The notes under the pieces: generated by a model
What the model was told of the DNA's origin: nothing
Databases searched by the model: none
Seen by the model: only the letters and a program-made list of their open reading frames with translations
From: a virus
DNA length: 45,319 bases
Virus record (IMG/VR): IMGVR_UViG_3300048589_000345
Coordinates: 1-45,319 of that record
Reading direction: 5' to 3' (one strand)
Shown here: piece after piece, positions 1-45,319 of the stretch
Layout: each line of letters begins with the position of its first letter
Position numbering within the stretch: the first letter of the stretch is position 1
Translations under genes and position numbers: made by a program

Positions 1-84
1 GGAAAGCACCGTAACCGGCGGGGGCGCCCGCGCGCCGCGCCACAGGGGCGCGACACGAACACCGCAACGGAGCATGACAAATGA
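1..84 (+). CDS. 3' fragment of the small membrane protein gene that is complete at 45050-45256
   Basis: This is the C-terminal part of the 68-residue protein encoded at 45050-45256, cut by the contig end. The stop codon TGA (82-84) overlaps the ATG of the next gene (81-83). It is not a separate gene. Confidence 0.8.
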   Translation, partial: GKHRNRRGRPRAAPQGRDTNTATEHDK

Positions 85-147
85 CCATCGCAACCGATTT
101 CGAGATCCAGAACGACAAGGACATCCGCTACATCGGCGCCGCACACG
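1..147. repeat. terminal direct repeat, left copy
   Basis: Bases 1-147 match 45173-45319 except at position 3 (A here, C there) and position 21 (G here, C there). The repeat carries the end of one gene (stop at 82-84) and the start of the next (ATG at 81). This is what an assembler leaves when it reads through a circular or terminally redundant molecule. The two mismatches lie near the extreme left end and may be sequencing or assembly error. Confidence 0.9.
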
Positions 148-1772
148 CGGCGTCGGGTGCCGGGTACTACACCGTGCTGGAACTGCACCGCTGGCTGCAA
201 GACCTCGCTGACGACGCGAGCAGCGCCGGCGACGACTACATGGACATCACGCGGGACACCCCCTCGGACAAGTCCTTCGACACGATCATCAACCTGATCA
301 ACGGCTTCAATCTCGACGACACCAGTGCCGAGCATATCTACGGCGGCTCGATTATTCAGGCCGGTGGCGACGTGATCTATGACGGTGTGCAGGTCGTCGC
401 GAACGCGGGCTGTCATGTCGAGATCGTCCAGAACGGCGCGATCATCACCAACGACTTCTGGAACAGCATCCCCTTCGGTGGCAGCGCCGAGGGCACCAGC
501 CCCGACGCGGCGAACGGCATCAGCGCGCGCTTTATGGTGAAGGTGCGCACGGGCGGGGCCGACATCGACGGGCGTAAGCTCCTGTTCCAGACCCGCGAGT
601 GGGGCAAGACCTACTCCGAGTTCAAGGTCAACGGAACCGGGCGGGGCGTGAACGTCGTGCCGCTCACCTACGCCGATGACCTGAACAACGCCACCTTGAT
701 CGCGACCATTGCGGCCATCGCCGACATCAGCAACACCGAAGGCTACCGCGCGATTGACGTCGACAACAGCGGCACGCCGGAGAACTACTACTCCGAGTGG
801 GACAAGGGTGCCAACAGCATCAACTCGTTCTACGAGCGCATGAAGTGGCTGACTCGGCGCGGCTCTGCCAGCACGGTCTACGGCATCAACGGCGAACTGT
901 TCCGGGGTATCACGCACGAGATCACGACCGACACGGCGTCGGGTACGTTCTCTGCCGTCGAGGCCGTGTCGTGGAGCGGTGGCACTGGGCGCATGCTGGC
1001 GATCAACAGCACCACCGCACCCACGAAGATGTGGATTCAGCTGCTCACGGGCGTGGCCCCTACCGACAACCAGGTCATTACCGGCGGCACGTCGGCTGCG
1101 ACCTGCCAGGTGAACGTCACGGTCACCGACCGCGCGCTGAGCTTCCCGTTCTGTGGCGTCTCGACCGGTTCGGCGCTCATCGGCGGCTACGGCTTCGGAG
1201 TCCAGGCGCTGGATCTGAGCGCGAACGACAAGGTGTTCGACCTGACCAACACGCTGCGCCAGGCGCCGAACTACGTCACCTTCACCGTCGGCGGGGTGGT
1301 GTCCACCGAAGACTACGTGCTGGTCGCCCCCGCAGACACCGGGGCCATCGACACCAACTTCTTCACGCTGGACGGGGCGCTCTCGGGCGCCGCGGTGACC
1401 TCTGTCGTCGTCAACGAGGCGATTCCGACGTGGTTGCCCTCCACCGGCACGATCCGCATCGCGCGGGCCAGCGGCGCGTACACGCGTCATCCGTACAGTG
1501 CCTACAACACCGGCACCAAGACCTTCACAATCACGGCGCACGACTTCAGCAGCAACGGCGCGGCTGACGATGCCAACTGCTTCCCGACTCCCATCGACAA
1601 GCTCGCGGGCGCGACCAGTGAAGCGTTCACCGGCATCTATCCGGGGGCGGATGTGGATCTCTACATCCGCGTGCGCGACGGCGGGAGCACGCCGATCAAG
1701 ACCTTCGAATCGACGGGTACGCTCGGCAGTGGCGGCGGGTCGGCGACGGCAGTACGCACGTCTGACGCGTGA
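81..1772 (+). CDS. phage structural protein, probable fibre/appendage protein
   Basis: A 563-residue acidic protein with no signal peptide or membrane segment. Its first ~110 residues are mixed helical; the rest is Gly/Thr/Ser/Asp-rich with alternating polar-hydrophobic stretches typical of beta-structured virion proteins, and it ends in a Gly/Ser-rich tail. The ATG overlaps the stop of the preceding small membrane-protein gene. It is followed after 11 bases by another large beta-rich protein, so the two are probably co-expressed and act together. No enzymatic motif was recognised. Position between the lysis genes and the capsid fusion gene fits a late virion component, but whether it is a tail fibre, head fibre or baseplate part cannot be told from sequence alone. 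Confidence 0.55.
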   Translation: MTIATDFEIQNDKDIRYIGAAHAASGAGYYTVLELHRWLQDLADDASSAGDDYMDITRDTPSDKSFDTIINLINGFNLDDTSAEHIYGGSIIQAGGDVIYDGVQVVANAGCHVEIVQNGAIITNDFWNSIPFGGSAEGTSPDAANGISARFMVKVRTGGADIDGRKLLFQTREWGKTYSEFKVNGTGRGVNVVPLTYADDLNNATLIATIAAIADISNTEGYRAIDVDNSGTPENYYSEWDKGANSINSFYERMKWLTRRGSASTVYGINGELFRGITHEITTDTASGTFSAVEAVSWSGGTGRMLAINSTTAPTKMWIQLLTGVAPTDNQVITGGTSAATCQVNVTVTDRALSFPFCGVSTGSALIGGYGFGVQALDLSANDKVFDLTNTLRQAPNYVTFTVGGVVSTEDYVLVAPADTGAIDTNFFTLDGALSGAAVTSVVVNEAIPTWLPSTGTIRIARASGAYTRHPYSAYNTGTKTFTITAHDFSSNGAADDANCFPTPIDKLAGATSEAFTGIYPGADVDLYIRVRDGGSTPIKTFESTGTLGSGGGSATAVRTSDA

Positions 1773-1783
1773 GGTAGCGCCCG

Positions 1784-4393
1784 ATGGCGACTATCAGCAC
1801 CAGCCAGACCTTCGACAGCGCGGCGCGCACGGCGGGCGAGGCGTTCACCATCACCTCCGGGGCGGTGTTCACCATCGACTCGGACACGCGCGATGGCAAG
1901 AACGCCGCCGCCGCGCGGGCCGGCTCGATGAGTTCGTTCACCATGACCGCCGCCTCGGGCGGGCAGGTGCTCGTGGATGGCACGAAGGTTTGGCTGATTG
2001 CCTACGACGGGCGCATCGGCACGCCGAACGTCCCGGCGCTCGGCACCATCATCCAGGGGGTGACCTCCGGCGCGTATGGCGAGCTGATGAACTGCACGTC
2101 GGCGATCAACGCCGTGCCGACAGCCGCCGGTGCCGCGATGCCGGCCACCGGCTACTTCAAGCTCAAGAGCGTCACCGGCACGTTTCAGGACAACGAGACA
2201 CTGGAGATTCAGGGGTCTACCGACCTGTGCCTCGCCAACGGCATCGGGGCACGCGGCTGGATCGAAGTCGTCATGGACGATGCGGCGACCCATACCATCG
2301 GCCGCGCGCAGACTTACAAGATCACCGGCGACTGGTACGTGTCGGAAACCGTCGGCTCTGGCTCCGCGCACCAGCAGGTGCAGTTTCCCAACTATGGTGG
2401 CGCGAATTTCTTCCTGCCGGGCTGCTGGGTGGACGAGGCCGCCGACGGCAACTGGGAGTTCTGGCCGGCGTGCATCACCGGCACCGGCACCTTCTGGTCG
2501 GCGGCAAACATGCTGGCCGAGACGAAGAACAAGTTCTGCGAGTGCCTGGGCGGCGGCATCATCCGCTTTGGCGGCAACGGCACGACCGCATGGGGCAAGA
2601 TCCCGACGGCCGGCGCGAAGTTCCGCATCCCGAACGTCCTGCTGAAGTCCGCAGCCACGGCTTCCCGCGCCTCGGACTCTGTTCCGCACGCGACCACGAC
2701 AAGCCGCCCTGATTTTGCGATGACGAATGCCGGGTCCATCGACATTGATGGGGCCATCGGCCACTGGAACATCGTCTCCAGCCAAGCGTATTCCGTGAAG
2801 CTGAAGCGATTGGCGTTGTTCGACATATACAACATCTCTGAGACAGCGGCTCCGCTGGACTTCGACGATTGCCACAACGGCAACTACATCATCGCGCAGG
2901 ATGCTGCTGCCTTTGTGTTGGCGAACAACTACGCCGGCGGAACAATCGCCAATTGCAAGTTCGGTCGGACGGGGACGATCGCCTCGGGGGACTATGGGAC
3001 GAGCGTTAGCTTCTGCAACAACATCACGTTCAGCGGGTGCCACTTTCAGGGGCGCACGCTGCGTACCAACGCCGCTGGCTACACGTCCTACTTCGCATAC
3101 TGCGCCGGGCTGATATTCAATGACTGCGTGACGGTGGGGAGCGGCACGTACATCTTCACTTGCACCAACACGACGATCAACGACCACCAGTACGCTGACA
3201 ACTACGCCGGCATCTCGAGCGTCACGAACGCCCCACTGGGCGCTCTGATCCTGACCAACTCGAATGGCGTCCTGATCGACGGGTTCTCGTGGTACACATC
3301 GACCGCGAACCAGCACCCGGATACGTGCATCGTCTACACGTCGTTCACCCAGAATCTGAAGGTGCGCAACATCGGCGCCTTCGCGTCCAAGCTCTCGGCC
3401 GGCTCGTCGAACGCCATGCTGTATTTCTGCAACGACGCGGGCAACTCCTACAATCTGGAGTTCAAGCGCATCTACATGGACTTGATCGCGACGACGTTCT
3501 TCAACTGCGTCAACTCGACCAAGAAGGTGCAGATCGCCAACTGCGAGGGCAACGTCACGGCGTACAAGGCGCTGGCCGCCGGCGCGTTGGACATGGAGGT
3601 CAAGAACTGCGGGCTGCTCGGCACCGGGTTTGGCATCGTGCCGGCGTCGCTGCTCTCGATCTACGGCTCGATGTTCGCGCACATCTTCACGTCCTCGACC
3701 GCCGGGCGGCTGCAGTGGCTGTTCAACGAGGACTCGGCGGCGAACTCGGCCTACGTCACGAAGTCGTTCAGCACATCATCAACCGGCACGTCGGGATTCA
3801 ACTCCGGCGGCGGTGTAGCGCTCATCAACTCCGGCGATTACATCATCTGCGAGTTCCCTTGGACGATCATCGGTGTCGACAGCTTCAACTCCGGCGCCGT
3901 CACGGTCACGACCTCGACCAACATGACGACCGAGTACGCCATAGACACGGGTTCGGGGTACGGCGCCTGGACGACGTTCAACTCGACCAATTTGTCTGCG
4001 GAGACGGTGGACGAAGTGGCGGGCTTTCGCATCAAGCTGCGGATCACGGCCAACGCCACCAACGCATCGAACCTCGTCACGCGCGTATCGTGTCTGACGG
4101 ACAGCAACTCGGTCGCACAGGCGCTGCAGTATCCGCTCGACCTTGCTACGGTCAGCATGACGGGGTTGGCGACTGGCAGCCGGGTGAAGGCGACCAAGGT
4201 TTCCGATAGCACCCTGCTTTTCAACGGGCCGGAATCTGGCGGGGCCATCAGCTTCGAGACGGATTACATCGGCGCCATCGCGTTGGAAGCGCGCAAGGCG
4301 TCCGCCGCGCCGTTCTACAAGCCCTTCGTCACGCAGGTGACGACGGTCGCCAATACCACCGCTTCGGCGGTTGCCCTGCAGCAGCTCGACTGA
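1784..4393 (+). CDS. large structural protein, probable fibre/spike with beta-helix-like region
   Basis: An 869-residue protein. The N-terminal ~290 residues are Gly/Ala/Thr-rich. Residues ~300-640 contain many short Asn/Cys/Gly turns spaced by hydrophobic strands (for example repeated N-C or F-N-x-C patterns), a look common in right-handed parallel beta-helix spikes. The C-terminal ~200 residues look like beta-sandwich. It has more cysteines than most virion proteins here. It follows the 563-aa structural protein by 11 bases and precedes a small gene by one base. I infer a receptor-binding or depolymerase-type appendage; no catalytic residues could be assigned. Confidence 0.5.
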   Translation: MATISTSQTFDSAARTAGEAFTITSGAVFTIDSDTRDGKNAAAARAGSMSSFTMTAASGGQVLVDGTKVWLIAYDGRIGTPNVPALGTIIQGVTSGAYGELMNCTSAINAVPTAAGAAMPATGYFKLKSVTGTFQDNETLEIQGSTDLCLANGIGARGWIEVVMDDAATHTIGRAQTYKITGDWYVSETVGSGSAHQQVQFPNYGGANFFLPGCWVDEAADGNWEFWPACITGTGTFWSAANMLAETKNKFCECLGGGIIRFGGNGTTAWGKIPTAGAKFRIPNVLLKSAATASRASDSVPHATTTSRPDFAMTNAGSIDIDGAIGHWNIVSSQAYSVKLKRLALFDIYNISETAAPLDFDDCHNGNYIIAQDAAAFVLANNYAGGTIANCKFGRTGTIASGDYGTSVSFCNNITFSGCHFQGRTLRTNAAGYTSYFAYCAGLIFNDCVTVGSGTYIFTCTNTTINDHQYADNYAGISSVTNAPLGALILTNSNGVLIDGFSWYTSTANQHPDTCIVYTSFTQNLKVRNIGAFASKLSAGSSNAMLYFCNDAGNSYNLEFKRIYMDLIATTFFNCVNSTKKVQIANCEGNVTAYKALAAGALDMEVKNCGLLGTGFGIVPASLLSIYGSMFAHIFTSSTAGRLQWLFNEDSAANSAYVTKSFSTSSTGTSGFNSGGGVALINSGDYIICEFPWTIIGVDSFNSGAVTVTTSTNMTTEYAIDTGSGYGAWTTFNSTNLSAETVDEVAGFRIKLRITANATNASNLVTRVSCLTDSNSVAQALQYPLDLATVSMTGLATGSRVKATKVSDSTLLFNGPESGGAISFETDYIGAIALEARKASAAPFYKPFVTQVTTVANTTASAVALQQLD

Positions 4394-4394
4394 C

Positions 4395-4934
4395 ATGGCC
4401 ATCAGCATCAACTGGTCGACCAAGGTCATCACCATTCCGCAGGCGCACCTGACCGCGCTCGGCGGTGGCTTGTACGAGCTGGATGTCGACGTCTTCCGTC
4501 TCGCGCTCAAGGACATCGAGGACGGGGAGGACGGCATCGCCTTCCCCGACACGCACCGGCACAACACCGAGGTGACGCTGGCCGGCGTGACCTACGCGCG
4601 CACGTTCGAGATCGTCAACGGATACACGGTGACGTTCCAGGACACGGGCACCCCCTACACAGTGAAGTGCGTGGGGGCGAACCACAACATCGGGGACGTC
4701 AAGAACGTCAACCAGGTGAGCCTGATCGTGGGCAACTCGGCGGGCTTGATCACGGTCTCGTCGGGCTCCGGCCTGAGCGTGGAGCAATCCGACATGCTCG
4801 AAGCACTCGCGAAGATCCACGGGCTCGTGATCGGCGCACCGCTGACCGTTTCGACCACCTCGCGAGAGGCGGGCGGCATAGAGCAGACGATCGAAGATGC
4901 GGCCGGCGTGGTGACCGTGGAGCGCGTGGCGTGA
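4395..4934 (+). CDS. hypothetical virion-associated protein
   Basis: The product is 179 residues from the ATG at 4395, which follows the upstream stop by one base; an in-frame ATG at 4371 lies inside the upstream gene and is less likely. The first ~130 residues are beta-rich; residues ~135-179 carry a Gly/Ser linker and a helical stretch (SVEQSDMLEALAKIHGLVIG), a pattern often seen at the end of small phage proteins that end in a coiled or docking helix. The family was not recognised. Tight linkage to the two large structural genes suggests a chaperone or connector for them. Confidence 0.6.
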   Translation: MAISINWSTKVITIPQAHLTALGGGLYELDVDVFRLALKDIEDGEDGIAFPDTHRHNTEVTLAGVTYARTFEIVNGYTVTFQDTGTPYTVKCVGANHNIGDVKNVNQVSLIVGNSAGLITVSSGSGLSVEQSDMLEALAKIHGLVIGAPLTVSTTSREAGGIEQTIEDAAGVVTVERVA

Positions 4935-5161
4935 GCCTCGACGCCCGCGCGGTCGCGCTGCAGGGCCTCGTGCCCGTGGGTGCCGGCGGTGCCGTGGTGC
5001 TGGTCACTGGCGAGCCCTCGGCCGACGTGCTTGTAGCGTTGTCCGCACACCTGGACGTCGCCCTTACGTCCGACCTCGCCGCGCCCAGGCTCTCCGCCGA
5101 CAACGGCATCGCGCTCGGCGCGCACCTGCAATCCACCCAGATCACCGCGGAGACCTGCTGA
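4931..5161 (+). CDS. small hypothetical protein
   Basis: The product is 76 residues, starting with GTG at 4931 that overlaps the upstream TGA (GTGA), a coupling arrangement used repeatedly in this genome. It is hydrophobic and Ala/Leu/Val-rich without a clear membrane segment. It reads in a frame distinct from both neighbours and ends two bases before the next ATG. Function unknown. Confidence 0.5.
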   Translation: MSLDARAVALQGLVPVGAGGAVVLVTGEPSADVLVALSAHLDVALTSDLAAPRLSADNGIALGAHLQSTQITAETC

Positions 5162-5163
5162 CC

Positions 5164-5499
5164 ATGCGCGATATCACCCTCGTGACCGGCGATGACGTGA
5201 CCCTGCTGCAGACGCTGAAGAAAGATGCCGCCACCTTCGACATGTCGGCAGCCACCGACGTGAAGAGCGTGCTGTTGGCGGCGTCTACGCGCGAGCCGCT
5301 GTTCGACCCCGTGGCACAGATCGAAGCCGGCGGCGCCGACTGGTCCGCGAGCCTGGTGGAGCACGTGTTCCCGGCGGCCACGACGGCGCTGATCACCTAC
5401 ACCGGCCCCGCCATCCTCGAAACGCAGGTCACGCTCTCGGGCAAGAAAAGCACCTGGTTCTCCACGAACCTGGTGATCGTGGCCGGCACCATCGAATAG
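5164..5499 (+). CDS. small virion-associated protein of unknown function
   Basis: The product is 111 residues, beginning MRDITLVTGDDVTLLQTLKKD, with a beta-rich composition resembling small domains found with phage fibre and baseplate proteins. It is the last gene of the five-gene block (81-5499) that sits before the capsid fusion gene, and is followed by a 101-base gap holding an inverted repeat. The family was not identified with certainty. Confidence 0.55.
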   Translation: MRDITLVTGDDVTLLQTLKKDAATFDMSAATDVKSVLLAASTREPLFDPVAQIEAGGADWSASLVEHVFPAATTALITYTGPAILETQVTLSGKKSTWFSTNLVIVAGTIE

Positions 5500-5512
5500 C
5501 CGGCTGCAAAAA

Positions 5513-5539
5513 ATTCTCATAATCGCCAGAAATGAGAAT
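5513..5539. promoter_or_regulatory. inverted repeat upstream of the capsid fusion gene
   Basis: ATTCTCAT (5513-5520) and ATGAGAAT (5532-5539) are perfect 8-bp inverted arms around an 11-base loop, and a run of six A (5508-5513) precedes them. On the minus strand the same element reads as a weak hairpin followed by a T-run. It lies in the only sizeable gap between the fibre block and the head genes, so it could be an operator, a processing site or a minus-strand terminator. Confidence 0.4.
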
Positions 5540-5600
5540 CCGCCCCGTGCATTCTCTGCCCGCATGAGTATCGCAAGACACAACATCTGGAATTCACCCG

Positions 5601-7628
5601 ATGCCTGATCTGACGACGGCCGCCCGGTGGTACGAAATCAAGGCGCGCGCGGCGGCTGCAGACAAGCCCTCGATGGCCGAGATCTACGTCTACGGCAACA
5701 TCGGTGACCGCTGGGACGAAAACGGCGTCATCGCCGCCGAGCTGGTGCGCGACATCGCCGCGCTCGACGTCGAGACCATCACGCTGCGCATCAACTCCTA
5801 CGGCGGCAGCGCCGTCGATGGCATCGCGATCTACAACGCGCTCAAGCGCCACCGCGCCATCGTGGACGCGCACGTCGATGGCGTCGCCATTTCCTGCGCC
5901 GGCTATCTGGCCATGGCGGGCGACACGCTCACCATGGCCGCCAATGCGCAGCTGATGATCCACGCGCCCTGGACCTACGCCGCTGGCAACGCCGTCGAGC
6001 TGCGCGAGCAGGCCGATGTGCTCGACCGCTACGCCCGCGCCATGGCCTCGGCCTACGCCGGCAAGAGCGGCAAGTCCCTGGATGCGTGCCTGGCGCTGCT
6101 CGCCGACGGAAAAGACCACTGGTACTCGGCCGATGAGGCCGTGTCCGAGGGCTTCGCCGATACGGTCAGCGACCCGATGCAGGCTGCCGCATCCATTGCG
6201 CGCAGCTTCGACCTCTCCCGCTTTGTCAACCCACCGGTGGCACAGTCCGCCGCCACTGCTCAGGAGGCAAACATGCCCAGCAACACCCCGGCACCCGTCG
6301 CCGCTCCCGTCGAGTCGGCCGTTGTGCCGTTCGCCCGTACCGCCGACATGAACAAGGACGTGCTGGCGCTGTTCAGCCCGTTCATCGCCCGCGATGGGAT
6401 CCAGGCCCTGCAGACCGAGGTGCTGGCAGACCCGGCGCTGAAACTCGAAGACATCCAGTCGCGGCTGCTCGCCAAGCTAGGCTCGGACGGGGCGCCGGCC
6501 AACCCCGCCGGCGCGCACCCGCGCGCCGAAGTCATCGAGGATGAGCTGGACAAGCGCAAGACCGCCGCATCCGCGGCGATCCTGGCGCGCGCCGGCATGG
6601 CCGATGACAAGACGCGCGCGGCGCTGAACGGCAACCCGTTCCGCGGCGCGAAGCTGATCGACATCGCGCGCTCCTCGCTCGAGCGCGCCGGCGTGCGCCA
6701 CGCCGGCATGAGCCAGATGGAAGTCGTCGCGGCGGCATTCACGCAGGGCACGTCGGACTTCCCGATCCTGCTCGAAAATGCGATGCACAAGTCCCTGCAG
6801 TCGGCCTATGCCGTGGCGCCCCTCACCTGGTCGCGCTTCTGCGCCCGAGGTTCCGTGAGCGACTTCCGCGCCCACAACCGCTACCAGGTCGGCAGCTTCG
6901 GCAACCTGGACACCGTCAACGAGCTCGGCGAGTTCACCAACAAGGCGGTGCCGGATGGCCAGAAGGCGAGCATCGCCGCCACCACCAAGGGCAACATCAT
7001 CAACCTGTCGCGCCAGGCGGTCATCAACGATGACCTGGGCGCGTTCATCGGGTTGAGTGCCAGCCTCGGACGCGCGGCAGCGCGTACCGTCGAAGCGGCG
7101 GTCTATGCCCTGCTGGCGCAGAACGCCGGCCTCGGCCCGACGGTGGGTTCCGCTCCGCTGTTCGACGCCACCCACGCCAACGTGGGCGCGGCCGGCGCGC
7201 TGTCGGTCACGACGGTCGAGGGCGCGCGCGTGCTCATGGCCTCGCAGACCGATGTGTCGGGCAATGACTACCTCGACCTGCGCCCGGCGGTGATCCTGGT
7301 GCCCATGGCCTCCGGTGGTACGGCGCGCGTGATCAACGATGCGCAATACGACCCCGACACCGCCAACAAGCTGCAGATGCCCAACCGGGTGCGCGGCCTG
7401 TTCCGCGACGTGATCGACACGCCGCGCCTGTCCGGCACGCGCTTCTACACCTTCGCCGATCCGATGGAGGCGCCGGTGCTCGAGGTGGCTTTCCTGGACG
7501 GCCAGGAAGACCCGTACCTGGAGCTGCAGAACGGCTTCGAGGTGGACGGCGCGCGCTACAAGGTGCGCCTGGACTTCGGCGTGGCCGCACTCGACTGGCG
7601 TGGCGCCACCACCCACGCCGGCGCCTGA
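5601..7628 (+). CDS. ClpP-like prohead protease / scaffold / major capsid fusion protein
   Basis: The product is 675 residues. Residues ~25-200 form a ClpP-like (S14/S49-type) prohead protease: INSYGGSAVDG near 64-74, the nucleophile Ser98 in GVAISCAGY, and His121 in LMIHAPW. Residues ~225-380 are charged, helical and Pro/Ala-rich, as expected of a scaffold/delta domain. Residues ~390-675 resemble the Mu gpT-type major head subunit. Protease-capsid fusions are a known family; the protease and scaffold parts are expected to be removed during head maturation. A second ribosome-binding site lies inside the gene (see 6273). The gene is preceded by a 101-base gap and followed by a GC hairpin, then the cement gene. 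Confidence 0.85.
   Translation: MPDLTTAARWYEIKARAAAADKPSMAEIYVYGNIGDRWDENGVIAAELVRDIAALDVETITLRINSYGGSAVDGIAIYNALKRHRAIVDAHVDGVAISCAGYLAMAGDTLTMAANAQLMIHAPWTYAAGNAVELREQADVLDRYARAMASAYAGKSGKSLDACLALLADGKDHWYSADEAVSEGFADTVSDPMQAAASIARSFDLSRFVNPPVAQSAATAQEANMPSNTPAPVAAPVESAVVPFARTADMNKDVLALFSPFIARDGIQALQTEVLADPALKLEDIQSRLLAKLGSDGAPANPAGAHPRAEVIEDELDKRKTAASAAILARAGMADDKTRAALNGNPFRGAKLIDIARSSLERAGVRHAGMSQMEVVAAAFTQGTSDFPILLENAMHKSLQSAYAVAPLTWSRFCARGSVSDFRAHNRYQVGSFGNLDTVNELGEFTNKAVPDGQKASIAATTKGNIINLSRQAVINDDLGAFIGLSASLGRAAARTVEAAVYALLAQNAGLGPTVGSAPLFDATHANVGAAGALSVTTVEGARVLMASQTDVSGNDYLDLRPAVILVPMASGGTARVINDAQYDPDTANKLQMPNRVRGLFRDVIDTPRLSGTRFYTFADPMEAPVLEVAFLDGQEDPYLELQNGFEVDGARYKVRLDFGVAALDWRGATTHAGA
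6273..7628 (+). CDS. internal in-frame start: probable scaffold-capsid product lacking the protease
   Basis: Within the fusion gene an exact AGGAGG (6262-6267) stands five bases before an in-frame ATG (6273, codon 225), at the junction between the ClpP-like domain and the scaffold region. Translation from here would give a 451-residue protein consisting of scaffold plus capsid. The layout parallels lambda C/Nu3, where scaffold is made from an internal start in the protease gene. This would allow capsid subunits to outnumber protease domains. The signal is seen directly; its use is inferred. Confidence 0.6.
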   Translation: MPSNTPAPVAAPVESAVVPFARTADMNKDVLALFSPFIARDGIQALQTEVLADPALKLEDIQSRLLAKLGSDGAPANPAGAHPRAEVIEDELDKRKTAASAAILARAGMADDKTRAALNGNPFRGAKLIDIARSSLERAGVRHAGMSQMEVVAAAFTQGTSDFPILLENAMHKSLQSAYAVAPLTWSRFCARGSVSDFRAHNRYQVGSFGNLDTVNELGEFTNKAVPDGQKASIAATTKGNIINLSRQAVINDDLGAFIGLSASLGRAAARTVEAAVYALLAQNAGLGPTVGSAPLFDATHANVGAAGALSVTTVEGARVLMASQTDVSGNDYLDLRPAVILVPMASGGTARVINDAQYDPDTANKLQMPNRVRGLFRDVIDTPRLSGTRFYTFADPMEAPVLEVAFLDGQEDPYLELQNGFEVDGARYKVRLDFGVAALDWRGATTHAGA

Positions 7629-7648
7629 TCCAACGGAACATTGAACCC

Positions 7649-7666
7649 GGGCCGGCTCGCCGGCCC
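7649..7666 (+). terminator. GC-rich hairpin between capsid and cement genes
   Basis: GGGCCGGC (7649-7656) and GCCGGCCC (7659-7666) form a perfect 8-bp stem (7 bp with a realistic loop). No T-run follows, so it is more likely a partial terminator or an mRNA-processing/stabilising hairpin that adjusts the capsid-to-cement ratio than a full terminator. Confidence 0.4.
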
Positions 7667-7686
7667 CAGACTCTAGGGAGCCTCAG

Positions 7687-8052
7687 ATGGCAAACAACTA
7701 CGTACAGCCCGGCGAAGTGATCGACTGGACCAACGGCGGATCGGACGTAACGGCCGGCGCCGTGGTGCGCATCGGCAAGATCCTCGGCGTTGCCCTGGTC
7801 GACATCGCCGGAAGTGCCACGGGATCGGTGCAGATCACCGGCGTCTTCGAGGTGCCCAAGGTCTCCGGCGCCGTGATCGCGCAGGGCGAGAACCTCACCT
7901 GGGACGCCTCGGCCGCCGCGTTCGACGACAACGCCGCCACGCCCGCCACGGGTGACGTGACCGGCGCGCCCGCGATCGCGTGGGAAGCGGCCGGCAACGG
8001 CGTCACCTCGTTCATGGTCAAGTTCACGGGCGTGCCGGGCACGGTGACCTGA
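7687..8052 (+). CDS. DUF2190-type capsid cement/decoration protein
   Basis: The product is 121 residues. The pattern near the start (VQPGEVIDWTN...VTAGAVVRIGKILGVA) and the later G-V-F-E-V-P-K and ENLTWDAS segments match the DUF2190 capsid cement family, small beta-barrel proteins that bind the outer head surface and stabilise the shell. Length is typical. It has a GGGAG ribosome-binding site (7675-7679) and lies directly after the capsid gene, the usual place. Its stop overlaps the next start. Confidence 0.75.
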   Translation: MANNYVQPGEVIDWTNGGSDVTAGAVVRIGKILGVALVDIAGSATGSVQITGVFEVPKVSGAVIAQGENLTWDASAAAFDDNAATPATGDVTGAPAIAWEAAGNGVTSFMVKFTGVPGTVT

Positions 8053-8357
8053 TGAGCTTTCGCGCCGCTGCGGATGCCGCGGCCACCGCCTGCCTGCGGC
8101 GGCTCGGCGAGGGCTCGGCCACGTACCAGCATGCCAGCGGCGCCGCGGTGGAGGTCGATGCCATGCTCGAAGAGGGCGCCGAAGTGCCCGACGCCTCCGG
8201 GCAGTACGTGGAGCGCACACGCGCGCTGTCCGTGCGCCGTGCCGAGCTGGCGCAGGCGGCGGTGGCGGGTGACCAGGTCACCGTGCTCGGCCAGCGCTAT
8301 CGCGTGCAGCGCGTGCTGGCCGATGACGGCCTGGTCGTGCGCCTCGCGGTGGCCTGA
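8052..8357 (+). CDS. head-tail joining protein (lambda FII-like)
   Basis: The product is 101 residues from the ATG at 8052, which overlaps the preceding stop as TGATG. The N-terminal helix is followed by a small beta-barrel-like domain (VLGQRYRVQRVLADDGLVVRLAVA at the end), resembling phage head-tail attachment proteins of the gpFII type that cap the connector and bind the tail. Its position between the cement gene and the tail terminator supports this. The assignment rests on size, fold impression and order. Confidence 0.6.
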   Translation: MSFRAAADAAATACLRRLGEGSATYQHASGAAVEVDAMLEEGAEVPDASGQYVERTRALSVRRAELAQAAVAGDQVTVLGQRYRVQRVLADDGLVVRLAVA

Positions 8358-8359
8358 GC

Positions 8360-8809
8360 ATGGGCTTCCTGGATCCGGGCCCGTTGATCGTGATGCGGTT
8401 GCGCGAGCGGTTCGCTGCCGCCGGCCTCACGGCGAGCGTGGGCACCGCGGTGGATGGCGGCGCGATCGTCGAGACGCCGCAAACCGAGCCCGCGGCCTAC
8501 GTGATTTTCGATGGCTACGAGCCCGCGCAGGAAGTCGGCTCCGGCCTGGTGCAGCAGATCGCGCAGCGCTGGGCGGTGATCGTCAAGCAGCGGCTCGTGA
8601 GCGGACTGAATCTCGACGACGGCGCGCCGGCCGCTGCCGACGCCGCGCCGGTCATCGATGCCGTGCTCGAAGCACTCTGCGGGTGGCGCCCCGGCACGGG
8701 ATTCGACCAGCTGCGCATGGCCGAGGGGTCCGGCCCGGCGTACTCCTCGGGGTACGCGTACTACTCGCTGTTTTTCACCACGCGCACCGTCGTTCGCGGC
8801 GTGCCCTGA
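8360..8809 (+). CDS. tail terminator protein
   Basis: The product is 149 residues, of the size and alpha/beta composition of phage tail terminators (Gp37/lambda U-like), which form the ring ending the tail tube and joining it to the head. The N-terminal helix (LIVMRLRERFAAAGL) is followed by strands and ends in a strand-rich YYSLFFTTRTVV. It sits directly upstream of the tail tube gene, as in most siphoviruses. The start follows the upstream stop by two bases. Confidence 0.65.
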   Translation: MGFLDPGPLIVMRLRERFAAAGLTASVGTAVDGGAIVETPQTEPAAYVIFDGYEPAQEVGSGLVQQIAQRWAVIVKQRLVSGLNLDDGAPAAADAAPVIDAVLEALCGWRPGTGFDQLRMAEGSGPAYSSGYAYYSLFFTTRTVVRGVP

Positions 8810-8824
8810 TCAGGAGATAATCGC

Positions 8825-9751
8825 ATGACGGACTACAGCTACATCGGCGTCGGCAAGATCCACGCCCGGATCAAGGACTCCGACGGGCCCCTGGCGTTCG
8901 TCGGCAACTGCAGCGCGCTGCGCCTGGCGATCAGCGAAGACAAGAAGCAGCTCAAGGACTACACGCAGGTCGGTGGCGGCAACTACAACGAAGTGCGCCG
9001 CATCGCCTCGTGCGAGTTCAACATGACCGTGCACGATCTCAGCGCCGCCAACCTGGCGCGCGCCGTGTTCGGCGACACCAACGCCATTACCGCGGGCAGC
9101 GTGACGGACGAGAACGTCGGCGCCGCCTATGCAGGCGGCCTGAGCGTGACGGACTACCCGATCAATACCGCCTCGAGCGTGAGCGTCGAGCATGCGCAGA
9201 ACGCCGCCACCGCGCGCGCCAACAGCACCGCCTACGATGTCGACGACTACTACCTGCCGGCCGCGCCGAACGGCTATGTGTACAAGTGCACCATCGCGGG
9301 CACCAGCGCCGGCTCGCCGCCGAGCTTCGGCACCACCGTTGGTGGCACCACCGTGGATGGCACGGCAACCTTCCGCAACGTGGGCAAGGCGCTGCTGGTC
9401 GTCACGACCGACTACGACGTGAGCGCCGGCGGCATCACGCTGACCGCCGCGCCCGCGCTGTATGACGGCGAGGAGCTGGTGGTCACCTACACCAAGCTCG
9501 CCTCGCACGCGATCGAGTCGCTGCTGAACGCCTCGCAGGAATACGAGTTCTTCTTCGACGGCCTCAACGAGGCGCGAAGCGGCAAGCCCACCCTGGTGCA
9601 CCTGTACCGCGTGAAGCTCGGCGCGACCGATGGCCTGGACCTGATCGGCGAGGATTACTACGCCGGTGTGCAGGCGGGCGAGGTGCTGAAGGACACCAGC
9701 AAGAACGGCACCACGGTGAGCCAGTACTTCAAGACCACCATCGCCGACTGA
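8825..9751 (+). CDS. major tail tube protein with an inserted beta-module
   Basis: The product is 308 residues with the usual tube-protein ends: an N-terminal GVGKI.AR..DSD..L.FVGN segment and a C-terminal EDYYAGVQAGEVLKD-type strand. Residues ~129-187 (starting ARANSTAYDVDDYYLP) match a small Gly/Thr/Pro-rich module (Y-x(n)-G-Y-x-Y-x-C-T-x-AGT, P-P-x-F, G-x-T-V-D-G-T) met in many phage tail and fibre proteins. It probably decorates the tube surface. A good ribosome-binding site (AGGAG, 8812-8816) precedes the ATG. It polymerises to form the tail tube around the tape measure. Confidence 0.8.
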   Translation: MTDYSYIGVGKIHARIKDSDGPLAFVGNCSALRLAISEDKKQLKDYTQVGGGNYNEVRRIASCEFNMTVHDLSAANLARAVFGDTNAITAGSVTDENVGAAYAGGLSVTDYPINTASSVSVEHAQNAATARANSTAYDVDDYYLPAAPNGYVYKCTIAGTSAGSPPSFGTTVGGTTVDGTATFRNVGKALLVVTTDYDVSAGGITLTAAPALYDGEELVVTYTKLASHAIESLLNASQEYEFFFDGLNEARSGKPTLVHLYRVKLGATDGLDLIGEDYYAGVQAGEVLKDTSKNGTTVSQYFKTTIAD

Positions 9752-9776
9752 TCCCGAGCCCCCACGGACGCCCCGC

Positions 9777-10214
9777 ATGCAACCCGATGACCTGGATGTG
9801 ATCGCCCCGCAGGGACGCGAGGTGCGCATTGGACAGCAGACCTTCACCCTCCGCCCGTTGACCATCGGCCAGATCCCGCCGTTGATGCGCGCGCTGAAGC
9901 AGGTTACCGAGACTCTCGACGGCTCGCCGATCGACGTCGGCAATCTTGGCGCCGCGCAGCTGATCACGCTGGCCGCCGATCACGGCGACACGCTCATCGA
10001 CGCCGTGGTGGTTGCCACGGGGCAGCCGCTCGAGGTGATTGCCTCGGGCACGCTCGATGAGTTCGTCGACCTGTTCGCGCAGGTCGTGGAGCTCAACAGC
10101 GATTTTTTCGTCCAGCGCGTCCTGCCGCACTTCCAGGCCACGCTTCAGCGAGCGCGGGCGAAGGCAGCGACGCAGGCCCCGGCTGGACGTGGGCCGATTC
10201 CCTTGCGGCGCTGA
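9777..10214 (+). CDS. tail assembly chaperone, short form (gpG-like)
   Basis: The product is 145 residues. The N-terminal domain (VIAPQGREVRIGQQTFTLRPLTIGQIPPL) resembles tail-assembly chaperones located between the tube and tape-measure genes of siphoviruses. It binds the tape measure before tube polymerisation and is absent from the virion. The gene contains a perfect -1 slippery heptamer (10103-10109), and the -1 frame stays open to 10402, so this is the unshifted form of a G/GT pair. Confidence 0.75.
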   Translation: MQPDDLDVIAPQGREVRIGQQTFTLRPLTIGQIPPLMRALKQVTETLDGSPIDVGNLGAAQLITLAADHGDTLIDAVVVATGQPLEVIASGTLDEFVDLFAQVVELNSDFFVQRVLPHFQATLQRARAKAATQAPAGRGPIPLRR

Positions 10215-10402
10215 TCGCCGCCGGACATGACCGGCGCGACATCCACGGCTACACGCTCGCGCAGGTGCGCGCTTACCTGACCGCCGCCAACCGCGCCCGC
10301 GCCGCCGAGCACCGCACGCTGGCGCTGATCGCCCGCGCCGCCTGGGCCGAGGCAAAGGACTTCAAAACCTTCCTCCGCGGAATTGACGCCAGTGGCCAGT
10401 GA
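9777..10402 (+). CDS. tail assembly chaperone, -1 frameshift extended form (gpGT-like)
   Basis: The heptamer TTTTTTC at 10103-10109 is exactly in the X XXY YYZ phase of the upstream frame (gaT TTT TTC). After a -1 slip the reading frame runs without stop to TGA at 10400-10402, giving a product of about 208 residues. Downstream of 10156 the -1 frame reads GPGWTWADSLAALIAAGHD and continues as a helical Ala/Arg-rich domain, a plausible T domain. Its stop overlaps the start of the tape measure, as in lambda. Confidence 0.75.
10103..10109 (+). promoter_or_regulatory. programmed -1 ribosomal frameshift site
   Basis: TTTTTTC read as T TTT TTC lets both tRNAs re-pair after a one-base backward slip. 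It lies in the tail chaperone gene upstream of the tape measure, the conserved location for this event in long-tailed phages. Confidence 0.8.
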
Positions 10403-12935
10403 AACCGAACTCAAGGTCAAGATCACCGCCGAGCTGGCCAACATCAAGGCCGGCCTCGACGCGCTGCAGCGCGAGCTGAAAGACACCGGCGACGCCGGCG
10501 AGTCTGCGGGCAAGCGCATCACGGCGGGCCTCGGCGGGCTGGCCGCTTCCGCCACGCGCGCCGCTGCGGCACTGGCGGCGGCGGGCGTGGCCTTCGGCGC
10601 CGTGCTGGTCAAGAAATCCATCGATGCCGCCGACGCCACCGGCATCCTCGCCGGCAAGCTCGGCGTGACCACCGAGGCGCTTTCCCGCCTGCAGTACGCG
10701 GCCAAGCTATCGGACGTTTCCCAGGCGACCCTCGAAGCCAGCATGAAAAAGCTGGCGCGCAGCGTGACCGAGGCGGCCAGCGGCACCGGCAAGGCGGCCG
10801 ATGCGTTCGCGGTGCTGCGGCTGAATGCCGACGAGCTGTTGAGGCTTCCCGCCGACGAGCAGTTCGGGCGAATCGCGGATGCCTTGAACCGGGTCCAGAA
10901 CCAATCGCAGAAGGCGGCGCTCGCGCAGATGATCTACGGCCGCTCGGCCGCTGATCTGCTGCCGCTCGTGGACGAGGGCAGCGCCGGCATTGACGAGCTC
11001 GGTGACAAGCTCGAGCGCCTCGGCGGCGTGATCTCCGGCGACACCGCCACGAAGGCGATGCAGTTCAACGACAACCTGGATGATCTCGGCACGGCCGCGC
11101 AGGGCCTTGGCCTGGCCATCGCCGCCGAGCTGCTCGGCCCGCTGAACGACCTGACCGGGGATCTCGTCGAGCTGGCCCAGCAGAAGGAGACCGCGGAAGG
11201 CATTGCCTCTTTCGTGCGGGGCATCGGCACGGCCGTGGTCTGGACCGCGCAGGCGGTTGCTTCCACCGGGAATTTCCTCACCGGGCTGGGCGAGGATATC
11301 GCGGCGTTCCTCGGCGGCGCCGGCGGCGAGAAGACGCTGGAAGAGCTGTACGAGCGGCTGACCGATCTGCAGTTGCGCCGCTCGCAGGCAAACCCGCGCC
11401 GCCCCGACGTGATAGCCCAGATCGACGCCGAGCTCGAAAAGGTCTACGGGCTGATCAACCTCTACGAGGACCTCGAAGAGACGCAGAAGGCGGGCGGTGC
11501 TGCCGCCGAGAAGACGGCCGAGACGCGCGAGGACGCCGCCGACAGCGCCGATGAGCAGGCGATCAGCGAAGAAGAGGTAGCCGCCGCGCTGCGCGCCGGT
11601 GCGCGTGCAAGCGAAGAGGCTGCGCGCGCCGCCGAGCAGCGCCAGAAGGCCATCAGCGATCTGATCGCCAAGCTGGAAGAAGAAGTCGCCACCCACGGCA
11701 AGGCCGAGAGTGCCACGGTCGATTACCAGCTCGCGCAGCTCGGCGCCACGCAAGCCGAGCGCGAGCGGGCTGGCGCGCTGGCCGACACCCTCGCCAAGCT
11801 GAAGGAAAAGGAAGCCGCCGAGAAGCGCGTCAAGGACCAGCTGCCCGATGTGCAGAACGAGTTGCTGCGCCTGCAGGGCAACGACGCGCAGGCTATCGAG
11901 AACCAGCTGCGCGAGCGCTTCGCCCAGCTGATCGCCGACCTCCAGCTGCTGGGAAATGCCGCGGGTGTGGAGATCGTCGAGAAGCTCATCAACCTGAGCG
12001 TTGCCGATGCCCGGCTCAACGAGCTCAAGGCGCGCATCGCCGAGGTGGCCGGCGCATTCGACCAGGCGCAGCAGAACGCCGCCAACCGCGTGGTCACCGG
12101 AGACCAGAGCGGCGGCGCCGCGCGCAACGACGTGGGCGTGGCAGGAGATGCCGCCATCGCGCAACTGCGGGCCTACCGCACCGAGCTCGAGCTGCTGGCC
12201 AGCCAGGGTGCGCCGGGTGCCGTCGAGGCGCTGGACAGCCTCGACGACAAGATGCAGGACATCGCCGCCCAAAGCGCCGGCGGACTGACCCGGGCGATTC
12301 AGGATCTGCGCAAGGAGCTGGCGCAGATGCAGGAGGACTTTGCCGGTGACGCCATCGGCGCGCTGCGCGACGGATTGACCGGCCTGTTCTACGACCTCGC
12401 CGAGGGCAGCAAGTCCGCGAAGGACGCCCTGAAGGACTTCGCCCGCGGCTTTGCCCTGGCGATGGTCGAGATTGCCGCGCGCGCCCTGGCGACCATGCTC
12501 GTCCTGCAGCTGCTCGACGCCCTGTTTCCCGGCGCCGGGAAGCTGGCCGCCGCCTCGGGCAACCTCGCGGCCGGCGTGAAGCACACCGGCGGCATTGCAG
12601 GGCAGGGCGGCACGTCGCGCCAGGTCCCCGGCTGGCTGTTCGCGGGTGCGGCGCGCTACCACACGGGCGGCATCGCGGGCGCGCTCCCGCTCAAGCCCGG
12701 CGAGGTGCCCGCGATCCTCCAGGCCGGCGAGGAAGTGATCACGCAACAGGACCCGCGGCACACCGTCAACGGCGGCGGCACGGGCGGGGGCGGCGTGCAG
12801 AACGTGCGCATCAACCTGCTCGACGACCGATCGAACGTCGGCGACTACATGAGCAGCGCCGACGGCGAGCGCGTGTTGCTGGAAACCCTCGAGCGCAACG
12901 CCATGCGCGCGCGCACCGTGCTGGGGATGGGCTGA
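10392..12935 (+). CDS. tape measure protein
   Basis: The product is about 847 residues from GTG at 10392 (TTG at 10383 is an alternative). It is predominantly alpha-helical with long Ala/Glu/Lys/Arg coiled-coil stretches (~residues 330-560), a hydrophobic Ala-rich patch near 50-75 and another near 685-720, and a Gly-rich C-terminal region with the repeated HTGGIAG motif typical of tape measures. It sets tail length and is ejected with DNA; at about 0.15 nm per residue the tail would be roughly 125 nm. The start overlaps the end of the frameshifted chaperone. Confidence 0.85.
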   Translation: MASETELKVKITAELANIKAGLDALQRELKDTGDAGESAGKRITAGLGGLAASATRAAAALAAAGVAFGAVLVKKSIDAADATGILAGKLGVTTEALSRLQYAAKLSDVSQATLEASMKKLARSVTEAASGTGKAADAFAVLRLNADELLRLPADEQFGRIADALNRVQNQSQKAALAQMIYGRSAADLLPLVDEGSAGIDELGDKLERLGGVISGDTATKAMQFNDNLDDLGTAAQGLGLAIAAELLGPLNDLTGDLVELAQQKETAEGIASFVRGIGTAVVWTAQAVASTGNFLTGLGEDIAAFLGGAGGEKTLEELYERLTDLQLRRSQANPRRPDVIAQIDAELEKVYGLINLYEDLEETQKAGGAAAEKTAETREDAADSADEQAISEEEVAAALRAGARASEEAARAAEQRQKAISDLIAKLEEEVATHGKAESATVDYQLAQLGATQAERERAGALADTLAKLKEKEAAEKRVKDQLPDVQNELLRLQGNDAQAIENQLRERFAQLIADLQLLGNAAGVEIVEKLINLSVADARLNELKARIAEVAGAFDQAQQNAANRVVTGDQSGGAARNDVGVAGDAAIAQLRAYRTELELLASQGAPGAVEALDSLDDKMQDIAAQSAGGLTRAIQDLRKELAQMQEDFAGDAIGALRDGLTGLFYDLAEGSKSAKDALKDFARGFALAMVEIAARALATMLVLQLLDALFPGAGKLAAASGNLAAGVKHTGGIAGQGGTSRQVPGWLFAGAARYHTGGIAGALPLKPGEVPAILQAGEEVITQQDPRHTVNGGGTGGGGVQNVRINLLDDRSNVGDYMSSADGERVLLETLERNAMRARTVLGMG

Positions 12936-12938
12936 CCG

Positions 12939-14111
12939 ATGCCGACCCTGTGGCCCTATCAACCGAACGGCCCGGTGCTCGAGCGCCTGGAGTGGCTGAC
13001 CGACGTGCTCGAATCCTCCAGCGGCGTCGAGCAACGCATCGCGCAGCGCCGCTACCCGCGCCGCTTCTTCGAATTCGACGTCCTGCTCGACGGCGCAATG
13101 GCCCGCACCGCCGAGAACCTGATCGCCGGCAATCAGGACGGCGAATGGTACCTGCCCGTGTGGATGGACGCCGAGCGCCTCGCCGCATCGCTGAGCGCGG
13201 GCGCGACAAGCGTGCCCGCTGGCGGCAGCGTGCGCGACTACGCCGCCGGCAACCTCCTGCTGCTGATGGGCAACACCGGCGCCTCGAACGAAGGCGTCAC
13301 GGTGAGCGCCTCAGGTGCCAGCGCCGTGACACTCTCCACCCCGACCGCCGCCACATGGCCCGCCGGCAGCACCGTGGCCCCGCTGCGCACCGCGCGCCTG
13401 TTCCCGAGCCTGAGCATGGCGCGGTTCACCGGCGCGAGCCTCTACGGGCGCCTGCGCTGGCAATGCGTGGACGCGACCGACTGGACCGCCGCGAGCGGCG
13501 AGACCCTTTACCGCAGCTACCCGGTCATGACGCACCGCACGAATTGGGACCAGGACCCGACGCGCGAATACACGCGCAGCCTCGCGGTTGTCGACTCGGG
13601 CAAGGGCACCCCGCGGTGGTTCGAGATCGCCGCCACCCCGGTCGCCGTGCAGAACCACCGATGGCTGTGCGACGGGCGCGCCGAGATCGACACCTTGCGC
13701 CAGTGGCTATTCGCCCGCCGCGGGCGCCTCGCCTGTTTTTGGCAGCCGAGCTGGGCGCGCGACCTCGCGGTGCAGGCGACCATCGGCGCGAGCGACACCA
13801 CCATCGACGTCGAGGCGTGCGGGTACACCACGTACATCGCCCAGGCCATCGGGCGGCGCGACATTCGCATCGAGCTGGTCGACGGGACCACCTACTACCG
13901 CCGCATCACCGCGAGCGCCGTGATCGACGCCGACACCGAGCGCCTGACCATCAGCAGCGCCCTCGGCGCGAGCGTGAGCCCCGCGAACATCTACGCCGTC
14001 AGCTTCATGCACCTGGCACGCCTGGACGCCGACGCCGTCGAGATCGCCTGGCACCGCTGGGACGTCGCCGAGGCGGTGTTCGCCACGCGAGGGATCCGCA
14101 ATGACCTATGA
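12939..14111 (+). CDS. tail tip/baseplate protein downstream of tape measure
   Basis: The product is 390 residues. It starts MPTLWPYQPNGPVLERLEWLTDVL and has R-(R)-Y-P-R-R-F-F-E-F, followed by a Trp/Tyr-rich beta structure; two internal segments (~80-150 and ~270-330) look like small inserted beta-domains. Homologous-looking proteins follow the tape measure in siphoviruses whose next gene is DUF2163/BR0599, and are taken as distal tail components. It overlaps the next gene by 11 bases. Confidence 0.6.
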   Translation: MPTLWPYQPNGPVLERLEWLTDVLESSSGVEQRIAQRRYPRRFFEFDVLLDGAMARTAENLIAGNQDGEWYLPVWMDAERLAASLSAGATSVPAGGSVRDYAAGNLLLLMGNTGASNEGVTVSASGASAVTLSTPTAATWPAGSTVAPLRTARLFPSLSMARFTGASLYGRLRWQCVDATDWTAASGETLYRSYPVMTHRTNWDQDPTREYTRSLAVVDSGKGTPRWFEIAATPVAVQNHRWLCDGRAEIDTLRQWLFARRGRLACFWQPSWARDLAVQATIGASDTTIDVEACGYTTYIAQAIGRRDIRIELVDGTTYYRRITASAVIDADTERLTISSALGASVSPANIYAVSFMHLARLDADAVEIAWHRWDVAEAVFATRGIRNDL

Positions 14112-14922
14112 AGCCAACGAGATCAGCCACCAGAACGGCGAGCCGATCGAGCTTTACACCTTCACGCGCGGCGGCGTGGTGATCGGGCGCTACACCAGCA
14201 ACGACGAGGCCGTGACCGTGGGCGGCTACACCTATTCGACCTGGCCCGGCGGCATCAAGCGCGCCGAGGTGATCGTGACGACCGAGCAAGGCCGATCAAG
14301 CCTGCGCCTGACCGTGGCGCGCGACTTTCCGATTGCCGAACTGGTCCACCTTCGCCCGCGCACCGGGATCGTCGGCGTGACCGTGCAGCGCTACCACCGC
14401 GCCGACGCGGCGAGCCTGATCGCATTCTGGCCCGGCGGGCGCGTGCTCATGGCCAAGCGCACGCGCACGGGCATGCGCGAACTGATCTGCGAGCCGCGCA
14501 GCGTGAGCTACCAGCGCAACGGCCTGACCCGCAAGTGCGGGCGCAACTGCCAGCACACCCTCTATGGGCCGCGCTGCCGGCTCACGCAGGCCGATTGGGG
14601 CTACGCGACCACCATCGCCGCGATCAGCGGCAACTTGCTGACCGTCGCTGCCGTGGAATCCGGCATGCCCTACACCGGCGGCATTGTCGAGCGCGTGAGC
14701 GGCGGTATCACCGACGTCGCCTACATCGTCGAAGCAAGCGGAACCGCCCTTACGCTGGACATCGCATTTTATGGCGCCGCCGTGAGCGACGCCGTGACGA
14801 TCTACCCCGGTTGCGACTGGACGATGAGCACATGCGACACCGTGTTTGCCAACTCGGCGAACTACGGTGGGCGGCTGAATATCCCGAGTAAAAACCCCGT
14901 CACCGAATCGGCGTTCAACTGA
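14101..14922 (+). CDS. DUF2163 / phage BR0599-family tail protein
   Basis: The product is 273 residues. The N-terminal ~150 residues match the DUF2163 pattern (E-L-Y-T-F-T-R-G; TWPGGIKRAEV). The C-terminal part has the BR0599 signature: C..NCQHTLYGPRC (six cysteines in the region), GCDWTMSTCDTVFANSANYGG and a closing IPSKNPVTE. In gene-transfer agents and related siphoviruses this protein is part of the tail hub. Context, between the 390-aa tip protein and the large tip protein, agrees. Confidence 0.8.
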   Translation: MTYEANEISHQNGEPIELYTFTRGGVVIGRYTSNDEAVTVGGYTYSTWPGGIKRAEVIVTTEQGRSSLRLTVARDFPIAELVHLRPRTGIVGVTVQRYHRADAASLIAFWPGGRVLMAKRTRTGMRELICEPRSVSYQRNGLTRKCGRNCQHTLYGPRCRLTQADWGYATTIAAISGNLLTVAAVESGMPYTGGIVERVSGGITDVAYIVEASGTALTLDIAFYGAAVSDAVTIYPGCDWTMSTCDTVFANSANYGGRLNIPSKNPVTESAFN

Positions 14923-14923
14923 T

Positions 14924-17900
14924 ATGCAATTTCTAGCCTATCTCGCCGTCCTGGTCATCGGATCGCTGATCGCGGTCGCACTCGCCCCGAAACCCCCGAA
15001 GCAAAAGGCCCCGACGCTCGAGGATTTCGACCTTCCGACCGCCGAGGAAGGCCGCGCCATCCCGTGGATCTTCGGCACCTACAAAATCACCGACCCGAAT
15101 TTCATCTGGTACGGCGACCTCGAGGTGCGCACCAAAACGAAGGACAAGGTAAAGACCCGCCTCTACCGCATGGGCACGCAGCAGGAGTTCTGCATCAGCC
15201 CGGTCGACGCTCTGGTTGCGCTCGAGTACGGCGGCAAGGACTGCGGCATCACCGAGGTTACGTCGAGCCAGCAGATCAGCATCAACCTGCCTAACCTGTT
15301 CGGCGGGCGCGACAAGGAAGGGGGCATCGACGGCGACTTCGACGTGTGCTTCGGCGAGCCGACGCAGGCCGTCAACGACTACCTGCTCGCGCAGATCGGC
15401 GCACCGCTTTCCGCCTTCCGCGACTCGCTGACCCTCGTCGGGCGCAAACCGAGCTGGGTGGCGAACTCGACCTACATCAAGCCGCTCCTGCCCACCGTGC
15501 GCTGCATCGAGGCGGGGTGGGAGGACGGCACGTGCTGGTACCCGGAAACGGCGGGCATACCCGACGACAGCATCAGCTCGACGATGGCCTTCGACGAGTG
15601 GATTGATGTCTCGATTGAAAAGGACGGGTTGTGGCTGCGGATTTACATCAACGGTCAATTCAGCAACGAGGTCGAGCTGCCCTACAACCCCACCGGCCCC
15701 GTTGACCCCGCCGGGTGGATGATCGGGCGATACACATATTCCGGCGGCGACACACCGGCCTTTTTTTACGGCTTGATCGACCGCTTCGTGGTGACGCGTG
15801 CCGCGAAATACGGCGGAACCTCATTTACCCCTAGCACCGACACCCCCGGCCCATCCGACCCGTTCTGGGACGATGTGGTAATCGCACTGGACCTGAGCGG
15901 CAGCGAAGGGTCGACAACGATCACGGACATCAAGGGGCTGAGCACGTGGACCGCATGGGGCGGCGCGCATATCACCACCTCCGACGGCGTGACGGGCGGG
16001 TCGTGCCTGTCGCTGGACGGGGCCGGCGATTACCTTTCATGCCCGATCAACGCGTACAACAGCATAACCTCCGACTGGACCGTTGACGTATGCGTAAAGA
16101 TGCCCGTTGGAGCTGTGCCTACTGGTGAAATATGGACCTACGGGCAAGTAGAAGCCGCAAGCCACGGGCACGGCCTGGCGGGCAATGTGTCGGCCGGCGA
16201 AATCTGGATGCGCGGCTTCGTCGGGGCAAACCCGCCGAGCCTGCTCCCGATAGGGATCGTGGACTCTATCGAAACGGCGCCGCCCGTGTGGGACATGAAC
16301 CCCGCGCACATTATTTACAAGTGCCTGACCAGCACCGACCAAGGCGCAGGCGAACCGAGCGCGACAATCGATGACGCGAACTTTCGTGCGGCCGCGCTGA
16401 CCTTCTACACCGAGCGACTCGGCCTGAGCCTTCAGTGGCGCAACGAAGGGTCGATCCGCGACTTCCTCGCGGAAGTATGCACGCACGCCGGCGCCGTGCT
16501 CACGCTTGACCCGAGCACCGGCCTGACGCAGATCATCCCGCTGCGCGACGACTACGCCGTGGACGAACTGGACCTCTACACCGAGGACCATATCCTCGAG
16601 GTCGTCGAGTGGCAGGACGCCGCCGACGGCGAGGCCGTGAACGAGGTCACGGTCGAATACCGCAAGCGCGACGGCAGCAAGGGCACCGCAACGTGGGTCA
16701 ACCGCGCCAGCGTGCAGGAGCAAGGCGTCAGCCACGCGACGCTGAGCTTTCCAGGTATCACGACGCACGCCCTCGCGCGCCGCATCGCCAAGCGCGAATG
16801 CCTGCAACGCTCGAGCAACCTGAGCCGCGGCAAGCTCAAGGTCAACCGCAACACCTGGGACAAGCTGCCCGGGCGCGTGTTCCGCTTTTCGCACGGGCCG
16901 GAAGCCATCGCCGAGACCGTCGTGCGCGTGATCGACATCGACCTCGGCACGCTGACCGACGGCGAGATCACCATCACCGTCGTGCAGGACACATTCAGCC
17001 TCGACGATGCGATCACCGACGTCGGAGACCCCGGCGGTGGCTGGACCGCACCGGACACCGACCCCGCTGCCATCAGTACGCAGGACATTATCGAGGCCCC
17101 GTTCTGGACGCTGGTCGGCGACCTCGGCGCGGCCAACGCCGCCGCGCTGGGGGTAGACGCCGGCTATCTCATTTCGCTGGCCGTGAAGTCGAGCGCCGTC
17201 GCCGAGGGCTACAACCGCTGGACGCGCATCAGCCCCGACGACTACGCCGAGACCGGCGAGGCCATCGACTTCGCGCCGAGCGCCACACTGACAGCCTCGC
17301 TGGACCGGTCGACCTATATCGGCATTGCCCTGAGCGGCGGCACCAACCTGGACCTCGTCGAAGCCGGCTGGATCGCCATGATCGGCACCGGCACGGCCGC
17401 AGAGTTTTGCTACGTGCTTTCCGTCGACGCCGTCACCAACGAGACCATCATATACCGCGGGCGATTCGACACCACGCCGCAGGAACACGCCGCCGGAACG
17501 CGCGTGTGGTTCCTCGACGGCGACGCCCCGGACTGGCCGCGCGATCCGACGCAATGGGCCGACGGCGACGCCGTGAACGTGAAGCTGCAACCGATCACCG
17601 GCGGCGGCGTGCTGGCCCTCGCCAGCGCCAGCGCCATGACCGGAACGCTCGATTCACGCCAGGTGCGCCCGTATCCGCCCGGCAACGTCGAAATAAACGG
17701 CGACGGGCACCCGACGATATTGGCCGGGGCGCTCGCCGTCACTTGGGCACACCGTGACCGCTTGGTGCAGGGCTACTCGCACATAGACCAGTACGACCCG
17801 ACCGACTACGGGCCAGAGGCCGGCACGACCTACAACGCCTACGCCTACGACGACGCCGACGACACGCTGCTCGACAGCGACACAGGCATCAGCGGCGCCA

Positions 17901-18085
17901 CCTGGACGCCGACGATCACGACGAGCTGCACGGCGCGCATCGAAATCGAATCGGTGCGCGACGGCTACGTGAGCTGGCAGCGCCAGGTGCGCGCCTTCCT
18001 GTATTTCACCACGTCGGGGCTGTTGACCGAGGCCGGCGACTACCTGCTGGCCGAGGCCGGCGACTACCTGATCACGGAGACCTGA
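14924..18085 (+). CDS. large tail-tip (host specificity-type) protein with inserted LamG-like region
   Basis: The product is 1053 residues. The N-terminus is hydrophobic (residues 2-20), then comes the family hallmark DFDLPTAEEGRAIPWIFGTY and WYGDL. Residues ~1-210 and from ~455 (MNPAHIIYKCLT) onward form the conserved tail-tip body. Between them, ~213-450, lies a LamG/jelly-roll-like insert whose halves are in reversed order: the usual C-terminal half (W-x-D-V-S-I...IYINGQ, then GLIDRFVVTRAAKYGGTSFTP at 283-303) precedes the usual N-terminal half (FWDDVVIALDLSGSEGS at 314, SLDGAGDYLS at 363). The C-terminus carries a short tandem repeat, (L)AEAGDYL. It acts at the tail tip in host recognition and DNA delivery. 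Confidence 0.8.
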   Translation: MQFLAYLAVLVIGSLIAVALAPKPPKQKAPTLEDFDLPTAEEGRAIPWIFGTYKITDPNFIWYGDLEVRTKTKDKVKTRLYRMGTQQEFCISPVDALVALEYGGKDCGITEVTSSQQISINLPNLFGGRDKEGGIDGDFDVCFGEPTQAVNDYLLAQIGAPLSAFRDSLTLVGRKPSWVANSTYIKPLLPTVRCIEAGWEDGTCWYPETAGIPDDSISSTMAFDEWIDVSIEKDGLWLRIYINGQFSNEVELPYNPTGPVDPAGWMIGRYTYSGGDTPAFFYGLIDRFVVTRAAKYGGTSFTPSTDTPGPSDPFWDDVVIALDLSGSEGSTTITDIKGLSTWTAWGGAHITTSDGVTGGSCLSLDGAGDYLSCPINAYNSITSDWTVDVCVKMPVGAVPTGEIWTYGQVEAASHGHGLAGNVSAGEIWMRGFVGANPPSLLPIGIVDSIETAPPVWDMNPAHIIYKCLTSTDQGAGEPSATIDDANFRAAALTFYTERLGLSLQWRNEGSIRDFLAEVCTHAGAVLTLDPSTGLTQIIPLRDDYAVDELDLYTEDHILEVVEWQDAADGEAVNEVTVEYRKRDGSKGTATWVNRASVQEQGVSHATLSFPGITTHALARRIAKRECLQRSSNLSRGKLKVNRNTWDKLPGRVFRFSHGPEAIAETVVRVIDIDLGTLTDGEITITVVQDTFSLDDAITDVGDPGGGWTAPDTDPAAISTQDIIEAPFWTLVGDLGAANAAALGVDAGYLISLAVKSSAVAEGYNRWTRISPDDYAETGEAIDFAPSATLTASLDRSTYIGIALSGGTNLDLVEAGWIAMIGTGTAAEFCYVLSVDAVTNETIIYRGRFDTTPQEHAAGTRVWFLDGDAPDWPRDPTQWADGDAVNVKLQPITGGGVLALASASAMTGTLDSRQVRPYPPGNVEINGDGHPTILAGALAVTWAHRDRLVQGYSHIDQYDPTDYGPEAGTTYNAYAYDDADDTLLDSDTGISGATWTPTITTSCTARIEIESVRDGYVSWQRQVRAFLYFTTSGLLTEAGDYLLAEAGDYLITET
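18027..18070 (+). repeat. tandem repeat encoding the EAGDYL motif
   Basis: The 20-base unit CCGAGGCCGGCGACTACCTG occurs at 18027-18046 and 18051-18070 (period 24, in frame) at the end of the tail-tip gene. It encodes EAGDYLLAEAGDYL. Such short in-frame repeats near the ends of tail genes can expand or contract by slippage. Confidence 0.8.
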
Positions 18086-18089
18086 GCCC

Positions 18090-19277
18090 ATGACCGCGAA
18101 GAAAATCAGCGAACTGGCCGCCGCGAGCGCGCTCGCCGGCACCGAGACTCTGCCCGTCGTGCAAGGCGGGACCACCAAAGCGGCAACCGCGCAGCAAATC
18201 GCCGACCTGGTGAGCCTGGGCAGCTACGCGACGCAATCCTACGTCGACGCCGCGCTCGCGGGACTGAGCTGGAAGCAGGCGGTACGCGCGGCAACGACCG
18301 CCGCGCTCACGCTGGCAACCGACCTCGAGAACGGCGACACGCTCGACGGGGTCACGCTAGTGACCGGCGACCGCGTCCTGGTGAAGGACCAGAGCAGCGG
18401 CGCCGAGAACGGCATCTACACCGTCGCGGCAACCGGGGCGCCGACTCGCGCAAGCGACGCCAACAGCGGCGCCGAGTTGGTCAACGCTTCGGTCTACGTG
18501 AGCGAGGGTACCGCCAACGCCGACACGCAATGGACGTGCACCACTAACGCAACGATCACCGTGGGCAGCACCGCGCTCGCCTGGGCGCAACTGTCATCGG
18601 GCGGTGGGTCCGACGCATCCGTGACCACCTACACCCCTGCCGACGCGACAGACTGGAATTCGAGCGCCGATCCCGGCAACGTCGACGACGCTCTCGATCA
18701 ACTCGCCGACCGCGTAACCACGCTTGAAGCGGGCGGCGGCGGTGGCGGCGGATCGACCGGCAAGCAACTGATCGGCGTTGTGGCATCGGCTATGACACCG
18801 CGACAGACGGGTGGCTGCGCTAACCATGCGTGGCTCGTTGCGGCGGTCAATTACCCCGACGTGCCTTATCTCGCGTTCGACCCGAGCAACGCCGAAGGCG
18901 CGCTGTTCGCCATCCCGATGCCCAAGTCGTGGGACGAGGGCACACTGACCTTCGAGGTGATCTGGACCCACCCCGCGACGACCACGAACTTTGGCGTCAC
19001 GTGGTACTTGCGCGCGGTGGCTGTCTCGGACGGCGACGCGCTCGCGGCGACCTTCGGCACCGCCGTAAAAGTGACCGACACCGGAGGCACTACCAGCACG
19101 CAGTACATCACGGCGGAATCTACCGCTGTGACGGTTGCGGGCACGCCCGCAGCGAAGGACACCGTTTTCTTCGAGATCGGCCGCGATCCGACCGATGGCA
19201 GCGACAACATGGCGGTCGACGCCTACCTGATCGGCGTGCGCGTCTACTTCACCACCGACGCAAGTAACGAGGCATAA
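18090..19277 (+). CDS. tail fibre protein
   Basis: The product is 395 residues. Residues ~4-45 (KISELAAASALAGTETLPVVQGGTT) are the common phage fibre attachment motif. Residues ~60-168 (WKQAVRAATTA, TLDGVTLVTGDRVLVKDQ, GIYTVAATGAPTRASDAN) form a widespread fibre module. A short helix-Gly linker (~200-225: DQLADRVTTLEAGGGGGGG) suggests trimeric coiled coil before a C-terminal beta domain of ~165 residues that probably binds the receptor. It starts five bases after the tail-tip gene. Confidence 0.75.
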   Translation: MTAKKISELAAASALAGTETLPVVQGGTTKAATAQQIADLVSLGSYATQSYVDAALAGLSWKQAVRAATTAALTLATDLENGDTLDGVTLVTGDRVLVKDQSSGAENGIYTVAATGAPTRASDANSGAELVNASVYVSEGTANADTQWTCTTNATITVGSTALAWAQLSSGGGSDASVTTYTPADATDWNSSADPGNVDDALDQLADRVTTLEAGGGGGGGSTGKQLIGVVASAMTPRQTGGCANHAWLVAAVNYPDVPYLAFDPSNAEGALFAIPMPKSWDEGTLTFEVIWTHPATTTNFGVTWYLRAVAVSDGDALAATFGTAVKVTDTGGTTSTQYITAESTAVTVAGTPAAKDTVFFEIGRDPTDGSDNMAVDAYLIGVRVYFTTDASNEA

Positions 19278-19280
19278 GCG

Positions 19281-20015
19281 ATGCACACGGCGAACATGCA
19301 CGCCGCCGTCAACGGGCTGGCGCGGTGGCAGCCGGCAGACCCCCATTGGGCGAACGTGGTTCTGCTGCTGCGCGGCAACGGCGCGCAAAACGGCACCACT
19401 ATCGTTGACTCAAGCCCGTATGCCCACACGCTGACTAACTACGGCAACGTGCGACTCGACCGCAACCTGCCGCCCCCTGGCGCGGCCCGCCCCTACAGTG
19501 CCGACGTGGCCTCGATGTATTTCGACGGCACGGGCGACGGCGTGTCGGCTGCCGCACATTCCGCCTTCGCGTGGAACGGCGCCGACTGGACCGTGGAAGG
19601 GTTTGCTTACATGCAAACGACCGGGGACCGATGCGCATTCGACAACCGCAATGGGAGCAATACCGGGTGCGGGATTTATCTGAGCCTGAGTGCTGGCACG
19701 CACAAGCTGGGGTATGCGAGCAACGCCGCTGTGTTGGCCACCAGTAGCAACAGCATCCCAAACCAAGCATGGACGCATTGGGCCGTGACGCGCGCCGCAG
19801 ACACGGTGCGCGGGTATCTGGCCGGATCTAAGGGGTTTGAGTACACCGACACGCGCACCTTTGCGTCGAGCGGCGTCGTCCCATTTGTCGGGTGCACGTA
19901 CAGTCAGGGGCAGGGCTTTCTCGGTTCGCTCGACGAAGTGCGGCTCACGAAGGGGGTGGCGCGCTACACCGGCGCCAGCTTCACGCCCCCGACGATGGCG
20001 TTTCCGAATTTCTGA
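19281..20015 (+). CDS. LamG/concanavalin-like lectin-domain protein
   Basis: The product is 244 residues. The whole protein is one LamG-like jelly roll in canonical order: HWANVVLLLRGNGAQNGTT near 22, SMYFDGTGDGVS near 77, WTVEGFAYM, AWTHWAVTRAADTVRGYLAG, then LDEVRLTKGVARYTGASFTPP. Such proteins bind carbohydrates and end many phage tail operons. It is the last gene before the integrase region, with only three bases between it and the fibre gene. It provides an in-genome reference for the rearranged LamG region of the tail-tip protein. Confidence 0.75.
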   Translation: MHTANMHAAVNGLARWQPADPHWANVVLLLRGNGAQNGTTIVDSSPYAHTLTNYGNVRLDRNLPPPGAARPYSADVASMYFDGTGDGVSAAAHSAFAWNGADWTVEGFAYMQTTGDRCAFDNRNGSNTGCGIYLSLSAGTHKLGYASNAAVLATSSNSIPNQAWTHWAVTRAADTVRGYLAGSKGFEYTDTRTFASSGVVPFVGCTYSQGQGFLGSLDEVRLTKGVARYTGASFTPPTMAFPNF

Positions 20016-20023
20016 GCACCCCG

Positions 20024-20288
20024 GTGGCACGAGAGTGGCACACGCCCGCGCGGGCATGACCAGAAACCCCGGGAATTACCGCGCGGGATCCGCTTCGTCG
20101 GTCCACTCCATCATCGGCGCAACACAAAATCTGTGGCTCCCGTAAGCCGTTGATTCTGCGCTAAGTTCCTGTCCCGCCTGCACTTCCTGCCTCGCGCATC
20201 TTTCCAGCTTTCCCCGCTTTTGCCATCCTTCGCCCACTTTGACCCGCTGCCAGTGCCACATCCCGTGCCACACGGCGGCGTGTGCCAC
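20024..20288. other. candidate phage attachment region (attP) with arm-type repeats
   Basis: A 284-base gap upstream of the integrase. GTGGCAC occurs at 20024-20030 and 20035-20041, and its complement GTGCCAC at 20253-20259, 20265-20271 and 20282-20288. Spaced copies of one short motif flanking a central segment resemble integrase arm sites around an att core. The centre (~20110-20180) is less GC-rich and includes the partly palindromic GGCTCCCGTAAGCC (20135-20148). Palindrome GCCCGCGCGGGC is at 20044-20055. The exact core cannot be set without a host junction. Confidence 0.5.
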
Positions 20289-20299
20289 CGGGGGCGAGC

Positions 20300-21376
20300 A
20301 TGGCGACCATCCAGACCCGCAAGCGCAAGGACGGCAGCGTGGGCTACACCGCACGCATCCGCATCAAGCGCGCGGGCGTGATCGTACACGAGGAGGCCAA
20401 GACCTTCGACGGGCGCCGATACAAGCGCCGGGACGTGGAGCGCTGGGCATCGGCTCGGGAGCACGAGCTGAGCGCGCCCGATGCCGTGCTCGGGCCGCAG
20501 TCGAGCCTGACCCTCGGGCAGGCGGTCGCGCGCTACTGCCGGGAGTACCCCGGATGGGGGCGCAGCAAGACGGCCGACCTGGCGCGGCTCCAGTCCGCGC
20601 GCATCGCCAGCCTGCCGATCGTGCTGATCCGCGCGCAGCACCTGATCGACCATGTGCGGCTGCGGCGCGAGACCGTGGGGCCGGCCACGGCGGGCAATGA
20701 CCTGATCTGGCTGCGGGTGCTGTACAAGGTGGCGGCGCGCGCGTGGCGCGTCCCGGTGGCTGTGCAGGTGGTCGACGATGCCGTGGCGCACTGCCGCGAG
20801 CAGCGGCTCATCGGACGGGCCAGGCAGCGCGACAGGCGGCCTACGCTGGGCGAACTCACGCGGCTGATCGAGTGGTGGCAGCGCGGCGACGGGCGCCTGC
20901 GCCTGCCGATGGATGAGATCGTGCTGTTCGCGATCTTCTCGGCGCGCCGGCAGGAGGAGATCTGCGCGCTGCGGCGCGAGGACTACGACGCCGCGCGGGC
21001 GACCATCCTGGTGCGCGATGCCAAGCACCCGCGCGACCCGCACTACAGCGTGCGCGTGTCGCTCACGCCCGAGGCGGTGGCGGTGCTCGAGCGCCAGCCC
21101 GCGGGGGAGTTGTTCTTCCCGGCCAACGGACGGTCAGTGCAGGCGGCTTTCGCGCGGGCCTGCAAGATGCTCGGGATCGAGGATCTGCACTTCCACGATT
21201 TGCGGCACGAGGCCGCGTCACGGCTAGCGGAACTGGGCTGGACGATCCCGCAGATGGCGGCGGTCACGGGGCACCGGACGTGGGCCAACCTGCAGCGCTA
21301 CACGCACCTGGCGGGGCCGGAGCCGGTGGATAAGTATGCGGGGTGGCGGTTCAGGCCGACGTTAGCGCCCGCCTGA
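20300..21376 (+). CDS. int: tyrosine-family site-specific integrase
   Basis: The product is 358 residues from the ATG at 20300. The N-terminal arm-binding/SAM-like part (MATIQTRKRKDGSVGYTARI) is typical of Rac/lambda-like integrases. The catalytic set is complete: Arg217 in SARRQEEICAL, Lys242, His299-x-x-Arg302 in HDLRHE, His325 in TGHRTW and the nucleophile Tyr334 in LQRYTHL. It integrates the phage genome and, with a directionality factor, excises it. It is expressed rightward, directly after the probable attP, and its last 26 bases overlap the convergent RHH gene. Confidence 0.9.
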   Translation: MATIQTRKRKDGSVGYTARIRIKRAGVIVHEEAKTFDGRRYKRRDVERWASAREHELSAPDAVLGPQSSLTLGQAVARYCREYPGWGRSKTADLARLQSARIASLPIVLIRAQHLIDHVRLRRETVGPATAGNDLIWLRVLYKVAARAWRVPVAVQVVDDAVAHCREQRLIGRARQRDRRPTLGELTRLIEWWQRGDGRLRLPMDEIVLFAIFSARRQEEICALRREDYDAARATILVRDAKHPRDPHYSVRVSLTPEAVAVLERQPAGELFFPANGRSVQAAFARACKMLGIEDLHFHDLRHEAASRLAELGWTIPQMAAVTGHRTWANLQRYTHLAGPEPVDKYAGWRFRPTLAPA

Positions 21377-21722
21377 TCCCCTCGGACACATTCCCGCCGC
21401 CAAGCTCGGCAGCGCGCGCCAGGCTGGCTGAGTCGAGGTAGACATTGACCCGCCGGCCTCCGTCCAACTCGGCGGGCCGCCCACCGCGACCGCGGGCCTC
21501 CTCCAGCGCCGCCCACGCCTTGCGCTGGTCAAGGGTGCGCATACCCCCCGCGCCAAGCTGCACGAGCTGCTGCGTGCGCTCCACGACCGCCAGCGCGCCC
21601 GTGTCGCCGCCACGGCTGATGGTGCCTAGCATGGTCATGCCGGGAGGGCATGCCGCCTGATACAGCCGCCAGCCGCCGCCGAGGGCGACGGTGAGACGGG
21701 CGCGGTTGGGTGAGGGGCTCAT
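21351..21722 (-). CDS. ribbon-helix-helix protein, last gene of the leftward operon
   Basis: The product is 123 residues. The C-terminal ~45 residues (GRPAELDGGRRVNVYLDSAS, then LGGGNVSEGIRRAL) fit a MetJ/Arc-type ribbon-helix-helix DNA-binding domain: a short strand with alternating residues, helix, then the G-x-N/V-S-x-G-I-R turn. The first ~75 residues are an unrecognised domain. The start overlaps the upstream gene by 4 bases (ATGA). It could be the excisionase-like or regulatory gene next to int, or an antitoxin-like partner of the 110-aa protein; neither is shown. Confidence 0.6.
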   Translation of the reverse strand: MSPSPNRARLTVALGGGWRLYQAACPPGMTMLGTISRGGDTGALAVVERTQQLVQLGAGGMRTLDQRKAWAALEEARGRGGRPAELDGGRRVNVYLDSASLARAAELGGGNVSEGIRRALTSA

Positions 21723-22051
21723 TTCGCCGCCCTGCGAGCGGCAGCAGTGCCGATCTCCAGCAGTCGGCGAAAAGTCTTGTCCTCCGGATGCGCGTCGTAC
21801 ACCGCGTACTCGGCAGCCTCGTCAGCCTCCTGGGTGTCGAGCAGGCCCATCGCCTGGAGCGTCAGGCGGGCGCGCCACTGTGCCGCTGAGCGTCGGGCTG
21901 CATCGTAGGACGTGGCGGACCGGCTGGTGCTCGGCCCGTCGAGCTTGCCGCTGTAGTACGGGCCGTAGAGGGTCCACGAGGTGCCTGCGCCGTGGATGGT
22001 GATGGCGCCTTGGGTGGCGCGGATTGCTGCGGTCTTGCTGAGCTTGGTCAT
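21719..22051 (-). CDS. hypothetical protein coupled to the RHH gene
   Basis: The product is 110 residues from the ATG at 22051, which has a purine-rich site (GGAGATAGGACC) just upstream; an in-frame start at 22090 lacks one. Residues 1-45 look like a small beta domain (AITIHGAGTSWTLYGPYYSG), followed by helices rich in Ala/Arg. It is preceded by its own strong promoter (22111-22138) and overlaps the RHH gene by 4 bases, so the two form a unit that could be expressed independently of the early operon. Family not identified. Confidence 0.6.
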   Translation of the reverse strand: MTKLSKTAAIRATQGAITIHGAGTSWTLYGPYYSGKLDGPSTSRSATSYDAARRSAAQWRARLTLQAMGLLDTQEADEAAEYAVYDAHPEDKTFRRLLEIGTAAARRAAK

Positions 22052-22110
22052 GGTCCTATCTCCGCCCCTGATCCCGCGAGGCGCCGGCATGTCTCGGTGA
22101 CATGGTTAGT

Positions 22111-22138
22111 ATTATACACACGTATCATCAGAGTGCAA
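22111..22138 (-). promoter_or_regulatory. sigma70-type promoter for the 110-aa/RHH gene pair
   Basis: On the minus strand TTGCAC (22138-22133), a 16-base spacer and a perfect TATAAT (22116-22111) point left toward the ATG at 22051. It stands in an AT-rich patch inside an otherwise GC-rich region. It is the best sigma70 match I saw in the window. Confidence 0.65.
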
Positions 22139-22155
22139 GGGTGCCGCGAAAATTC

Positions 22156-22410
22156 TCACGCAGCCCCTCTCACCGCCTGCCACCGCTCCCGCGCCTGCTC
22201 GGCCTCGGCGTCGATGAGGGCCGCGAGGTCGGCGGCGCGCACATGCCAGGGCGCATTGCGGGCCGTCTTGTACGCCGGCAGCGGCAGGGCGGCGGCGGCT
22301 GCGCGCTCCTTGGCGACCTTCTCGCCGATGCCCAGGTAGCGCTCGCAGATACGCTCCAGCGGGATCTCAGCGGTGCCGTACTCGGCGATGATGGCCTTGA
22401 GGGTCGACAC
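22156..22410 (-). CDS. PrtN-like (pyocin activator family) protein
   Basis: The product is 84 residues from GTG at 22410, preceded by a G-rich site; an in-frame ATG at 22443 would overlap the upstream gene. The sequence follows the PrtN pattern: IIAEYGTAEIPLERICERYLGI, then A-x-x-x-LPLPAYK, then NAPWHVRAADLAALIDA. PrtN activates pyocin genes in Pseudomonas; phage-borne relatives are small DNA-binding proteins. As a gene in the probable pL operon it could control phage or host genes after induction. Its target is unknown. Confidence 0.7.
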   Translation of the reverse strand: MSTLKAIIAEYGTAEIPLERICERYLGIGEKVAKERAAAAALPLPAYKTARNAPWHVRAADLAALIDAEAEQARERWQAVRGAA

Positions 22411-22414
22411 GGCT

Positions 22415-22594
22415 CTACCCCCCCTCGCCCTTGCGGGCTTCATGCCAGTCTATGTGTAGTTGCCTTGCGTCAAATTCATCCCGTTGGTCGATGAAAACAG
22501 CCGCCCCGCACAGTTTGCATGTGACGATGCTTACCGCCTCGCCTTCATCGTCTGTGATGACTGCGGCACCGGTAAATCCCACTGACCTATTCAT
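22415..22594 (-). CDS. small CxxC/HxxxH zinc-binding-like protein
   Basis: The product is 59 residues, ATG 22594 to TAG 22415. It contains Cys26-x2-Cys29 and His47-x3-His51 (TCKLCGAAVFID...LHIDWHE), the spacing of a compact zinc finger often found in phage early operons. The C-terminus (HEARKGEGG) is encoded by a 20-base repeat shared with the two genes upstream. The start overlaps the upstream stop (ATGAATAG). Confidence 0.65.
   Translation of the reverse strand: MNRSVGFTGAAVITDDEGEAVSIVTCKLCGAAVFIDQRDEFDARQLHIDWHEARKGEGG
22420..22439. repeat. 20-bp dispersed repeat, copy 1 of 3
   Basis: CCCCCTCGCCCTTGCGGGCT occurs at 22420-22439, 22601-22620 and 22858-22877. In each case it encodes, on the minus strand, the C-terminal A-R-K-G-E-G of one gene and supplies the G-rich stretch before the next start. 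Confidence 0.85.
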
Positions 22595-22853
22595 TGTTCT
22601 CCCCCTCGCCCTTGCGGGCTGCGTCTATGGCGGCGATCACTTCATCGGTTTCATGAATCGGGCGCGTTTGCTCCCGGTGGTACTTCAGCGCCTTATAGGC
22701 TTGATCGAGCAGCACCATGCACGCCGCAAGCTCGGCGCACAGGCGCTCAACCTCCTCCGCGTGATCTTCGTAGGCCATCCAATAGCCCGCAGGATCAAGC
22801 TCCAGTCCGAGATTAGGAATGCACTGCCCCTGCACTAACGTGAACCTATCCAT
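22587..22853 (-). CDS. hypothetical early-operon protein with coiled-coil region
   Basis: The product is 88 residues from the ATG at 22853, which overlaps the preceding TGA (TGATG) and follows a GGGGGAG site. The middle is helical and acidic (EDHAEEVERLCAELAACMVLLDQAYKAL), suggesting a short coiled coil. It ends AARKGEGENNE, encoded by the repeated 27-base segment. Unknown function. Confidence 0.6.
   Translation of the reverse strand: MDRFTLVQGQCIPNLGLELDPAGYWMAYEDHAEEVERLCAELAACMVLLDQAYKALKYHREQTRPIHETDEVIAAIDAARKGEGENNE
22601..22620. repeat. 20-bp dispersed repeat, copy 2 of 3
   Basis: Same 20-mer as at 22420; together with the third copy it extends to a shared 27-mer (from 22599 to 22625). 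Confidence 0.85.
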
Positions 22854-23119
22854 CACTCCCCCTCGCCCTTGCGGGCTGCGTCGATCACGATGTCGAAGGT
22901 CTCGCCGGGACCGAATTGAGTATTACCTCCGCGCAGCACAATCGACCCACGAAACGTCGAGCCATCGGGCCGAGTCCAAAGAGTATGGTCTTTGAAAATC
23001 TCTATCCCGCGCAGCGTCTTCAACCACCGATACCGCTCCGCATCCTCGCGGTAAGCCGCAACCTCGGCGCGGAGACGCTCAACCTCGGCGCGTAGGGCTA
23101 TGACGGCGGGGGCGTCCAG
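22853..23119 (-). CDS. hypothetical coiled-coil protein with unclear start
   Basis: An open frame of 88 codons. It begins with heptad-like LRAEVERLRAEVAAYREDAERYRWLKTLRG, the typical opening of small phage early proteins, and ends DAARKGEGE from the shared repeat. No ATG, GTG or TTG lies before the coiled coil: a TGA (at 23122-23120) directly precedes a CTG (23119). Translation may begin at that CTG, be coupled to the overlapping 24-aa gene, or the gene may have lost its start; a TTG at codon 33 would give a shorter protein. Confidence 0.5.
   Translation of the reverse strand: MDAPAVIALRAEVERLRAEVAAYREDAERYRWLKTLRGIEIFKDHTLWTRPDGSTFRGSIVLRGGNTQFGPGETFDIVIDAARKGEGE
22858..22877. repeat. 20-bp dispersed repeat, copy 3 of 3
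   Basis: Same 20-mer; copies 2 and 3 also share the flanking CT and GCGTC. Recombination between copies would delete or duplicate whole small genes in frame. Confidence 0.85.
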
Positions 23120-23172
23120 TCATGGTCACAAACACAATCCGCCTCGCAGCGGGCGAAACACTTGCAGGTCAT
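23098..23172 (-). CDS. 24-residue Cys-rich microprotein
   Basis: ATG at 23172 overlaps the stop of the preceding membrane-protein gene as ATGA, and an AAGGGAG site lies about 9 bases upstream. The product is MTCKCFARCEADCVCDHDW followed by TPPPS. Five cysteines, in pairs CxC...C...CxC plus Asp/His, suggest metal binding. It is very short, but coupling and composition favour a real gene. Confidence 0.5.
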   Translation of the reverse strand: MTCKCFARCEADCVCDHDWTPPPS

Positions 23173-23309
23173 CTCCGCGCACTCCCTTCAAGCGTGATCG
23201 TCCCCGGCACATACGACGGAATGTCCTGCTCCTCCGGCTCCGGCGTCATCGCCCAGAAGGCCGCCAGGGTGAGCGTGAAGCCGATGGCGAAGCCGATGAG
23301 GTTGTTCAT
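23169..23309 (-). CDS. small single-pass membrane protein
   Basis: The product is 46 residues. It begins MNNLIGFAIGFTLTLAAFWA, one transmembrane helix, followed by an acidic tail (PEPEEQD). It is related in its first residues to the 27-aa protein encoded just upstream (MNALIGFLIG). ATGA overlap with the next gene. Function unknown; could act on the host membrane during early infection. Confidence 0.6.
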   Translation of the reverse strand: MNNLIGFAIGFTLTLAAFWAMTPEPEEQDIPSYVPGTITLEGSARR

Positions 23310-23315
23310 TTGCGC

Positions 23316-23399
23316 TCAATCTCCGGAGCCAGCCCGAAAGAGGCGATGAAGGATGATGCCGACGGCAACGCCGATGAGGAAACCGATCAGGGCGTTCAT
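23316..23399 (-). CDS. 27-residue membrane microprotein
   Basis: ATG 23399 with a GGAGG site six bases upstream. The product MNALIGFLIGVAVGIILHRL plus FRAGSGD is nearly all one transmembrane helix with a basic C-terminal end. It overlaps the stop of the preceding DUF551-like gene (ATGA). It is a likely paralogue of the 46-aa protein that follows. Confidence 0.6.
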   Translation of the reverse strand: MNALIGFLIGVAVGIILHRLFRAGSGD

Positions 23400-23590
23400 G
23401 CGGCCTCCGGGTGCGGCGGGAGGTGTGCCCAGTGGGTCACGCCGCCCTCGATCAGGTCCGCGTTCAGGTAGCGCCAGTCGTCGGCGTCACGGAATCCCGT
23501 CCATACCTCCCCGTCGTCGAACGCGAGCAGGACGGTGATGTCGTCGTCCGGAAGCCCGTCGCTGCACTTTGTCCAGGTGATGGTGCTCAT
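23396..23590 (-). CDS. DUF551-like small protein
   Basis: The product is 64 residues from the ATG at 23590, which overlaps the previous stop (ATGA). The sequence MSTITWTKCSDGLPDDDITV with later W-x-G-F-R, D-x-W-R-Y and GVTHWAHLPPHP follows the DUF551 pattern (W..C.dgLPd....VL......W...y......i..VTHW..lP..P) known from phage early regions. Its role is unknown. Confidence 0.7.
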   Translation of the reverse strand: MSTITWTKCSDGLPDDDITVLLAFDDGEVWTGFRDADDWRYLNADLIEGGVTHWAHLPPHPEAA

Positions 23591-23808
23591 GCTCTCCACT
23601 CCCTCCACCCATCCGCCGCCGTCCAGGTCATCAGCGGCGCCGTGTCGCCGGGGGCGATGATGCGGGCGCGGATGCGGTGGCTGTCCGACTCCATCAGCAG
23701 GTACGCCGCGCGCAGCTGCACGTTGTCGAGCGTGGCGGCGGTGTGCTCGAAAGACATCACCCGCCGCCAGCCGCCGGAGTCGTTTACCTCGATGTGCAGG
23801 ATGTTCAT
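23587..23808 (-). CDS. hypothetical early-operon protein
   Basis: The product is 73 residues, ATG 23808. It is a small alpha/beta protein (MNILHIEVNDSGGWRRVMSF...) with a Trp-rich end. It overlaps both neighbours by 4 bases (ATGA on each side), which strongly supports that the frame is real. Family not recognised. Confidence 0.65.
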   Translation of the reverse strand: MNILHIEVNDSGGWRRVMSFEHTAATLDNVQLRAAYLLMESDSHRIRARIIAPGDTAPLMTWTAADGWREWRA

Positions 23809-24080
23809 CGGCGCTCCTTGTTGTAGACCGCATCAAGCCACAGGCTGTACTCGCTCATGTCGCCCATCAGCTTGCGGCGGCTGTCGGCGAGGCGCGTGGC
23901 TTCGACGTGGCCGCAGTCGATGCAGGCCAGCAGGAATTCACTCAGCGCCTCGCGTGCCTCGTCCAGCTTGCGGGCACACTTTCGCGCGGCGGCGGTGCGC
24001 CTTGCCTCGGCGCGCGCCTGGGCCTTGCGATCGCGGTCGCTGAGCCAATCGTCGCCGGCCATCGCCAGTTGGGCGCTCAC
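23805..24080 (-). CDS. hypothetical helical early-operon protein
   Basis: The product is 91 residues, mainly charged helix (RDRKAQARAEARRTAAARKCARKLDEAREAL) with two cysteines in CIDCGH. It overlaps both neighbours by 4 bases. It may bind nucleic acid through its basic helix; this is only a guess. Confidence 0.65.
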   Translation of the reverse strand: MSAQLAMAGDDWLSDRDRKAQARAEARRTAAARKCARKLDEAREALSEFLLACIDCGHVEATRLADSRRKLMGDMSEYSLWLDAVYNKERR

Positions 24081-24322
24081 GCCTCACCTCCCGGCAACGC
24101 CTGCTGTTGCGCGACAACCGGGATGAATCCCGTGTCGGTCATCTGGCCGCTCACGCGCATGAAGTCCACTTCGACTTTCGCGCTGTTGATGACCGTCTGC
24201 CCGGCCTCGATCAGCAGCTTCGCGCGGTCGAGGTCGAGCGTCGTGTCGGTGTCGTCGCGCAGCCGTTTCATGAGGTGGTCGAGGTGATCGCGCAGATCGT
24301 CCATGCTCATCCGGGGCTTCAT
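24077..24322 (-). CDS. conserved phage early protein of unknown function
   Basis: The product is 81 residues from the ATG at 24322. The central segment LDLDRAKLLIEAGQTVINSAKVEVDFMRVSG is a pattern I recognise from many phage early regions, usually next to an HNH or SANT-like gene as here; no function is established. It overlaps the upstream HNH gene and the downstream gene by 4 bases each. Confidence 0.7.
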   Translation of the reverse strand: MKPRMSMDDLRDHLDHLMKRLRDDTDTTLDLDRAKLLIEAGQTVINSAKVEVDFMRVSGQMTDTGFIPVVAQQQALPGGEA

Positions 24323-24972
24323 CGGGCGGACTCCTTCTTGGCGACGGCGCTTTTCAGGCGACCGAGCAGGCGCATGTTGTGCTTGATTTCGAGCGGGTAG
24401 CGGTGAATGGTGTTGCGGCGGATCATCTCCTGGCGGCTCACCAGCTCCAGCGCGTCCAGGGTGATCTCCTCGAACACGATGCTCTTGCGCCCGGGCCGGA
24501 ACGCCACCACGTGGTTCGGCGGGATCGGGCCGTGCGTGGCCTCCCACACCATGCGGTGCACCGCGATCCAGTCGCGGCGGGTGCAGCCGGTGTCGGTCAT
24601 CTTCTGTTCGAGGTAGCCGCCGTTCACGTCCTGGCGCACGCGGTAGGTGCCGACGGGTTTCCATGTGTGCGGGATCCGCCCCGGCTTGAAGCGCGTTTCG
24701 GCGCTGCGGCCACCGGCGATGTAGCGCTGGCCCTTGTTCCAGGTGGTGTGCCCGGGCTGGAAGCGTGTCGCGGCGCCGCGGCCGTCACCGGCACGCCCGC
24801 CGAGGCCTGCGGCGAAGTAGGTGCCGGACTTGCGCAGGCCGAGCTTGTAGGCCACGGAGTACACGGTCTTGACGCTGCGGCCGATGCGCGCGGCCAGCTC
24901 GGCGGTGGGCGTGTCGGCGTAGTGGGCGCGCAGCAGGTCGCGCTCGGCGTCGGTCCAGGGGCGTCGCTTCAT
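24319..24972 (-). CDS. HNH-family endonuclease with N-terminal SANT/HTH domain
   Basis: The product is 217 residues. Residues ~4-46 (PWTDAERDLLRAHYADTPTAELAARI) form a helix-turn-helix of the type seen in phage HNH genes. The middle has two NUMOD-like basic repeats (RFQPGHTTWNKG, RFKPGRIPHTWKPVG). Residues ~133-160 hold the HNH core (VHRMVWEATHGPIPPNHVV). The end is a conserved helix (RQEMIRRNTIHRYP). It may be a homing-type nuclease or a packaging-assisting nuclease; in this early-left position it more likely acts on host or competing phage DNA, which is inference. Confidence 0.75.
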   Translation of the reverse strand: MKRRPWTDAERDLLRAHYADTPTAELAARIGRSVKTVYSVAYKLGLRKSGTYFAAGLGGRAGDGRGAATRFQPGHTTWNKGQRYIAGGRSAETRFKPGRIPHTWKPVGTYRVRQDVNGGYLEQKMTDTGCTRRDWIAVHRMVWEATHGPIPPNHVVAFRPGRKSIVFEEITLDALELVSRQEMIRRNTIHRYPLEIKHNMRLLGRLKSAVAKKESAR

Positions 24973-25418
24973 CGCAGGAACCCCACACCCGGCACCCGCC
25001 CGGTGGCGATCGCGTGCGCTGCCAGCGCGGCGCTGTGCTCGTCCACCCCGTGCGCCACCAGGGCCTCGGCAGCGGCGCGCTGGCGGCGCTTGTGGTAGGC
25101 CAGTGCATCGGGGCCGGTCTCGCGCAGGTCGGGGCGCGTGGGCGGCGGTGGGGGCTGTGGCGTGTACTTGTGCAGCACCGGCTCGCCGGCGCGGCGCTTC
25201 TCGGCGGCGGCGTAGCCCGCGATGCCGGCGGCCTGGCGCGTGGCGCGGGAGATCGCCGGATCGCGGCGCAGGCGCAGCTTGTGCGCGCGGACCTTCAGCG
25301 CCGGCACCGTGCGGCCCACCAGGAAGCTGAGCGAGACGAGCGGCATCGTCGGGAAGTGCTCGATCAGCAGCGCGTCAAGCTCCGGCGTCCAGCGCGCGAT
25401 GGGTCCGCGCGGACTCAT
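24969..25418 (-). CDS. HTH (GcrA/SANT-like) hypothetical protein
   Basis: The product is 149 residues. The first ~50 residues (ARWTPELDALLIEHFPTMPL, then VGRTVPALKVRAHKLRLRR) form a three-helix DNA-binding-like domain close to the one at the start of the neighbouring HNH protein, so the two may share an origin. A Pro-rich stretch (~88-96) links to a helical C-terminal domain. It overlaps the HNH gene by 4 bases. Confidence 0.65.
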   Translation of the reverse strand: MSPRGPIARWTPELDALLIEHFPTMPLVSLSFLVGRTVPALKVRAHKLRLRRDPAISRATRQAAGIAGYAAAEKRRAGEPVLHKYTPQPPPPPTRPDLRETGPDALAYHKRRQRAAAEALVAHGVDEHSAALAAHAIATGRVPGVGFLR

Positions 25419-25720
25419 GTGGGCGCCCTCAGTCCGGCCAGTAGCTCGTGCTCGGTGAGCCAGCAGTAGCCGACCAAAGGGGGCAGCAGCGCGTCGTCAG
25501 ATTCGCTCCGCCAGCCGTCGGTATCGGCCACGTAAAGCCCTTCGGCCACAAACCAGCAGCCGTCGTCCTTGTCCTGCAGCGCGATCAGCGCCACGGTGCC
25601 GAGTGGTGCCTGCTCGGTATGCGGACGCCAGCGCACGATGGTAAGCGGGCCGATCGGCAGCGGCTCGACGCGCTCGCCGTTCATGGTCCAGCCGGGCGGG
25701 GCAGGGGGTGGGCCCGGCAT
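25415..25720 (-). CDS. DUF551-like hypothetical protein
   Basis: The product is 101 residues, ATG 25720 (an internal ATG at codon 13 is an alternative start). It is a Trp-rich small protein, with WFVAEGLYVADTDGW and GYCWLTEHELLAGL near the end. Weakly like the DUF551 protein at 23396-23590. It overlaps the next gene by 4 bases. Function unknown. Confidence 0.6.
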   Translation of the reverse strand: MPGPPPAPPGWTMNGERVEPLPIGPLTIVRWRPHTEQAPLGTVALIALQDKDDGCWFVAEGLYVADTDGWRSESDDALLPPLVGYCWLTEHELLAGLRAPT

Positions 25721-25722
25721 GC

Positions 25723-26556
25723 CTACACCCGCCCTTCCAGCAGCAGCCCAACCTCACCCATGCCCTCGGCGATCTGCGCGGTGATGTCGGCCAGCGCGGT
25801 TTCGTTGACCTTGTGCGGGCGCATCAGGTCGTACCACATGCGCAGCTGGCCACCGTCGATGCGGTAGCGGAACTTCGCCTGCACGGCGTAGGCTTCGCCG
25901 CCCTGGAACGGCACGATGCCCAGCATGATCTCCTCGGGGATGCGCAGCTGGCCGCTCGCGCCGGCCTTGCCGTCGATCACCTCGTTGTAGGTGAGCTCGT
26001 TGTTCCCGTCCGCCAGGCGGATCGCCTTGCTGAACTCGACCTTGGTCTTCGCCTTCAGCGTGGTGACGATCTCCAGCATCTGCGCGCCGGGCGGCGTGCG
26101 GATGTCGTCGACGTTCTCCTCGATGAACAGCGCGAACTCGGTCTGCGTCATCGCCTTGCCGGAGTAGGAGAGCCACCGCTTCCACTCGAGCGTCTGCGGA
26201 CACTGGTACACGGCGCGGTGCTGGCACCAGGCGGGGACGGGGTCGAGCCCGTCCATGTCGTGGTAATCGAAAATGGCCGTGTAGCGTGCGTGCTCGAGGT
26301 CGACGATCGTCACGCTGTTGTAGACCCCGAAGCGCTTGAAGTACGCGATGAACGCCGCCGCGGTGTGCAGCGTGATGGTCTGCTCGATGCGCTCGGGCTC
26401 GGGGCGGTGCTGCGGCTTGGCGACCAGGTCGCAGCCTTGTGGCACCAGCAGGTACGGCGTGCCGTTGATGTCGAAGGGCTGGCCGGCCTCGCGGGCGAGC
26501 TCGGCGATGCGGCCGACGGTGTCGGCGGTGGTCGACAGTTCGGATTGCAGGTTCAT
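25723..26556 (-). CDS. DUF2303 (YfdQ-like) family protein
   Basis: The product is 277 residues from the ATG at 26556. Segments GVYNSVTIVDLEHARYTAIFDYHD, WCQHRAVYQCPQTLEWKRWL, MTQTEFALFIEENVDDIRTPP and the C-terminal RYRIDGGQLRMWYDLMRPHKV match the YfdQ/DUF2303 family of lambdoid and related prophages. The function of the family is unknown; it is nearly always in the early recombination/host-takeover region. The upstream gene (117 aa) overlaps by 4 bases and is its usual partner. Confidence 0.8.
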   Translation of the reverse strand: MNLQSELSTTADTVGRIAELAREAGQPFDINGTPYLLVPQGCDLVAKPQHRPEPERIEQTITLHTAAAFIAYFKRFGVYNSVTIVDLEHARYTAIFDYHDMDGLDPVPAWCQHRAVYQCPQTLEWKRWLSYSGKAMTQTEFALFIEENVDDIRTPPGAQMLEIVTTLKAKTKVEFSKAIRLADGNNELTYNEVIDGKAGASGQLRIPEEIMLGIVPFQGGEAYAVQAKFRYRIDGGQLRMWYDLMRPHKVNETALADITAQIAEGMGEVGLLLEGRV

Positions 26557-26906
26557 GCGGATTTTTCCTCGATGGTTTTCAGGGTGGCGGGGCGGTCGTG
26601 CGGCACGACGCGGATGTCGAGCTCGGCCTGGCGCGGATCCTCGCGCATCAGGTTGCCGTCGGGCGTGCCGTACATGATCGTGGCGCCGCGCTTCATGCTC
26701 GGCAGCTTGTGCACGGCCTTGTCCTCGATGCGGTAGGTGCCGTCGCCGTCGGGCAGGATCTTCAGCGTGAGCGTCAGCGTGGCCGCGCTGCCGGTCTCCC
26801 GGGTGCGGTTCACGCATTCGTTCAGCATCTCGCTGAGCTCGGCTTGCGTGGCGCCGTGGCGCAGCTGGCCGACGACGAACTGGAACAGGTCTTCTCTCAC
26901 GGGCAT
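26553..26906 (-). CDS. conserved partner of the DUF2303 gene
   Basis: The product is 117 residues. The pattern (residues 13-50: GQLRHGATQAELSEMLNECV, then TGSAATLTLTLKI) and the acidic-basic C-terminus follow a small phage family regularly found directly upstream of DUF2303 genes. It probably acts with it. Start at ATG 26906, with AAAGGAGCCTGTT just upstream. Confidence 0.65.
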   Translation of the reverse strand: MPVREDLFQFVVGQLRHGATQAELSEMLNECVNRTRETGSAATLTLTLKILPDGDGTYRIEDKAVHKLPSMKRGATIMYGTPDGNLMREDPRQAELDIRVVPHDRPATLKTIEEKSA

Positions 26907-26918
26907 AACAGGCTCCTT

Positions 26919-27122
26919 TCAGGGCGTGGCGTCGGCGGGTTGATCCTCGCCGAGGATGCGGTGGATGGTGTCAAGGTGCGCACGGGCGACGTTGTCCGCG
27001 CGCGGTGACGGGCGGCGTTCGGGCTCCTGGTAGCGCCGGCGGATGCGCTCGGCATTCACGCGGGCCCGCGCTTCCAGCGTCGCCAGATCGGCGGGGGCGA
27101 ACATCTCGTGCTGTTGCGGCAT
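26919..27122 (-). CDS. small hypothetical protein
   Basis: The product is 67 residues with a strong GAGGAG site seven bases before ATG 27122. Highly charged and helical (ATLEARARVNAERIRRRYQEPERR), probably nucleic-acid binding. It overlaps the end of a 95-codon frame (26971-27258) in another phase. Confidence 0.6.
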   Translation of the reverse strand: MPQQHEMFAPADLATLEARARVNAERIRRRYQEPERRPSPRADNVARAHLDTIHRILGEDQPADATP

Positions 27123-27258
27123 GGTCGTCTCCTCGGCAGTCGGTCGGATCGGTCGGATCGGTCTGCAGGGTCCACGGGCCGGGCTCGGCGATGGCGCACC
27201 AGATCTCGTCGCTGGCGACCCCGAGCCAGAGCAGGTGCTTGATGTCGGCGTCGGTCAT
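26971..27258 (-). CDS. hypothetical protein overlapping the 67-aa gene
   Basis: ATG 27258 lies one base after the stop of the dGTPase-like gene. The first ~45 codons (MTDADIKHLLWLGVASDEIW...) look like real coding sequence. After a 9-base tandem repeat encoding TDPTDP the frame runs 150 bases inside the 67-aa gene, where its composition looks like a shadow. A true product may be shorter, or a frameshift may have extended it. Confidence 0.4.
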   Translation of the reverse strand: MTDADIKHLLWLGVASDEIWCAIAEPGPWTLQTDPTDPTDCRGDDHAATARDVRPRRSGDAGSAGPRECRAHPPALPGARTPPVTARGQRRPCAP

Positions 27259-27259
27259 G

Positions 27260-27922
27260 TCAGCCCACCCGCCGCGAATCGCCCGTGACCGGCAGCTCGC
27301 CCTTGCCGCGGCACTTGGGGCAGAACGTCGCGCTGTCGCCGCCGCTGCCGGGCGTGAAGCCGGTGCGCGCGCAGTCCGGGCAGTCGATCCAGTAGCGCAC
27401 GCCCTCGCCGTGGCAGGCGGGGCAGCGAATGTCATGGGCCGGGTCGATCGCGCAGTTGCCGGTGCCGTCGCAGCCTCGGCAGGGACGCTGCGTGGCGCGC
27501 GTGCCGTCGCTGATGCCGTATACCGATGCCGGGCCCAGCTGCTCGTAGCGCTGGCGCAGCAGGTCTTGCAGCTCGGCGTGGGCGGTGGCGGCGGGGTCGC
27601 GCAGCAGCAGCTCCAGCCGCGCCAGCGCATTCCACGCGGCGTGCGCGGCGTGCGTCAGCTCAGAATCACGGTCGCGCAGTTCTCCGCCCAGATCTGCCAG
27701 CAGATGACGCAGCAGCGCGTCCGTGTAGCGCGCTGGACCATCCGGCACGGACAGCCAGCCGCCAACGGTGTATTTGGTGGCGCCGTGCTCGGCCACATCC
27801 AGCACAGCCTGCAGCGCGCGGTTGAAGTCGCGCAGCAGCAGGGAGGGGCGCTTCTTTCCTGCGTCCAGTTTGGCGCCCGGAACGTTTGGGTGCAGGCCGT
27901 TCGGGTCCGCCTCGGCCTTCAT
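27260..27922 (-). CDS. dATP/dGTP diphosphohydrolase-like domain fused to DnaJ-type zinc motifs
   Basis: The product is 220 residues, ATG 27922. Residues ~17-108 (GAKLDAGKKRPSLLLRDFNR, KYTVGGWLSVPDG, RYTDALLRHLLAD, THAAHAAWNALARLELLL) match the phage dATP/dGTP diphosphohydrolase N-terminal family (DUF5664-like), thought to alter nucleotide pools. Residues 148-208 then hold four CxxCxGxG-type motifs at 148, 167, 181 and 201 (third is CPDCARTG), the layout of the DnaJ zinc-binding domain, with no J domain. ATGA overlap with the preceding gene. The zinc part may bind substrate proteins or RNA. Confidence 0.7.
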   Translation of the reverse strand: MKAEADPNGLHPNVPGAKLDAGKKRPSLLLRDFNRALQAVLDVAEHGATKYTVGGWLSVPDGPARYTDALLRHLLADLGGELRDRDSELTHAAHAAWNALARLELLLRDPAATAHAELQDLLRQRYEQLGPASVYGISDGTRATQRPCRGCDGTGNCAIDPAHDIRCPACHGEGVRYWIDCPDCARTGFTPGSGGDSATFCPKCRGKGELPVTGDSRRVG

Positions 27923-28104
27923 GCGCTCGGCCTCTGTGCGGCCAGCTTGCGCAGCTCCCTGACCACGATCTCGGTGTGCGCATCCAGGATGCAGCAGGCT
28001 TCGACATAGCCTGCTGCGCCATCGCCGCGCTTTGCCGCTTCTCCGGCGGTCTCCAGGGCATGCTGGAGCTGCGCGATGATCTCCTGCAGCGTCATCGTGT
28101 TCAT
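27919..28104 (-). CDS. hypothetical helical protein
   Basis: The product is 61 residues, ATG 28104, overlapping both neighbours by 4 bases. Amphipathic helices (TLQEIIAQLQHALETAGEAAK; EIVVRELRKLAAQ) with CCILD in the middle. Function unknown. Confidence 0.6.
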   Translation of the reverse strand: MNTMTLQEIIAQLQHALETAGEAAKRGDGAAGYVEACCILDAHTEIVVRELRKLAAQRPSA

Positions 28105-28244
28105 GCCGCACCTCCCCGCCGCGCGCGGCTGTGCGCCTGGTAGCGCGCCACGGCCTCGCTGATGCTGCGGCCGTAGTAGGTGACCCCATCGGCGACGATG
28201 CGCCAGATGGGGCCGCTGCGGGTGGTGGTGCGAATGCAGCGCAT
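28101..28244 (-). CDS. small hypothetical protein
   Basis: The product is 47 residues, ATG 28244, with GGGAG upstream. The sequence IWRIVADGVTYYGRSISEAVARYQAHSR looks like a small strand-strand-helix fold similar to short phage proteins that read 'tWrv..dG..y.G.s..eA..ra...'. The start follows the upstream stop by two bases and the stop overlaps the next start. Confidence 0.6.
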   Translation of the reverse strand: MRCIRTTTRSGPIWRIVADGVTYYGRSISEAVARYQAHSRARRGGAA

Positions 28245-28246
28245 GC

Positions 28247-28456
28247 TCAGTACTCCCATTCGATCTGGCGGTTTACCCACGCATCCAGCGCGTCCTCGCG
28301 CGACAGATACAGGCGCGACGTGGGCCCGTGGGGCTCGTGGAGGCGATAGCCGATCAGCTCGCCGCAAGCGTCGGTGACGGCGGTCAGGTCCAGGCTGAAG
28401 GGCCGGCCCGAGGCGATCTCGGCCTCGTACTCGAGGGCGCGGTTCGGGGCGTTCAC
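28247..28456 (-). CDS. small hypothetical protein
   Basis: The product is 69 residues from GTG 28456, which overlaps the upstream stop (GTGA); a longer GTG-initiated frame from 28468 is possible. Acidic and aromatic, ending DALDAWVNRQIEWEY. Unknown function. Confidence 0.55.
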   Translation of the reverse strand: MNAPNRALEYEAEIASGRPFSLDLTAVTDACGELIGYRLHEPHGPTSRLYLSREDALDAWVNRQIEWEY

Positions 28457-28653
28457 GGCGCACCCCACAGCTCGGCCAGCGTGGGGCCGATGAGCAGCGC
28501 GCCGATCAGCACGCCGAAGAGCAGATCCGGCCAGTACGTTTCCTGGGCGGGCTCGCGCAGCGGGCCGTCGGGCAGGCCGGCGTCGGACTGGCTGCGGTGG
28601 GCTACTGGCCAGTGGCCGGGGTTGGTCCAGGTGGGGTGAGTGGTCGGCAGCAT
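28453..28653 (-). CDS. first gene of the leftward early operon; single-pass membrane protein
   Basis: The product is 66 residues from ATG 28653, with GGGAGACAGGCC directly before it. A C-terminal transmembrane helix (DLLFGVLIGALLIGPTLAEL). As the first gene after the OL-type operators it would be among the earliest made after infection or induction, comparable in position to lambda N or host-modifying genes, though it is not similar to them. Confidence 0.6.
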   Translation of the reverse strand: MLPTTHPTWTNPGHWPVAHRSQSDAGLPDGPLREPAQETYWPDLLFGVLIGALLIGPTLAELWGAP

Positions 28654-28690
28654 GGCCTGTCTCCCGGGGGTTTTGAGGGTCGCAGGGGAG

Positions 28691-28719
28691 AGTTTAGGCA
28701 ATGCCTACGCTCTTAGCAA
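28691..28719 (-). promoter_or_regulatory. candidate leftward early promoter (pL)
   Basis: On the minus strand TTGCTA (28719-28714), a 17-base spacer and TAAACT (28696-28691). The operator palindrome 28695-28707 covers the spacer and -10, so repressor binding would block it. Each hexamer matches consensus at four of six positions. Confidence 0.5.
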
Positions 28720-28732
28720 TAGGCAATGCCTA
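28695..28732. promoter_or_regulatory. OL-type operators: two TAGGCAATGCCTA palindromes
   Basis: Perfect 13-bp palindromes at 28695-28707 and 28720-28732, 25 bp centre to centre. The same palindrome occurs with the same 25-bp spacing between the cI and cro-like genes (31247, 31272). They are therefore the second operator cluster of the lysogeny switch. Confidence 0.85.
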
Positions 28733-28837
28733 CATATTTCGCGCAGCGCAATATGCCAAAGCAGCCACATGGGGCATGCGTGGTCAAAAAAAGAAAATGA
28801 GGTTCAGCGGGTTGAAGCGCGGTCAGCTTGATGCAAT

Positions 28838-28852
28838 TAACGGAATCCGTTA
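28838..28852. promoter_or_regulatory. probable MqsA operator upstream of mqsR
   Basis: TAACGGAATCCGTTA is a perfect 15-bp palindrome 12 bases before the mqsR start. It keeps the TAAC-N7-GTTA frame of the Escherichia coli mqsRA operators but with a different centre. A possible promoter (TTGATG 28828-28833, 17 bases, TAGTCT 28851-28856) overlaps it, giving autorepression. Confidence 0.6.
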
Positions 28853-28864
28853 GTCTTTGCGCCC

Positions 28865-29167
28865 ATGGAAAAGCGCCGCGCTCACTACGACTTGGAGGCA
28901 GTTAAGGCAGCAGTTGCCGAGCGCGGGCTCGATGCGTTCACCGCCACGGCGTTGCGGGGTATCGGTGAAATGGGGTTGAGCGGTGTTCAGGGCGTTGCGG
29001 TGTTGCTGGGTTTGCAACGGGCCATGCTCTACAAGTCGATGACCACAAATGCGGATCACCGAGTGTGGCAAGACGTGTATCACGCGCCGTGCCCCAACGG
29101 CAAAACGGCCTACATCAAGGTGACGTTGCGAGATGGCGCCGTAGTGATCCAGTTCAAGGAGTTGTGA
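28865..29167 (+). CDS. mqsR: MqsR-family mRNA interferase toxin
   Basis: The product is 100 residues, the length of E. coli MqsR (98). It shares the family core YKSMTT-x2-DH-x2-WQDVY and the closing IKVT...VVIQFKE. The residues reported as catalytic in MqsR (Lys56, Gln68, Tyr81) have counterparts here at Lys57, Gln69 and Tyr83. MqsR is a RelE-fold ribonuclease that cuts mRNA, preferentially at GCU. The gene is first of a two-gene unit with its antitoxin one base downstream. No clear ribosome-binding site precedes the ATG. Confidence 0.85.
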   Translation: MEKRRAHYDLEAVKAAVAERGLDAFTATALRGIGEMGLSGVQGVAVLLGLQRAMLYKSMTTNADHRVWQDVYHAPCPNGKTAYIKVTLRDGAVVIQFKEL

Positions 29168-29168
29168 A

Positions 29169-29630
29169 ATGAGCAAGCGCAAACGGTATTGCCTGCAGTG
29201 TGATGACGGAACGGTGCTCGTGCATGGCGCCCGCGATATGACCGCGGCGGTCGACGGGGTGGCGGTCGTGGTGGAGCAGGTGCGTGGATGGCACTGCCCG
29301 GTGTGCGGCGAGTGTGAATTCGACGACGGGGAAGGGAAGCGTTACAGCGCTGCGCTTGACGCGGCACGCGCCCGCGCTGACCTTGAGCGCATCGAGGAGA
29401 TCCGTACCATCCGCAAGCGGCTGCATTTGACGCAGGCGGAGGCGGCCGAGCTGTTCGGCGGCGGTGTCAACGCTTTCTCGGAGTACGAGCGCGGCAAGAC
29501 GCGGCCGCACAAGGCAACCATGGTGCTGTTGCGATTGCTCGGGGAACGGCCGGAGCTTCTGGAAAATGTTCGGCGCACGCAGGTCGGGGCATCGGTCGCG
29601 GGCAAGCGTGCGCGCCGTTCAGCGGCGTGA
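29169..29630 (+). CDS. mqsA: MqsA-family antitoxin / autorepressor
   Basis: The product is 153 residues (E. coli MqsA is 131). The N-terminal zinc domain has Cys8-x2-Cys11 and Cys43-x2-Cys46. The C-terminal HTH (residues ~78-125) reads LTQAEAAELFGGGVNAFSEY followed by ERGKTRPH, the MqsA/YgiT signature. It neutralises MqsR and represses the operon. Asn101 matches the DNA-contacting Asn97 of MqsA, but Arg101 of MqsA is replaced by Glu105. The tail beyond ~137 (VGASVAGKRARRSAA) is extra and basic. An AAGGAG site precedes ATG 29169. Confidence 0.85.
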   Translation: MSKRKRYCLQCDDGTVLVHGARDMTAAVDGVAVVVEQVRGWHCPVCGECEFDDGEGKRYSAALDAARARADLERIEEIRTIRKRLHLTQAEAAELFGGGVNAFSEYERGKTRPHKATMVLLRLLGERPELLENVRRTQVGASVAGKRARRSAA

Positions 29631-29666
29631 GCGGCGTGCGCTCATTCAACCTGCTCGTCGCGTGCC

Positions 29667-29685
29667 GAGCGCAACCGGTTGCTCA
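29667..29685. terminator. palindrome between convergent genes
   Basis: GCAACCGGTTGC (29671-29682) is a perfect palindrome within a longer imperfect inverted repeat, between mqsA (plus) and the zinc-ribbon gene (minus). Its location suits a bidirectional transcription stop, but there is no T-run on either side. Confidence 0.35.
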
Positions 29686-29976
29686 CTTGTGGTCCCACCA
29701 TGCGCCAATACGAGAGAAGATGTACATCATCGCCCCGATCAGCGTGATGATGATCCCGAATACTTTTGTGGCACTGCCAGGCTCTCCCACGTTTATCATG
29801 ATAACGCCGGTCAATAGGGCCAGGATGCCAACCACTAGCTGCGCCTTGTAGCGCTTGCCGGTCTGCTCGATCGTCTGAACCGGCGCAGGGGCGGCGATCG
29901 GCGCGCCACACCGCAGGCACGCCGCGGCTTGATCGGAGACCTGTTTACCGCAGTCGGGGCAGTTGATGAGGGCCAT
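29683..29976 (-). CDS. zinc-ribbon membrane protein (lysogeny cassette)
   Basis: The product is 97 residues. The N-terminal zinc ribbon has Cys6-x2-Cys9 and Cys20-x2-Cys23 (NCPDCGKQV...CLRCGAP), a Pro/Ala linker follows, then two transmembrane helices (~46-64 and ~71-90) and a short basic end. Ribosome-binding site AGGAGGTGA is an extended match and the strongest I saw here. The gene follows cI and the secreted-protein gene on the same strand, is less GC-rich than the core genome, and is a candidate superinfection-exclusion or other lysogenic-conversion gene. Confidence 0.65.
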   Translation of the reverse strand: MALINCPDCGKQVSDQAAACLRCGAPIAAPAPVQTIEQTGKRYKAQLVVGILALLTGVIMINVGEPGSATKVFGIIITLIGAMMYIFSRIGAWWDHK

Positions 29977-30040
29977 TTTGCATCACCTCCTGTGCGTAAT
30001 CGTTGCGCTGAGATGTCCGCAGTTACTGCAGCGCAAGTAG

Positions 30041-30487
30041 TTAGAACTTTCGGGCCGTCACCTGTTTAATCGTGCACTTCCCGCTTGCCCTTACCGGAGA
30101 ATTGGTTTCCCGTTTTGTGGCGTCGTTAATGATTGTCATCTGAAAATCGTGGATGACTGACAGGTCGATTCGACTGATTCGATACTGTCGTGTCACGAAG
30201 ACGCCGGTGCCGGCGATGTGTTCGTCGTTTTTGTAGATGACTTCATCCGCAGAAAAAAATCCCGTAGCGTTGAATCCAGTACCGCCTGAATTCATGTGCG
30301 TAACTTGGCCGTTGTTCTCGTCAAGCTTCACCTCGAACGATATGGAGCCTTTAGCCCCTGCAAGCGCGCAGTCTAGGTACACGGGCTCAGCGAGTGAGTT
30401 GGGGGATGCGACCAACAGCAATGTCATTGATTCAGCAAATAATATGCTTGCGGTGCCGCGTGAAGTCATGCGGCATGATCCGATCAT
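30041..30487 (-). CDS. secreted/periplasmic protein encoded directly behind cI
   Basis: The product is 148 residues; its ATG (30487) overlaps the cI stop as ATGA, and an alternative ATG is at 30469. The N-terminus has basic residues, a hydrophobic core (MTLLLVASPNSLA) and a plausible signal-peptidase site before EP. The mature part is beta-rich with two cysteines (Cys40 and one near residue 138) able to form a disulfide. The segment is AT-richer than the core genome. Coupling to cI predicts expression in the lysogen, comparable to lambda rexAB; it may alter the cell envelope. No family was recognised. Confidence 0.6.
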   Translation of the reverse strand: MIGSCRMTSRGTASILFAESMTLLLVASPNSLAEPVYLDCALAGAKGSISFEVKLDENNGQVTHMNSGGTGFNATGFFSADEVIYKNDEHIAGTGVFVTRQYRISRIDLSVIHDFQMTIINDATKRETNSPVRASGKCTIKQVTARKF

Positions 30488-31218
30488 CGCGATACTCCAT
30501 TCATGACGTCGAATTCACCTTTCACCACTACGCCGCATATATGGAGTTCGCGAGGATCATCGACTTTCACCGGGTCAAATTTCGGATTGAGCGGCAGCAG
30601 GTATACGGCGCCATCGTCGTAGCTCAGGCGCTTGAACATGGCGTCGCCGGCGAGGCCGATCTTCGCGATCACATAGCTGCCGTGGACGGGGTGGCAGTCC
30701 GGATCCACGATCACGATGACGCCATCAGGAAAGCTCGGGAATCCGGTGGGGTTCGTCATGCTGTCGCCGCGCACGCGCAAGGCAAAGGCGCGGCTGCCGA
30801 CGCGCGCGGTCGTCTCGATCCAGTCATCGGCTACGCCTGGCGGGAACGGGTCGCTTGCTTCACACCACTCTCCAGCGCTGACTTGGGAGATCAACGGCAC
30901 CTTGCCGCGTACAGGCGGCCCAGGCTCGACGTTGCTGTCTCTCGACCCTGATTCATCGTTCGGCGGCGATCCCGCTGGCAACTGGGCTGGCCATTCGGTC
31001 AGCCCCCAGTGTTCCGGCCCTGCCACGTCCGAGAAATATCGCCAAAGCTCTGGCAGCTTGTCCTTCGAGATCGCCCCGGTCTTGATCCAGCCGTGAACGG
31101 ACGGGGCCTTCACCCCGAAATGCCGCGCCACATCGGCGATCGATTGAATTGCCCCGGACTCGATCTTGCGTTCGATCGCGGTCTCAATCGCGCGGCCTAG
31201 TTCATGTTTGTTAAGCAT
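30484..31218 (-). CDS. cI: CI-like repressor, S24/LexA-type
   Basis: The product is 244 residues. The N-terminal HTH (~24-47: QSIADVARHFGVKAPSVHGW) is followed by a linker with P-x-P/Ser-rich sequence and a LexA/UmuD-type peptidase domain: self-cleavage site Ala115-Gly116 in QVSAGEW, nucleophile Ser153 in RGDSM, Lys186 in VIAKIG. It should maintain lysogeny by binding the TAGGCAATGCCTA operators and be inactivated by RecA-stimulated self-cleavage. The imperfect operator 31212-31224 overlaps its ATG (31218), which suggests autorepression. Confidence 0.9.
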   Translation of the reverse strand: MLNKHELGRAIETAIERKIESGAIQSIADVARHFGVKAPSVHGWIKTGAISKDKLPELWRYFSDVAGPEHWGLTEWPAQLPAGSPPNDESGSRDSNVEPGPPVRGKVPLISQVSAGEWCEASDPFPPGVADDWIETTARVGSRAFALRVRGDSMTNPTGFPSFPDGVIVIVDPDCHPVHGSYVIAKIGLAGDAMFKRLSYDDGAVYLLPLNPKFDPVKVDDPRELHICGVVVKGEFDVMNGVSR

Positions 31219-31284
31219 TGCCTAAGATTCGCCCGATTGTGGCATGTAGGCAATGCCTATTGACGACTCGCTAGGCAATGCCTA
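31212..31284. promoter_or_regulatory. OR-type operator cluster between cI and cro-like gene
   Basis: Perfect TAGGCAATGCCTA at 31247-31259 and 31272-31284 (centres 25 bp apart) and an imperfect copy TAAGCATTGCCTA at 31212-31224 overlapping the cI start. The imperfect site corresponds in position to a lambda OR3-like autoregulatory site; the other two cover the rightward promoter. Confidence 0.85.
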
Positions 31285-31288
31285 CAGT
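31260..31288 (+). promoter_or_regulatory. rightward early promoter (pR)
   Basis: TTGACG (31260-31265), a 17-base spacer, and TACAGT (31283-31288). The operator 31272-31284 fills the spacer and touches the -10. The predicted start of transcription (~31295) is next to the ATG of the Cro-like gene at 31296, so the transcript would have almost no leader. Confidence 0.65.
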
Positions 31289-31295
31289 GCGCGGC

Positions 31296-31547
31296 ATGGA
31301 CTCCAATATCTCGCCCATTGACCGCGCCGTCGCACAGCTTGGCAGCCAGCAGAAGCTGGCGGACGCGCTTGGAATTCGGTCGCCATCCATTTCGGAATGG
31401 CGAACTCGGAACCGAGTGCCCGCAGAGCGTTGTGTCGCTGTCGAGAAGGCTACTGGCGGTGCCGTAACCCGCTACGAGCTGCGCCCCGATGTTTTTGGTG
31501 CCGCGCTTGGACAGGCAATCCCGGAATCGGAAGGGGGGGCGGCGTAG
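31296..31547 (+). CDS. Cro/YdaS-like transcriptional regulator
   Basis: The product is 83 residues from ATG 31296; an in-frame upstream start at 31278 would lie inside the operator. The HTH (residues ~8-45: AVAQLGSQQKLADALGIRSP, then SISEWRTRNRVPAERC) is of the YdaS/Cro type common in lambdoid-like switches. It should bind the shared operators and shut down cI expression, favouring lytic growth. It is divergently arranged with cI around three operators. Confidence 0.8.
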   Translation: MDSNISPIDRAVAQLGSQQKLADALGIRSPSISEWRTRNRVPAERCVAVEKATGGAVTRYELRPDVFGAALGQAIPESEGGAA

Positions 31548-31548
31548 C

Positions 31549-31571
31549 GTGAGCCTCGACCACCACGACAT
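31549..31571 (+). repeat. imperfect direct repeat flanking a minus-strand gene, left copy
   Basis: The 23 bases at 31549-31571 match 32095-32117 with three mismatches, and the repeats include the first codons of two plus-strand genes. The 523-bp segment between them carries the minus-strand 97-aa gene. Confidence 0.7.
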
Positions 31572-31821
31572 TCCCCAGCTGATCGACGGGGGGGCGGCGT
31601 CCTTCGGAGTGGCGTCGCCTGACGTGGTCCCAGACCGCGAACAGCGCCCATCGGTTCGGGTCTTCGAGGTCGGACCGGAGGCGGTCAGGGAATATTTGGC
31701 TGGCCCCGCCCCAGTTACTGGACGCGTTGCAGCGTTATGGAGGCGAACGGCCACGGCAGCCAGACAAGCACGCCGGAGGGTGTTTCGATGCCTATCCCTT
31801 GTTCTTCGGCGAGCTTCGTGA
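31549..31821 (+). CDS. uncertain small gene with a duplicated start
   Basis: GTG 31549 is two bases after the cro-like stop with a G-rich site upstream. Its first codons (VSLDHHDI) nearly repeat those of the gene at 32095 (VSLDLHDL). Codons to about 31710 look like coding sequence (SPDVVPDREQRPSVRVFEVG); beyond that the frame is antisense to the 97-aa gene 31715-32008 and looks like a shadow. It may be a real small protein with a degraded end, or a remnant made by insertion of the segment up to 32094. Confidence 0.35.
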   Translation: MSLDHHDIPQLIDGGAASFGVASPDVVPDREQRPSVRVFEVGPEAVREYLAGPAPVTGRVAALWRRTATAARQARRRVFRCLSLVLRRAS

Positions 31822-32008
31822 TGAAACCTCGAACATCCGACCCGTGCAGCGCTACGGAAAGCATTATGCCGTCGCACGAATCGGATTCGTTTGTCGGGTC
31901 GCCGGCGCCTTTCGGCAACGGCTGGCTGCGAATCGTGAGATTCACGCGAGGGAATTGCTCGGCGCGTTCGAGCATCTGGCCAATATTCAATATTCGGTTT
32001 GTCGTCAT
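31715..32008 (-). CDS. minus-strand accessory gene (moron) in the rightward early region
   Basis: The product is 97 residues from ATG 32008 with AAGGAGCAGACC directly before it. An alpha/beta protein (MTTNRILNIGQMLERAEQFP... then IMLSVALHGSDVRGFITKLA and VWLPWPF near the end). It opposes the surrounding genes, is flanked by direct repeats and is AT-richer than the core, all marks of an independently acquired gene. Function unknown; such genes are often involved in host defence or counter-defence. Confidence 0.65.
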   Translation of the reverse strand: MTTNRILNIGQMLERAEQFPRVNLTIRSQPLPKGAGDPTNESDSCDGIMLSVALHGSDVRGFITKLAEEQGIGIETPSGVLVWLPWPFASITLQRVQ

Positions 32009-32094
32009 GGTCTGCTCCTTGTTGGTCTTCGGTCGGTGGTACGTCCGAGGATACCAGCAGGGTGCGGGCCGCCCAGCCATGGAGGCCGCATAGG

Positions 32095-32117
32095 GTGAGT
32101 CTCGACCTCCACGACTT
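32095..32117 (+). repeat. imperfect direct repeat flanking a minus-strand gene, right copy
   Basis: Right copy of the repeat at 31549-31571; it is the start of the 71-aa gene. Confidence 0.7.
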
Positions 32118-32310
32118 GCGCACGAAGATTACCGCGCAGGCCCACGCTTGGCTCGACGCGCAGCACCGCGTGAGCGGGGAGGAAATCAGCGCGATCGTGC
32201 GGGGCATCGTGGAGCTCCACGTCGAGAAGCAGATCGAGGTCGCGAGAGTAGCGGACGCCCTCATGCGCCGCGAGGGATTACCGGGGATCATCGGGGAGAA
32301 GCAGGTATGA
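32095..32310 (+). CDS. small helical early protein
   Basis: The product is 71 residues from GTG 32095. Mostly helical (RTKITAQAHAWLDAQHRVSG, EISAIVRGIVELHVEKQIEV). It overlaps the next gene by 4 bases (ATGA). It occupies the place of a CII-type gene downstream of cro but lacks a recognisable HTH, so no function is assigned. Confidence 0.6.
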   Translation: MSLDLHDLRTKITAQAHAWLDAQHRVSGEEISAIVRGIVELHVEKQIEVARVADALMRREGLPGIIGEKQV

Positions 32311-32519
32311 GCGTGATCGTCTATGGCCCGCAGGGATGTGGGAAGTCTGCAAATGCTGAGGTGATTTGCCAGCACTTCAGTGTTCATCACCTGATCGACG
32401 GGTGGGCTCCCGGCACCGAACTACCACCGGACACGCTGGCGCTGACCAGCGTGCCCGACGTGCCGAACGCGCTCGATTACTTCGAGGTCATGCGCCAGGT
32501 GAAGGTGGCGAGATCTTGA
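32307..32519 (+). CDS. small P-loop protein
   Basis: The product is 70 residues. A Walker A motif GPQGCGKS lies at residues ~7-14 (MSVIVYGPQGCGKSANAEVI), with no room for a Walker B or the rest of an ATPase. Very small phage P-loop proteins of this type (with 'DGW...PP..LALT...P') recur in early regions; their function is not known. The last 32 bases overlap the convergent 112-aa gene. Confidence 0.7.
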   Translation: MSVIVYGPQGCGKSANAEVICQHFSVHHLIDGWAPGTELPPDTLALTSVPDVPNALDYFEVMRQVKVARS

Positions 32520-32826
32520 GCTTGGCCAGCAGCTGGAGCTTCGCGAGGTACGCACTCATGTGCGCTGCGCTGCTCGTTGGCACGCAGCCATCGTCGTACA
32601 GGTAGATTTCATCGATGCCGGGGTTTCCATCATGAGAGAGCTTTCGGGCAAGAGCTGCGGTGACCCCCTTCAGCGAAGCCGCGACGGGGAATTGGGTGTA
32701 ATCCACGTAGGCCGTCGTGCAAAACCCGATGGGCTTGTATTCACGGTTGACCACGACATACCGCCCATCGGGCTGCTTGCGCAGGCAATAGGGCAGGAAC
32801 ACGGACCGGAAGTCGTTGAGAGGCAT
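32488..32826 (-). CDS. conserved minus-strand accessory protein
   Basis: The product is 112 residues, ATG 32826 with AAAAGGAGCCACAGC upstream. It begins MPLNDFRSVFLPYCLRKQPD and contains VVVNREYKPIGF, a pattern seen in small phage/prophage proteins of unknown function. Directed against the plus-strand early operon, so it is probably transcribed from its own promoter, perhaps in the lysogen. Confidence 0.65.
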   Translation of the reverse strand: MPLNDFRSVFLPYCLRKQPDGRYVVVNREYKPIGFCTTAYVDYTQFPVAASLKGVTAALARKLSHDGNPGIDEIYLYDDGCVPTSSAAHMSAYLAKLQLLAKLKISPPSPGA

Positions 32827-32870
32827 GCTGTGGCTCCTTTTCGTTGGTGTTTGGTCACTCCGCAGTATGG

Positions 32871-32980
32871 CATGCAGGCAGCGCTGAGGCGGCGGCTGCC
32901 CGCCCGGAAGATTCCCCGCCCCCCCGGCAGGATCAGGCGCGCGTTCGTCAGCGTTGCAGGCGTTGCGTTGCGAGCAACGA
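32871..32980 (+). ncRNA. candidate structured (C4-like) regulatory RNA
   Basis: A non-coding 260-base gap with dense complementarity. GCAGCGCTGA (32878-32887) pairs with TCAGCGTTGC (32948-32957) to enclose a ~60-base branched region containing GGCGG/CCGCC (32891-32895 with 32900-32904). A separate hairpin CGTTGC (32961-32966)/GCAACG (32974-32979) follows. The GGCGGCTGCC and GATTCCCCGCC-type segments recall the C4 antisense RNA of P1-like and other phages, which controls an antirepressor operon. The resemblance is from memory and needs a covariance search. Confidence 0.35.
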
Positions 32981-33086
32981 AACAGGAAGGCATAGAGCCG
33001 GAGTGCGGGTCCTCCCCCACCCTGCCCACTACGGGTGCGAAACGGCGCGGCTTGGCGCTAGAGTTCAGGGGTAGGGCATAGGCAAC

Positions 33087-33695
33087 ATGGAGACAGGAAT
33101 CAGGTTCGAGCTCACCGGCGTCAAGTCACTGCAGCAGCAGCTGGACCGGCTGAAGGGCAACGAGGTCAAGAAGGCCCTGTACATGGCGCTGAACAAGGTC
33201 GGCGCCAAGGCGCAGACAGCCGCCGACCGCGCCATCCGTGAGCGCTTCAACATCTCGCGAGAGCAGGTCCGGGGCTCTTTCGTCTTCATCCGGGCGCACA
33301 GCGTCACCAATGCCGTCGAGGTCGAGCTGCGAATTTTCGGCAGCACCAAGCGGCTGGGGCGATCACTCAACATGATCCACTTCGTCGAGCGCAGCGTGAC
33401 GCTGGCCGAGCAGCGCAAACGCGTGAAGAAGGGGACACATAAGGCGCTGCGCTTCAAGATCCTGCGCCGCGGCGGCGGGCTGAAGACCACCGATGGCGCC
33501 TTCATCGGCAACAAGGGGCGCACCGTGTTCAAGCGCACGGGCGCGGCTCGTCTGCCGATCGAGCCCGTCCAGGTGATCGGCGTCAGCCAGATGTTCAACA
33601 CCCGCGTGGTCGCCGACCGCGTGCGCCCCAAGATCCTGCGGGAGCTCGATATCGAAGTGCGCCGCGCGGTTGACCTGATGATCAGCCGCCGATGA
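33087..33695 (+). CDS. minor tail protein Z-like (GpZ) protein
   Basis: The product is 202 residues. The N-terminal helices (TGVKSLQQQLDRLKGNEVKK), TALNKVGAKAQTAADRAIRE-like segment and RFNISREQVRGSF, with the basic C-terminal half, fit the prophage minor tail protein Z family, which completes tails before joining to heads. It lies far from the tail genes, in the early region, and overlaps the primase gene by 4 bases (ATGA), so it would be made early. It may have another role here. Confidence 0.65.
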   Translation: METGIRFELTGVKSLQQQLDRLKGNEVKKALYMALNKVGAKAQTAADRAIRERFNISREQVRGSFVFIRAHSVTNAVEVELRIFGSTKRLGRSLNMIHFVERSVTLAEQRKRVKKGTHKALRFKILRRGGGLKTTDGAFIGNKGRTVFKRTGAARLPIEPVQVIGVSQMFNTRVVADRVRPKILRELDIEVRRAVDLMISRR

Positions 33696-36154
33696 TCAAC
33701 TACGACGACGTCCTCGCGCAGCTGCGCGACGCGGGCCTTCTGGTGCAACACCTCGAGCCCGACGGCAAGATGCACCGCTGCCGCGTCGATGGCATGGACC
33801 GCGAGAACCGCGGCTGGTACTGCCTGCACGAGTGGCGCGGCAACGACGGCAACCTGTACTGCGTCGGCAGCTACGGTGTGTGGCTCGGCAACGACAACGG
33901 CGCCACCAAGGTCACGCTCAAGGGCGTGGAGATCAGCGCCGCCGAAAAGGCCGCGATGCGCGTGCGCCTGGCGGAGGACCGCAAGCGCGCCAGCGCCGAT
34001 CGCGCCCGCGAGGCCGAAGCCGCCGCGCGCCGCGCCGAAGCTGCCTGGCGCAAGGCGCTGACCTCGCCGCCGGCCGACGGCGCCGTCGATTACCTCGAGC
34101 GCAAGGACGTCCAGTCCTACGGCCTGCGCTACACCAGCTCCGGCGCTCTGGTGGTGCCGATGCAGGACGCGCGCGGCACGATCCACGGCCTGCAGTTCAT
34201 TCTCCCCTCCAATCACCCGCGCCGGCGCAAGACCGGGCGCGACAAGGAGTACTGGCCGGCCGGCCTGCAGAAGCAGGGTCACTGGTTCCAGATCGGCGCG
34301 GTGCCGCACGGCGGTATCTGCCTGGTCGCCGAGGGCTACGCCACGGCGGCCACGCTGCATGCCGCCACCGGGCTGCCGGTCGCGGTCGCGTTCGACGCGG
34401 GCAACCTGCGCCACGTTGCCGCCGCCGTGAAAAAGGCGCGCAGCACCAGCAAGATCCTGGTGTGCGCCGATGACGACTACCTCCAGAAGTGCCGCGAGTG
34501 CCGCCAGCCCACGCTGGTAGCCGCGCCCGAGTGCCAGCACTGCGGCAAGCCGCACGGTTGCGAGAACGCCGGCGTGCGGGATGCCGCCACGGCGGCGTTG
34601 CAGGTCGGCGGTGCCAGTGTTGCGCCGGTGTTCCCGGTTGACCGGGCGGGGCGCAAGCTCACCGACTTCAACGACCTGCAGCACGCCGAGGCGGGCGGCC
34701 TCCACCTGGTGCGTGAGCAGATAATCGCCACGCTCGATGTGCTCGGGTGGCGTGTGCCTGCATCTGCGCGCGGGGATCACTACCACGAGGGGGGCGGGGA
34801 AAGCGGCCGGATGGTCGCGCGTCTCTCGATCGAAGATGCGGTGGGGCGCTACTGGGGCACATACGGCTTCGGCGGCGAAGTGCTGTTCGATGAGCGCGAG
34901 CGGCGCCTCGTGCACAAAAAAGACGTCATGAACCTGTTGCCCCGCCACGGCTGGGACACGCTCAAGGATCATCCCGCCTGGCGGGTGGCGCTGGACACCG
35001 AGGTCGGGTTCGACCCCACGGAAAAAGACGGCACCATCCGCTGCAACCTCTTCGGCGGCTGGCCGATGACGCCGGTGCCGGGCAAGTGCAGCGCGCTGCT
35101 GTCGCTGCTCGAATACTTGTGCTCGAACGAAGACAACCGCGAGCCCGTGTATCAGTGGATCCTGCGCTGGCTCGCCTATCCGCTGCAGCACCCCGGCGCG
35201 AAGATGCACAGCGCCATCGTCGTGCACGGCCCCCAGGGCACCGGAAAGAGCCGCTTCTTCGAGGCATACGGCAAGATTTTCGGGCGCTACTTCCGCGTCG
35301 TCGGGCAAGAGGCGCTCGAAGACAAGTTCAATGCGGACTGGGCCGAGGCCAAGCTCTTCATCGTCGGTGACGAGGTGCTCGCCCGCGCCGAGCTGTACCA
35401 CATCAAGAACCGGCTCAAATCTTTCATCACCGGCGAAACCGTGCGGGTCAACCCGAAGAACGTCGCGGCGCACAACGAAAAGAACCAGATGAACCTGGTA
35501 TTCCTGTCCAACGAACGCCAGCCGCTCGCACTGGAGAACGACGACCGGCGCCACCTGGTCATCTGGGTGCCGCCCAAGCTCGGCGACGCGTTCTTCGGCG
35601 AGGTCGACACCGAAATCGCCAACGGCGGCATCGCGGCGCTGTACCACTACCTGCTCGAGCTGGACCTGGGCGACTTCAAGCCCTGGACGCGCCCGCCCAT
35701 GACCAGCGCGAAGGAGGACCTGATCACGCTCGGGCTTTCCAACGAAGAGCGCTTCGTGCGCGAGTGGCGCGCGTGCGAGATCGAGGGGCCCGATGGCGAC
35801 CCGCTGCCGTTCTGCCCCTGCCTCGGCTCGCACCTGTACCAGGCGTACTCGGCGTGGTGCGAGCGCCACGGCGAGCGCAAGCGCAAGGCGCAGGACCTGG
35901 TGGGGTATATCAAGAAGCTGCCCGGGTGGCAGGCCGGCGGCGTGCAGAAGACGCTCCCGGACCTGCGCGAGGCCAGCGCCGGGCGCTACGTCTCGCGCAA
36001 GCTGGTGGTCCCGTCCGATACCGCGATGCACGAGAGCGTGTCGCACCTGCCCGACGTCCAGCGCGCCCTGCTGCAGGAAAGCGGCGAGCCGCGCATCCGC
36101 TGGATGACCCGCTGTTTTTTCGCCTTCGAAAAAGCACTCGGAAACCCGCCGTGA
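33692..36154 (+). CDS. primase-helicase (Toprim + SF3/D5-like, DUF5906)
   Basis: The product is 820 residues. Residues ~1-90 resemble an N-terminal zinc-less primase leader; ~200-260 a Toprim domain (ICLVAEGYATAATLHAATGLPV and ILVCADDD). Directly after ADDD is a four-cysteine insert (CRECRQP...CQHCGKPHGC). Residues ~505-640 are an SF3/DUF5906 helicase with Walker A GPQGTGKS (~512-519), a Walker B-like LFIVGDE and sensor-type FLSNERQPL. It should prime and unwind DNA at the phage origin, and its gene ends directly before the iteron cluster. Confidence 0.85.
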   Translation: MINYDDVLAQLRDAGLLVQHLEPDGKMHRCRVDGMDRENRGWYCLHEWRGNDGNLYCVGSYGVWLGNDNGATKVTLKGVEISAAEKAAMRVRLAEDRKRASADRAREAEAAARRAEAAWRKALTSPPADGAVDYLERKDVQSYGLRYTSSGALVVPMQDARGTIHGLQFILPSNHPRRRKTGRDKEYWPAGLQKQGHWFQIGAVPHGGICLVAEGYATAATLHAATGLPVAVAFDAGNLRHVAAAVKKARSTSKILVCADDDYLQKCRECRQPTLVAAPECQHCGKPHGCENAGVRDAATAALQVGGASVAPVFPVDRAGRKLTDFNDLQHAEAGGLHLVREQIIATLDVLGWRVPASARGDHYHEGGGESGRMVARLSIEDAVGRYWGTYGFGGEVLFDERERRLVHKKDVMNLLPRHGWDTLKDHPAWRVALDTEVGFDPTEKDGTIRCNLFGGWPMTPVPGKCSALLSLLEYLCSNEDNREPVYQWILRWLAYPLQHPGAKMHSAIVVHGPQGTGKSRFFEAYGKIFGRYFRVVGQEALEDKFNADWAEAKLFIVGDEVLARAELYHIKNRLKSFITGETVRVNPKNVAAHNEKNQMNLVFLSNERQPLALENDDRRHLVIWVPPKLGDAFFGEVDTEIANGGIAALYHYLLELDLGDFKPWTRPPMTSAKEDLITLGLSNEERFVREWRACEIEGPDGDPLPFCPCLGSHLYQAYSAWCERHGERKRKAQDLVGYIKKLPGWQAGGVQKTLPDLREASAGRYVSRKLVVPSDTAMHESVSHLPDVQRALLQESGEPRIRWMTRCFFAFEKALGNPP

Positions 36155-36157
36155 TTA

Positions 36158-36428
36158 CCACGCATGAACGCCGCTACCACGCATGGCTACCACGCATGAT
36201 TCCACGCATCCAACCCGCGCCGCAGGCGGATTCCACGCATGACCACGCATGAAACCCCTCGTATGCGTGCGCGCGACACACTCGAGATCCGTTCGCCGAA
36301 AAAATGCGTGTTCTCGCGTATACGTTCATGCGTGGTCAGAGTGGTAAGCGTGGAAGGGGTTGCGAATCAGGCACTTGCGAAAAATCCATGCGTGGTAGTC
36401 ATGCGTGGAAGCCCGGCTTCATGCGTGG
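36158..36428. other. iteron cluster, candidate replication origin
   Basis: CCACGCATG occurs at 36158, 36177, 36190, 36233 and 36243 (and with a final C at 36202). The reverse complement CATGCGTGG occurs at 36327, 36387, 36400 and 36420. Degenerate copies lie at ~36262, 36304 and 36347. Two opposing arrays flank a central ~75-base segment with an A-run (36298-36304). No convincing gene is present from 36155 to 36537. Repeated protein-binding motifs next to the replicative helicase gene are the hallmark of phage origins. Confidence 0.7.
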
Positions 36429-36537
36429 AAGCCGCCGCGACGGCGGGAATTTCGCCATGACCCCCGTCACCCGGTCCGACATCCGGCCTGCCCCGGCTTC
36501 CGCCGTGGCCGCGCGCCAGCCTGGCGTTGTTGCCCGG

Positions 36538-36858
36538 CTACAGGGCGAGCACGATCACGCGCGCACCCAGCGCCAGCAGCACGAATCCGAGCAGGTCGAA
36601 CACGATGCCTGCCGTCAGCAGCCGGCGCGTATGGCTCGTGATCTTGAGGTTGTCCGGGATGCTCACGCGTGTCTGCAGCGGGTGATTGATCCACTCGCCG
36701 GTGCCGATGCACAGCCCGCCGAGGGCAAGCAGCTGCACGGCCGCGTTGGGCACGCCGTGCATCGGGAAGAGCAGCGCGAGGACGAGTATCGAGAACGATG
36801 CAGCGATCAACATTTTGTACCAGTGCTCCAGTGTGAGTTTCTGCAGGTCCAGTTTCAT
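36538..36858 (-). CDS. membrane protein moron
   Basis: The product is 106 residues from ATG 36858. Three hydrophobic helices (~15-32, ~37-52 and ~79-104) with the conserved-looking GEWINHPLQTRV between them. It is alone on the minus strand inside the rightward region, between the origin and a structured leader. It may modify the host envelope or block superinfection; unproven. The ribosome-binding site is weak. Confidence 0.6.
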   Translation of the reverse strand: MKLDLQKLTLEHWYKMLIAASFSILVLALLFPMHGVPNAAVQLLALGGLCIGTGEWINHPLQTRVSIPDNLKITSHTRRLLTAGIVFDLLGFVLLALGARVIVLAL

Positions 36859-36977
36859 GGGAGCTTCGTCGGTGGGGGTGGGTTGTCGCCTGGTAACGAC
36901 GAGTCTATCAGCCGCCGGGGCTCCCGCCCTCTGCTTGACCGCGCCACGAAGGGTGCCTATCCTGCCGGCAAGGAGTG

Positions 36978-37159
36978 TCGAAGCTCCGGAGTCAGCGGCC
37001 ACCGCACCCGACAGATTTGCGGTTTTTTTGTGCCCGGCGTTATGGCCGGGAGGGCGACGGCGATACAAGACCTCGCAAGGGGGAAACCCGTCCGCCGGCT
37101 GACTCCGGCTTCGAACCTCCCGGCCTCCTCGGGCGGTTGTGTCGAAGCGACTCCCGAGG
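36978..37159 (+). promoter_or_regulatory. long structured leader upstream of the 93-aa/Rha genes
   Basis: The 330-base gap 36859-37188 contains no gene but strong pairing. TCGAAG-x2-CCGGAGTCAG (36978-36995) pairs with CTGACTCCGG-CTTCGA (37099-37114). Within lie a terminator-like CCGCA/TGCGG stem plus T7 (37002-37029) and CCCGGC/GCCGGG (37033-37050). Downstream CCTCGGG/CCCGAGG (37127-37159) precedes the AGGAG site. This resembles a regulated leader or a regulatory RNA. Confidence 0.5.
37002..37029 (+). terminator. intrinsic terminator-like hairpin in the leader
   Basis: CCGCA (37002-37006) and TGCGG (37018-37022) can pair around an 11-base loop, followed at once by seven T (37023-37029). It would end transcripts coming from the replication region or act as an attenuator. 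The stem alone is short, but flanking bases may extend it. Confidence 0.5.
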
Positions 37160-37188
37160 CTTTCAAACCTCAGTCAGGAGTCGCCGCC

Positions 37189-37470
37189 ATGACGCAATCC
37201 GTCCGTATTCCGTCCACATCCACCGTTTCGCTGGGGCAGGCCCGCATCAACGCGGGGCTCGCCCTCGATGCCGCCGGCATGGGCGTCGAGGGGCTCGAAA
37301 TCATCCACGGGCTGCTGCGGGCCGCCCGCACCCTCGATGACCCGCGCCACCTGGCCAGCATCGTTCGCGCCGGCGCGGTCATCGCCGAGCTCTACCTGGG
37401 CCCGCTCCACGGCCTGCATGACGAAGCGCAGCAACTTGCCGACGCGCTGGCCGACGGGGGTGCGGCATGA
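37189..37470 (+). CDS. small hypothetical protein upstream of the Rha-like gene
   Basis: The product is 93 residues, ATG 37189 with AGGAG eight bases upstream. Helical, Ala/Leu/Gly-rich (LGQARINAGLALDAAGMGVE, LEIIHGLLRAARTLDD). It overlaps the Rha-like gene by 4 bases (ATGA), so the pair is coupled. Unknown function. Confidence 0.65.
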   Translation: MTQSVRIPSTSTVSLGQARINAGLALDAAGMGVEGLEIIHGLLRAARTLDDPRHLASIVRAGAVIAELYLGPLHGLHDEAQQLADALADGGAA

Positions 37471-38390
37471 ACGCCCTGGTCGAGCTGCACCACGCCGAGC
37501 CGATGACCACCTCGCTGATCGTGGCGGAAGGTGTCGAGATGGGGCACAAGTCGGTCATCCAGTTGCTTCGCCACCACGTCGAACACCTGGAAGACTTCGG
37601 CCCAGTCGCATTTGAAATGCGGAAGGGCGCCCCATTGCCGCAGGGTGGACGGGGCGCATCCACCGAATTCGCCTGGCTGAACGAAGGCCAGTCGCTGTTC
37701 CTGCTCACCCTGATGCGCAACTCCCCCGTGGTGGTCGAGTTCAAGAAGGCCCTGATCCGGGCCTTCCTCGAACTGCGCGCCCGGGCGCAGGCCGCCGCCG
37801 TGCCCTCGCGCGAGGAACCGCTCACGCTCTCGCACCGGGCCGATGTGATGGTCGCTGCCGACCGCACCTTCCGCGCCGCGTGGCGCACGGGGCGCGCGGC
37901 GGGGCTGCCCACGGCGCGCGCCATCCGCACCGCCAACCGCATCGCCCTGGAGAAGACCGGCGTCAACCTGCTGGCCGAGCTCGACGCAGATGACATCGCC
38001 CTCGACCCGGCGCCGGAGGCCGTGGCGCCGGACCCGTGGGGCGTCGAGGCCTTCGTGCTCGCCTGGGTGGCCGGCGAGCTGCCCGTGCCGGTCACGCCCT
38101 GCCGCAGCAGCGATCTCTACCGCGCCTACGTCCGCTGGTGTGCCGCCACCGCGCGCGCGCCGGCCACCATTCGCCAGTTCGTGCCCGCCTGGCCGCCCGC
38201 GCCACGGCTGCAGCGCGTCATCGGGGCACGGCTGCCGGGTGCGCACGGCTGCGAGTCGGCCCGCATCGTGGTGCCGCCCGGCGCGCGCGCCGCCGTGCAG
38301 GACGGCGCCTGGGGCGCCTACCTCGCCGTTGCCGTCGCCCGCTTCGCGGCGGCGTTGGCACAGTGGGAAGCAGAGGTCAGCGCGCAGTGA
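37467..38390 (+). CDS. Rha-family regulatory protein with C-terminal D5-like winged domain
   Basis: The product is 307 residues. Residues ~1-110 match the phage Rha regulator (TTSLIVAEGVEMGHKSVIQLLRHH, VAFEMRKGA, GRGASTEFAWLNEGQSLFLLTLMRNSPVVVEFKK). Residues ~205-260 (PCRSSDLYRAYVRWCAATAR... FVPAW) look like the winged-helix domain found at the ends of D5-type primases. Rha proteins are linked to the lytic switch and can interfere with host processes. The stop overlaps the small terminase start (GTGA). Confidence 0.7.
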   Translation: MNALVELHHAEPMTTSLIVAEGVEMGHKSVIQLLRHHVEHLEDFGPVAFEMRKGAPLPQGGRGASTEFAWLNEGQSLFLLTLMRNSPVVVEFKKALIRAFLELRARAQAAAVPSREEPLTLSHRADVMVAADRTFRAAWRTGRAAGLPTARAIRTANRIALEKTGVNLLAELDADDIALDPAPEAVAPDPWGVEAFVLAWVAGELPVPVTPCRSSDLYRAYVRWCAATARAPATIRQFVPAWPPAPRLQRVIGARLPGAHGCESARIVVPPGARAAVQDGAWGAYLAVAVARFAAALAQWEAEVSAQ

Positions 38391-38974
38391 CCCGCGTCAG
38401 CCAGGCCGAATTCGCCCGCCTCTGCGGCGTCAACCGCAGCACCGTGTCGCGCTGGCTCAAGTCCGGGCGCATCGACGCCGACGCGCAGGGGCGGATAGAC
38501 CCCGTCGCCGCGCAGCGCCTGCGCCTCGCCACGGAAAGCCCGCTGCCGCATCACCAGGCGCGCAAGGCGCAGTTTGACGAGGCGCGCGCAGGTGGCGACA
38601 CGGAGGAGGGCGGCGAAGCCGCGCCAGCGGGCGCTGAGGAGGCCGCCGAGCCGTCCTCGCTGGAAGGGCTTGGCCACCAGCTCAAGCGCGCCACGGTCGA
38701 GCTGCAGCGCAACAAGGCGGAGCTCGCCGCGATGGAGATCGACAAGGCGGCCGGCGCGCTGGTGGCCCGCGAGGACATCGACTTCGTGCTGGCGGACTTC
38801 GGCGGCACGCTGCGCGGCCTCATGGAGGGCCTGCCCGATCGCCTGGCCGGCGAGATCGCCGCGCACCGCGGCGACGTCAACGCCATCCACAAATCGCTGG
38901 AAGACGCCGCCCGCGAGATCCTGCTGGCGATCAGCGCGCAGATGGAGCGGCGGATCGAGGAGCTGGCGGCATGA
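38387..38974 (+). CDS. terminase small subunit-like protein
   Basis: The product is 195 residues from GTG 38387. N-terminal HTH (~4-26: VSQAEFARLCGVNRSTVSRW), an acidic Ala/Glu linker (~60-85) and a helical C-terminal oligomerisation region. It lies directly before the GpA-type large subunit with a 4-base overlap. It probably recognises the packaging site on the phage DNA. Confidence 0.75.
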   Translation: MTRVSQAEFARLCGVNRSTVSRWLKSGRIDADAQGRIDPVAAQRLRLATESPLPHHQARKAQFDEARAGGDTEEGGEAAPAGAEEAAEPSSLEGLGHQLKRATVELQRNKAELAAMEIDKAAGALVAREDIDFVLADFGGTLRGLMEGLPDRLAGEIAAHRGDVNAIHKSLEDAAREILLAISAQMERRIEELAA

Positions 38975-40848
38975 GCATGCCGCGCCGCTCCACCACCGCG
39001 CTGCCCGCCGGGCGGCGCGAGCTGTACCAGGGCCTGGTGCGGGCCTGCCGCCCGCGCCCCCTGACCACGGTGTCCAGCTGGGCCGACGCGCACCGCGTGC
39101 TGTCCAGCAAGGGCAGCGGCGAGCCCGGCCCGTGGCGCACCTCGCGCACGCCGTACCTGCGCGAGATCATGGACCAGCTCTCGGCCAGTTCGCCGGTGCA
39201 GCGCATCGTGATGATGTTCGCCGCGCAGATCGGCAAGACGGAGGTCGGCCTCAACTGGCTCGGCTACATCGTGCACCACTCGCCGGCGCCCGCGCTGGTG
39301 GTGCTCCCGACGCTGGAGGTGCGCAAGCGCTGGGTCAAGCAGCGCCTCGACCCTCTGCTCGGGGAAACGCCGGCCCTACGCGCCATCTTCGGCGGCAAGC
39401 GCACGCGCGATGCCGCGAACGCGGAAGACATGAAGGATTTTCCGGGCGGGCTCATGGTGCTCTCCGGCGCCAACAGCCCGGCCAGCCTCGCCAGCATGCC
39501 GATCCGCTTCGCGCTGCTCGACGAGGTCGACCGCTTTCCGTGGGAGGCCGGCGCCGAGGGCGACCCATTGGGGTTGATCGACGAAAGGACGAAGACGTTC
39601 CCCCGCCGCAAGGTGCTGCTGGTCTCCACGCCCACCACCAAGGGGCTGAGCCGCATCGAGGGCGAATACGAGAAGTCCGACCAACGCCAGTACCACGTGC
39701 CGTGCCCGCACTGCAACGAGTTCCAGGTGCTGCGCTGGCGCCACGATGACGGCACCTACGGCCTGGCGCACAGCGCCGCCACCGGCGGCACGCGCTATGC
39801 CTGCCGCGCCTGCGGCACGCTGATCGAAGAGCACCACAAGCCCGCCATGCTCGAGCGCGGCGTCTGGATCCCGCGCTACCCCGAGCGCGCCGTGCGTGGC
39901 TACCACCTCTCGGGGCTGTACTCGCCGCTCGGCCTGGGCTTCACGTGGTCCGAGCTCTGGCAGAAATGGCAGGACAGCCACGGTGACACCGCCAACCTCA
40001 AGCGCTTCATCAACACGACGTTAGCCGAGGTCTGGGAGGAGAAGGGCGACAGCATTGCCGACGTGGCGCTGATCGCTCGCCTGGAGCACTACCCCGAGCG
40101 CCTGCCGCTGCGCTTGATCACGGCGTTCACCGACGTGCAGAAAGACCGCCTCGAAACCACGCTTGTCGGCTGGGGCGCCGGCGAGGAAGCATGGGTGCTG
40201 GAGCACATGATCCACCCCGGCGACACCGCCGCGCAGGACGTGTGGGACGATCTGGCCGAGTACCTGCACGACAAGCGCCCGGCCGCGGCCGGCATCGACG
40301 CCGGCTACAACACCAGCATGGTCTACGCCTTCTGCGAGAAGAAGCGCTGGGCGTTCCCCACGAAAGGTGTTTCCGGCATGGGTCGCCCGCTGATCGAGGA
40401 CGAACGCCGCCGCCGCCAGCGCCTGCGCACGCGGCGCAAGAAGGGCGCGGCCGTCGAGCCGCTGGGCGTGGACCAGGGCAAGGCGCTGGTGTACTCGCGC
40501 CTCAAGCTCACCGTTCCCGGGCCGGGTTTCGTGCACTTTCCGCAGCAGGCGGATTTCGACGACGAGTATTTCGCGCAGTTGGCCGGCGAAAAACTCGTCA
40601 CCAAGGTGCGCGGCACCCGCCCGGTGCAGGAATGGGTGCAGACCCGCCCCCGCAACGAGGCGCTCGACTGCCTGGTGGGCAACTTCGCGCTGCTGCGCCT
40701 GCACCTGAACGGGCGCGACCTCGACGCGCTGCCGCTGCTCGATCGCGCCGCCGGCGTCGCCACGGCGCCCGCGCCCGCCCCCGAAGCCACGCCCGCGCCG
40801 CCCAAGCGCCATCACCCGGGAGAGTGGAGCTTTGAGCGAAGAGCATGA
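38971..40848 (+). CDS. terminase large subunit (GpA family)
   Basis: The product is 625 residues. The ATPase has a variant Walker A (AAQIGKTE, ~84-91) and Walker B (LLDEVD, 182-187). A zinc-like site follows (CPHC ~240 and CRAC ~277). The nuclease part includes DVQKDR and later acidic residues. The family packages DNA into the prohead and cuts it; lambda GpA makes cohesive ends, but the terminal redundancy seen here does not decide the mode. Confidence 0.85.
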   Translation: MSMPRRSTTALPAGRRELYQGLVRACRPRPLTTVSSWADAHRVLSSKGSGEPGPWRTSRTPYLREIMDQLSASSPVQRIVMMFAAQIGKTEVGLNWLGYIVHHSPAPALVVLPTLEVRKRWVKQRLDPLLGETPALRAIFGGKRTRDAANAEDMKDFPGGLMVLSGANSPASLASMPIRFALLDEVDRFPWEAGAEGDPLGLIDERTKTFPRRKVLLVSTPTTKGLSRIEGEYEKSDQRQYHVPCPHCNEFQVLRWRHDDGTYGLAHSAATGGTRYACRACGTLIEEHHKPAMLERGVWIPRYPERAVRGYHLSGLYSPLGLGFTWSELWQKWQDSHGDTANLKRFINTTLAEVWEEKGDSIADVALIARLEHYPERLPLRLITAFTDVQKDRLETTLVGWGAGEEAWVLEHMIHPGDTAAQDVWDDLAEYLHDKRPAAAGIDAGYNTSMVYAFCEKKRWAFPTKGVSGMGRPLIEDERRRRQRLRTRRKKGAAVEPLGVDQGKALVYSRLKLTVPGPGFVHFPQQADFDDEYFAQLAGEKLVTKVRGTRPVQEWVQTRPRNEALDCLVGNFALLRLHLNGRDLDALPLLDRAAGVATAPAPAPEATPAPPKRHHPGEWSFERRA

Positions 40849-41146
40849 TGCCGTGGTGGCGTTTCGCTACCACCTGGTGCGGCGCCTGCGCGAGCGCCTG
40901 AAGGTGTCCGAGGCCGAGGCCGCGCAGGTGGCCGACGACGTCTCGCTCATGTTCGCCACCATGCGCGGGGGCTTTGTCATCACCCGGCGCGAGGCCTCCC
41001 GCTACCGCGACGCCGCCGTGCTTCGCGACTTCAACGGCCGCAACCACGCCGAGGTGATGCGCCGCTACGAGATCAGCCAGACCACCCTGTATCGCATCAT
41101 CGGAAATTCCCGCAACACCCCGAAAACGGAAGCGCCGCCCGGATAA
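40832..41146 (+). CDS. Mor-family transcription activator-like protein
   Basis: The product is 104 residues from TTG 40832, with GGAG six bases upstream; the start overlaps the terminase gene. The C-terminal half (YRDAAVLRDFNGRNHAEVMR followed by RYEISQTTLYRIIG) is the Mor/MuC activator HTH signature. Mu Mor activates middle transcription; here the gene is inside the packaging cluster and may raise late transcription. Confidence 0.75.
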   Translation: MSEEHDAVVAFRYHLVRRLRERLKVSEAEAAQVADDVSLMFATMRGGFVITRREASRYRDAAVLRDFNGRNHAEVMRRYEISQTTLYRIIGNSRNTPKTEAPPG

Positions 41147-41157
41147 CATCCGGGCCC

Positions 41158-41367
41158 ATGGCTTTCACCTCCGCCGACATTGACGCCATCGACCGCGCCA
41201 TCGCCTCCGGCGAGCTGATCGTGCGCATGGGCGATCGCCAGGTGCAATACCGCACGCTCGATGAACTGCTGGCCGCGCGCGACCGCATCAGCGCCGTGAT
41301 CGCCGCGCAGTCCAGCACCTCGCGGGCCTACCCGCGCTACCAACAGGCGAGCTTCGCCGATGAGTGA
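41158..41367 (+). CDS. gpW-like head-tail joining protein
   Basis: The product is 69 residues, the length of lambda gpW (68). FTSADIDAIDRAIASGEL and VQYRTLDELLAARDRI match the family. It fits into the portal ring after packaging and allows tail attachment. It lies between terminase and portal as in lambda and overlaps the portal start by 8 bases. Confidence 0.8.
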   Translation: MAFTSADIDAIDRAIASGELIVRMGDRQVQYRTLDELLAARDRISAVIAAQSSTSRAYPRYQQASFADE

Positions 41368-42880
41368 CCGCAACGTGCTGGATCGTCTCGTCGCCTGGTA
41401 CTCGCCCGTGCGTGCCCTGCGCCGCCAGCAGGCGCGCCGCCTGCTGGCCTACTACGAGGCCGGCCGCCCCGACACCCTGCGCAAGCAGCGCCGCGAAACC
41501 GGCACCGGCAACGATGCCGTGCTGCGCGCCGGCGCCAGCATCCGCCAGCAGGCGCGGCACATGGAGCAGAACTACGATCTCGCCCTCGGGGTGCTCAACA
41601 CCCTGGTGGCCAACGTGGTGGGGCCCGGCGGCATCGGCATCGAGCCCCAGCCGCGCAAGGCCGATGGCACCATCCATGACGATCTGTCGCGCGAGATTCT
41701 CGACCTGTTCAAGGACTGGTCGCGCAGCCCCGAGGTGACGCGCCAGCACGACTGGCCCAGCGCGCAGCGCATGCTCTGCCGCGCGTGGATGCGCGACGGC
41801 GAGGTGTTCAGCCAGCTGCTGCTGGGCGCCGTGCCGTTGCTGAGCCACAACACCCGCGTGCCGCTGTCGCTGGAAATGCTCGAAGCGGATTTCGTTCCCC
41901 TGGACATGCAGTCAACCCGCCCGCTGATCGAGCAGGGCGTGGAGCTCAACGGCTGGGGCGCCCCGGTGGCCTACCACGTCTACAAGCAGAACCCGCTGTC
42001 GGCATCGTCTCTGGTCGCGCTCGGCCAGACCAAGCGCATCGATGCGCGCAACATGCTGCATCTCGCGCACCGCAACCGCATCCGCCAGCTGCGCGGCGTG
42101 AGCATCTTCGCGAGCGTCATGCACCGCTTCGACGACCTCAAGGACTACGAGGAATCCGAGCGCATCGCCGCCAAGATCGCCGCCAGCATGGCTGCGTTCA
42201 TCCGCAAGGGCAGCCCGGACCAGTACGAAGAGGCCGCCGACGGCTCGCCGCGCCAGCTCGCCATGCGCCCGGGCATGATCTTCGACGACCTCAAGCCCGG
42301 CGAAGAAATCGGCACCATCGACACCAGCCGTCCGAACCCCAACCTCGAGGCGTACCGCTCGAGTCAGCTCAAGGCCATCGCCGCCGGGTGCGGACCCACG
42401 TACAGCGCCATCGCCCGCACCTATGACGGCACCTACAGCGCGCAGCGCCAGGAGCTGGTCGAGGGCTGGAACATCTACGGCGTGCTCGCCAGCGAATTCA
42501 TCGGGCGTATCGTGCGCCCGGTGTACGAGGCGTTCATTGCCATGGCCGTAGCCGGCGGCGAGCTGAAGCTTCCCGCCGGCGTGCGCCCCGACACCCTCAC
42601 GGACGCCGAATACCTCGCCCCGCAGATGCCCTGGATCGACCCGGTCAAGGAAGTCACCGGCTGGGGCATGCTGGAAGACCGCGCCTACGCCAGCGGTCCC
42701 GAGATCGTGCGCCGCCGCGGCGGCAACCCGCTGGACGTCATCGAGCAGCAGGCCCGCTGGCTGCGCGCCAAGGAAGCGGCCGGCGTGCCGCCGGCCAATG
42801 CCGCCGCGCCCGCGTCCGCGCTGCCCGCGCCGGATCCGGACGAAGAGCCCGCCAAGCCCGCGCGCCGGGGTGCCGCGTGA
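41360..42880 (+). CDS. portal protein, lambda GpB type
   Basis: The product is 506 residues, close to lambda B (533). Features: N-terminal LRRQQARRLLAYYEAG, NYDLALGVLNTLVANVVG, the LEADFVPLD motif and a C-terminal DPVKEVTGWGMLEDR. The Ala/Pro-rich tail (from ~470) is unstructured. It forms the dodecameric ring for DNA entry and exit. Normally the protease and capsid genes follow; here they are 8 kb away. Confidence 0.85.
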   Translation: MSDRNVLDRLVAWYSPVRALRRQQARRLLAYYEAGRPDTLRKQRRETGTGNDAVLRAGASIRQQARHMEQNYDLALGVLNTLVANVVGPGGIGIEPQPRKADGTIHDDLSREILDLFKDWSRSPEVTRQHDWPSAQRMLCRAWMRDGEVFSQLLLGAVPLLSHNTRVPLSLEMLEADFVPLDMQSTRPLIEQGVELNGWGAPVAYHVYKQNPLSASSLVALGQTKRIDARNMLHLAHRNRIRQLRGVSIFASVMHRFDDLKDYEESERIAAKIAASMAAFIRKGSPDQYEEAADGSPRQLAMRPGMIFDDLKPGEEIGTIDTSRPNPNLEAYRSSQLKAIAAGCGPTYSAIARTYDGTYSAQRQELVEGWNIYGVLASEFIGRIVRPVYEAFIAMAVAGGELKLPAGVRPDTLTDAEYLAPQMPWIDPVKEVTGWGMLEDRAYASGPEIVRRRGGNPLDVIEQQARWLRAKEAAGVPPANAAAPASALPAPDPDEEPAKPARRGAA

Positions 42881-42905
42881 TTGCCCGTTGCCGTTTCGCC
42901 GTGCC

Positions 42906-42926
42906 CGCGCGCCGCCGCGGCGCGCG
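42906..42926 (+). terminator. strong GC hairpin after the portal gene
   Basis: CGCGCGCCG (42906-42914) and CGGCGCGCG (42918-42926) form a perfect 9-bp stem with a 3-base loop in the 115-base gap between portal and endolysin. TTTCCG follows, too short a T-run for a sure terminator; partial termination is likely. Confidence 0.5.
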
Positions 42927-42995
42927 TTTCCGTGTTCTCCTCGGGTGTGCTACCCGCCTTGCCCGCCGCGTGCCGGCCTTTTATTCGAGGCTGTC

Positions 42996-43331
42996 ATGAC
43001 GCTGGGCGAGAAACAGCGCGCACTGCTGCCGATGCTCGCGCAGCTCATCCGGTTCGCCTACGAGCGCGGCTACGAGCTCACGCTGGGCGATGCCTACCGC
43101 GACCCGCGCGTGCACGGCATCCACGGCGAGACGCGCAGCTACTCCGCGCCCTACAGCAACCACAAGATCCGCCTGGCCATCGACCTCAACCTGTTCTGCG
43201 ACGGCGTGTACCTCACCCGCACCGAGGACTATCGGGAGCTCGGTGAGTTCTGGGAGAGCATTGGCGGCTCCTGGGGCGGACGTTTCAAGGACGGCAACCA
43301 CTTTTCGCTGGAACACGAGGGTCGGCGCTGA
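42996..43331 (+). CDS. M15-family peptidoglycan peptidase (endolysin)
   Basis: The product is 111 residues. The zinc/catalytic pattern is H-x6-D (His56...Asp63 in SNHKIRLAIDLNL) and His102 in GNHFSLEH, preceded by YRDPR. It belongs to the phage L-alanyl-D-glutamate-peptidase-like group and has no signal peptide, so it needs the holin. ATG 42996 was chosen over earlier starts because the upstream frame lacks family similarity. Confidence 0.8.
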   Translation: MTLGEKQRALLPMLAQLIRFAYERGYELTLGDAYRDPRVHGIHGETRSYSAPYSNHKIRLAIDLNLFCDGVYLTRTEDYRELGEFWESIGGSWGGRFKDGNHFSLEHEGRR

Positions 43332-43455
43332 TCGACCCGCAACGCAATGCCGGCGGCGGCGGGTTCGGTTGGTCCCGAAACTCACCCCGCCAGTGCCCGG
43401 AACGCGAGGCCGGGCCCGCCGGCACCCTGACCCCTCGCACCTGGAGCACGACACG

Positions 43456-43704
43456 ATGGGCACCGCGCAGTGGCGCAAAGCGCGCCGCACGTTCTGGAAG
43501 TGGCACATCTTCGCGCGGCACAGCGGCGCCACCCGCGCCGGCGCCGTGGAGACGGCCAAGCTGCAGGACGCCACCTACGAGGGCGACGTCCTGCAGTGCA
43601 GCACCGACGGCGGCTTGACCTGGCACGACGCCCCCGACGTGCGCGTGCTGGCCGTGATCGACGAGACCCGCGCCGCCACCGGCGAGGTGTGGGGCGACGA
43701 GTGA
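43456..43704 (+). CDS. small hypothetical protein of the lysis region
   Basis: The product is 82 residues, ATG 43456. It has basic aromatic N-terminal residues (MGTAQWRKARRTFWKWHIFAR) and a beta-rich rest. The stop overlaps the next start (GTGA). Unknown; it is expressed with lysis genes. Confidence 0.55.
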   Translation: MGTAQWRKARRTFWKWHIFARHSGATRAGAVETAKLQDATYEGDVLQCSTDGGLTWHDAPDVRVLAVIDETRAATGEVWGDE

Positions 43705-43973
43705 CCGAGCCGCTCGAGCTGCCGCTCACCGGCCTGAACGGCCCGCGGCGCAACTGGCGCAAGCTCGGCAACGAGTACCGTCGCCTGCGCCACGAAATGC
43801 GCCCGCACTGGCGCCGCTACCGCGCCCGCCCGTGGGACATGCACGCCCTGGTGAACCTGCCCGTCGAGGCCTGCGAGATCAGCCCCTACTGGGTCGGGCA
43901 CGCCATCGTGTTCGCCCTGGCGGGCGCGTTCGCCGTGACGGCCCTCGCCGCGTGGTGGTGGTGGCCCTGGTGA
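43701..43973 (+). CDS. membrane-anchored basic protein, lysis region
   Basis: The product is 90 residues from GTG 43701. A strongly basic N-terminal half (NYRRLRHEMRPHWRRYRARP-like) is followed by one transmembrane helix ending in Trp-rich WWWWPW. With one membrane span it could be a pinholin/anti-holin-like or a holin accessory protein; not determined. GTGA overlap on both sides. Confidence 0.55.
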   Translation: MTEPLELPLTGLNGPRRNWRKLGNEYRRLRHEMRPHWRRYRARPWDMHALVNLPVEACEISPYWVGHAIVFALAGAFAVTALAAWWWWPW

Positions 43974-44353
43974 ACGCCGACGAGCTGGTCGAGCTGGTGC
44001 GCCGCGACGTGGAGCAATACGCGCCGCGCCCCTCGCGCGTGCGCCTGGACCCGATCCCCGACGGGTCGCTTGCGCTGCGCGGCTATCAGGATCCGGGCGA
44101 CCCGAGCACCCCGCTCGACGACGAGCGCCGCGACTACGACGTGGTGGGCGTGGTGACCATTTCCGGCGAGGTTGCCGACGTGCAGCTGACGAAGGGCGAG
44201 ATCCCCGCCGCCGCCTGGCCCGACTTCGACGACGAGCTCTACGCGCGCGGCGTGCGCGTGGCCCGCTGGACCCGACACCGCAAGAACGGCACGAACAAGC
44301 CGGTCGAGCGCCGCATTACCCCAAGCAAGGAGCGCCCCGCATGGACCCCGTAA
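43970..44353 (+). CDS. hypothetical protein, lysis region
   Basis: The product is 127 residues from GTG 43970 (GTGA overlap). Acidic, soluble alpha/beta, with DPSTPLDDERRDYDVVGVVT. It overlaps the holin gene by 13 bases. Unknown. Confidence 0.5.
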   Translation: MNADELVELVRRDVEQYAPRPSRVRLDPIPDGSLALRGYQDPGDPSTPLDDERRDYDVVGVVTISGEVADVQLTKGEIPAAAWPDFDDELYARGVRVARWTRHRKNGTNKPVERRITPSKERPAWTP

Positions 44354-44811
44354 CCGCAACCGCCGCGATCAAGCTCGGCGGCGAGATCGTCGAAGGGCTC
44401 GGCGACTTCATCCGCCGCCGCTTTCCCGACAAAAACGAACAGGAAAAGGTGCGCGCCGAGATCGCGAACATCGCAGAGAAAACGGCGCAATCCTCGCTCG
44501 ACAGCTTCCGGCAATTCGTCGTGGCCTACGAGGGCTCGGGCGACAACGTCCACCCCGTCCTGCAATTCCTGCGCGGCAGCGTGCGGCCCGTGCTCACCTA
44601 CTTCCTGGCCGGCGCCTACCTATGGGTGTTCTTCTACCCCGGCACGTTTGACCGGGGCATGGTCGAGGGCCTGTTCCAGTTGAACCTGATCAGCCTGGGT
44701 TTCTGGTTCGGCGAGCGCGCCGTGAGCCAGGTCGCGCAGGCCATCGGCGGCATGGTCGCAGCCCGCCGCGTGGGCACCGCGCCGCGCGCGGCCAAGGATG
44801 TCGGCGAATGA
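44341..44811 (+). CDS. holin (3-TM superfamily)
   Basis: The product is 156 residues. The N-terminal charged part (residues ~1-60) is followed by RPVLTYFLAGAYLWVFFY, LFQLNLISLGFWFGERA and a third weaker segment, matching the 3-TM holin family found in gene transfer agents and phages (GTA-type holin). It forms membrane lesions so that the M15 endolysin reaches peptidoglycan. It starts just before the upstream stop. Confidence 0.7.
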   Translation: MDPVTATAAIKLGGEIVEGLGDFIRRRFPDKNEQEKVRAEIANIAEKTAQSSLDSFRQFVVAYEGSGDNVHPVLQFLRGSVRPVLTYFLAGAYLWVFFYPGTFDRGMVEGLFQLNLISLGFWFGERAVSQVAQAIGGMVAARRVGTAPRAAKDVGE

Positions 44812-45053
44812 CGGAGCAGCTCATCCTGATCGTGATCACCGCGATCGTCACCAGCGCCGGCTCGGCCATGGCCACGGTCGTGGGCCTGCGCGTGCACATC
44901 GATTACATCCGCAACACGCTCAAGGACCACGCCGACGTGCACAGGGAGCATCGCGACGAGTTCAAGCGCGTGCATCGCCGCATCGACGAGGTGCACGACA
45001 AGCTGATCGACAAGGAATGCCGGCTCCCCGCCGGCGGGGTCCACCACCTATGA
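44808..45053 (+). CDS. membrane-anchored coiled-coil protein (i-spanin- or XhlA-like)
   Basis: The product is 81 residues. One N-terminal membrane helix (LILIVITAIVTSAGSAMATVVGL) and a charged coiled coil (HREHRDEFKRVHRRIDEVHDK). This layout fits an inner-membrane spanin or a holin-associated XhlA-like protein. ATGA overlaps on both sides. Confidence 0.55.
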   Translation: MTEQLILIVITAIVTSAGSAMATVVGLRVHIDYIRNTLKDHADVHREHRDEFKRVHRRIDEVHDKLIDKECRLPAGGVHHL

Positions 45054-45256
45054 ACGCGGTGCTCGCCAACGTCCTCGCGGTCATCTTCTGCGCCGCCGGC
45101 ATGGGGCTGTGCCTGTTCGCGCTCATCGTCGCCCGCGCGGAGCTCGAGCAGCGCCGCGCATCTGCAACCCGGGGCAAGCACCGTAACCGGCGCGGGCGCC
45201 CGCGCGCCGCGCCACAGGGGCGCGACACGAACACCGCAACGGAGCATGACAAATGA
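45050..45256 (+). CDS. small membrane protein with basic tail
   Basis: The product is 68 residues, ATG 45050. It has a membrane helix (VLANVLAVIFCAAGMGLCLFALIV, abridged here) and a Lys/Arg-rich tail. Its last part is in the terminal repeat, and its stop overlaps the ATG of the first virion gene. It may work with the preceding coiled-coil protein in lysis; no lipobox for an o-spanin was seen. Confidence 0.55.
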   Translation: MNAVLANVLAVIFCAAGMGLCLFALIVARAELEQRRASATRGKHRNRRGRPRAAPQGRDTNTATEHDK

Positions 45257-45319
45257 CCATCGCAACCGATTTCGAGATCCAGAACGACAAGGACATCCGC
45301 TACATCGGCGCCGCACACG
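45173..45319. repeat. terminal direct repeat, right copy
   Basis: Right copy of the 147-bp terminal redundancy. It differs from the left copy at 45175 and 45193. Confidence 0.9.
45253..45319 (+). CDS. 5' fragment of the 563-aa structural gene at 81-1772
   Basis: The first 22 codons of the gene at 81, identical in sequence, cut by the contig end. It is the same gene on the circular map. Confidence 0.85.
   Translation, partial: MTIATDFEIQNDKDIRYIGAAH

Follow-up and report, generated by a model that had tools for sequence, protein, structure and literature searches.

A conserved in-frame internal start in phage protease-scaffold-capsid fusion genes is predicted to yield a protease-free scaffold-capsid precursor

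Described protease-capsid fusions and nested starts

Fusions of a head protease to the major capsid protein are represented by the Gifsy-2 type (NF045540, PHROG 133; Gifsy-2, Fels-1, mEp460, cdtI, and F10), in which a ClpP-like protease, a central region, and an HK97-type capsid are joined in a single protein; Gifsy-2 itself has been described as possessing a tripartite capsid gene (Effantin 2010, as cited in PMC8538268). In the phage records of this type considered here, the fusion is annotated as a single product, unlike the two products proposed here. A second group, the S78-type fusions (PHROG 4523; e.g., Stenotrophomonas phage S1, Bordetella PBb002, and Rhodobacter RcKemmy), agrees with this type in its scaffold-capsid half and its internal Shine-Dalgarno (SD)-ATG but carries a different protease family in front (PF04586), and some of its members consist of two genes. 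Protease-capsid fusions of Paracoccus phages have been reported as evolved gene fusions (PMC6536676), with no mention of an internal start in the passages of that virome paper considered here.

In addition to these fusions, nested starts are known from the C/Nu3 genes of lambda and the I/Z genes of Mu, in which an in-frame internal start within the protease gene gives a scaffold sharing the C-terminus of the protease, as annotated in both records. In these phages, the nested product comprises no more than the scaffold, and a separate gene encodes the capsid protein. A literature search for an internal start in protease-capsid fusions, which did not cover Effantin (2010), found none. Thus, fusions and nested starts are each already known, whereas no description was found of a nested product extending through the capsid protein and kept family-wide behind two protease families.

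Architecture of the fusion gene

The analysed stretch (hereafter the window) is the virus record IMGVR_UViG_3300048589_000345, 45,319 bases in length, in which the open reading frame at 5601-7628 encodes a fusion protein of 675 aa. The features of the locus are as follows.

5583-5600, + strand: region upstream of the main start, ACATCTGGAATTCACCCG, with a weak SD (dG -3.3, SD energy)
5601-7628, + strand: protease-scaffold-major capsid protein fusion gene, full-length product 675 aa, 71.2 kDa (NF045540, phrog_133; computed mass)
5676-6173, + strand: ClpP-like head maturation protease domain, residues 26-191 (NF045542, PF00574, alignment, ClpP fold match)
6198-6329, + strand: disordered linker, residues 200-243, holding the predicted internal start (AlphaFold2 pLDDT <50 at 200-243)
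6262-6267, + strand: putative internal SD AGGAGG, dG -10.3 with the anti-SD (sequence; SD-like run kept in 139/148 representatives)
6273-6275, + strand: predicted internal start codon ATG, Met225 (sequence; aligned ATG in nearly all relatives)
6273-7628, + strand: predicted nested product, scaffold and major capsid protein, 451 aa, 47.5 kDa, protease-free (from the conserved start)
6342-6620, + strand: helical scaffold-like region, residues about 248-340 (AlphaFold2 helices)
6720-7610, + strand: major capsid domain (Phage_capsid_4), HK97-type, residues 374-670 (PF25209, E 1.2e-48)
7687-8052, + strand: head decoration (cement) protein, downstream neighbour of the fusion (PF09956, E 1.5e-21)

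The fusion protein was assigned to PHROG 133 and scored 611.3 bits against NF045540, the model of ClpP-like prohead protease/MCP fusions (cut-off 475), over residues 25-672, indicating a full-length member; it showed 34-35% identity to the Gifsy-2 type over 98-99% of the protein. Against NF045541, the model of prohead protease/MCP fusions of the PHROG 4523 type, only residues 215-675 were matched and the score of 393.6 bits lay below the cut-off of 525, the window protein carrying a ClpP domain and not the S78-type protease of that model. The protease domain itself scored 176.6 bits against NF045542 (cut-off 120) and was also matched by PF00574. Moreover, Ser98 and His121 were invariant in an alignment of 39 sequences, and the protease part matched ClpP structures by fold (E 2e-13).

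An AlphaFold2 model of the fusion protein, based on 39 related sequences (mean pLDDT 82.5), was confident for the protease and capsid parts and placed Met225 centrally within the disordered linker. Between linker and capsid domain, helices were predicted at residues 248-261, 267-276, 282-295, 315-330, and 336-340, a region to which a scaffold role is ascribed by analogy with the Gifsy-2 type. As for the genomic surroundings, the genes of two large, possibly fibre-like proteins of 563 and 869 aa, neither of which had a PHROG match, lie just upstream of the fusion gene (81-4393), and the portal (41360-42880) and terminase (38971-40848) genes are located at the opposite end of the record, unlike many annotated relatives, in which the portal gene lies immediately 5' of the fusion gene.

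A Shine-Dalgarno-ATG at the protease-scaffold junction

The original prediction placed an AGGAGG five bases before an in-frame ATG at codon 225 of the fusion gene, and this was confirmed: the motif, the spacer CAAAC (6268-6272), and the ATG at 6273 follow one another in the frame of the 5601-7628 ORF, forming the only AGGAGG-N5-ATG in the whole record. The gene has 16 internal Met codons, of which Met225 was the best by pairing energy, with a dG of -10.3 compared with -3.0 for the next. A similar site was found in Gifsy-2, where GAGGAG precedes an in-frame ATG 20 aa past the protease (dG -8.8). Judged from its sequence, the window gene resembles lambda C/Nu3 in having an in-frame internal start with an SD inside the protease gene, and differs from lambda and Mu in that the nested ORF (6273-7628) runs through the capsid domain; both the parallel with lambda and this difference, as drawn in the original prediction, hold.

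Within the window gene, the bare motif was not exceptional. The window contains two instances of AGGAGG followed by ATG at 4-9 bases, compared with 1.19 ± 1.26 in shuffled sequences, which is within chance, and the Gln-Glu pair before Met225 gave AGGAGG in 70% of synonymous recodings as well, which makes the single-gene test uninformative. The local RNA structure at the site (-9.2 kcal/mol) was not especially open, and across genes the local openness differed little from that of synonymous recodings (p 0.07). Since the motif alone is within chance here, the case for an internal start rests on its position and conservation.

The same scan was applied to known systems as a control. In Mu gene I, the annotated Z start was picked as the best of six ATGs (-7.4). 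In lambda C, codon 309 was picked (-10.8), not the annotated Nu3 start at codon 239 (+0.5). In the lambda record (NC_001416, locus L272, 4300-5800), the annotated nu3 start at position 5132 has no SD, and codon 309, at position 5342, reads CAGGAGGGCGA-ATG and has, by a wide margin, the strongest SD among the 17 in-frame ATGs; the start annotated for nu3 may be wrong. Purified Nu3 is presumably only about 13 kDa, a size that would fit codon 309. For the l5 gene of Lactococcus phage c2, another protease-capsid fusion, the best internal ATG was codon 131 (dG -8.4), far upstream of codon 206, where the mature protein starts.

Conservation across fusion genes

Relatives were gathered from IMG/VR, GTDB genomes, and annotated phages. 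The 230 fusion genes obtained, of which 182 carry a ClpP-type protease and 48 an S78-type protease (Pfam PF04586), were reduced to 149 representatives at 75% identity. SD sequences were scored as pairing energy with the anti-SD, with a threshold of dG <= -5.3. The original prediction had listed a lack of conservation among relatives as evidence against it, and the site proved almost universal: an in-frame ATG lies 19-77 residues past the protease in 148/149 representatives, and 139 of these 148 junction ATGs have an SD-like sequence at the threshold, compared with 5.5% of the 2,163 ATGs elsewhere inside the genes. At the junction, dG averaged -6.85 versus -5.08 in a selection-matched synonymous null, in which the whole linker was recoded and the best ATG was chosen in the same way (p 2.5e-17), and the excess held separately for the ClpP-type (119 genes) and S78-type (29 genes) proteases.

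The SD-ATG spacing peaked at 5 and 8 bases, and the SD mostly took the form of AGGAG, GGAG, GAGG, or AAGGA, the exact AGGAGG being special to the window sequence. The exceptions included L103, L189, and L214, with a weak or absent SD, and L148, without an ATG in the interval. In a hold-out set of more distant fusions, 10/16 reached dG <= -5.3. Four remoter fusions (L264, L267, L268, and L269), whose N-terminal protease matches PHROG 3244 or, weakly, PF04586, have CAGGAG or AAGGAG ahead of an in-frame junction ATG.

Nucleotide-level selection at the junction

A conserved stretch behind a protease could also be a feature of the protein, such as a self-cleavage site, with the SD-like letters arising as a by-product of Lys/Gln-Glu before Met. 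Consistent with this, most genes have a Glu at 2-6 residues ahead of the Met, the register mostly falls in the same codon phase (129/144), and the window peptide by itself yields AGGAGG at the rate among recodings given above. Codon usage argues otherwise. When the analysis was confined to linkers containing a single Met, so that the Met was identified from the protein sequence only, GAG encoded the Glu just upstream of the junction Met in 85% of cases versus 54% expected (z 6.0); the preceding codon ended in G in 69% versus 53% expected (z 3.0). Glu codons elsewhere had no GAG bias (z 0.5), and Glu residues at other linker positions or ahead of other Mets behaved like the controls (0 or negative), so that the preference for GAG over GAA and for a preceding third-position G is selected only at the junction. 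Outside the junction, G-ending codons before Glu were under-used (21% versus 33% expected, z -17 (-16.9)), as if internal SD-like sequences were avoided.

Furthermore, the peptides themselves are not conserved, with 146 distinct sequences among the 148 upstream hexapeptides. Where Glu is missing at -2 to -6 (19 genes), 14/19 keep dG <= -5.3, the purine run being preserved mostly via AAAGGA (Lys-Gly) or AAGGAC/T (Lys-Asp). A protein feature would also have to account for the same site behind two proteases of different families, and this explanation is considered very unlikely. Codon choice at the junction is, by these tests, selected at the nucleotide level. Moreover, the codons after the junction ATG were A-rich beyond the synonymous expectation (p 4e-10), and the second residue after the junction Met was small in 77% of cases versus 51-54%, both of which, going by composition, are start-site features.

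Split relatives and origin of the site

Six relatives (L078, L079, L242, L257, L259, and L265) have separate protease and capsid genes, and in each the capsid gene begins with its own SD-ATG near the protease stop. In L078, the stop codon TAA of the S78 protease gene (2521-2523) is directly followed by GGAGTAGTC-ATG, from which a 510-aa scaffold-capsid protein is encoded; in L079, the stop lies at 1188-1190 and GAGGAG precedes the ATG at 1207; and the remaining four (L242, L257, L259, and L265) likewise encode protease and capsid in two ORFs, the capsid ORF beginning at an SD-ATG. The more distant Faecalibacterium phage FP_Epona shows the same two-gene order, with AGGAGG before the capsid gene. 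Because the capsid gene of the split relatives starts at this place, the internal ATG seen in the fusions has a true gene start as its counterpart in relatives.

In the split loci, the S78-type protease and scaffold-capsid genes are adjacent or overlapping, and fusion and split arrangements coexist in one family. A further locus, L023, carries a 13-bp tandem repeat (CACTGGTATTCCG twice; 3517-3542) that causes a frameshift where the protease domain ends and leaves the capsid part in another frame behind an internal AAGGAGG-ATG; it was not counted as a natural protease/capsid break, since the repeat may be an assembly artefact.

Hence, by comparison with the split genes, the junction site probably originated as the start of a once separate capsid gene. 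It could then be a vestige, an old start codon passively retained after fusion, a view for which the six split loci speak. However, the linker peptides have diverged beyond alignment, yet the SD persists under nucleotide-level selection, and at 35-70% protein identity a passive relic would have decayed, which makes mere retention highly improbable. That the SD-like sequence pauses ribosomes after the protease domain to aid folding, without initiation, fits its place in the linker right behind a folded domain but is barely conceivable, as it leaves unexplained why an ATG is conserved at the distance expected of a start codon, why the second residue is small and the following codons are A-rich, and why the split genes start at the site.

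Proposed mechanism and significance

The reading of the AGGAGG-ATG as an internal start is thus supported by its conservation, by codon selection at the nucleotide level, by split relatives that start there, and by the location of Met225 in a disordered linker. In the window gene, the SD energy was -3.3 at the main start versus -10.3 at the internal start, and across 141 genes the internal start was the stronger in 64% (p 1.6e-6). Given the stronger internal SD, most of the product would be the 47.5-kDa scaffold-capsid protein, and the 71.2-kDa fusion would be a minority protease carrier.

It is proposed that AGGAGG-ATG acts as an in-frame internal ribosome-binding site, so that one mRNA would give two proteins with a common C-terminus: translation from 5601 would yield the protease-scaffold-capsid fusion as the minority product, and translation from 6273 the more abundant scaffold-capsid precursor of 451 aa. 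Both would co-assemble through their common scaffold and capsid parts, and the prohead would receive its full number of capsid subunits with only some protease domains, which would afterwards remove the scaffold. We infer internal initiation and the product ratio from the sequence comparisons above, and co-assembly and the dosage role from the common C-terminal part and the known C/Nu3 logic. Taken together, it is very likely that in-frame internal initiation produces the 451-aa scaffold-capsid precursor alongside a minority of full-length fusion and that the two share heads.

For the phages in which protease, scaffold, and capsid are fused in one gene, a large and widespread class of tailed phages, it is probable, with somewhat less assurance, that the real major capsid precursor is the conserved, internally initiated protein, that the annotated fusion is a minor protease-delivery isoform, and that two protease families were placed before the same nested cistron. 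If true, this would explain how a phage whose protease is covalently joined to its capsid protein can escape packing a protease with every capsid subunit, and the annotated capsid product of NF045540, PHROG 133, and PHROG 4523 phages would probably not be their main capsid precursor. It would also offer an evolutionary route by which proteases were joined to the front of a capsid cistron whose start was retained.

What the first reader, a model, noticed from the sequence alone, without database searches (positions are those of the whole stretch)
14924..18085. Apparent circularly permuted LamG (jelly-roll) insert in the tail-tip protein
Within residues ~213-450 the usual second half of a LamG domain (IYINGQ..., GLIDRFVVTRAAKYGGTSFTP) comes before the usual first half (FWDDVVIALDLSGSEGS..., SLDGAGDYLS). 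The protein encoded at 19281 has the canonical order, so the contrast is within one genome. A permuted lectin inserted in a surface loop, with both ends close together, would let it be grafted without disturbing the tip, and may change receptor choice. An alternative is two truncated LamG copies in tandem.
Basis: partly seen in the sequence, partly recalled or inferred. Interest (0 to 1): 0.75.

Follow-up and report, generated by a model that had tools for sequence, protein, structure and literature searches.

The report
Circularly permuted lectin in phage tail tip
A phage tail-tip protein carries a sugar-binding-type (LamG) domain whose two halves are joined in reversed order yet are predicted to fold into one complete domain; the same rearranged module, in two versions, turns up at the same spot in unrelated tail tips, so it seems to be a swappable attachment cassette.

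Summary
Residues ~213-457 of the 1053-aa J-like tail hub are an insert, absent from phiSHP3, QH16, YuA and the solved hubs of JBD30 and Chi. Its C-terminal LamG half (Laminin_G_3 78-140) precedes its N-terminal half. AlphaFold2 gives one compact domain (pTM 0.80) whose strands are a rotation of those of the canonical LamG at 19281 (canonical strands 11-14, then 1-10). Foldseek on the canonical control finds 280 PDB matches at E<=0.001. The insert finds none; its best hits are engineered circularly permuted glucanases and concanavalin A. The order recurs: seven more distinct J proteins carry permuted LamG at this site, one with the window's cut and six with another. One further copy ends a different tail protein. 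Each class is one clade as a domain, but its J scaffolds are not (AU p 4e-7, 1e-70), so permuted units move as modules. The window's closest relatives carry canonical-order LamG at the same site; 88% DNA identity to the nearest stops at the insert. The site also takes VWA and other domains: a module hot spot. Permutation is therefore not needed for grafting; ligand and function are untested. New variant of a known kind.

The parts
14924..18085 (+). J-like tail-tip / baseplate hub protein, 1053 aa, carrying the insert
   Evidence: PHROG_1101 tail protein E 2.8e-225 and Pfam Phage-tail_3; solved homologues 8rk3_o (JBD30 hub, E 1.6e-93) and 8vjh_A (Chi)
14924..15136 (+). N-terminal ~71 residues: small tail-assembly protein fused to the hub (a separate gene in relatives)
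   Evidence: PHROG_1180 res 1-71 E 1.8e-22; PDB 8vjh_U 'Tail assembly protein 1', 76 aa
15560..16294 (+). Permuted LamG insert, residues ~213-457 (cut class A: S2-S3-S1)
   Evidence: J alignment; element order; AF2 pTM 0.80 for residues 203-468; DNA identity to L092 lost between 15543 and 16289
15560..15844 (+). Canonical C-terminal half of LamG placed first (strands 11-14; residues ~226-291)
   Evidence: Laminin_G_3 78-140; AF2 strands at protein residues 226-234, 237-242, 245-251, 265-267, 283-291
15836..15862 (+). Joint between the natural C-terminus (TSFTPSTDT..) and natural N-terminus (PSDPFWDDVV..)
   Evidence: Sequence; the same kind of joint occurs between neighbouring LamG domains of tandem arrays
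15860..16237 (+). Canonical N-terminal half of LamG placed second (strands 1-10; residues ~313-438)
   Evidence: S1 element E 1.2e-21; hhalign of the permuted family to a canonical LamG alignment, prob 99.9; AF2 strands
16232..16294 (+). Low-confidence linker back to the hub (residues ~437-457)
   Evidence: AF2 pLDDT <50 at model residues 235-261
19281..20015 (+). Canonical-order LamG protein P0002, used as in-genome control
   Evidence: Laminin_G_3 1-141; AF2 pTM 0.84; Foldseek

Best explanation
Residues ~213-457 are one complete, naturally circularly permuted LamG (concanavalin-A-like jelly-roll) domain, inserted in the hub loop between the WYPxxAxI strand and the (D)MNPAHII motif of a lambda-J/JBD30-type tail-tip protein. 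The chain enters at canonical strand 11, runs to the natural C-terminus, crosses a short linker to the natural N-terminus, finishes strands 1-10 and returns to the hub. Shown by sequence and prediction: the order, the completeness, the single compact fold, and that permuted units recur in two registers and move between hubs as modules. Inferred: the domain decorates the outside of the tail tip and binds a host-surface (probably glycan) ligand; the window phage gained it by replacing a canonical LamG at the same site; the permuted register arose by excising one repeat length out of phase from a tandem LamG array. Estimated confidence: about 0.88 for a single permuted LamG domain, about 0.6 for a surface-binding role.
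For: Insert boundaries from homologues without it. Swapped order against the canonical LamG of the same genome and by profiles. AF2: pTM 0.80, both halves mostly pLDDT 75-97. The DSSP strand list is a rotation of the control's list. Foldseek: 0 PDB matches at E<=0.001 for the insert against 280 for the control; the insert's top hits are 1ajo and 1ajk (engineered circular permutants) and ConA-family lectins. In BFVD one viral LamG protein matches in sequence order over 219 columns (TMq 0.62), all other listed hits <=0.26. Recurrence: class A in L019; class B in L017, L018, L020, L064, L070/L071, L255, and as a C-terminal domain ending exactly after S2, next gene overlapping, in L259/L260. The two domain classes are each one clade while one-clade J scaffolds are rejected (p 4e-7, 1e-70). 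DNA-level module replacement against L092.
Against: No model coordinates were returned, so contacts between the halves were not inspected. TM-scores to the permuted PDB entries are low (0.26-0.37). The AF2 alignment was rich in tandem-array junction segments, whose halves belong to different domains. The Pfam match is below the curated cut-off. Ligand, location on the virion and function are untested; host unknown.
Confidence: 0.82

Rival explanations
1. Two truncated LamG halves, debris of a tandem array, that do not form one domain on their own, or fold only by pairing between subunits of the hub trimer (domain swap).
For: Tandem arrays show the same 2-3-1 order across domain junctions; the S-SKS1 array matches the insert collinearly (E 6e-7). 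The hub is a trimer in JBD30 (PMC11445458), so inter-subunit pairing is conceivable.
Against: In all distinct permuted cases every element is present exactly once; two different cuts, each conserved as a clade; pTM 0.80 as monomer; the class B unit also stands alone as a C-terminal domain.
Confidence: 0.1
2. Permutation is neutral: any LamG register whose ends are close is tolerated in the loop, and the permuted forms are only historical accidents of array recombination. (This concerns why it is permuted, and is compatible with the best explanation of what it is.)
For: Canonical-order LamG sits at the same site in the closest relatives, so the permuted order gives no unique grafting ability.
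Against: All eight distinct hubs with this LamG subtype at the site are permuted and none canonical, although canonical copies dominate elsewhere in the fetched loci.
Confidence: 0.5
3. In-situ rearrangement: the canonical LamG of the ancestor was permuted inside this gene.
For: The window hub is nested among hubs with canonical LamG at the same site.
Against: The window insert has no significant similarity to the L092 insert (E 0.74) but matches other LamG proteins (L002, E 6e-18); the same class A register occurs on a distant scaffold (L019).
Confidence: 0.06
4. Assembly or binning chimera.
For: The window is a metagenomic virus record.
Against: In-frame 1053-aa ORF; the same kind of order in eight or more independently assembled contigs.
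Confidence: 0.02

Closest known systems
Concanavalin A and engineered circularly permuted (1-3,1-4)-beta-glucanases CPA16M-127/-84 (PDB 1ajo, 1ajk)
   Same: Concanavalin-A-like jelly roll whose chain order is rotated while the fold is kept; best PDB matches of the model
   Different: ConA is permuted after translation (own knowledge; PMC10979261 compares ProConA and ConA) and the glucanases by design; here the order is encoded in the gene, in a phage LamG domain, inserted inside another protein
Pfam Laminin_G_3 (PF13385) LamG domains of phage tail proteins, including P0002
   Same: Same sequence elements and predicted strands
   Different: Order S2-S3-S1 (window, L019) or S3-S1-S2 (class B) in place of S1-S2-S3
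Tail-tip proteins with inserted accessory domains: lambda gpJ FNIII-A and T5 pb3 plug domain in the HDII-insertion domain (PMC10721106), oligosaccharide-binding domains decorating the JBD30 distal tail protein (PMC11445458)
   Same: Accessory domain inserted into a loop of a conserved tail-tip scaffold
   Different: Those inserts are not described as permuted; whether the lambda or T5 site is the same loop was not tested
J-like hubs of JBD30 (8rk3) and Chi (8vjh)
   Same: Scaffold homologous on both flanks
   Different: Lack the insert; short loop only

Membership tests
Laminin_G_3 / ConA-like LamG domain | Significant sequence match to the profile | tested here: inconclusive
   Window 78-140 only, 19-21 bits against cut-off 27.6; L019 44.9 and L070 46.6 bits pass; local profiles clear
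Laminin_G_3 / ConA-like LamG domain | Complete set of jelly-roll strands | tested here: met
   AF2/DSSP strands correspond to those of canonical P0002, rotated
Laminin_G_3 / ConA-like LamG domain | Canonical strand order | tested here: not met
Circular permutants | Each half present once, cut between secondary-structure elements, natural ends joined by a linker | tested here: met
Circular permutants | Same three-dimensional fold as the unpermuted parent | tested here: inconclusive
   pTM 0.80 and rotated strand list; coordinates not available for a non-sequential superposition
J-like tail hub (PHROG_1101, Phage-tail_3) | Homology of both flanks to known hubs | tested here: met
Receptor-binding / glycan-binding module | Binding to a host-surface ligand | not testable with these tools
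   Only module turnover at the site supports it

The most novel reading that the evidence does not exclude
Permutation is selected, not incidental: lectin domains of this subtype can work inside this hub loop only when re-opened at another loop, which changes the face turned to the cell. Phages would thus maintain permuted, loop-graftable lectin cassettes in at least two registers, traded between tail tips. Support: 8 of 8 distinct hubs with this subtype at the site are permuted and none canonical.
Probability: 0.3. Interest if true: 0.8.

Novelty: new variant of a known kind. Interest (0 to 1): 0.62.

Why it matters
Gene-encoded circular permutation of a lectin-type domain, in two registers and moved between scaffolds as a unit, would be a clear natural case of permutation used in (or tolerated by) modular receptor-binding evolution. 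It also marks a single hub loop as a general acceptor site (LamG, permuted LamG, VWA, other jelly rolls). Profile-based annotation misses such domains because order-dependent models see only one half. No paper describing permuted LamG in phages was found in the library searched, which lacks most subscription journals.

Tried and rejected
Full-length phage-isolate match: no record of 50,697 covers 80% of the class B insert with flanks. In-situ permutation of the L092-type LamG: rejected, no similarity. Single origin of both cut classes: unresolved; FastTree separates them, the careful tree joins them at 82/71, unstarred. PDB sequence search with the permuted family profile: apart from a chance-level hit only an S-layer LamG-like protein, 4qvs, over one collinear part. 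The full J tree was finished only as the quick version; the claim rests on the 57-row AU tests, on a quick tree. The MAFFT alignment of all J inserts was useless (11% identity), so elements were mapped instead. A half-swapped sequence was not made; the halves were searched apart.

Full report
What is there. The ORF at 14924-18085 + encodes a 1053-aa hub protein of the lambda-J/JBD30 type (PHROG_1101 E 2.8e-225, Phage-tail_3), followed by a tail gene at 18090, a canonical LamG protein at 19281 and an integrase at 20282. Alignment with phiSHP3, QH16, YuA, L004, L006 and L007 puts an insert of about 245 residues between I212 and N459. The solved hubs 8rk3_o (JBD30) and 8vjh_A (Chi) align to the insert-free profile across this point; for Chi the printed alignment shows a short loop only.

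Order of the halves. Pfam Laminin_G_3 sees only its second part (78-140), at the start of the insert. Three element profiles made here (S1 = DPYWDNVV..TIEAWV, S2 = W.HVAV..DG.., S3 = iG..GyIDdfRiTkGvARY; canonical order S1-S2-S3) give S2-S3-S1 in the window, each clearly above noise. Two BLASTP matches to P0002 of the same genome are in swapped order.

One domain, not two. AF2 on residues 203-468 with 70 rows gave pTM 0.80, with most blocks of both halves at pLDDT 75-97 and only the ends poor. The control, P0002 with a matched alignment, gave pTM 0.84. The DSSP strands of the insert are the control's strands 11-14 followed by 1-10, with small differences in how short strands are split. Foldseek against the PDB: the control has 280 matches at E<=0.001, TMq about 0.6; the insert has none, and its best hits are the engineered circular permutants 1ajo and 1ajk, and concanavalin A relatives, at low TM of 0.26-0.37 for those leading hits. 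In BFVD one viral LamG protein (Pyramimonas orientalis virus) matches in sequence order at TMq 0.62, every other listed hit <=0.26. This contrast is what a rotated chain order predicts.

Recurrence. From scans seeded by the J scaffold, 163 hubs had both flanks; 44 carry at least 130 aa at this same site. Among these, and a further insert-seeded scan, permuted LamG occurs with the window's cut in L019, and with a second cut (S3-S1-S2) in L017, L018, L020, L064, L070/L071 and L255; L017 and L018 are 99% alike. L259/L260 carry the second form as the C-terminal domain of an upstream tail protein (its N-terminal part resembles the window protein at 12939); the ORF ends just after S2 and overlaps the next gene. 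So the permuted unit is self-contained. At the hub site, no canonical copy of this LamG subtype was seen; canonical LamG of another subtype is there in L092, L093 and L004, full length and collinear, and the inserts of L013 and L043 were classed with them by eye. The site also accepts VWA domains (Pfam VWA E 1e-10) and several other folds.

Movement. The two domain classes are each one clade (supports 97-100 in the careful tree). Their hubs are not: holding the class A hubs, or the class B hubs, together is rejected (AU p 4e-7 and 1e-70). The window's hub lies inside a clade whose other four members carry LamG inserts in canonical order. Against L092, DNA identity is 88% up to 15543, nothing until 16289, then 76%, and 92% again near the integrase; the two inserts are unrelated at sequence level. 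The reading is module replacement at a hot spot. The tail-fibre region downstream (about 18,000-20,000) is also largely unmatched to L092, which fits turnover of host-contact parts.

Origin and function (inference). Tandem LamG arrays have the same order across each domain junction, and L070/L071 encode such an array close downstream of the hub. Cutting out one repeat length out of phase gives a permuted domain at once. [quoted passage not shown] whether it is the same loop was not tested. Permutation is not required for insertion, since canonical LamG is accepted at the same place. What it may change is the face presented; that is a hypothesis.

Noticed in passing
L150, L151, L155, L157, L163, L165, L166, L168, L170, L119, L287, L312, L314, L318, L319 at the same hub site: von Willebrand A-type domains with a DxSGSM-like metal-site motif are inserted at the same hub loop, in several separate places of the J tree.
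   Followed up: partly
L259:67-2136 and L260: Permuted class B LamG is the C-terminal domain of another tail protein (similar to the window protein at 12939-14111), ending right after S2 and overlapping the next gene.
   Followed up: yes
window 14924-15136: The hub's first ~71 residues match a small tail-assembly protein that is a separate gene in relatives (PHROG_1180, 8vjh_U): a gene fusion.
   Followed up: partly
window 18000-18082 (hub C-terminus): Repeated LLTEAGDYLLAEAGDYLITE motif; similar TEAGD repeats end the hubs of phiSHP3 and QH16. In JBD30 the hub C-terminus docks the receptor-binding protein (PMC11445458), so this may be a docking peptide.
   Followed up: no
BFVD A0A7M4CEP4_1 (Pyramimonas orientalis virus 01B): The only viral model matching the permuted insert in sequence order over its whole length (TMq 0.62); possibly another permuted or array-offset LamG, in a giant virus.
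   Followed up: no
L006:6854-8140, L057, L069, L077, L149, L134, L128: Other large modules at the same loop (a ~430-aa module of unknown fold; glycoside-hydrolase-type jelly rolls with 'ILWARR'-like motifs).
   Followed up: partly

Follow-up and report, generated by a model that had tools for sequence, protein, structure and literature searches.

The interval between the OL and OR operators, behind the repressor gene, is a mosaic hotspot of accessory genes (morons), rexAB and bstA among them, and in lysogens the cI promoter drives genes of this hotspot, bstA in 17 of 17 conditions (PMC8585504, PMC7067206). In Pseudomonas putida a RexAB-type system is also located behind a CI-like repressor; its sensor, RexA, binds DNA, and its effector, RexB, is a membrane protein (PMC12894663). 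Another described phage protein, Spackle of T4, is a periplasmic blocker of tail lysozyme folded as an alpha-helical bundle (PMC7677548).

The window analyzed here is a whole virus record of IMG/VR, 45,319 bases long; as it carries tail, head, terminase, portal and primase genes, we consider it to come from a temperate tailed phage. Its minus strand, read from 31218 to 29683, encodes cI, then a 148-aa protein of exported type, then a 97-aa zinc-ribbon protein. The last two are probably accessory genes expressed in lysogeny, which occupy the rex slot of a lambda-like immunity region, alter the cell envelope and were acquired separately. The features of the region are as follows (operators have no strand).

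28695..28707: OL-like operator TAGGCAATGCCTA (exact match)
28720..28732: OL-like operator TAGGCAATGCCTA, 25 bp from the one at 28695 (motif search)
28865..29167, plus strand: MqsR-family toxin, convergent to the cassette, a neighbour outside it (PF15723, E 1e-30)
29169..29630, plus strand: MqsA-family antitoxin, a neighbour outside the cassette (PF15731, E 9.7e-35)
29683..29976, minus strand: 97-aa zinc-ribbon (CxxC...CxxC) protein with two transmembrane (TM) segments, predicted as an inner-membrane hairpin with a putatively cytoplasmic ribbon (Zn_Ribbon_1, E 4.8e-5, just below cut-off; hydropathy peaks; full-length relatives)
29983..29991, minus strand: extended Shine-Dalgarno sequence AGGAGGTGA of the zinc-ribbon gene, with 6 nt between it and the ATG (sequence)
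30041..30487, minus strand: exported-type protein of 148 aa, whose signal peptide runs to about A33 and precedes a predicted eight-stranded antiparallel barrel with conserved C40 and C138 (relatives, structure model, fold matches)
30484..30487, minus strand: ATGA overlap of the cI stop with the start of the exported-protein gene (sequence)
30484..31218, minus strand: cI-type repressor with S24 autopeptidase (Peptidase_S24, E 2.2e-23), N-terminal 90 aa resembling RacR (NF049929, E 2.8e-39, below its cut-off)
31212..31224: degenerate operator on the cI start codon (motif search)
31247..31259: OR-like operator TAGGCAATGCCTA (motif search)
31272..31284: OR-like operator TAGGCAATGCCTA, 25 bp from the one at 31247 (motif search)
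31278..31547, plus strand: Cro/YdaS-type regulator, divergent from cI (YdaS_toxin, E 4.3e-24; P22_Cro, E 2.2e-10)

Gene layout and operators behind cI

The open reading frames, their strand and their coordinates were as given in the initial annotation; the span proposed there for the cassette (29683-31218) is correct in its coordinates but takes in cI itself. Judged by their full-length relatives, the exported and zinc-ribbon frames are real genes. The ATG of the first (30487) shares its ATGA with the TGA of cI, which is the 4-base overlap that had been claimed, and GGAG lies 7 nt upstream of it; this coupling suggests co-transcription with cI in lysogens. The second gene follows after a gap of 64 bp, and the extended AGGAGGTGA ascribed to it was found at 29991-29983.

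The stretch had also been described as AT-richer than the core. This was strongly so for the exported-protein gene, with GC of 0.508 versus 0.671 in the window (0.25% of 447-bp windows have a GC this low), but with 0.599 for the zinc-ribbon gene and 0.614 for cI the difference from the window is mild. The GC3 of the exported-protein gene is 0.597, versus about 0.90-0.92 in the terminase, portal and primase genes; the low GC and GC3 of this gene thus point to separate acquisition. Elsewhere in the window, two long ORFs (81-1772 and 1784-4393, plus strand; 563 and 869 aa) had no match in Pfam, PHROG or NCBIfam.

The window contains four exact copies of TAGGCAATGCCTA, grouped as pairs spaced 25 bp apart (28695/28720 and 31247/31272); with up to three mismatches allowed, the motif had 17 matches versus 4.5 expected, and none of 100 shuffles reached 17. 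The layout of the sites is that of OL and OR, and we infer that the repressor binds these putative operators. The two cassette genes lie between cI and the OL-like operators, on the same strand as cI; the OL-OR interval contains cI, the exported-protein gene, the zinc-ribbon gene and a convergent MqsR/MqsA toxin-antitoxin pair. As OL-like and OR-like operators flank both cassette genes behind cI, with five operator-like sites in all, the genes occupy the position of rexAB, in agreement with the initial annotation, and of bstA. The switch itself may be of RacR/YdaS type: the Cro-type protein matched YdaS above cut-off, and the match of the cI N-terminus to RacR was below the curated cut-off.

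No close relatives of the window cI were found in IMG/VR, and a search by operator pattern for homoimmune phages yielded three loci. Two of them (L015 and L017) have a pair of TAGGCAATGCCTA operators but a different repressor (HTH_3 plus S24), followed after 4 bp by a lipoprotein gene. The L015 repressor has only marginal similarity to the window cI; therefore, shared operator letters do not imply a shared repressor.

The MqsR/MqsA pair (28865-29630, plus strand) is complete, lies within the immunity region and is 52 bp from the cassette; a palindrome, AACGGAATCCGTT, located shortly upstream of mqsR (28839-28851), could be an autoregulatory operator. Since a link between the MqsR/MqsA family and inhibition of phages has been described (PMC10783111), any exclusion phenotype of a lysogen would need to be assigned gene by gene.

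The exported protein and its relatives

The exported protein had no match in Pfam, NCBIfam or PADLOC, no significant match in PHROG and no match in a PDB sequence search; it appears to represent a small family, apparently undescribed in the libraries used (Pfam, NCBIfam, PHROG). Most of the relatives carry a clear signal peptide. That of the window copy is weak, with a Glu within the hydrophobic stretch and an 11-residue hydropathy peak of 1.93, and its export is presumed. The word 'secreted' in the initial annotation needs this qualification; its description of both products as envelope-directed is supported.

Profile-guided scans revealed relatives in ten other IMG/VR contigs, seven distinct sequences with 35-40% identity over full length. 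In all ten contigs the gene has the tail-chaperone region on one side and the tape measure gene on the other, and a zinc-ribbon gene is never adjacent. With the exported-protein gene among late genes in these phage relatives, its expression there might be lytic rather than lysogenic. In most of the ten, the next gene, on the opposite strand, encodes a protein with a TM segment and Mrr_cat (restriction-endonuclease-like); in L004, L009, L012, L018 and L020-L022 this 177-aa protein is encoded convergently with the exported-protein gene before the tape measure, as a recurring two-gene insertion. The window also suggests that the tape-measure slot and the repressor slot draw their cargo from one pool of envelope genes.

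The family is also carried by two bacterial genomes. One copy, frameshifted, is in a gammaproteobacterial MAG (L002), where the gene (7868-8930) is flanked by near-identical repeats starting gggacggagggattatattttgatcaagttcagtt and resembles a small repeat-bounded cassette; a 340-aa bacterial exported protein has the family domain at its N-terminus. Among genomes sampled across the class the family was present in 1 of 369, and across the phylum in 2 of 398, so at the sensitivity of those searches it is rare in cellular genomes. No relatives were seen among INPHARED phages and PLSDB plasmids; a fragment from the L002 relative gave chance-level matches only.

The frameshift in L002 and the Glu within the window copy's signal peptide could be taken as marks of passive cargo or of decaying genes with no current function. 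We consider this quite improbable, as both window frames are intact and have good ribosome sites, and neither the Cys pair nor the core residues have been lost. Indeed, a Cys near the start (PVYLDC) and another near the end (GxC) are retained in all full-length phage copies.

An AlphaFold2 model built from nine sequences had a mean pLDDT of 78, with a core mostly above 90, and eight antiparallel strands. The conserved Cys residues fall in strands 1 and 8 of this model and likely form a disulphide that closes the barrel. Fold matches of middling score were to avidins, lipocalin-like proteins and other eight-stranded barrels; they were generic, with a lowest PDB Foldseek E of 4.9e-3, TM of about 0.4-0.5 and a highest Z near 9.7, and the best matches among viral models were unnamed phage proteins. 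For the predicted barrel, such a match shows shape, not function.

One could speculate that a small exported all-beta protein with Cys in its first and last strands is a phage-borne lysozyme inhibitor of MliC/PliC type, which blocks tail or host lysozyme; MliC sequences also have Cys near their ends, and T4 Spackle provides a precedent for a periplasmic block of tail lysozyme (PMC7677548). This is very unlikely: the protein has no SGxRY-like motif and no Pfam match, and comparison with an MliC alignment by hhalign gave a probability of 0.1%, so that the profile lends kinship with MliC no support. The eight-stranded model had only generic fold matches, and the absence of MliC among the matches listed carries no weight.

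The zinc-ribbon protein and the role of the pair

The second protein has the annotated zinc ribbon, whose two CxxC motifs are C6-x2-C9 and C20-x2-C23; its two hydrophobic peaks begin at residues 45 and 72. Its full-length relatives are at 32-36% identity. One of them, WP_339023791.1 of Aeromonas salmonicida plasmid pASaBE4, is encoded between head-tail genes; another, in the G264 prophage, immediately precedes the tape measure gene on the opposite strand; others lie beside ordinary chromosomal genes. The zinc ribbon by itself is widespread, and a peptide-pattern search of viral contigs confirmed no relatives. PADLOC defence models gave no meaningful match for either cassette protein; the zinc-ribbon protein reached only 13.8 bits, to a restriction-enzyme model.

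The relatives of both genes are therefore found at other insertion points, combined with a non-core composition that is clear for the exported-protein gene and mild for the zinc-ribbon gene. Because exported-protein relatives sit in the tail slot without a zinc-ribbon gene, and a zinc-ribbon relative lies before another tape measure gene, the two, as far as their sequences tell, are independently moving morons and not a conserved two-gene system; the suggestion in the initial annotation that they form one system was not supported.

Phage G370 deserves separate mention. It has an exported-protein relative in the tail slot and, elsewhere (L028:5914-7975), an HTH_3-type repressor gene with a divergent Cro-like gene, followed by an Arc-like gene and a gene for a one-TM zinc-ribbon protein. 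This protein and that of the window are alike only in the first 25 residues.

A barrel that intercepts DNA entry or the tail muramidase in the periplasm, with the membrane protein as its anchor or signalling partner, would make a single superinfection-exclusion system of the two genes. The tight linkage of the genes to cI and to each other, the envelope direction of both products, a slot known for rexAB and bstA (PMC8585504) and the presence of both kinds of gene in G370, the zinc-ribbon one behind its own repressor, speak for it. We nevertheless hold it unlikely: the pair is not conserved (none of the 10 other contigs has the zinc-ribbon gene adjacent), five of six whole records searched lacked any zinc-ribbon match, and the likeness in the sixth case, G370, is confined to the 25-residue ribbon.

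For the two as separate accessory genes, we propose the following. In a lysogen, repressor on the operators would silence the lytic promoters, and the cI maintenance promoter would transcribe both genes. The first product would be exported and fold in the periplasm as a disulphide-closed eight-stranded barrel; the second would be an inner-membrane two-helix hairpin with its zinc ribbon on the cytoplasmic side. Both would most likely alter the lysogen envelope, and the barrel, in a last step that is conjecture and that we favour, may bind a ligand or an incoming tail component. The likeliest single purpose, by analogy with known occupants of the slot, is hindering the entry or growth of competing phages, and superinfection exclusion is plausible.

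Roles in host fitness are almost as plausible. Taken as an explanation of its own, lysogenic conversion for envelope stress, small-ligand binding or tolerance of lysozyme or antibiotics, rather than exclusion, is a possible though tentative reading. Avidins and lipocalin-type proteins, the fold neighbours, have ligand-binding shapes, the family domain occurs in bacterial genes outside recognisable prophages, and zinc-ribbon relatives lie by ordinary chromosomal genes; on the other hand, the fold match is generic and most copies of the exported family were found in phage gene slots.

The moron reading draws on the operators, gene order, ATGA, Shine-Dalgarno sites, low GC and GC3, relatives that occur as insertions, the signal peptides of most exported-protein relatives, the barrel model, the literature on the hotspot, and other phages (BPP-1, L015 and L017) whose envelope proteins are encoded in this slot. 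Against it count the lack of a sigma-70-like promoter for cI in a consensus search, the weak signal peptide of the window copy and the late-gene setting of the exported-protein gene in its phage relatives.

The rex slot in other phages and known systems

In a small panel of phages, picked mostly by repressor similarity, Providencia PSTNGR2lys has small TM proteins behind the repressor, PSA04 a gene that reads as a glycosyltransferase, and ZF40 soluble proteins. No hydrophobic peak was present in the genes examined behind the ZF40 and PSA04 repressors, which counts against the envelope reading; envelope-directed genes are common in the rex slot but not the rule. The slot is a productive place for finding lysogen-expressed genes of phage protection.

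Like rexAB of lambda and of P. putida, the cassette has two same-strand genes behind cI in the immunity region, one of them for a membrane protein. Unlike RexA and RexB, its products are an exported barrel and a zinc-ribbon hairpin and have no sequence match to them: Pfam, NCBIfam and PHROGs all failed to give a Rex match, the barrel takes the place of a RexA-like DNA-binding protein, and a zinc ribbon with two TM peaks that of a RexB-like multi-TM effector. The bstA gene of prophage BTP1 likewise lies behind the repressor as an accessory gene and shares a transcript with cI in lysogens (PMC8585504, PMC7067206), but BstA is a single abortive-infection protein that acts at phage DNA replication sites, and no similarity to the cassette proteins was found.

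The 4-base overlap has a counterpart in Bordetella phage BPP-1, where bbp33, a small envelope-directed gene, overlaps an S24 repressor gene in the same way; its product, with two hydrophobic peaks, is unrelated to the window proteins. The lipoprotein gene behind the S24 repressor of L015 and L017 is envelope-directed as well, again with an unrelated product. The zinc-ribbon protein shares its full-length architecture with WP_339023791.1, whose gene is inserted among head-tail genes of pASaBE4, whereas that of the window stands behind the repressor.

Spackle and the exported protein are both small, exported, phage-borne and endowed with a Cys pair, but Spackle is alpha-helical and the exported protein all-beta; MliC/PliC inhibitors are all-beta too, without a profile match between them and the exported protein. 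One could further speculate that phages encode a new family of proteins that block entry in the periplasm, with the barrel as its first recognised member, produced constitutively in lysogens through translational coupling to cI and helped by the zinc-ribbon hairpin; we give this little credence. Rex-slot moron cassettes are a known kind, and the exported-protein family appears new in the libraries used; the window adds to that kind a family with a predicted fold and defined relatives, which makes its role directly testable.
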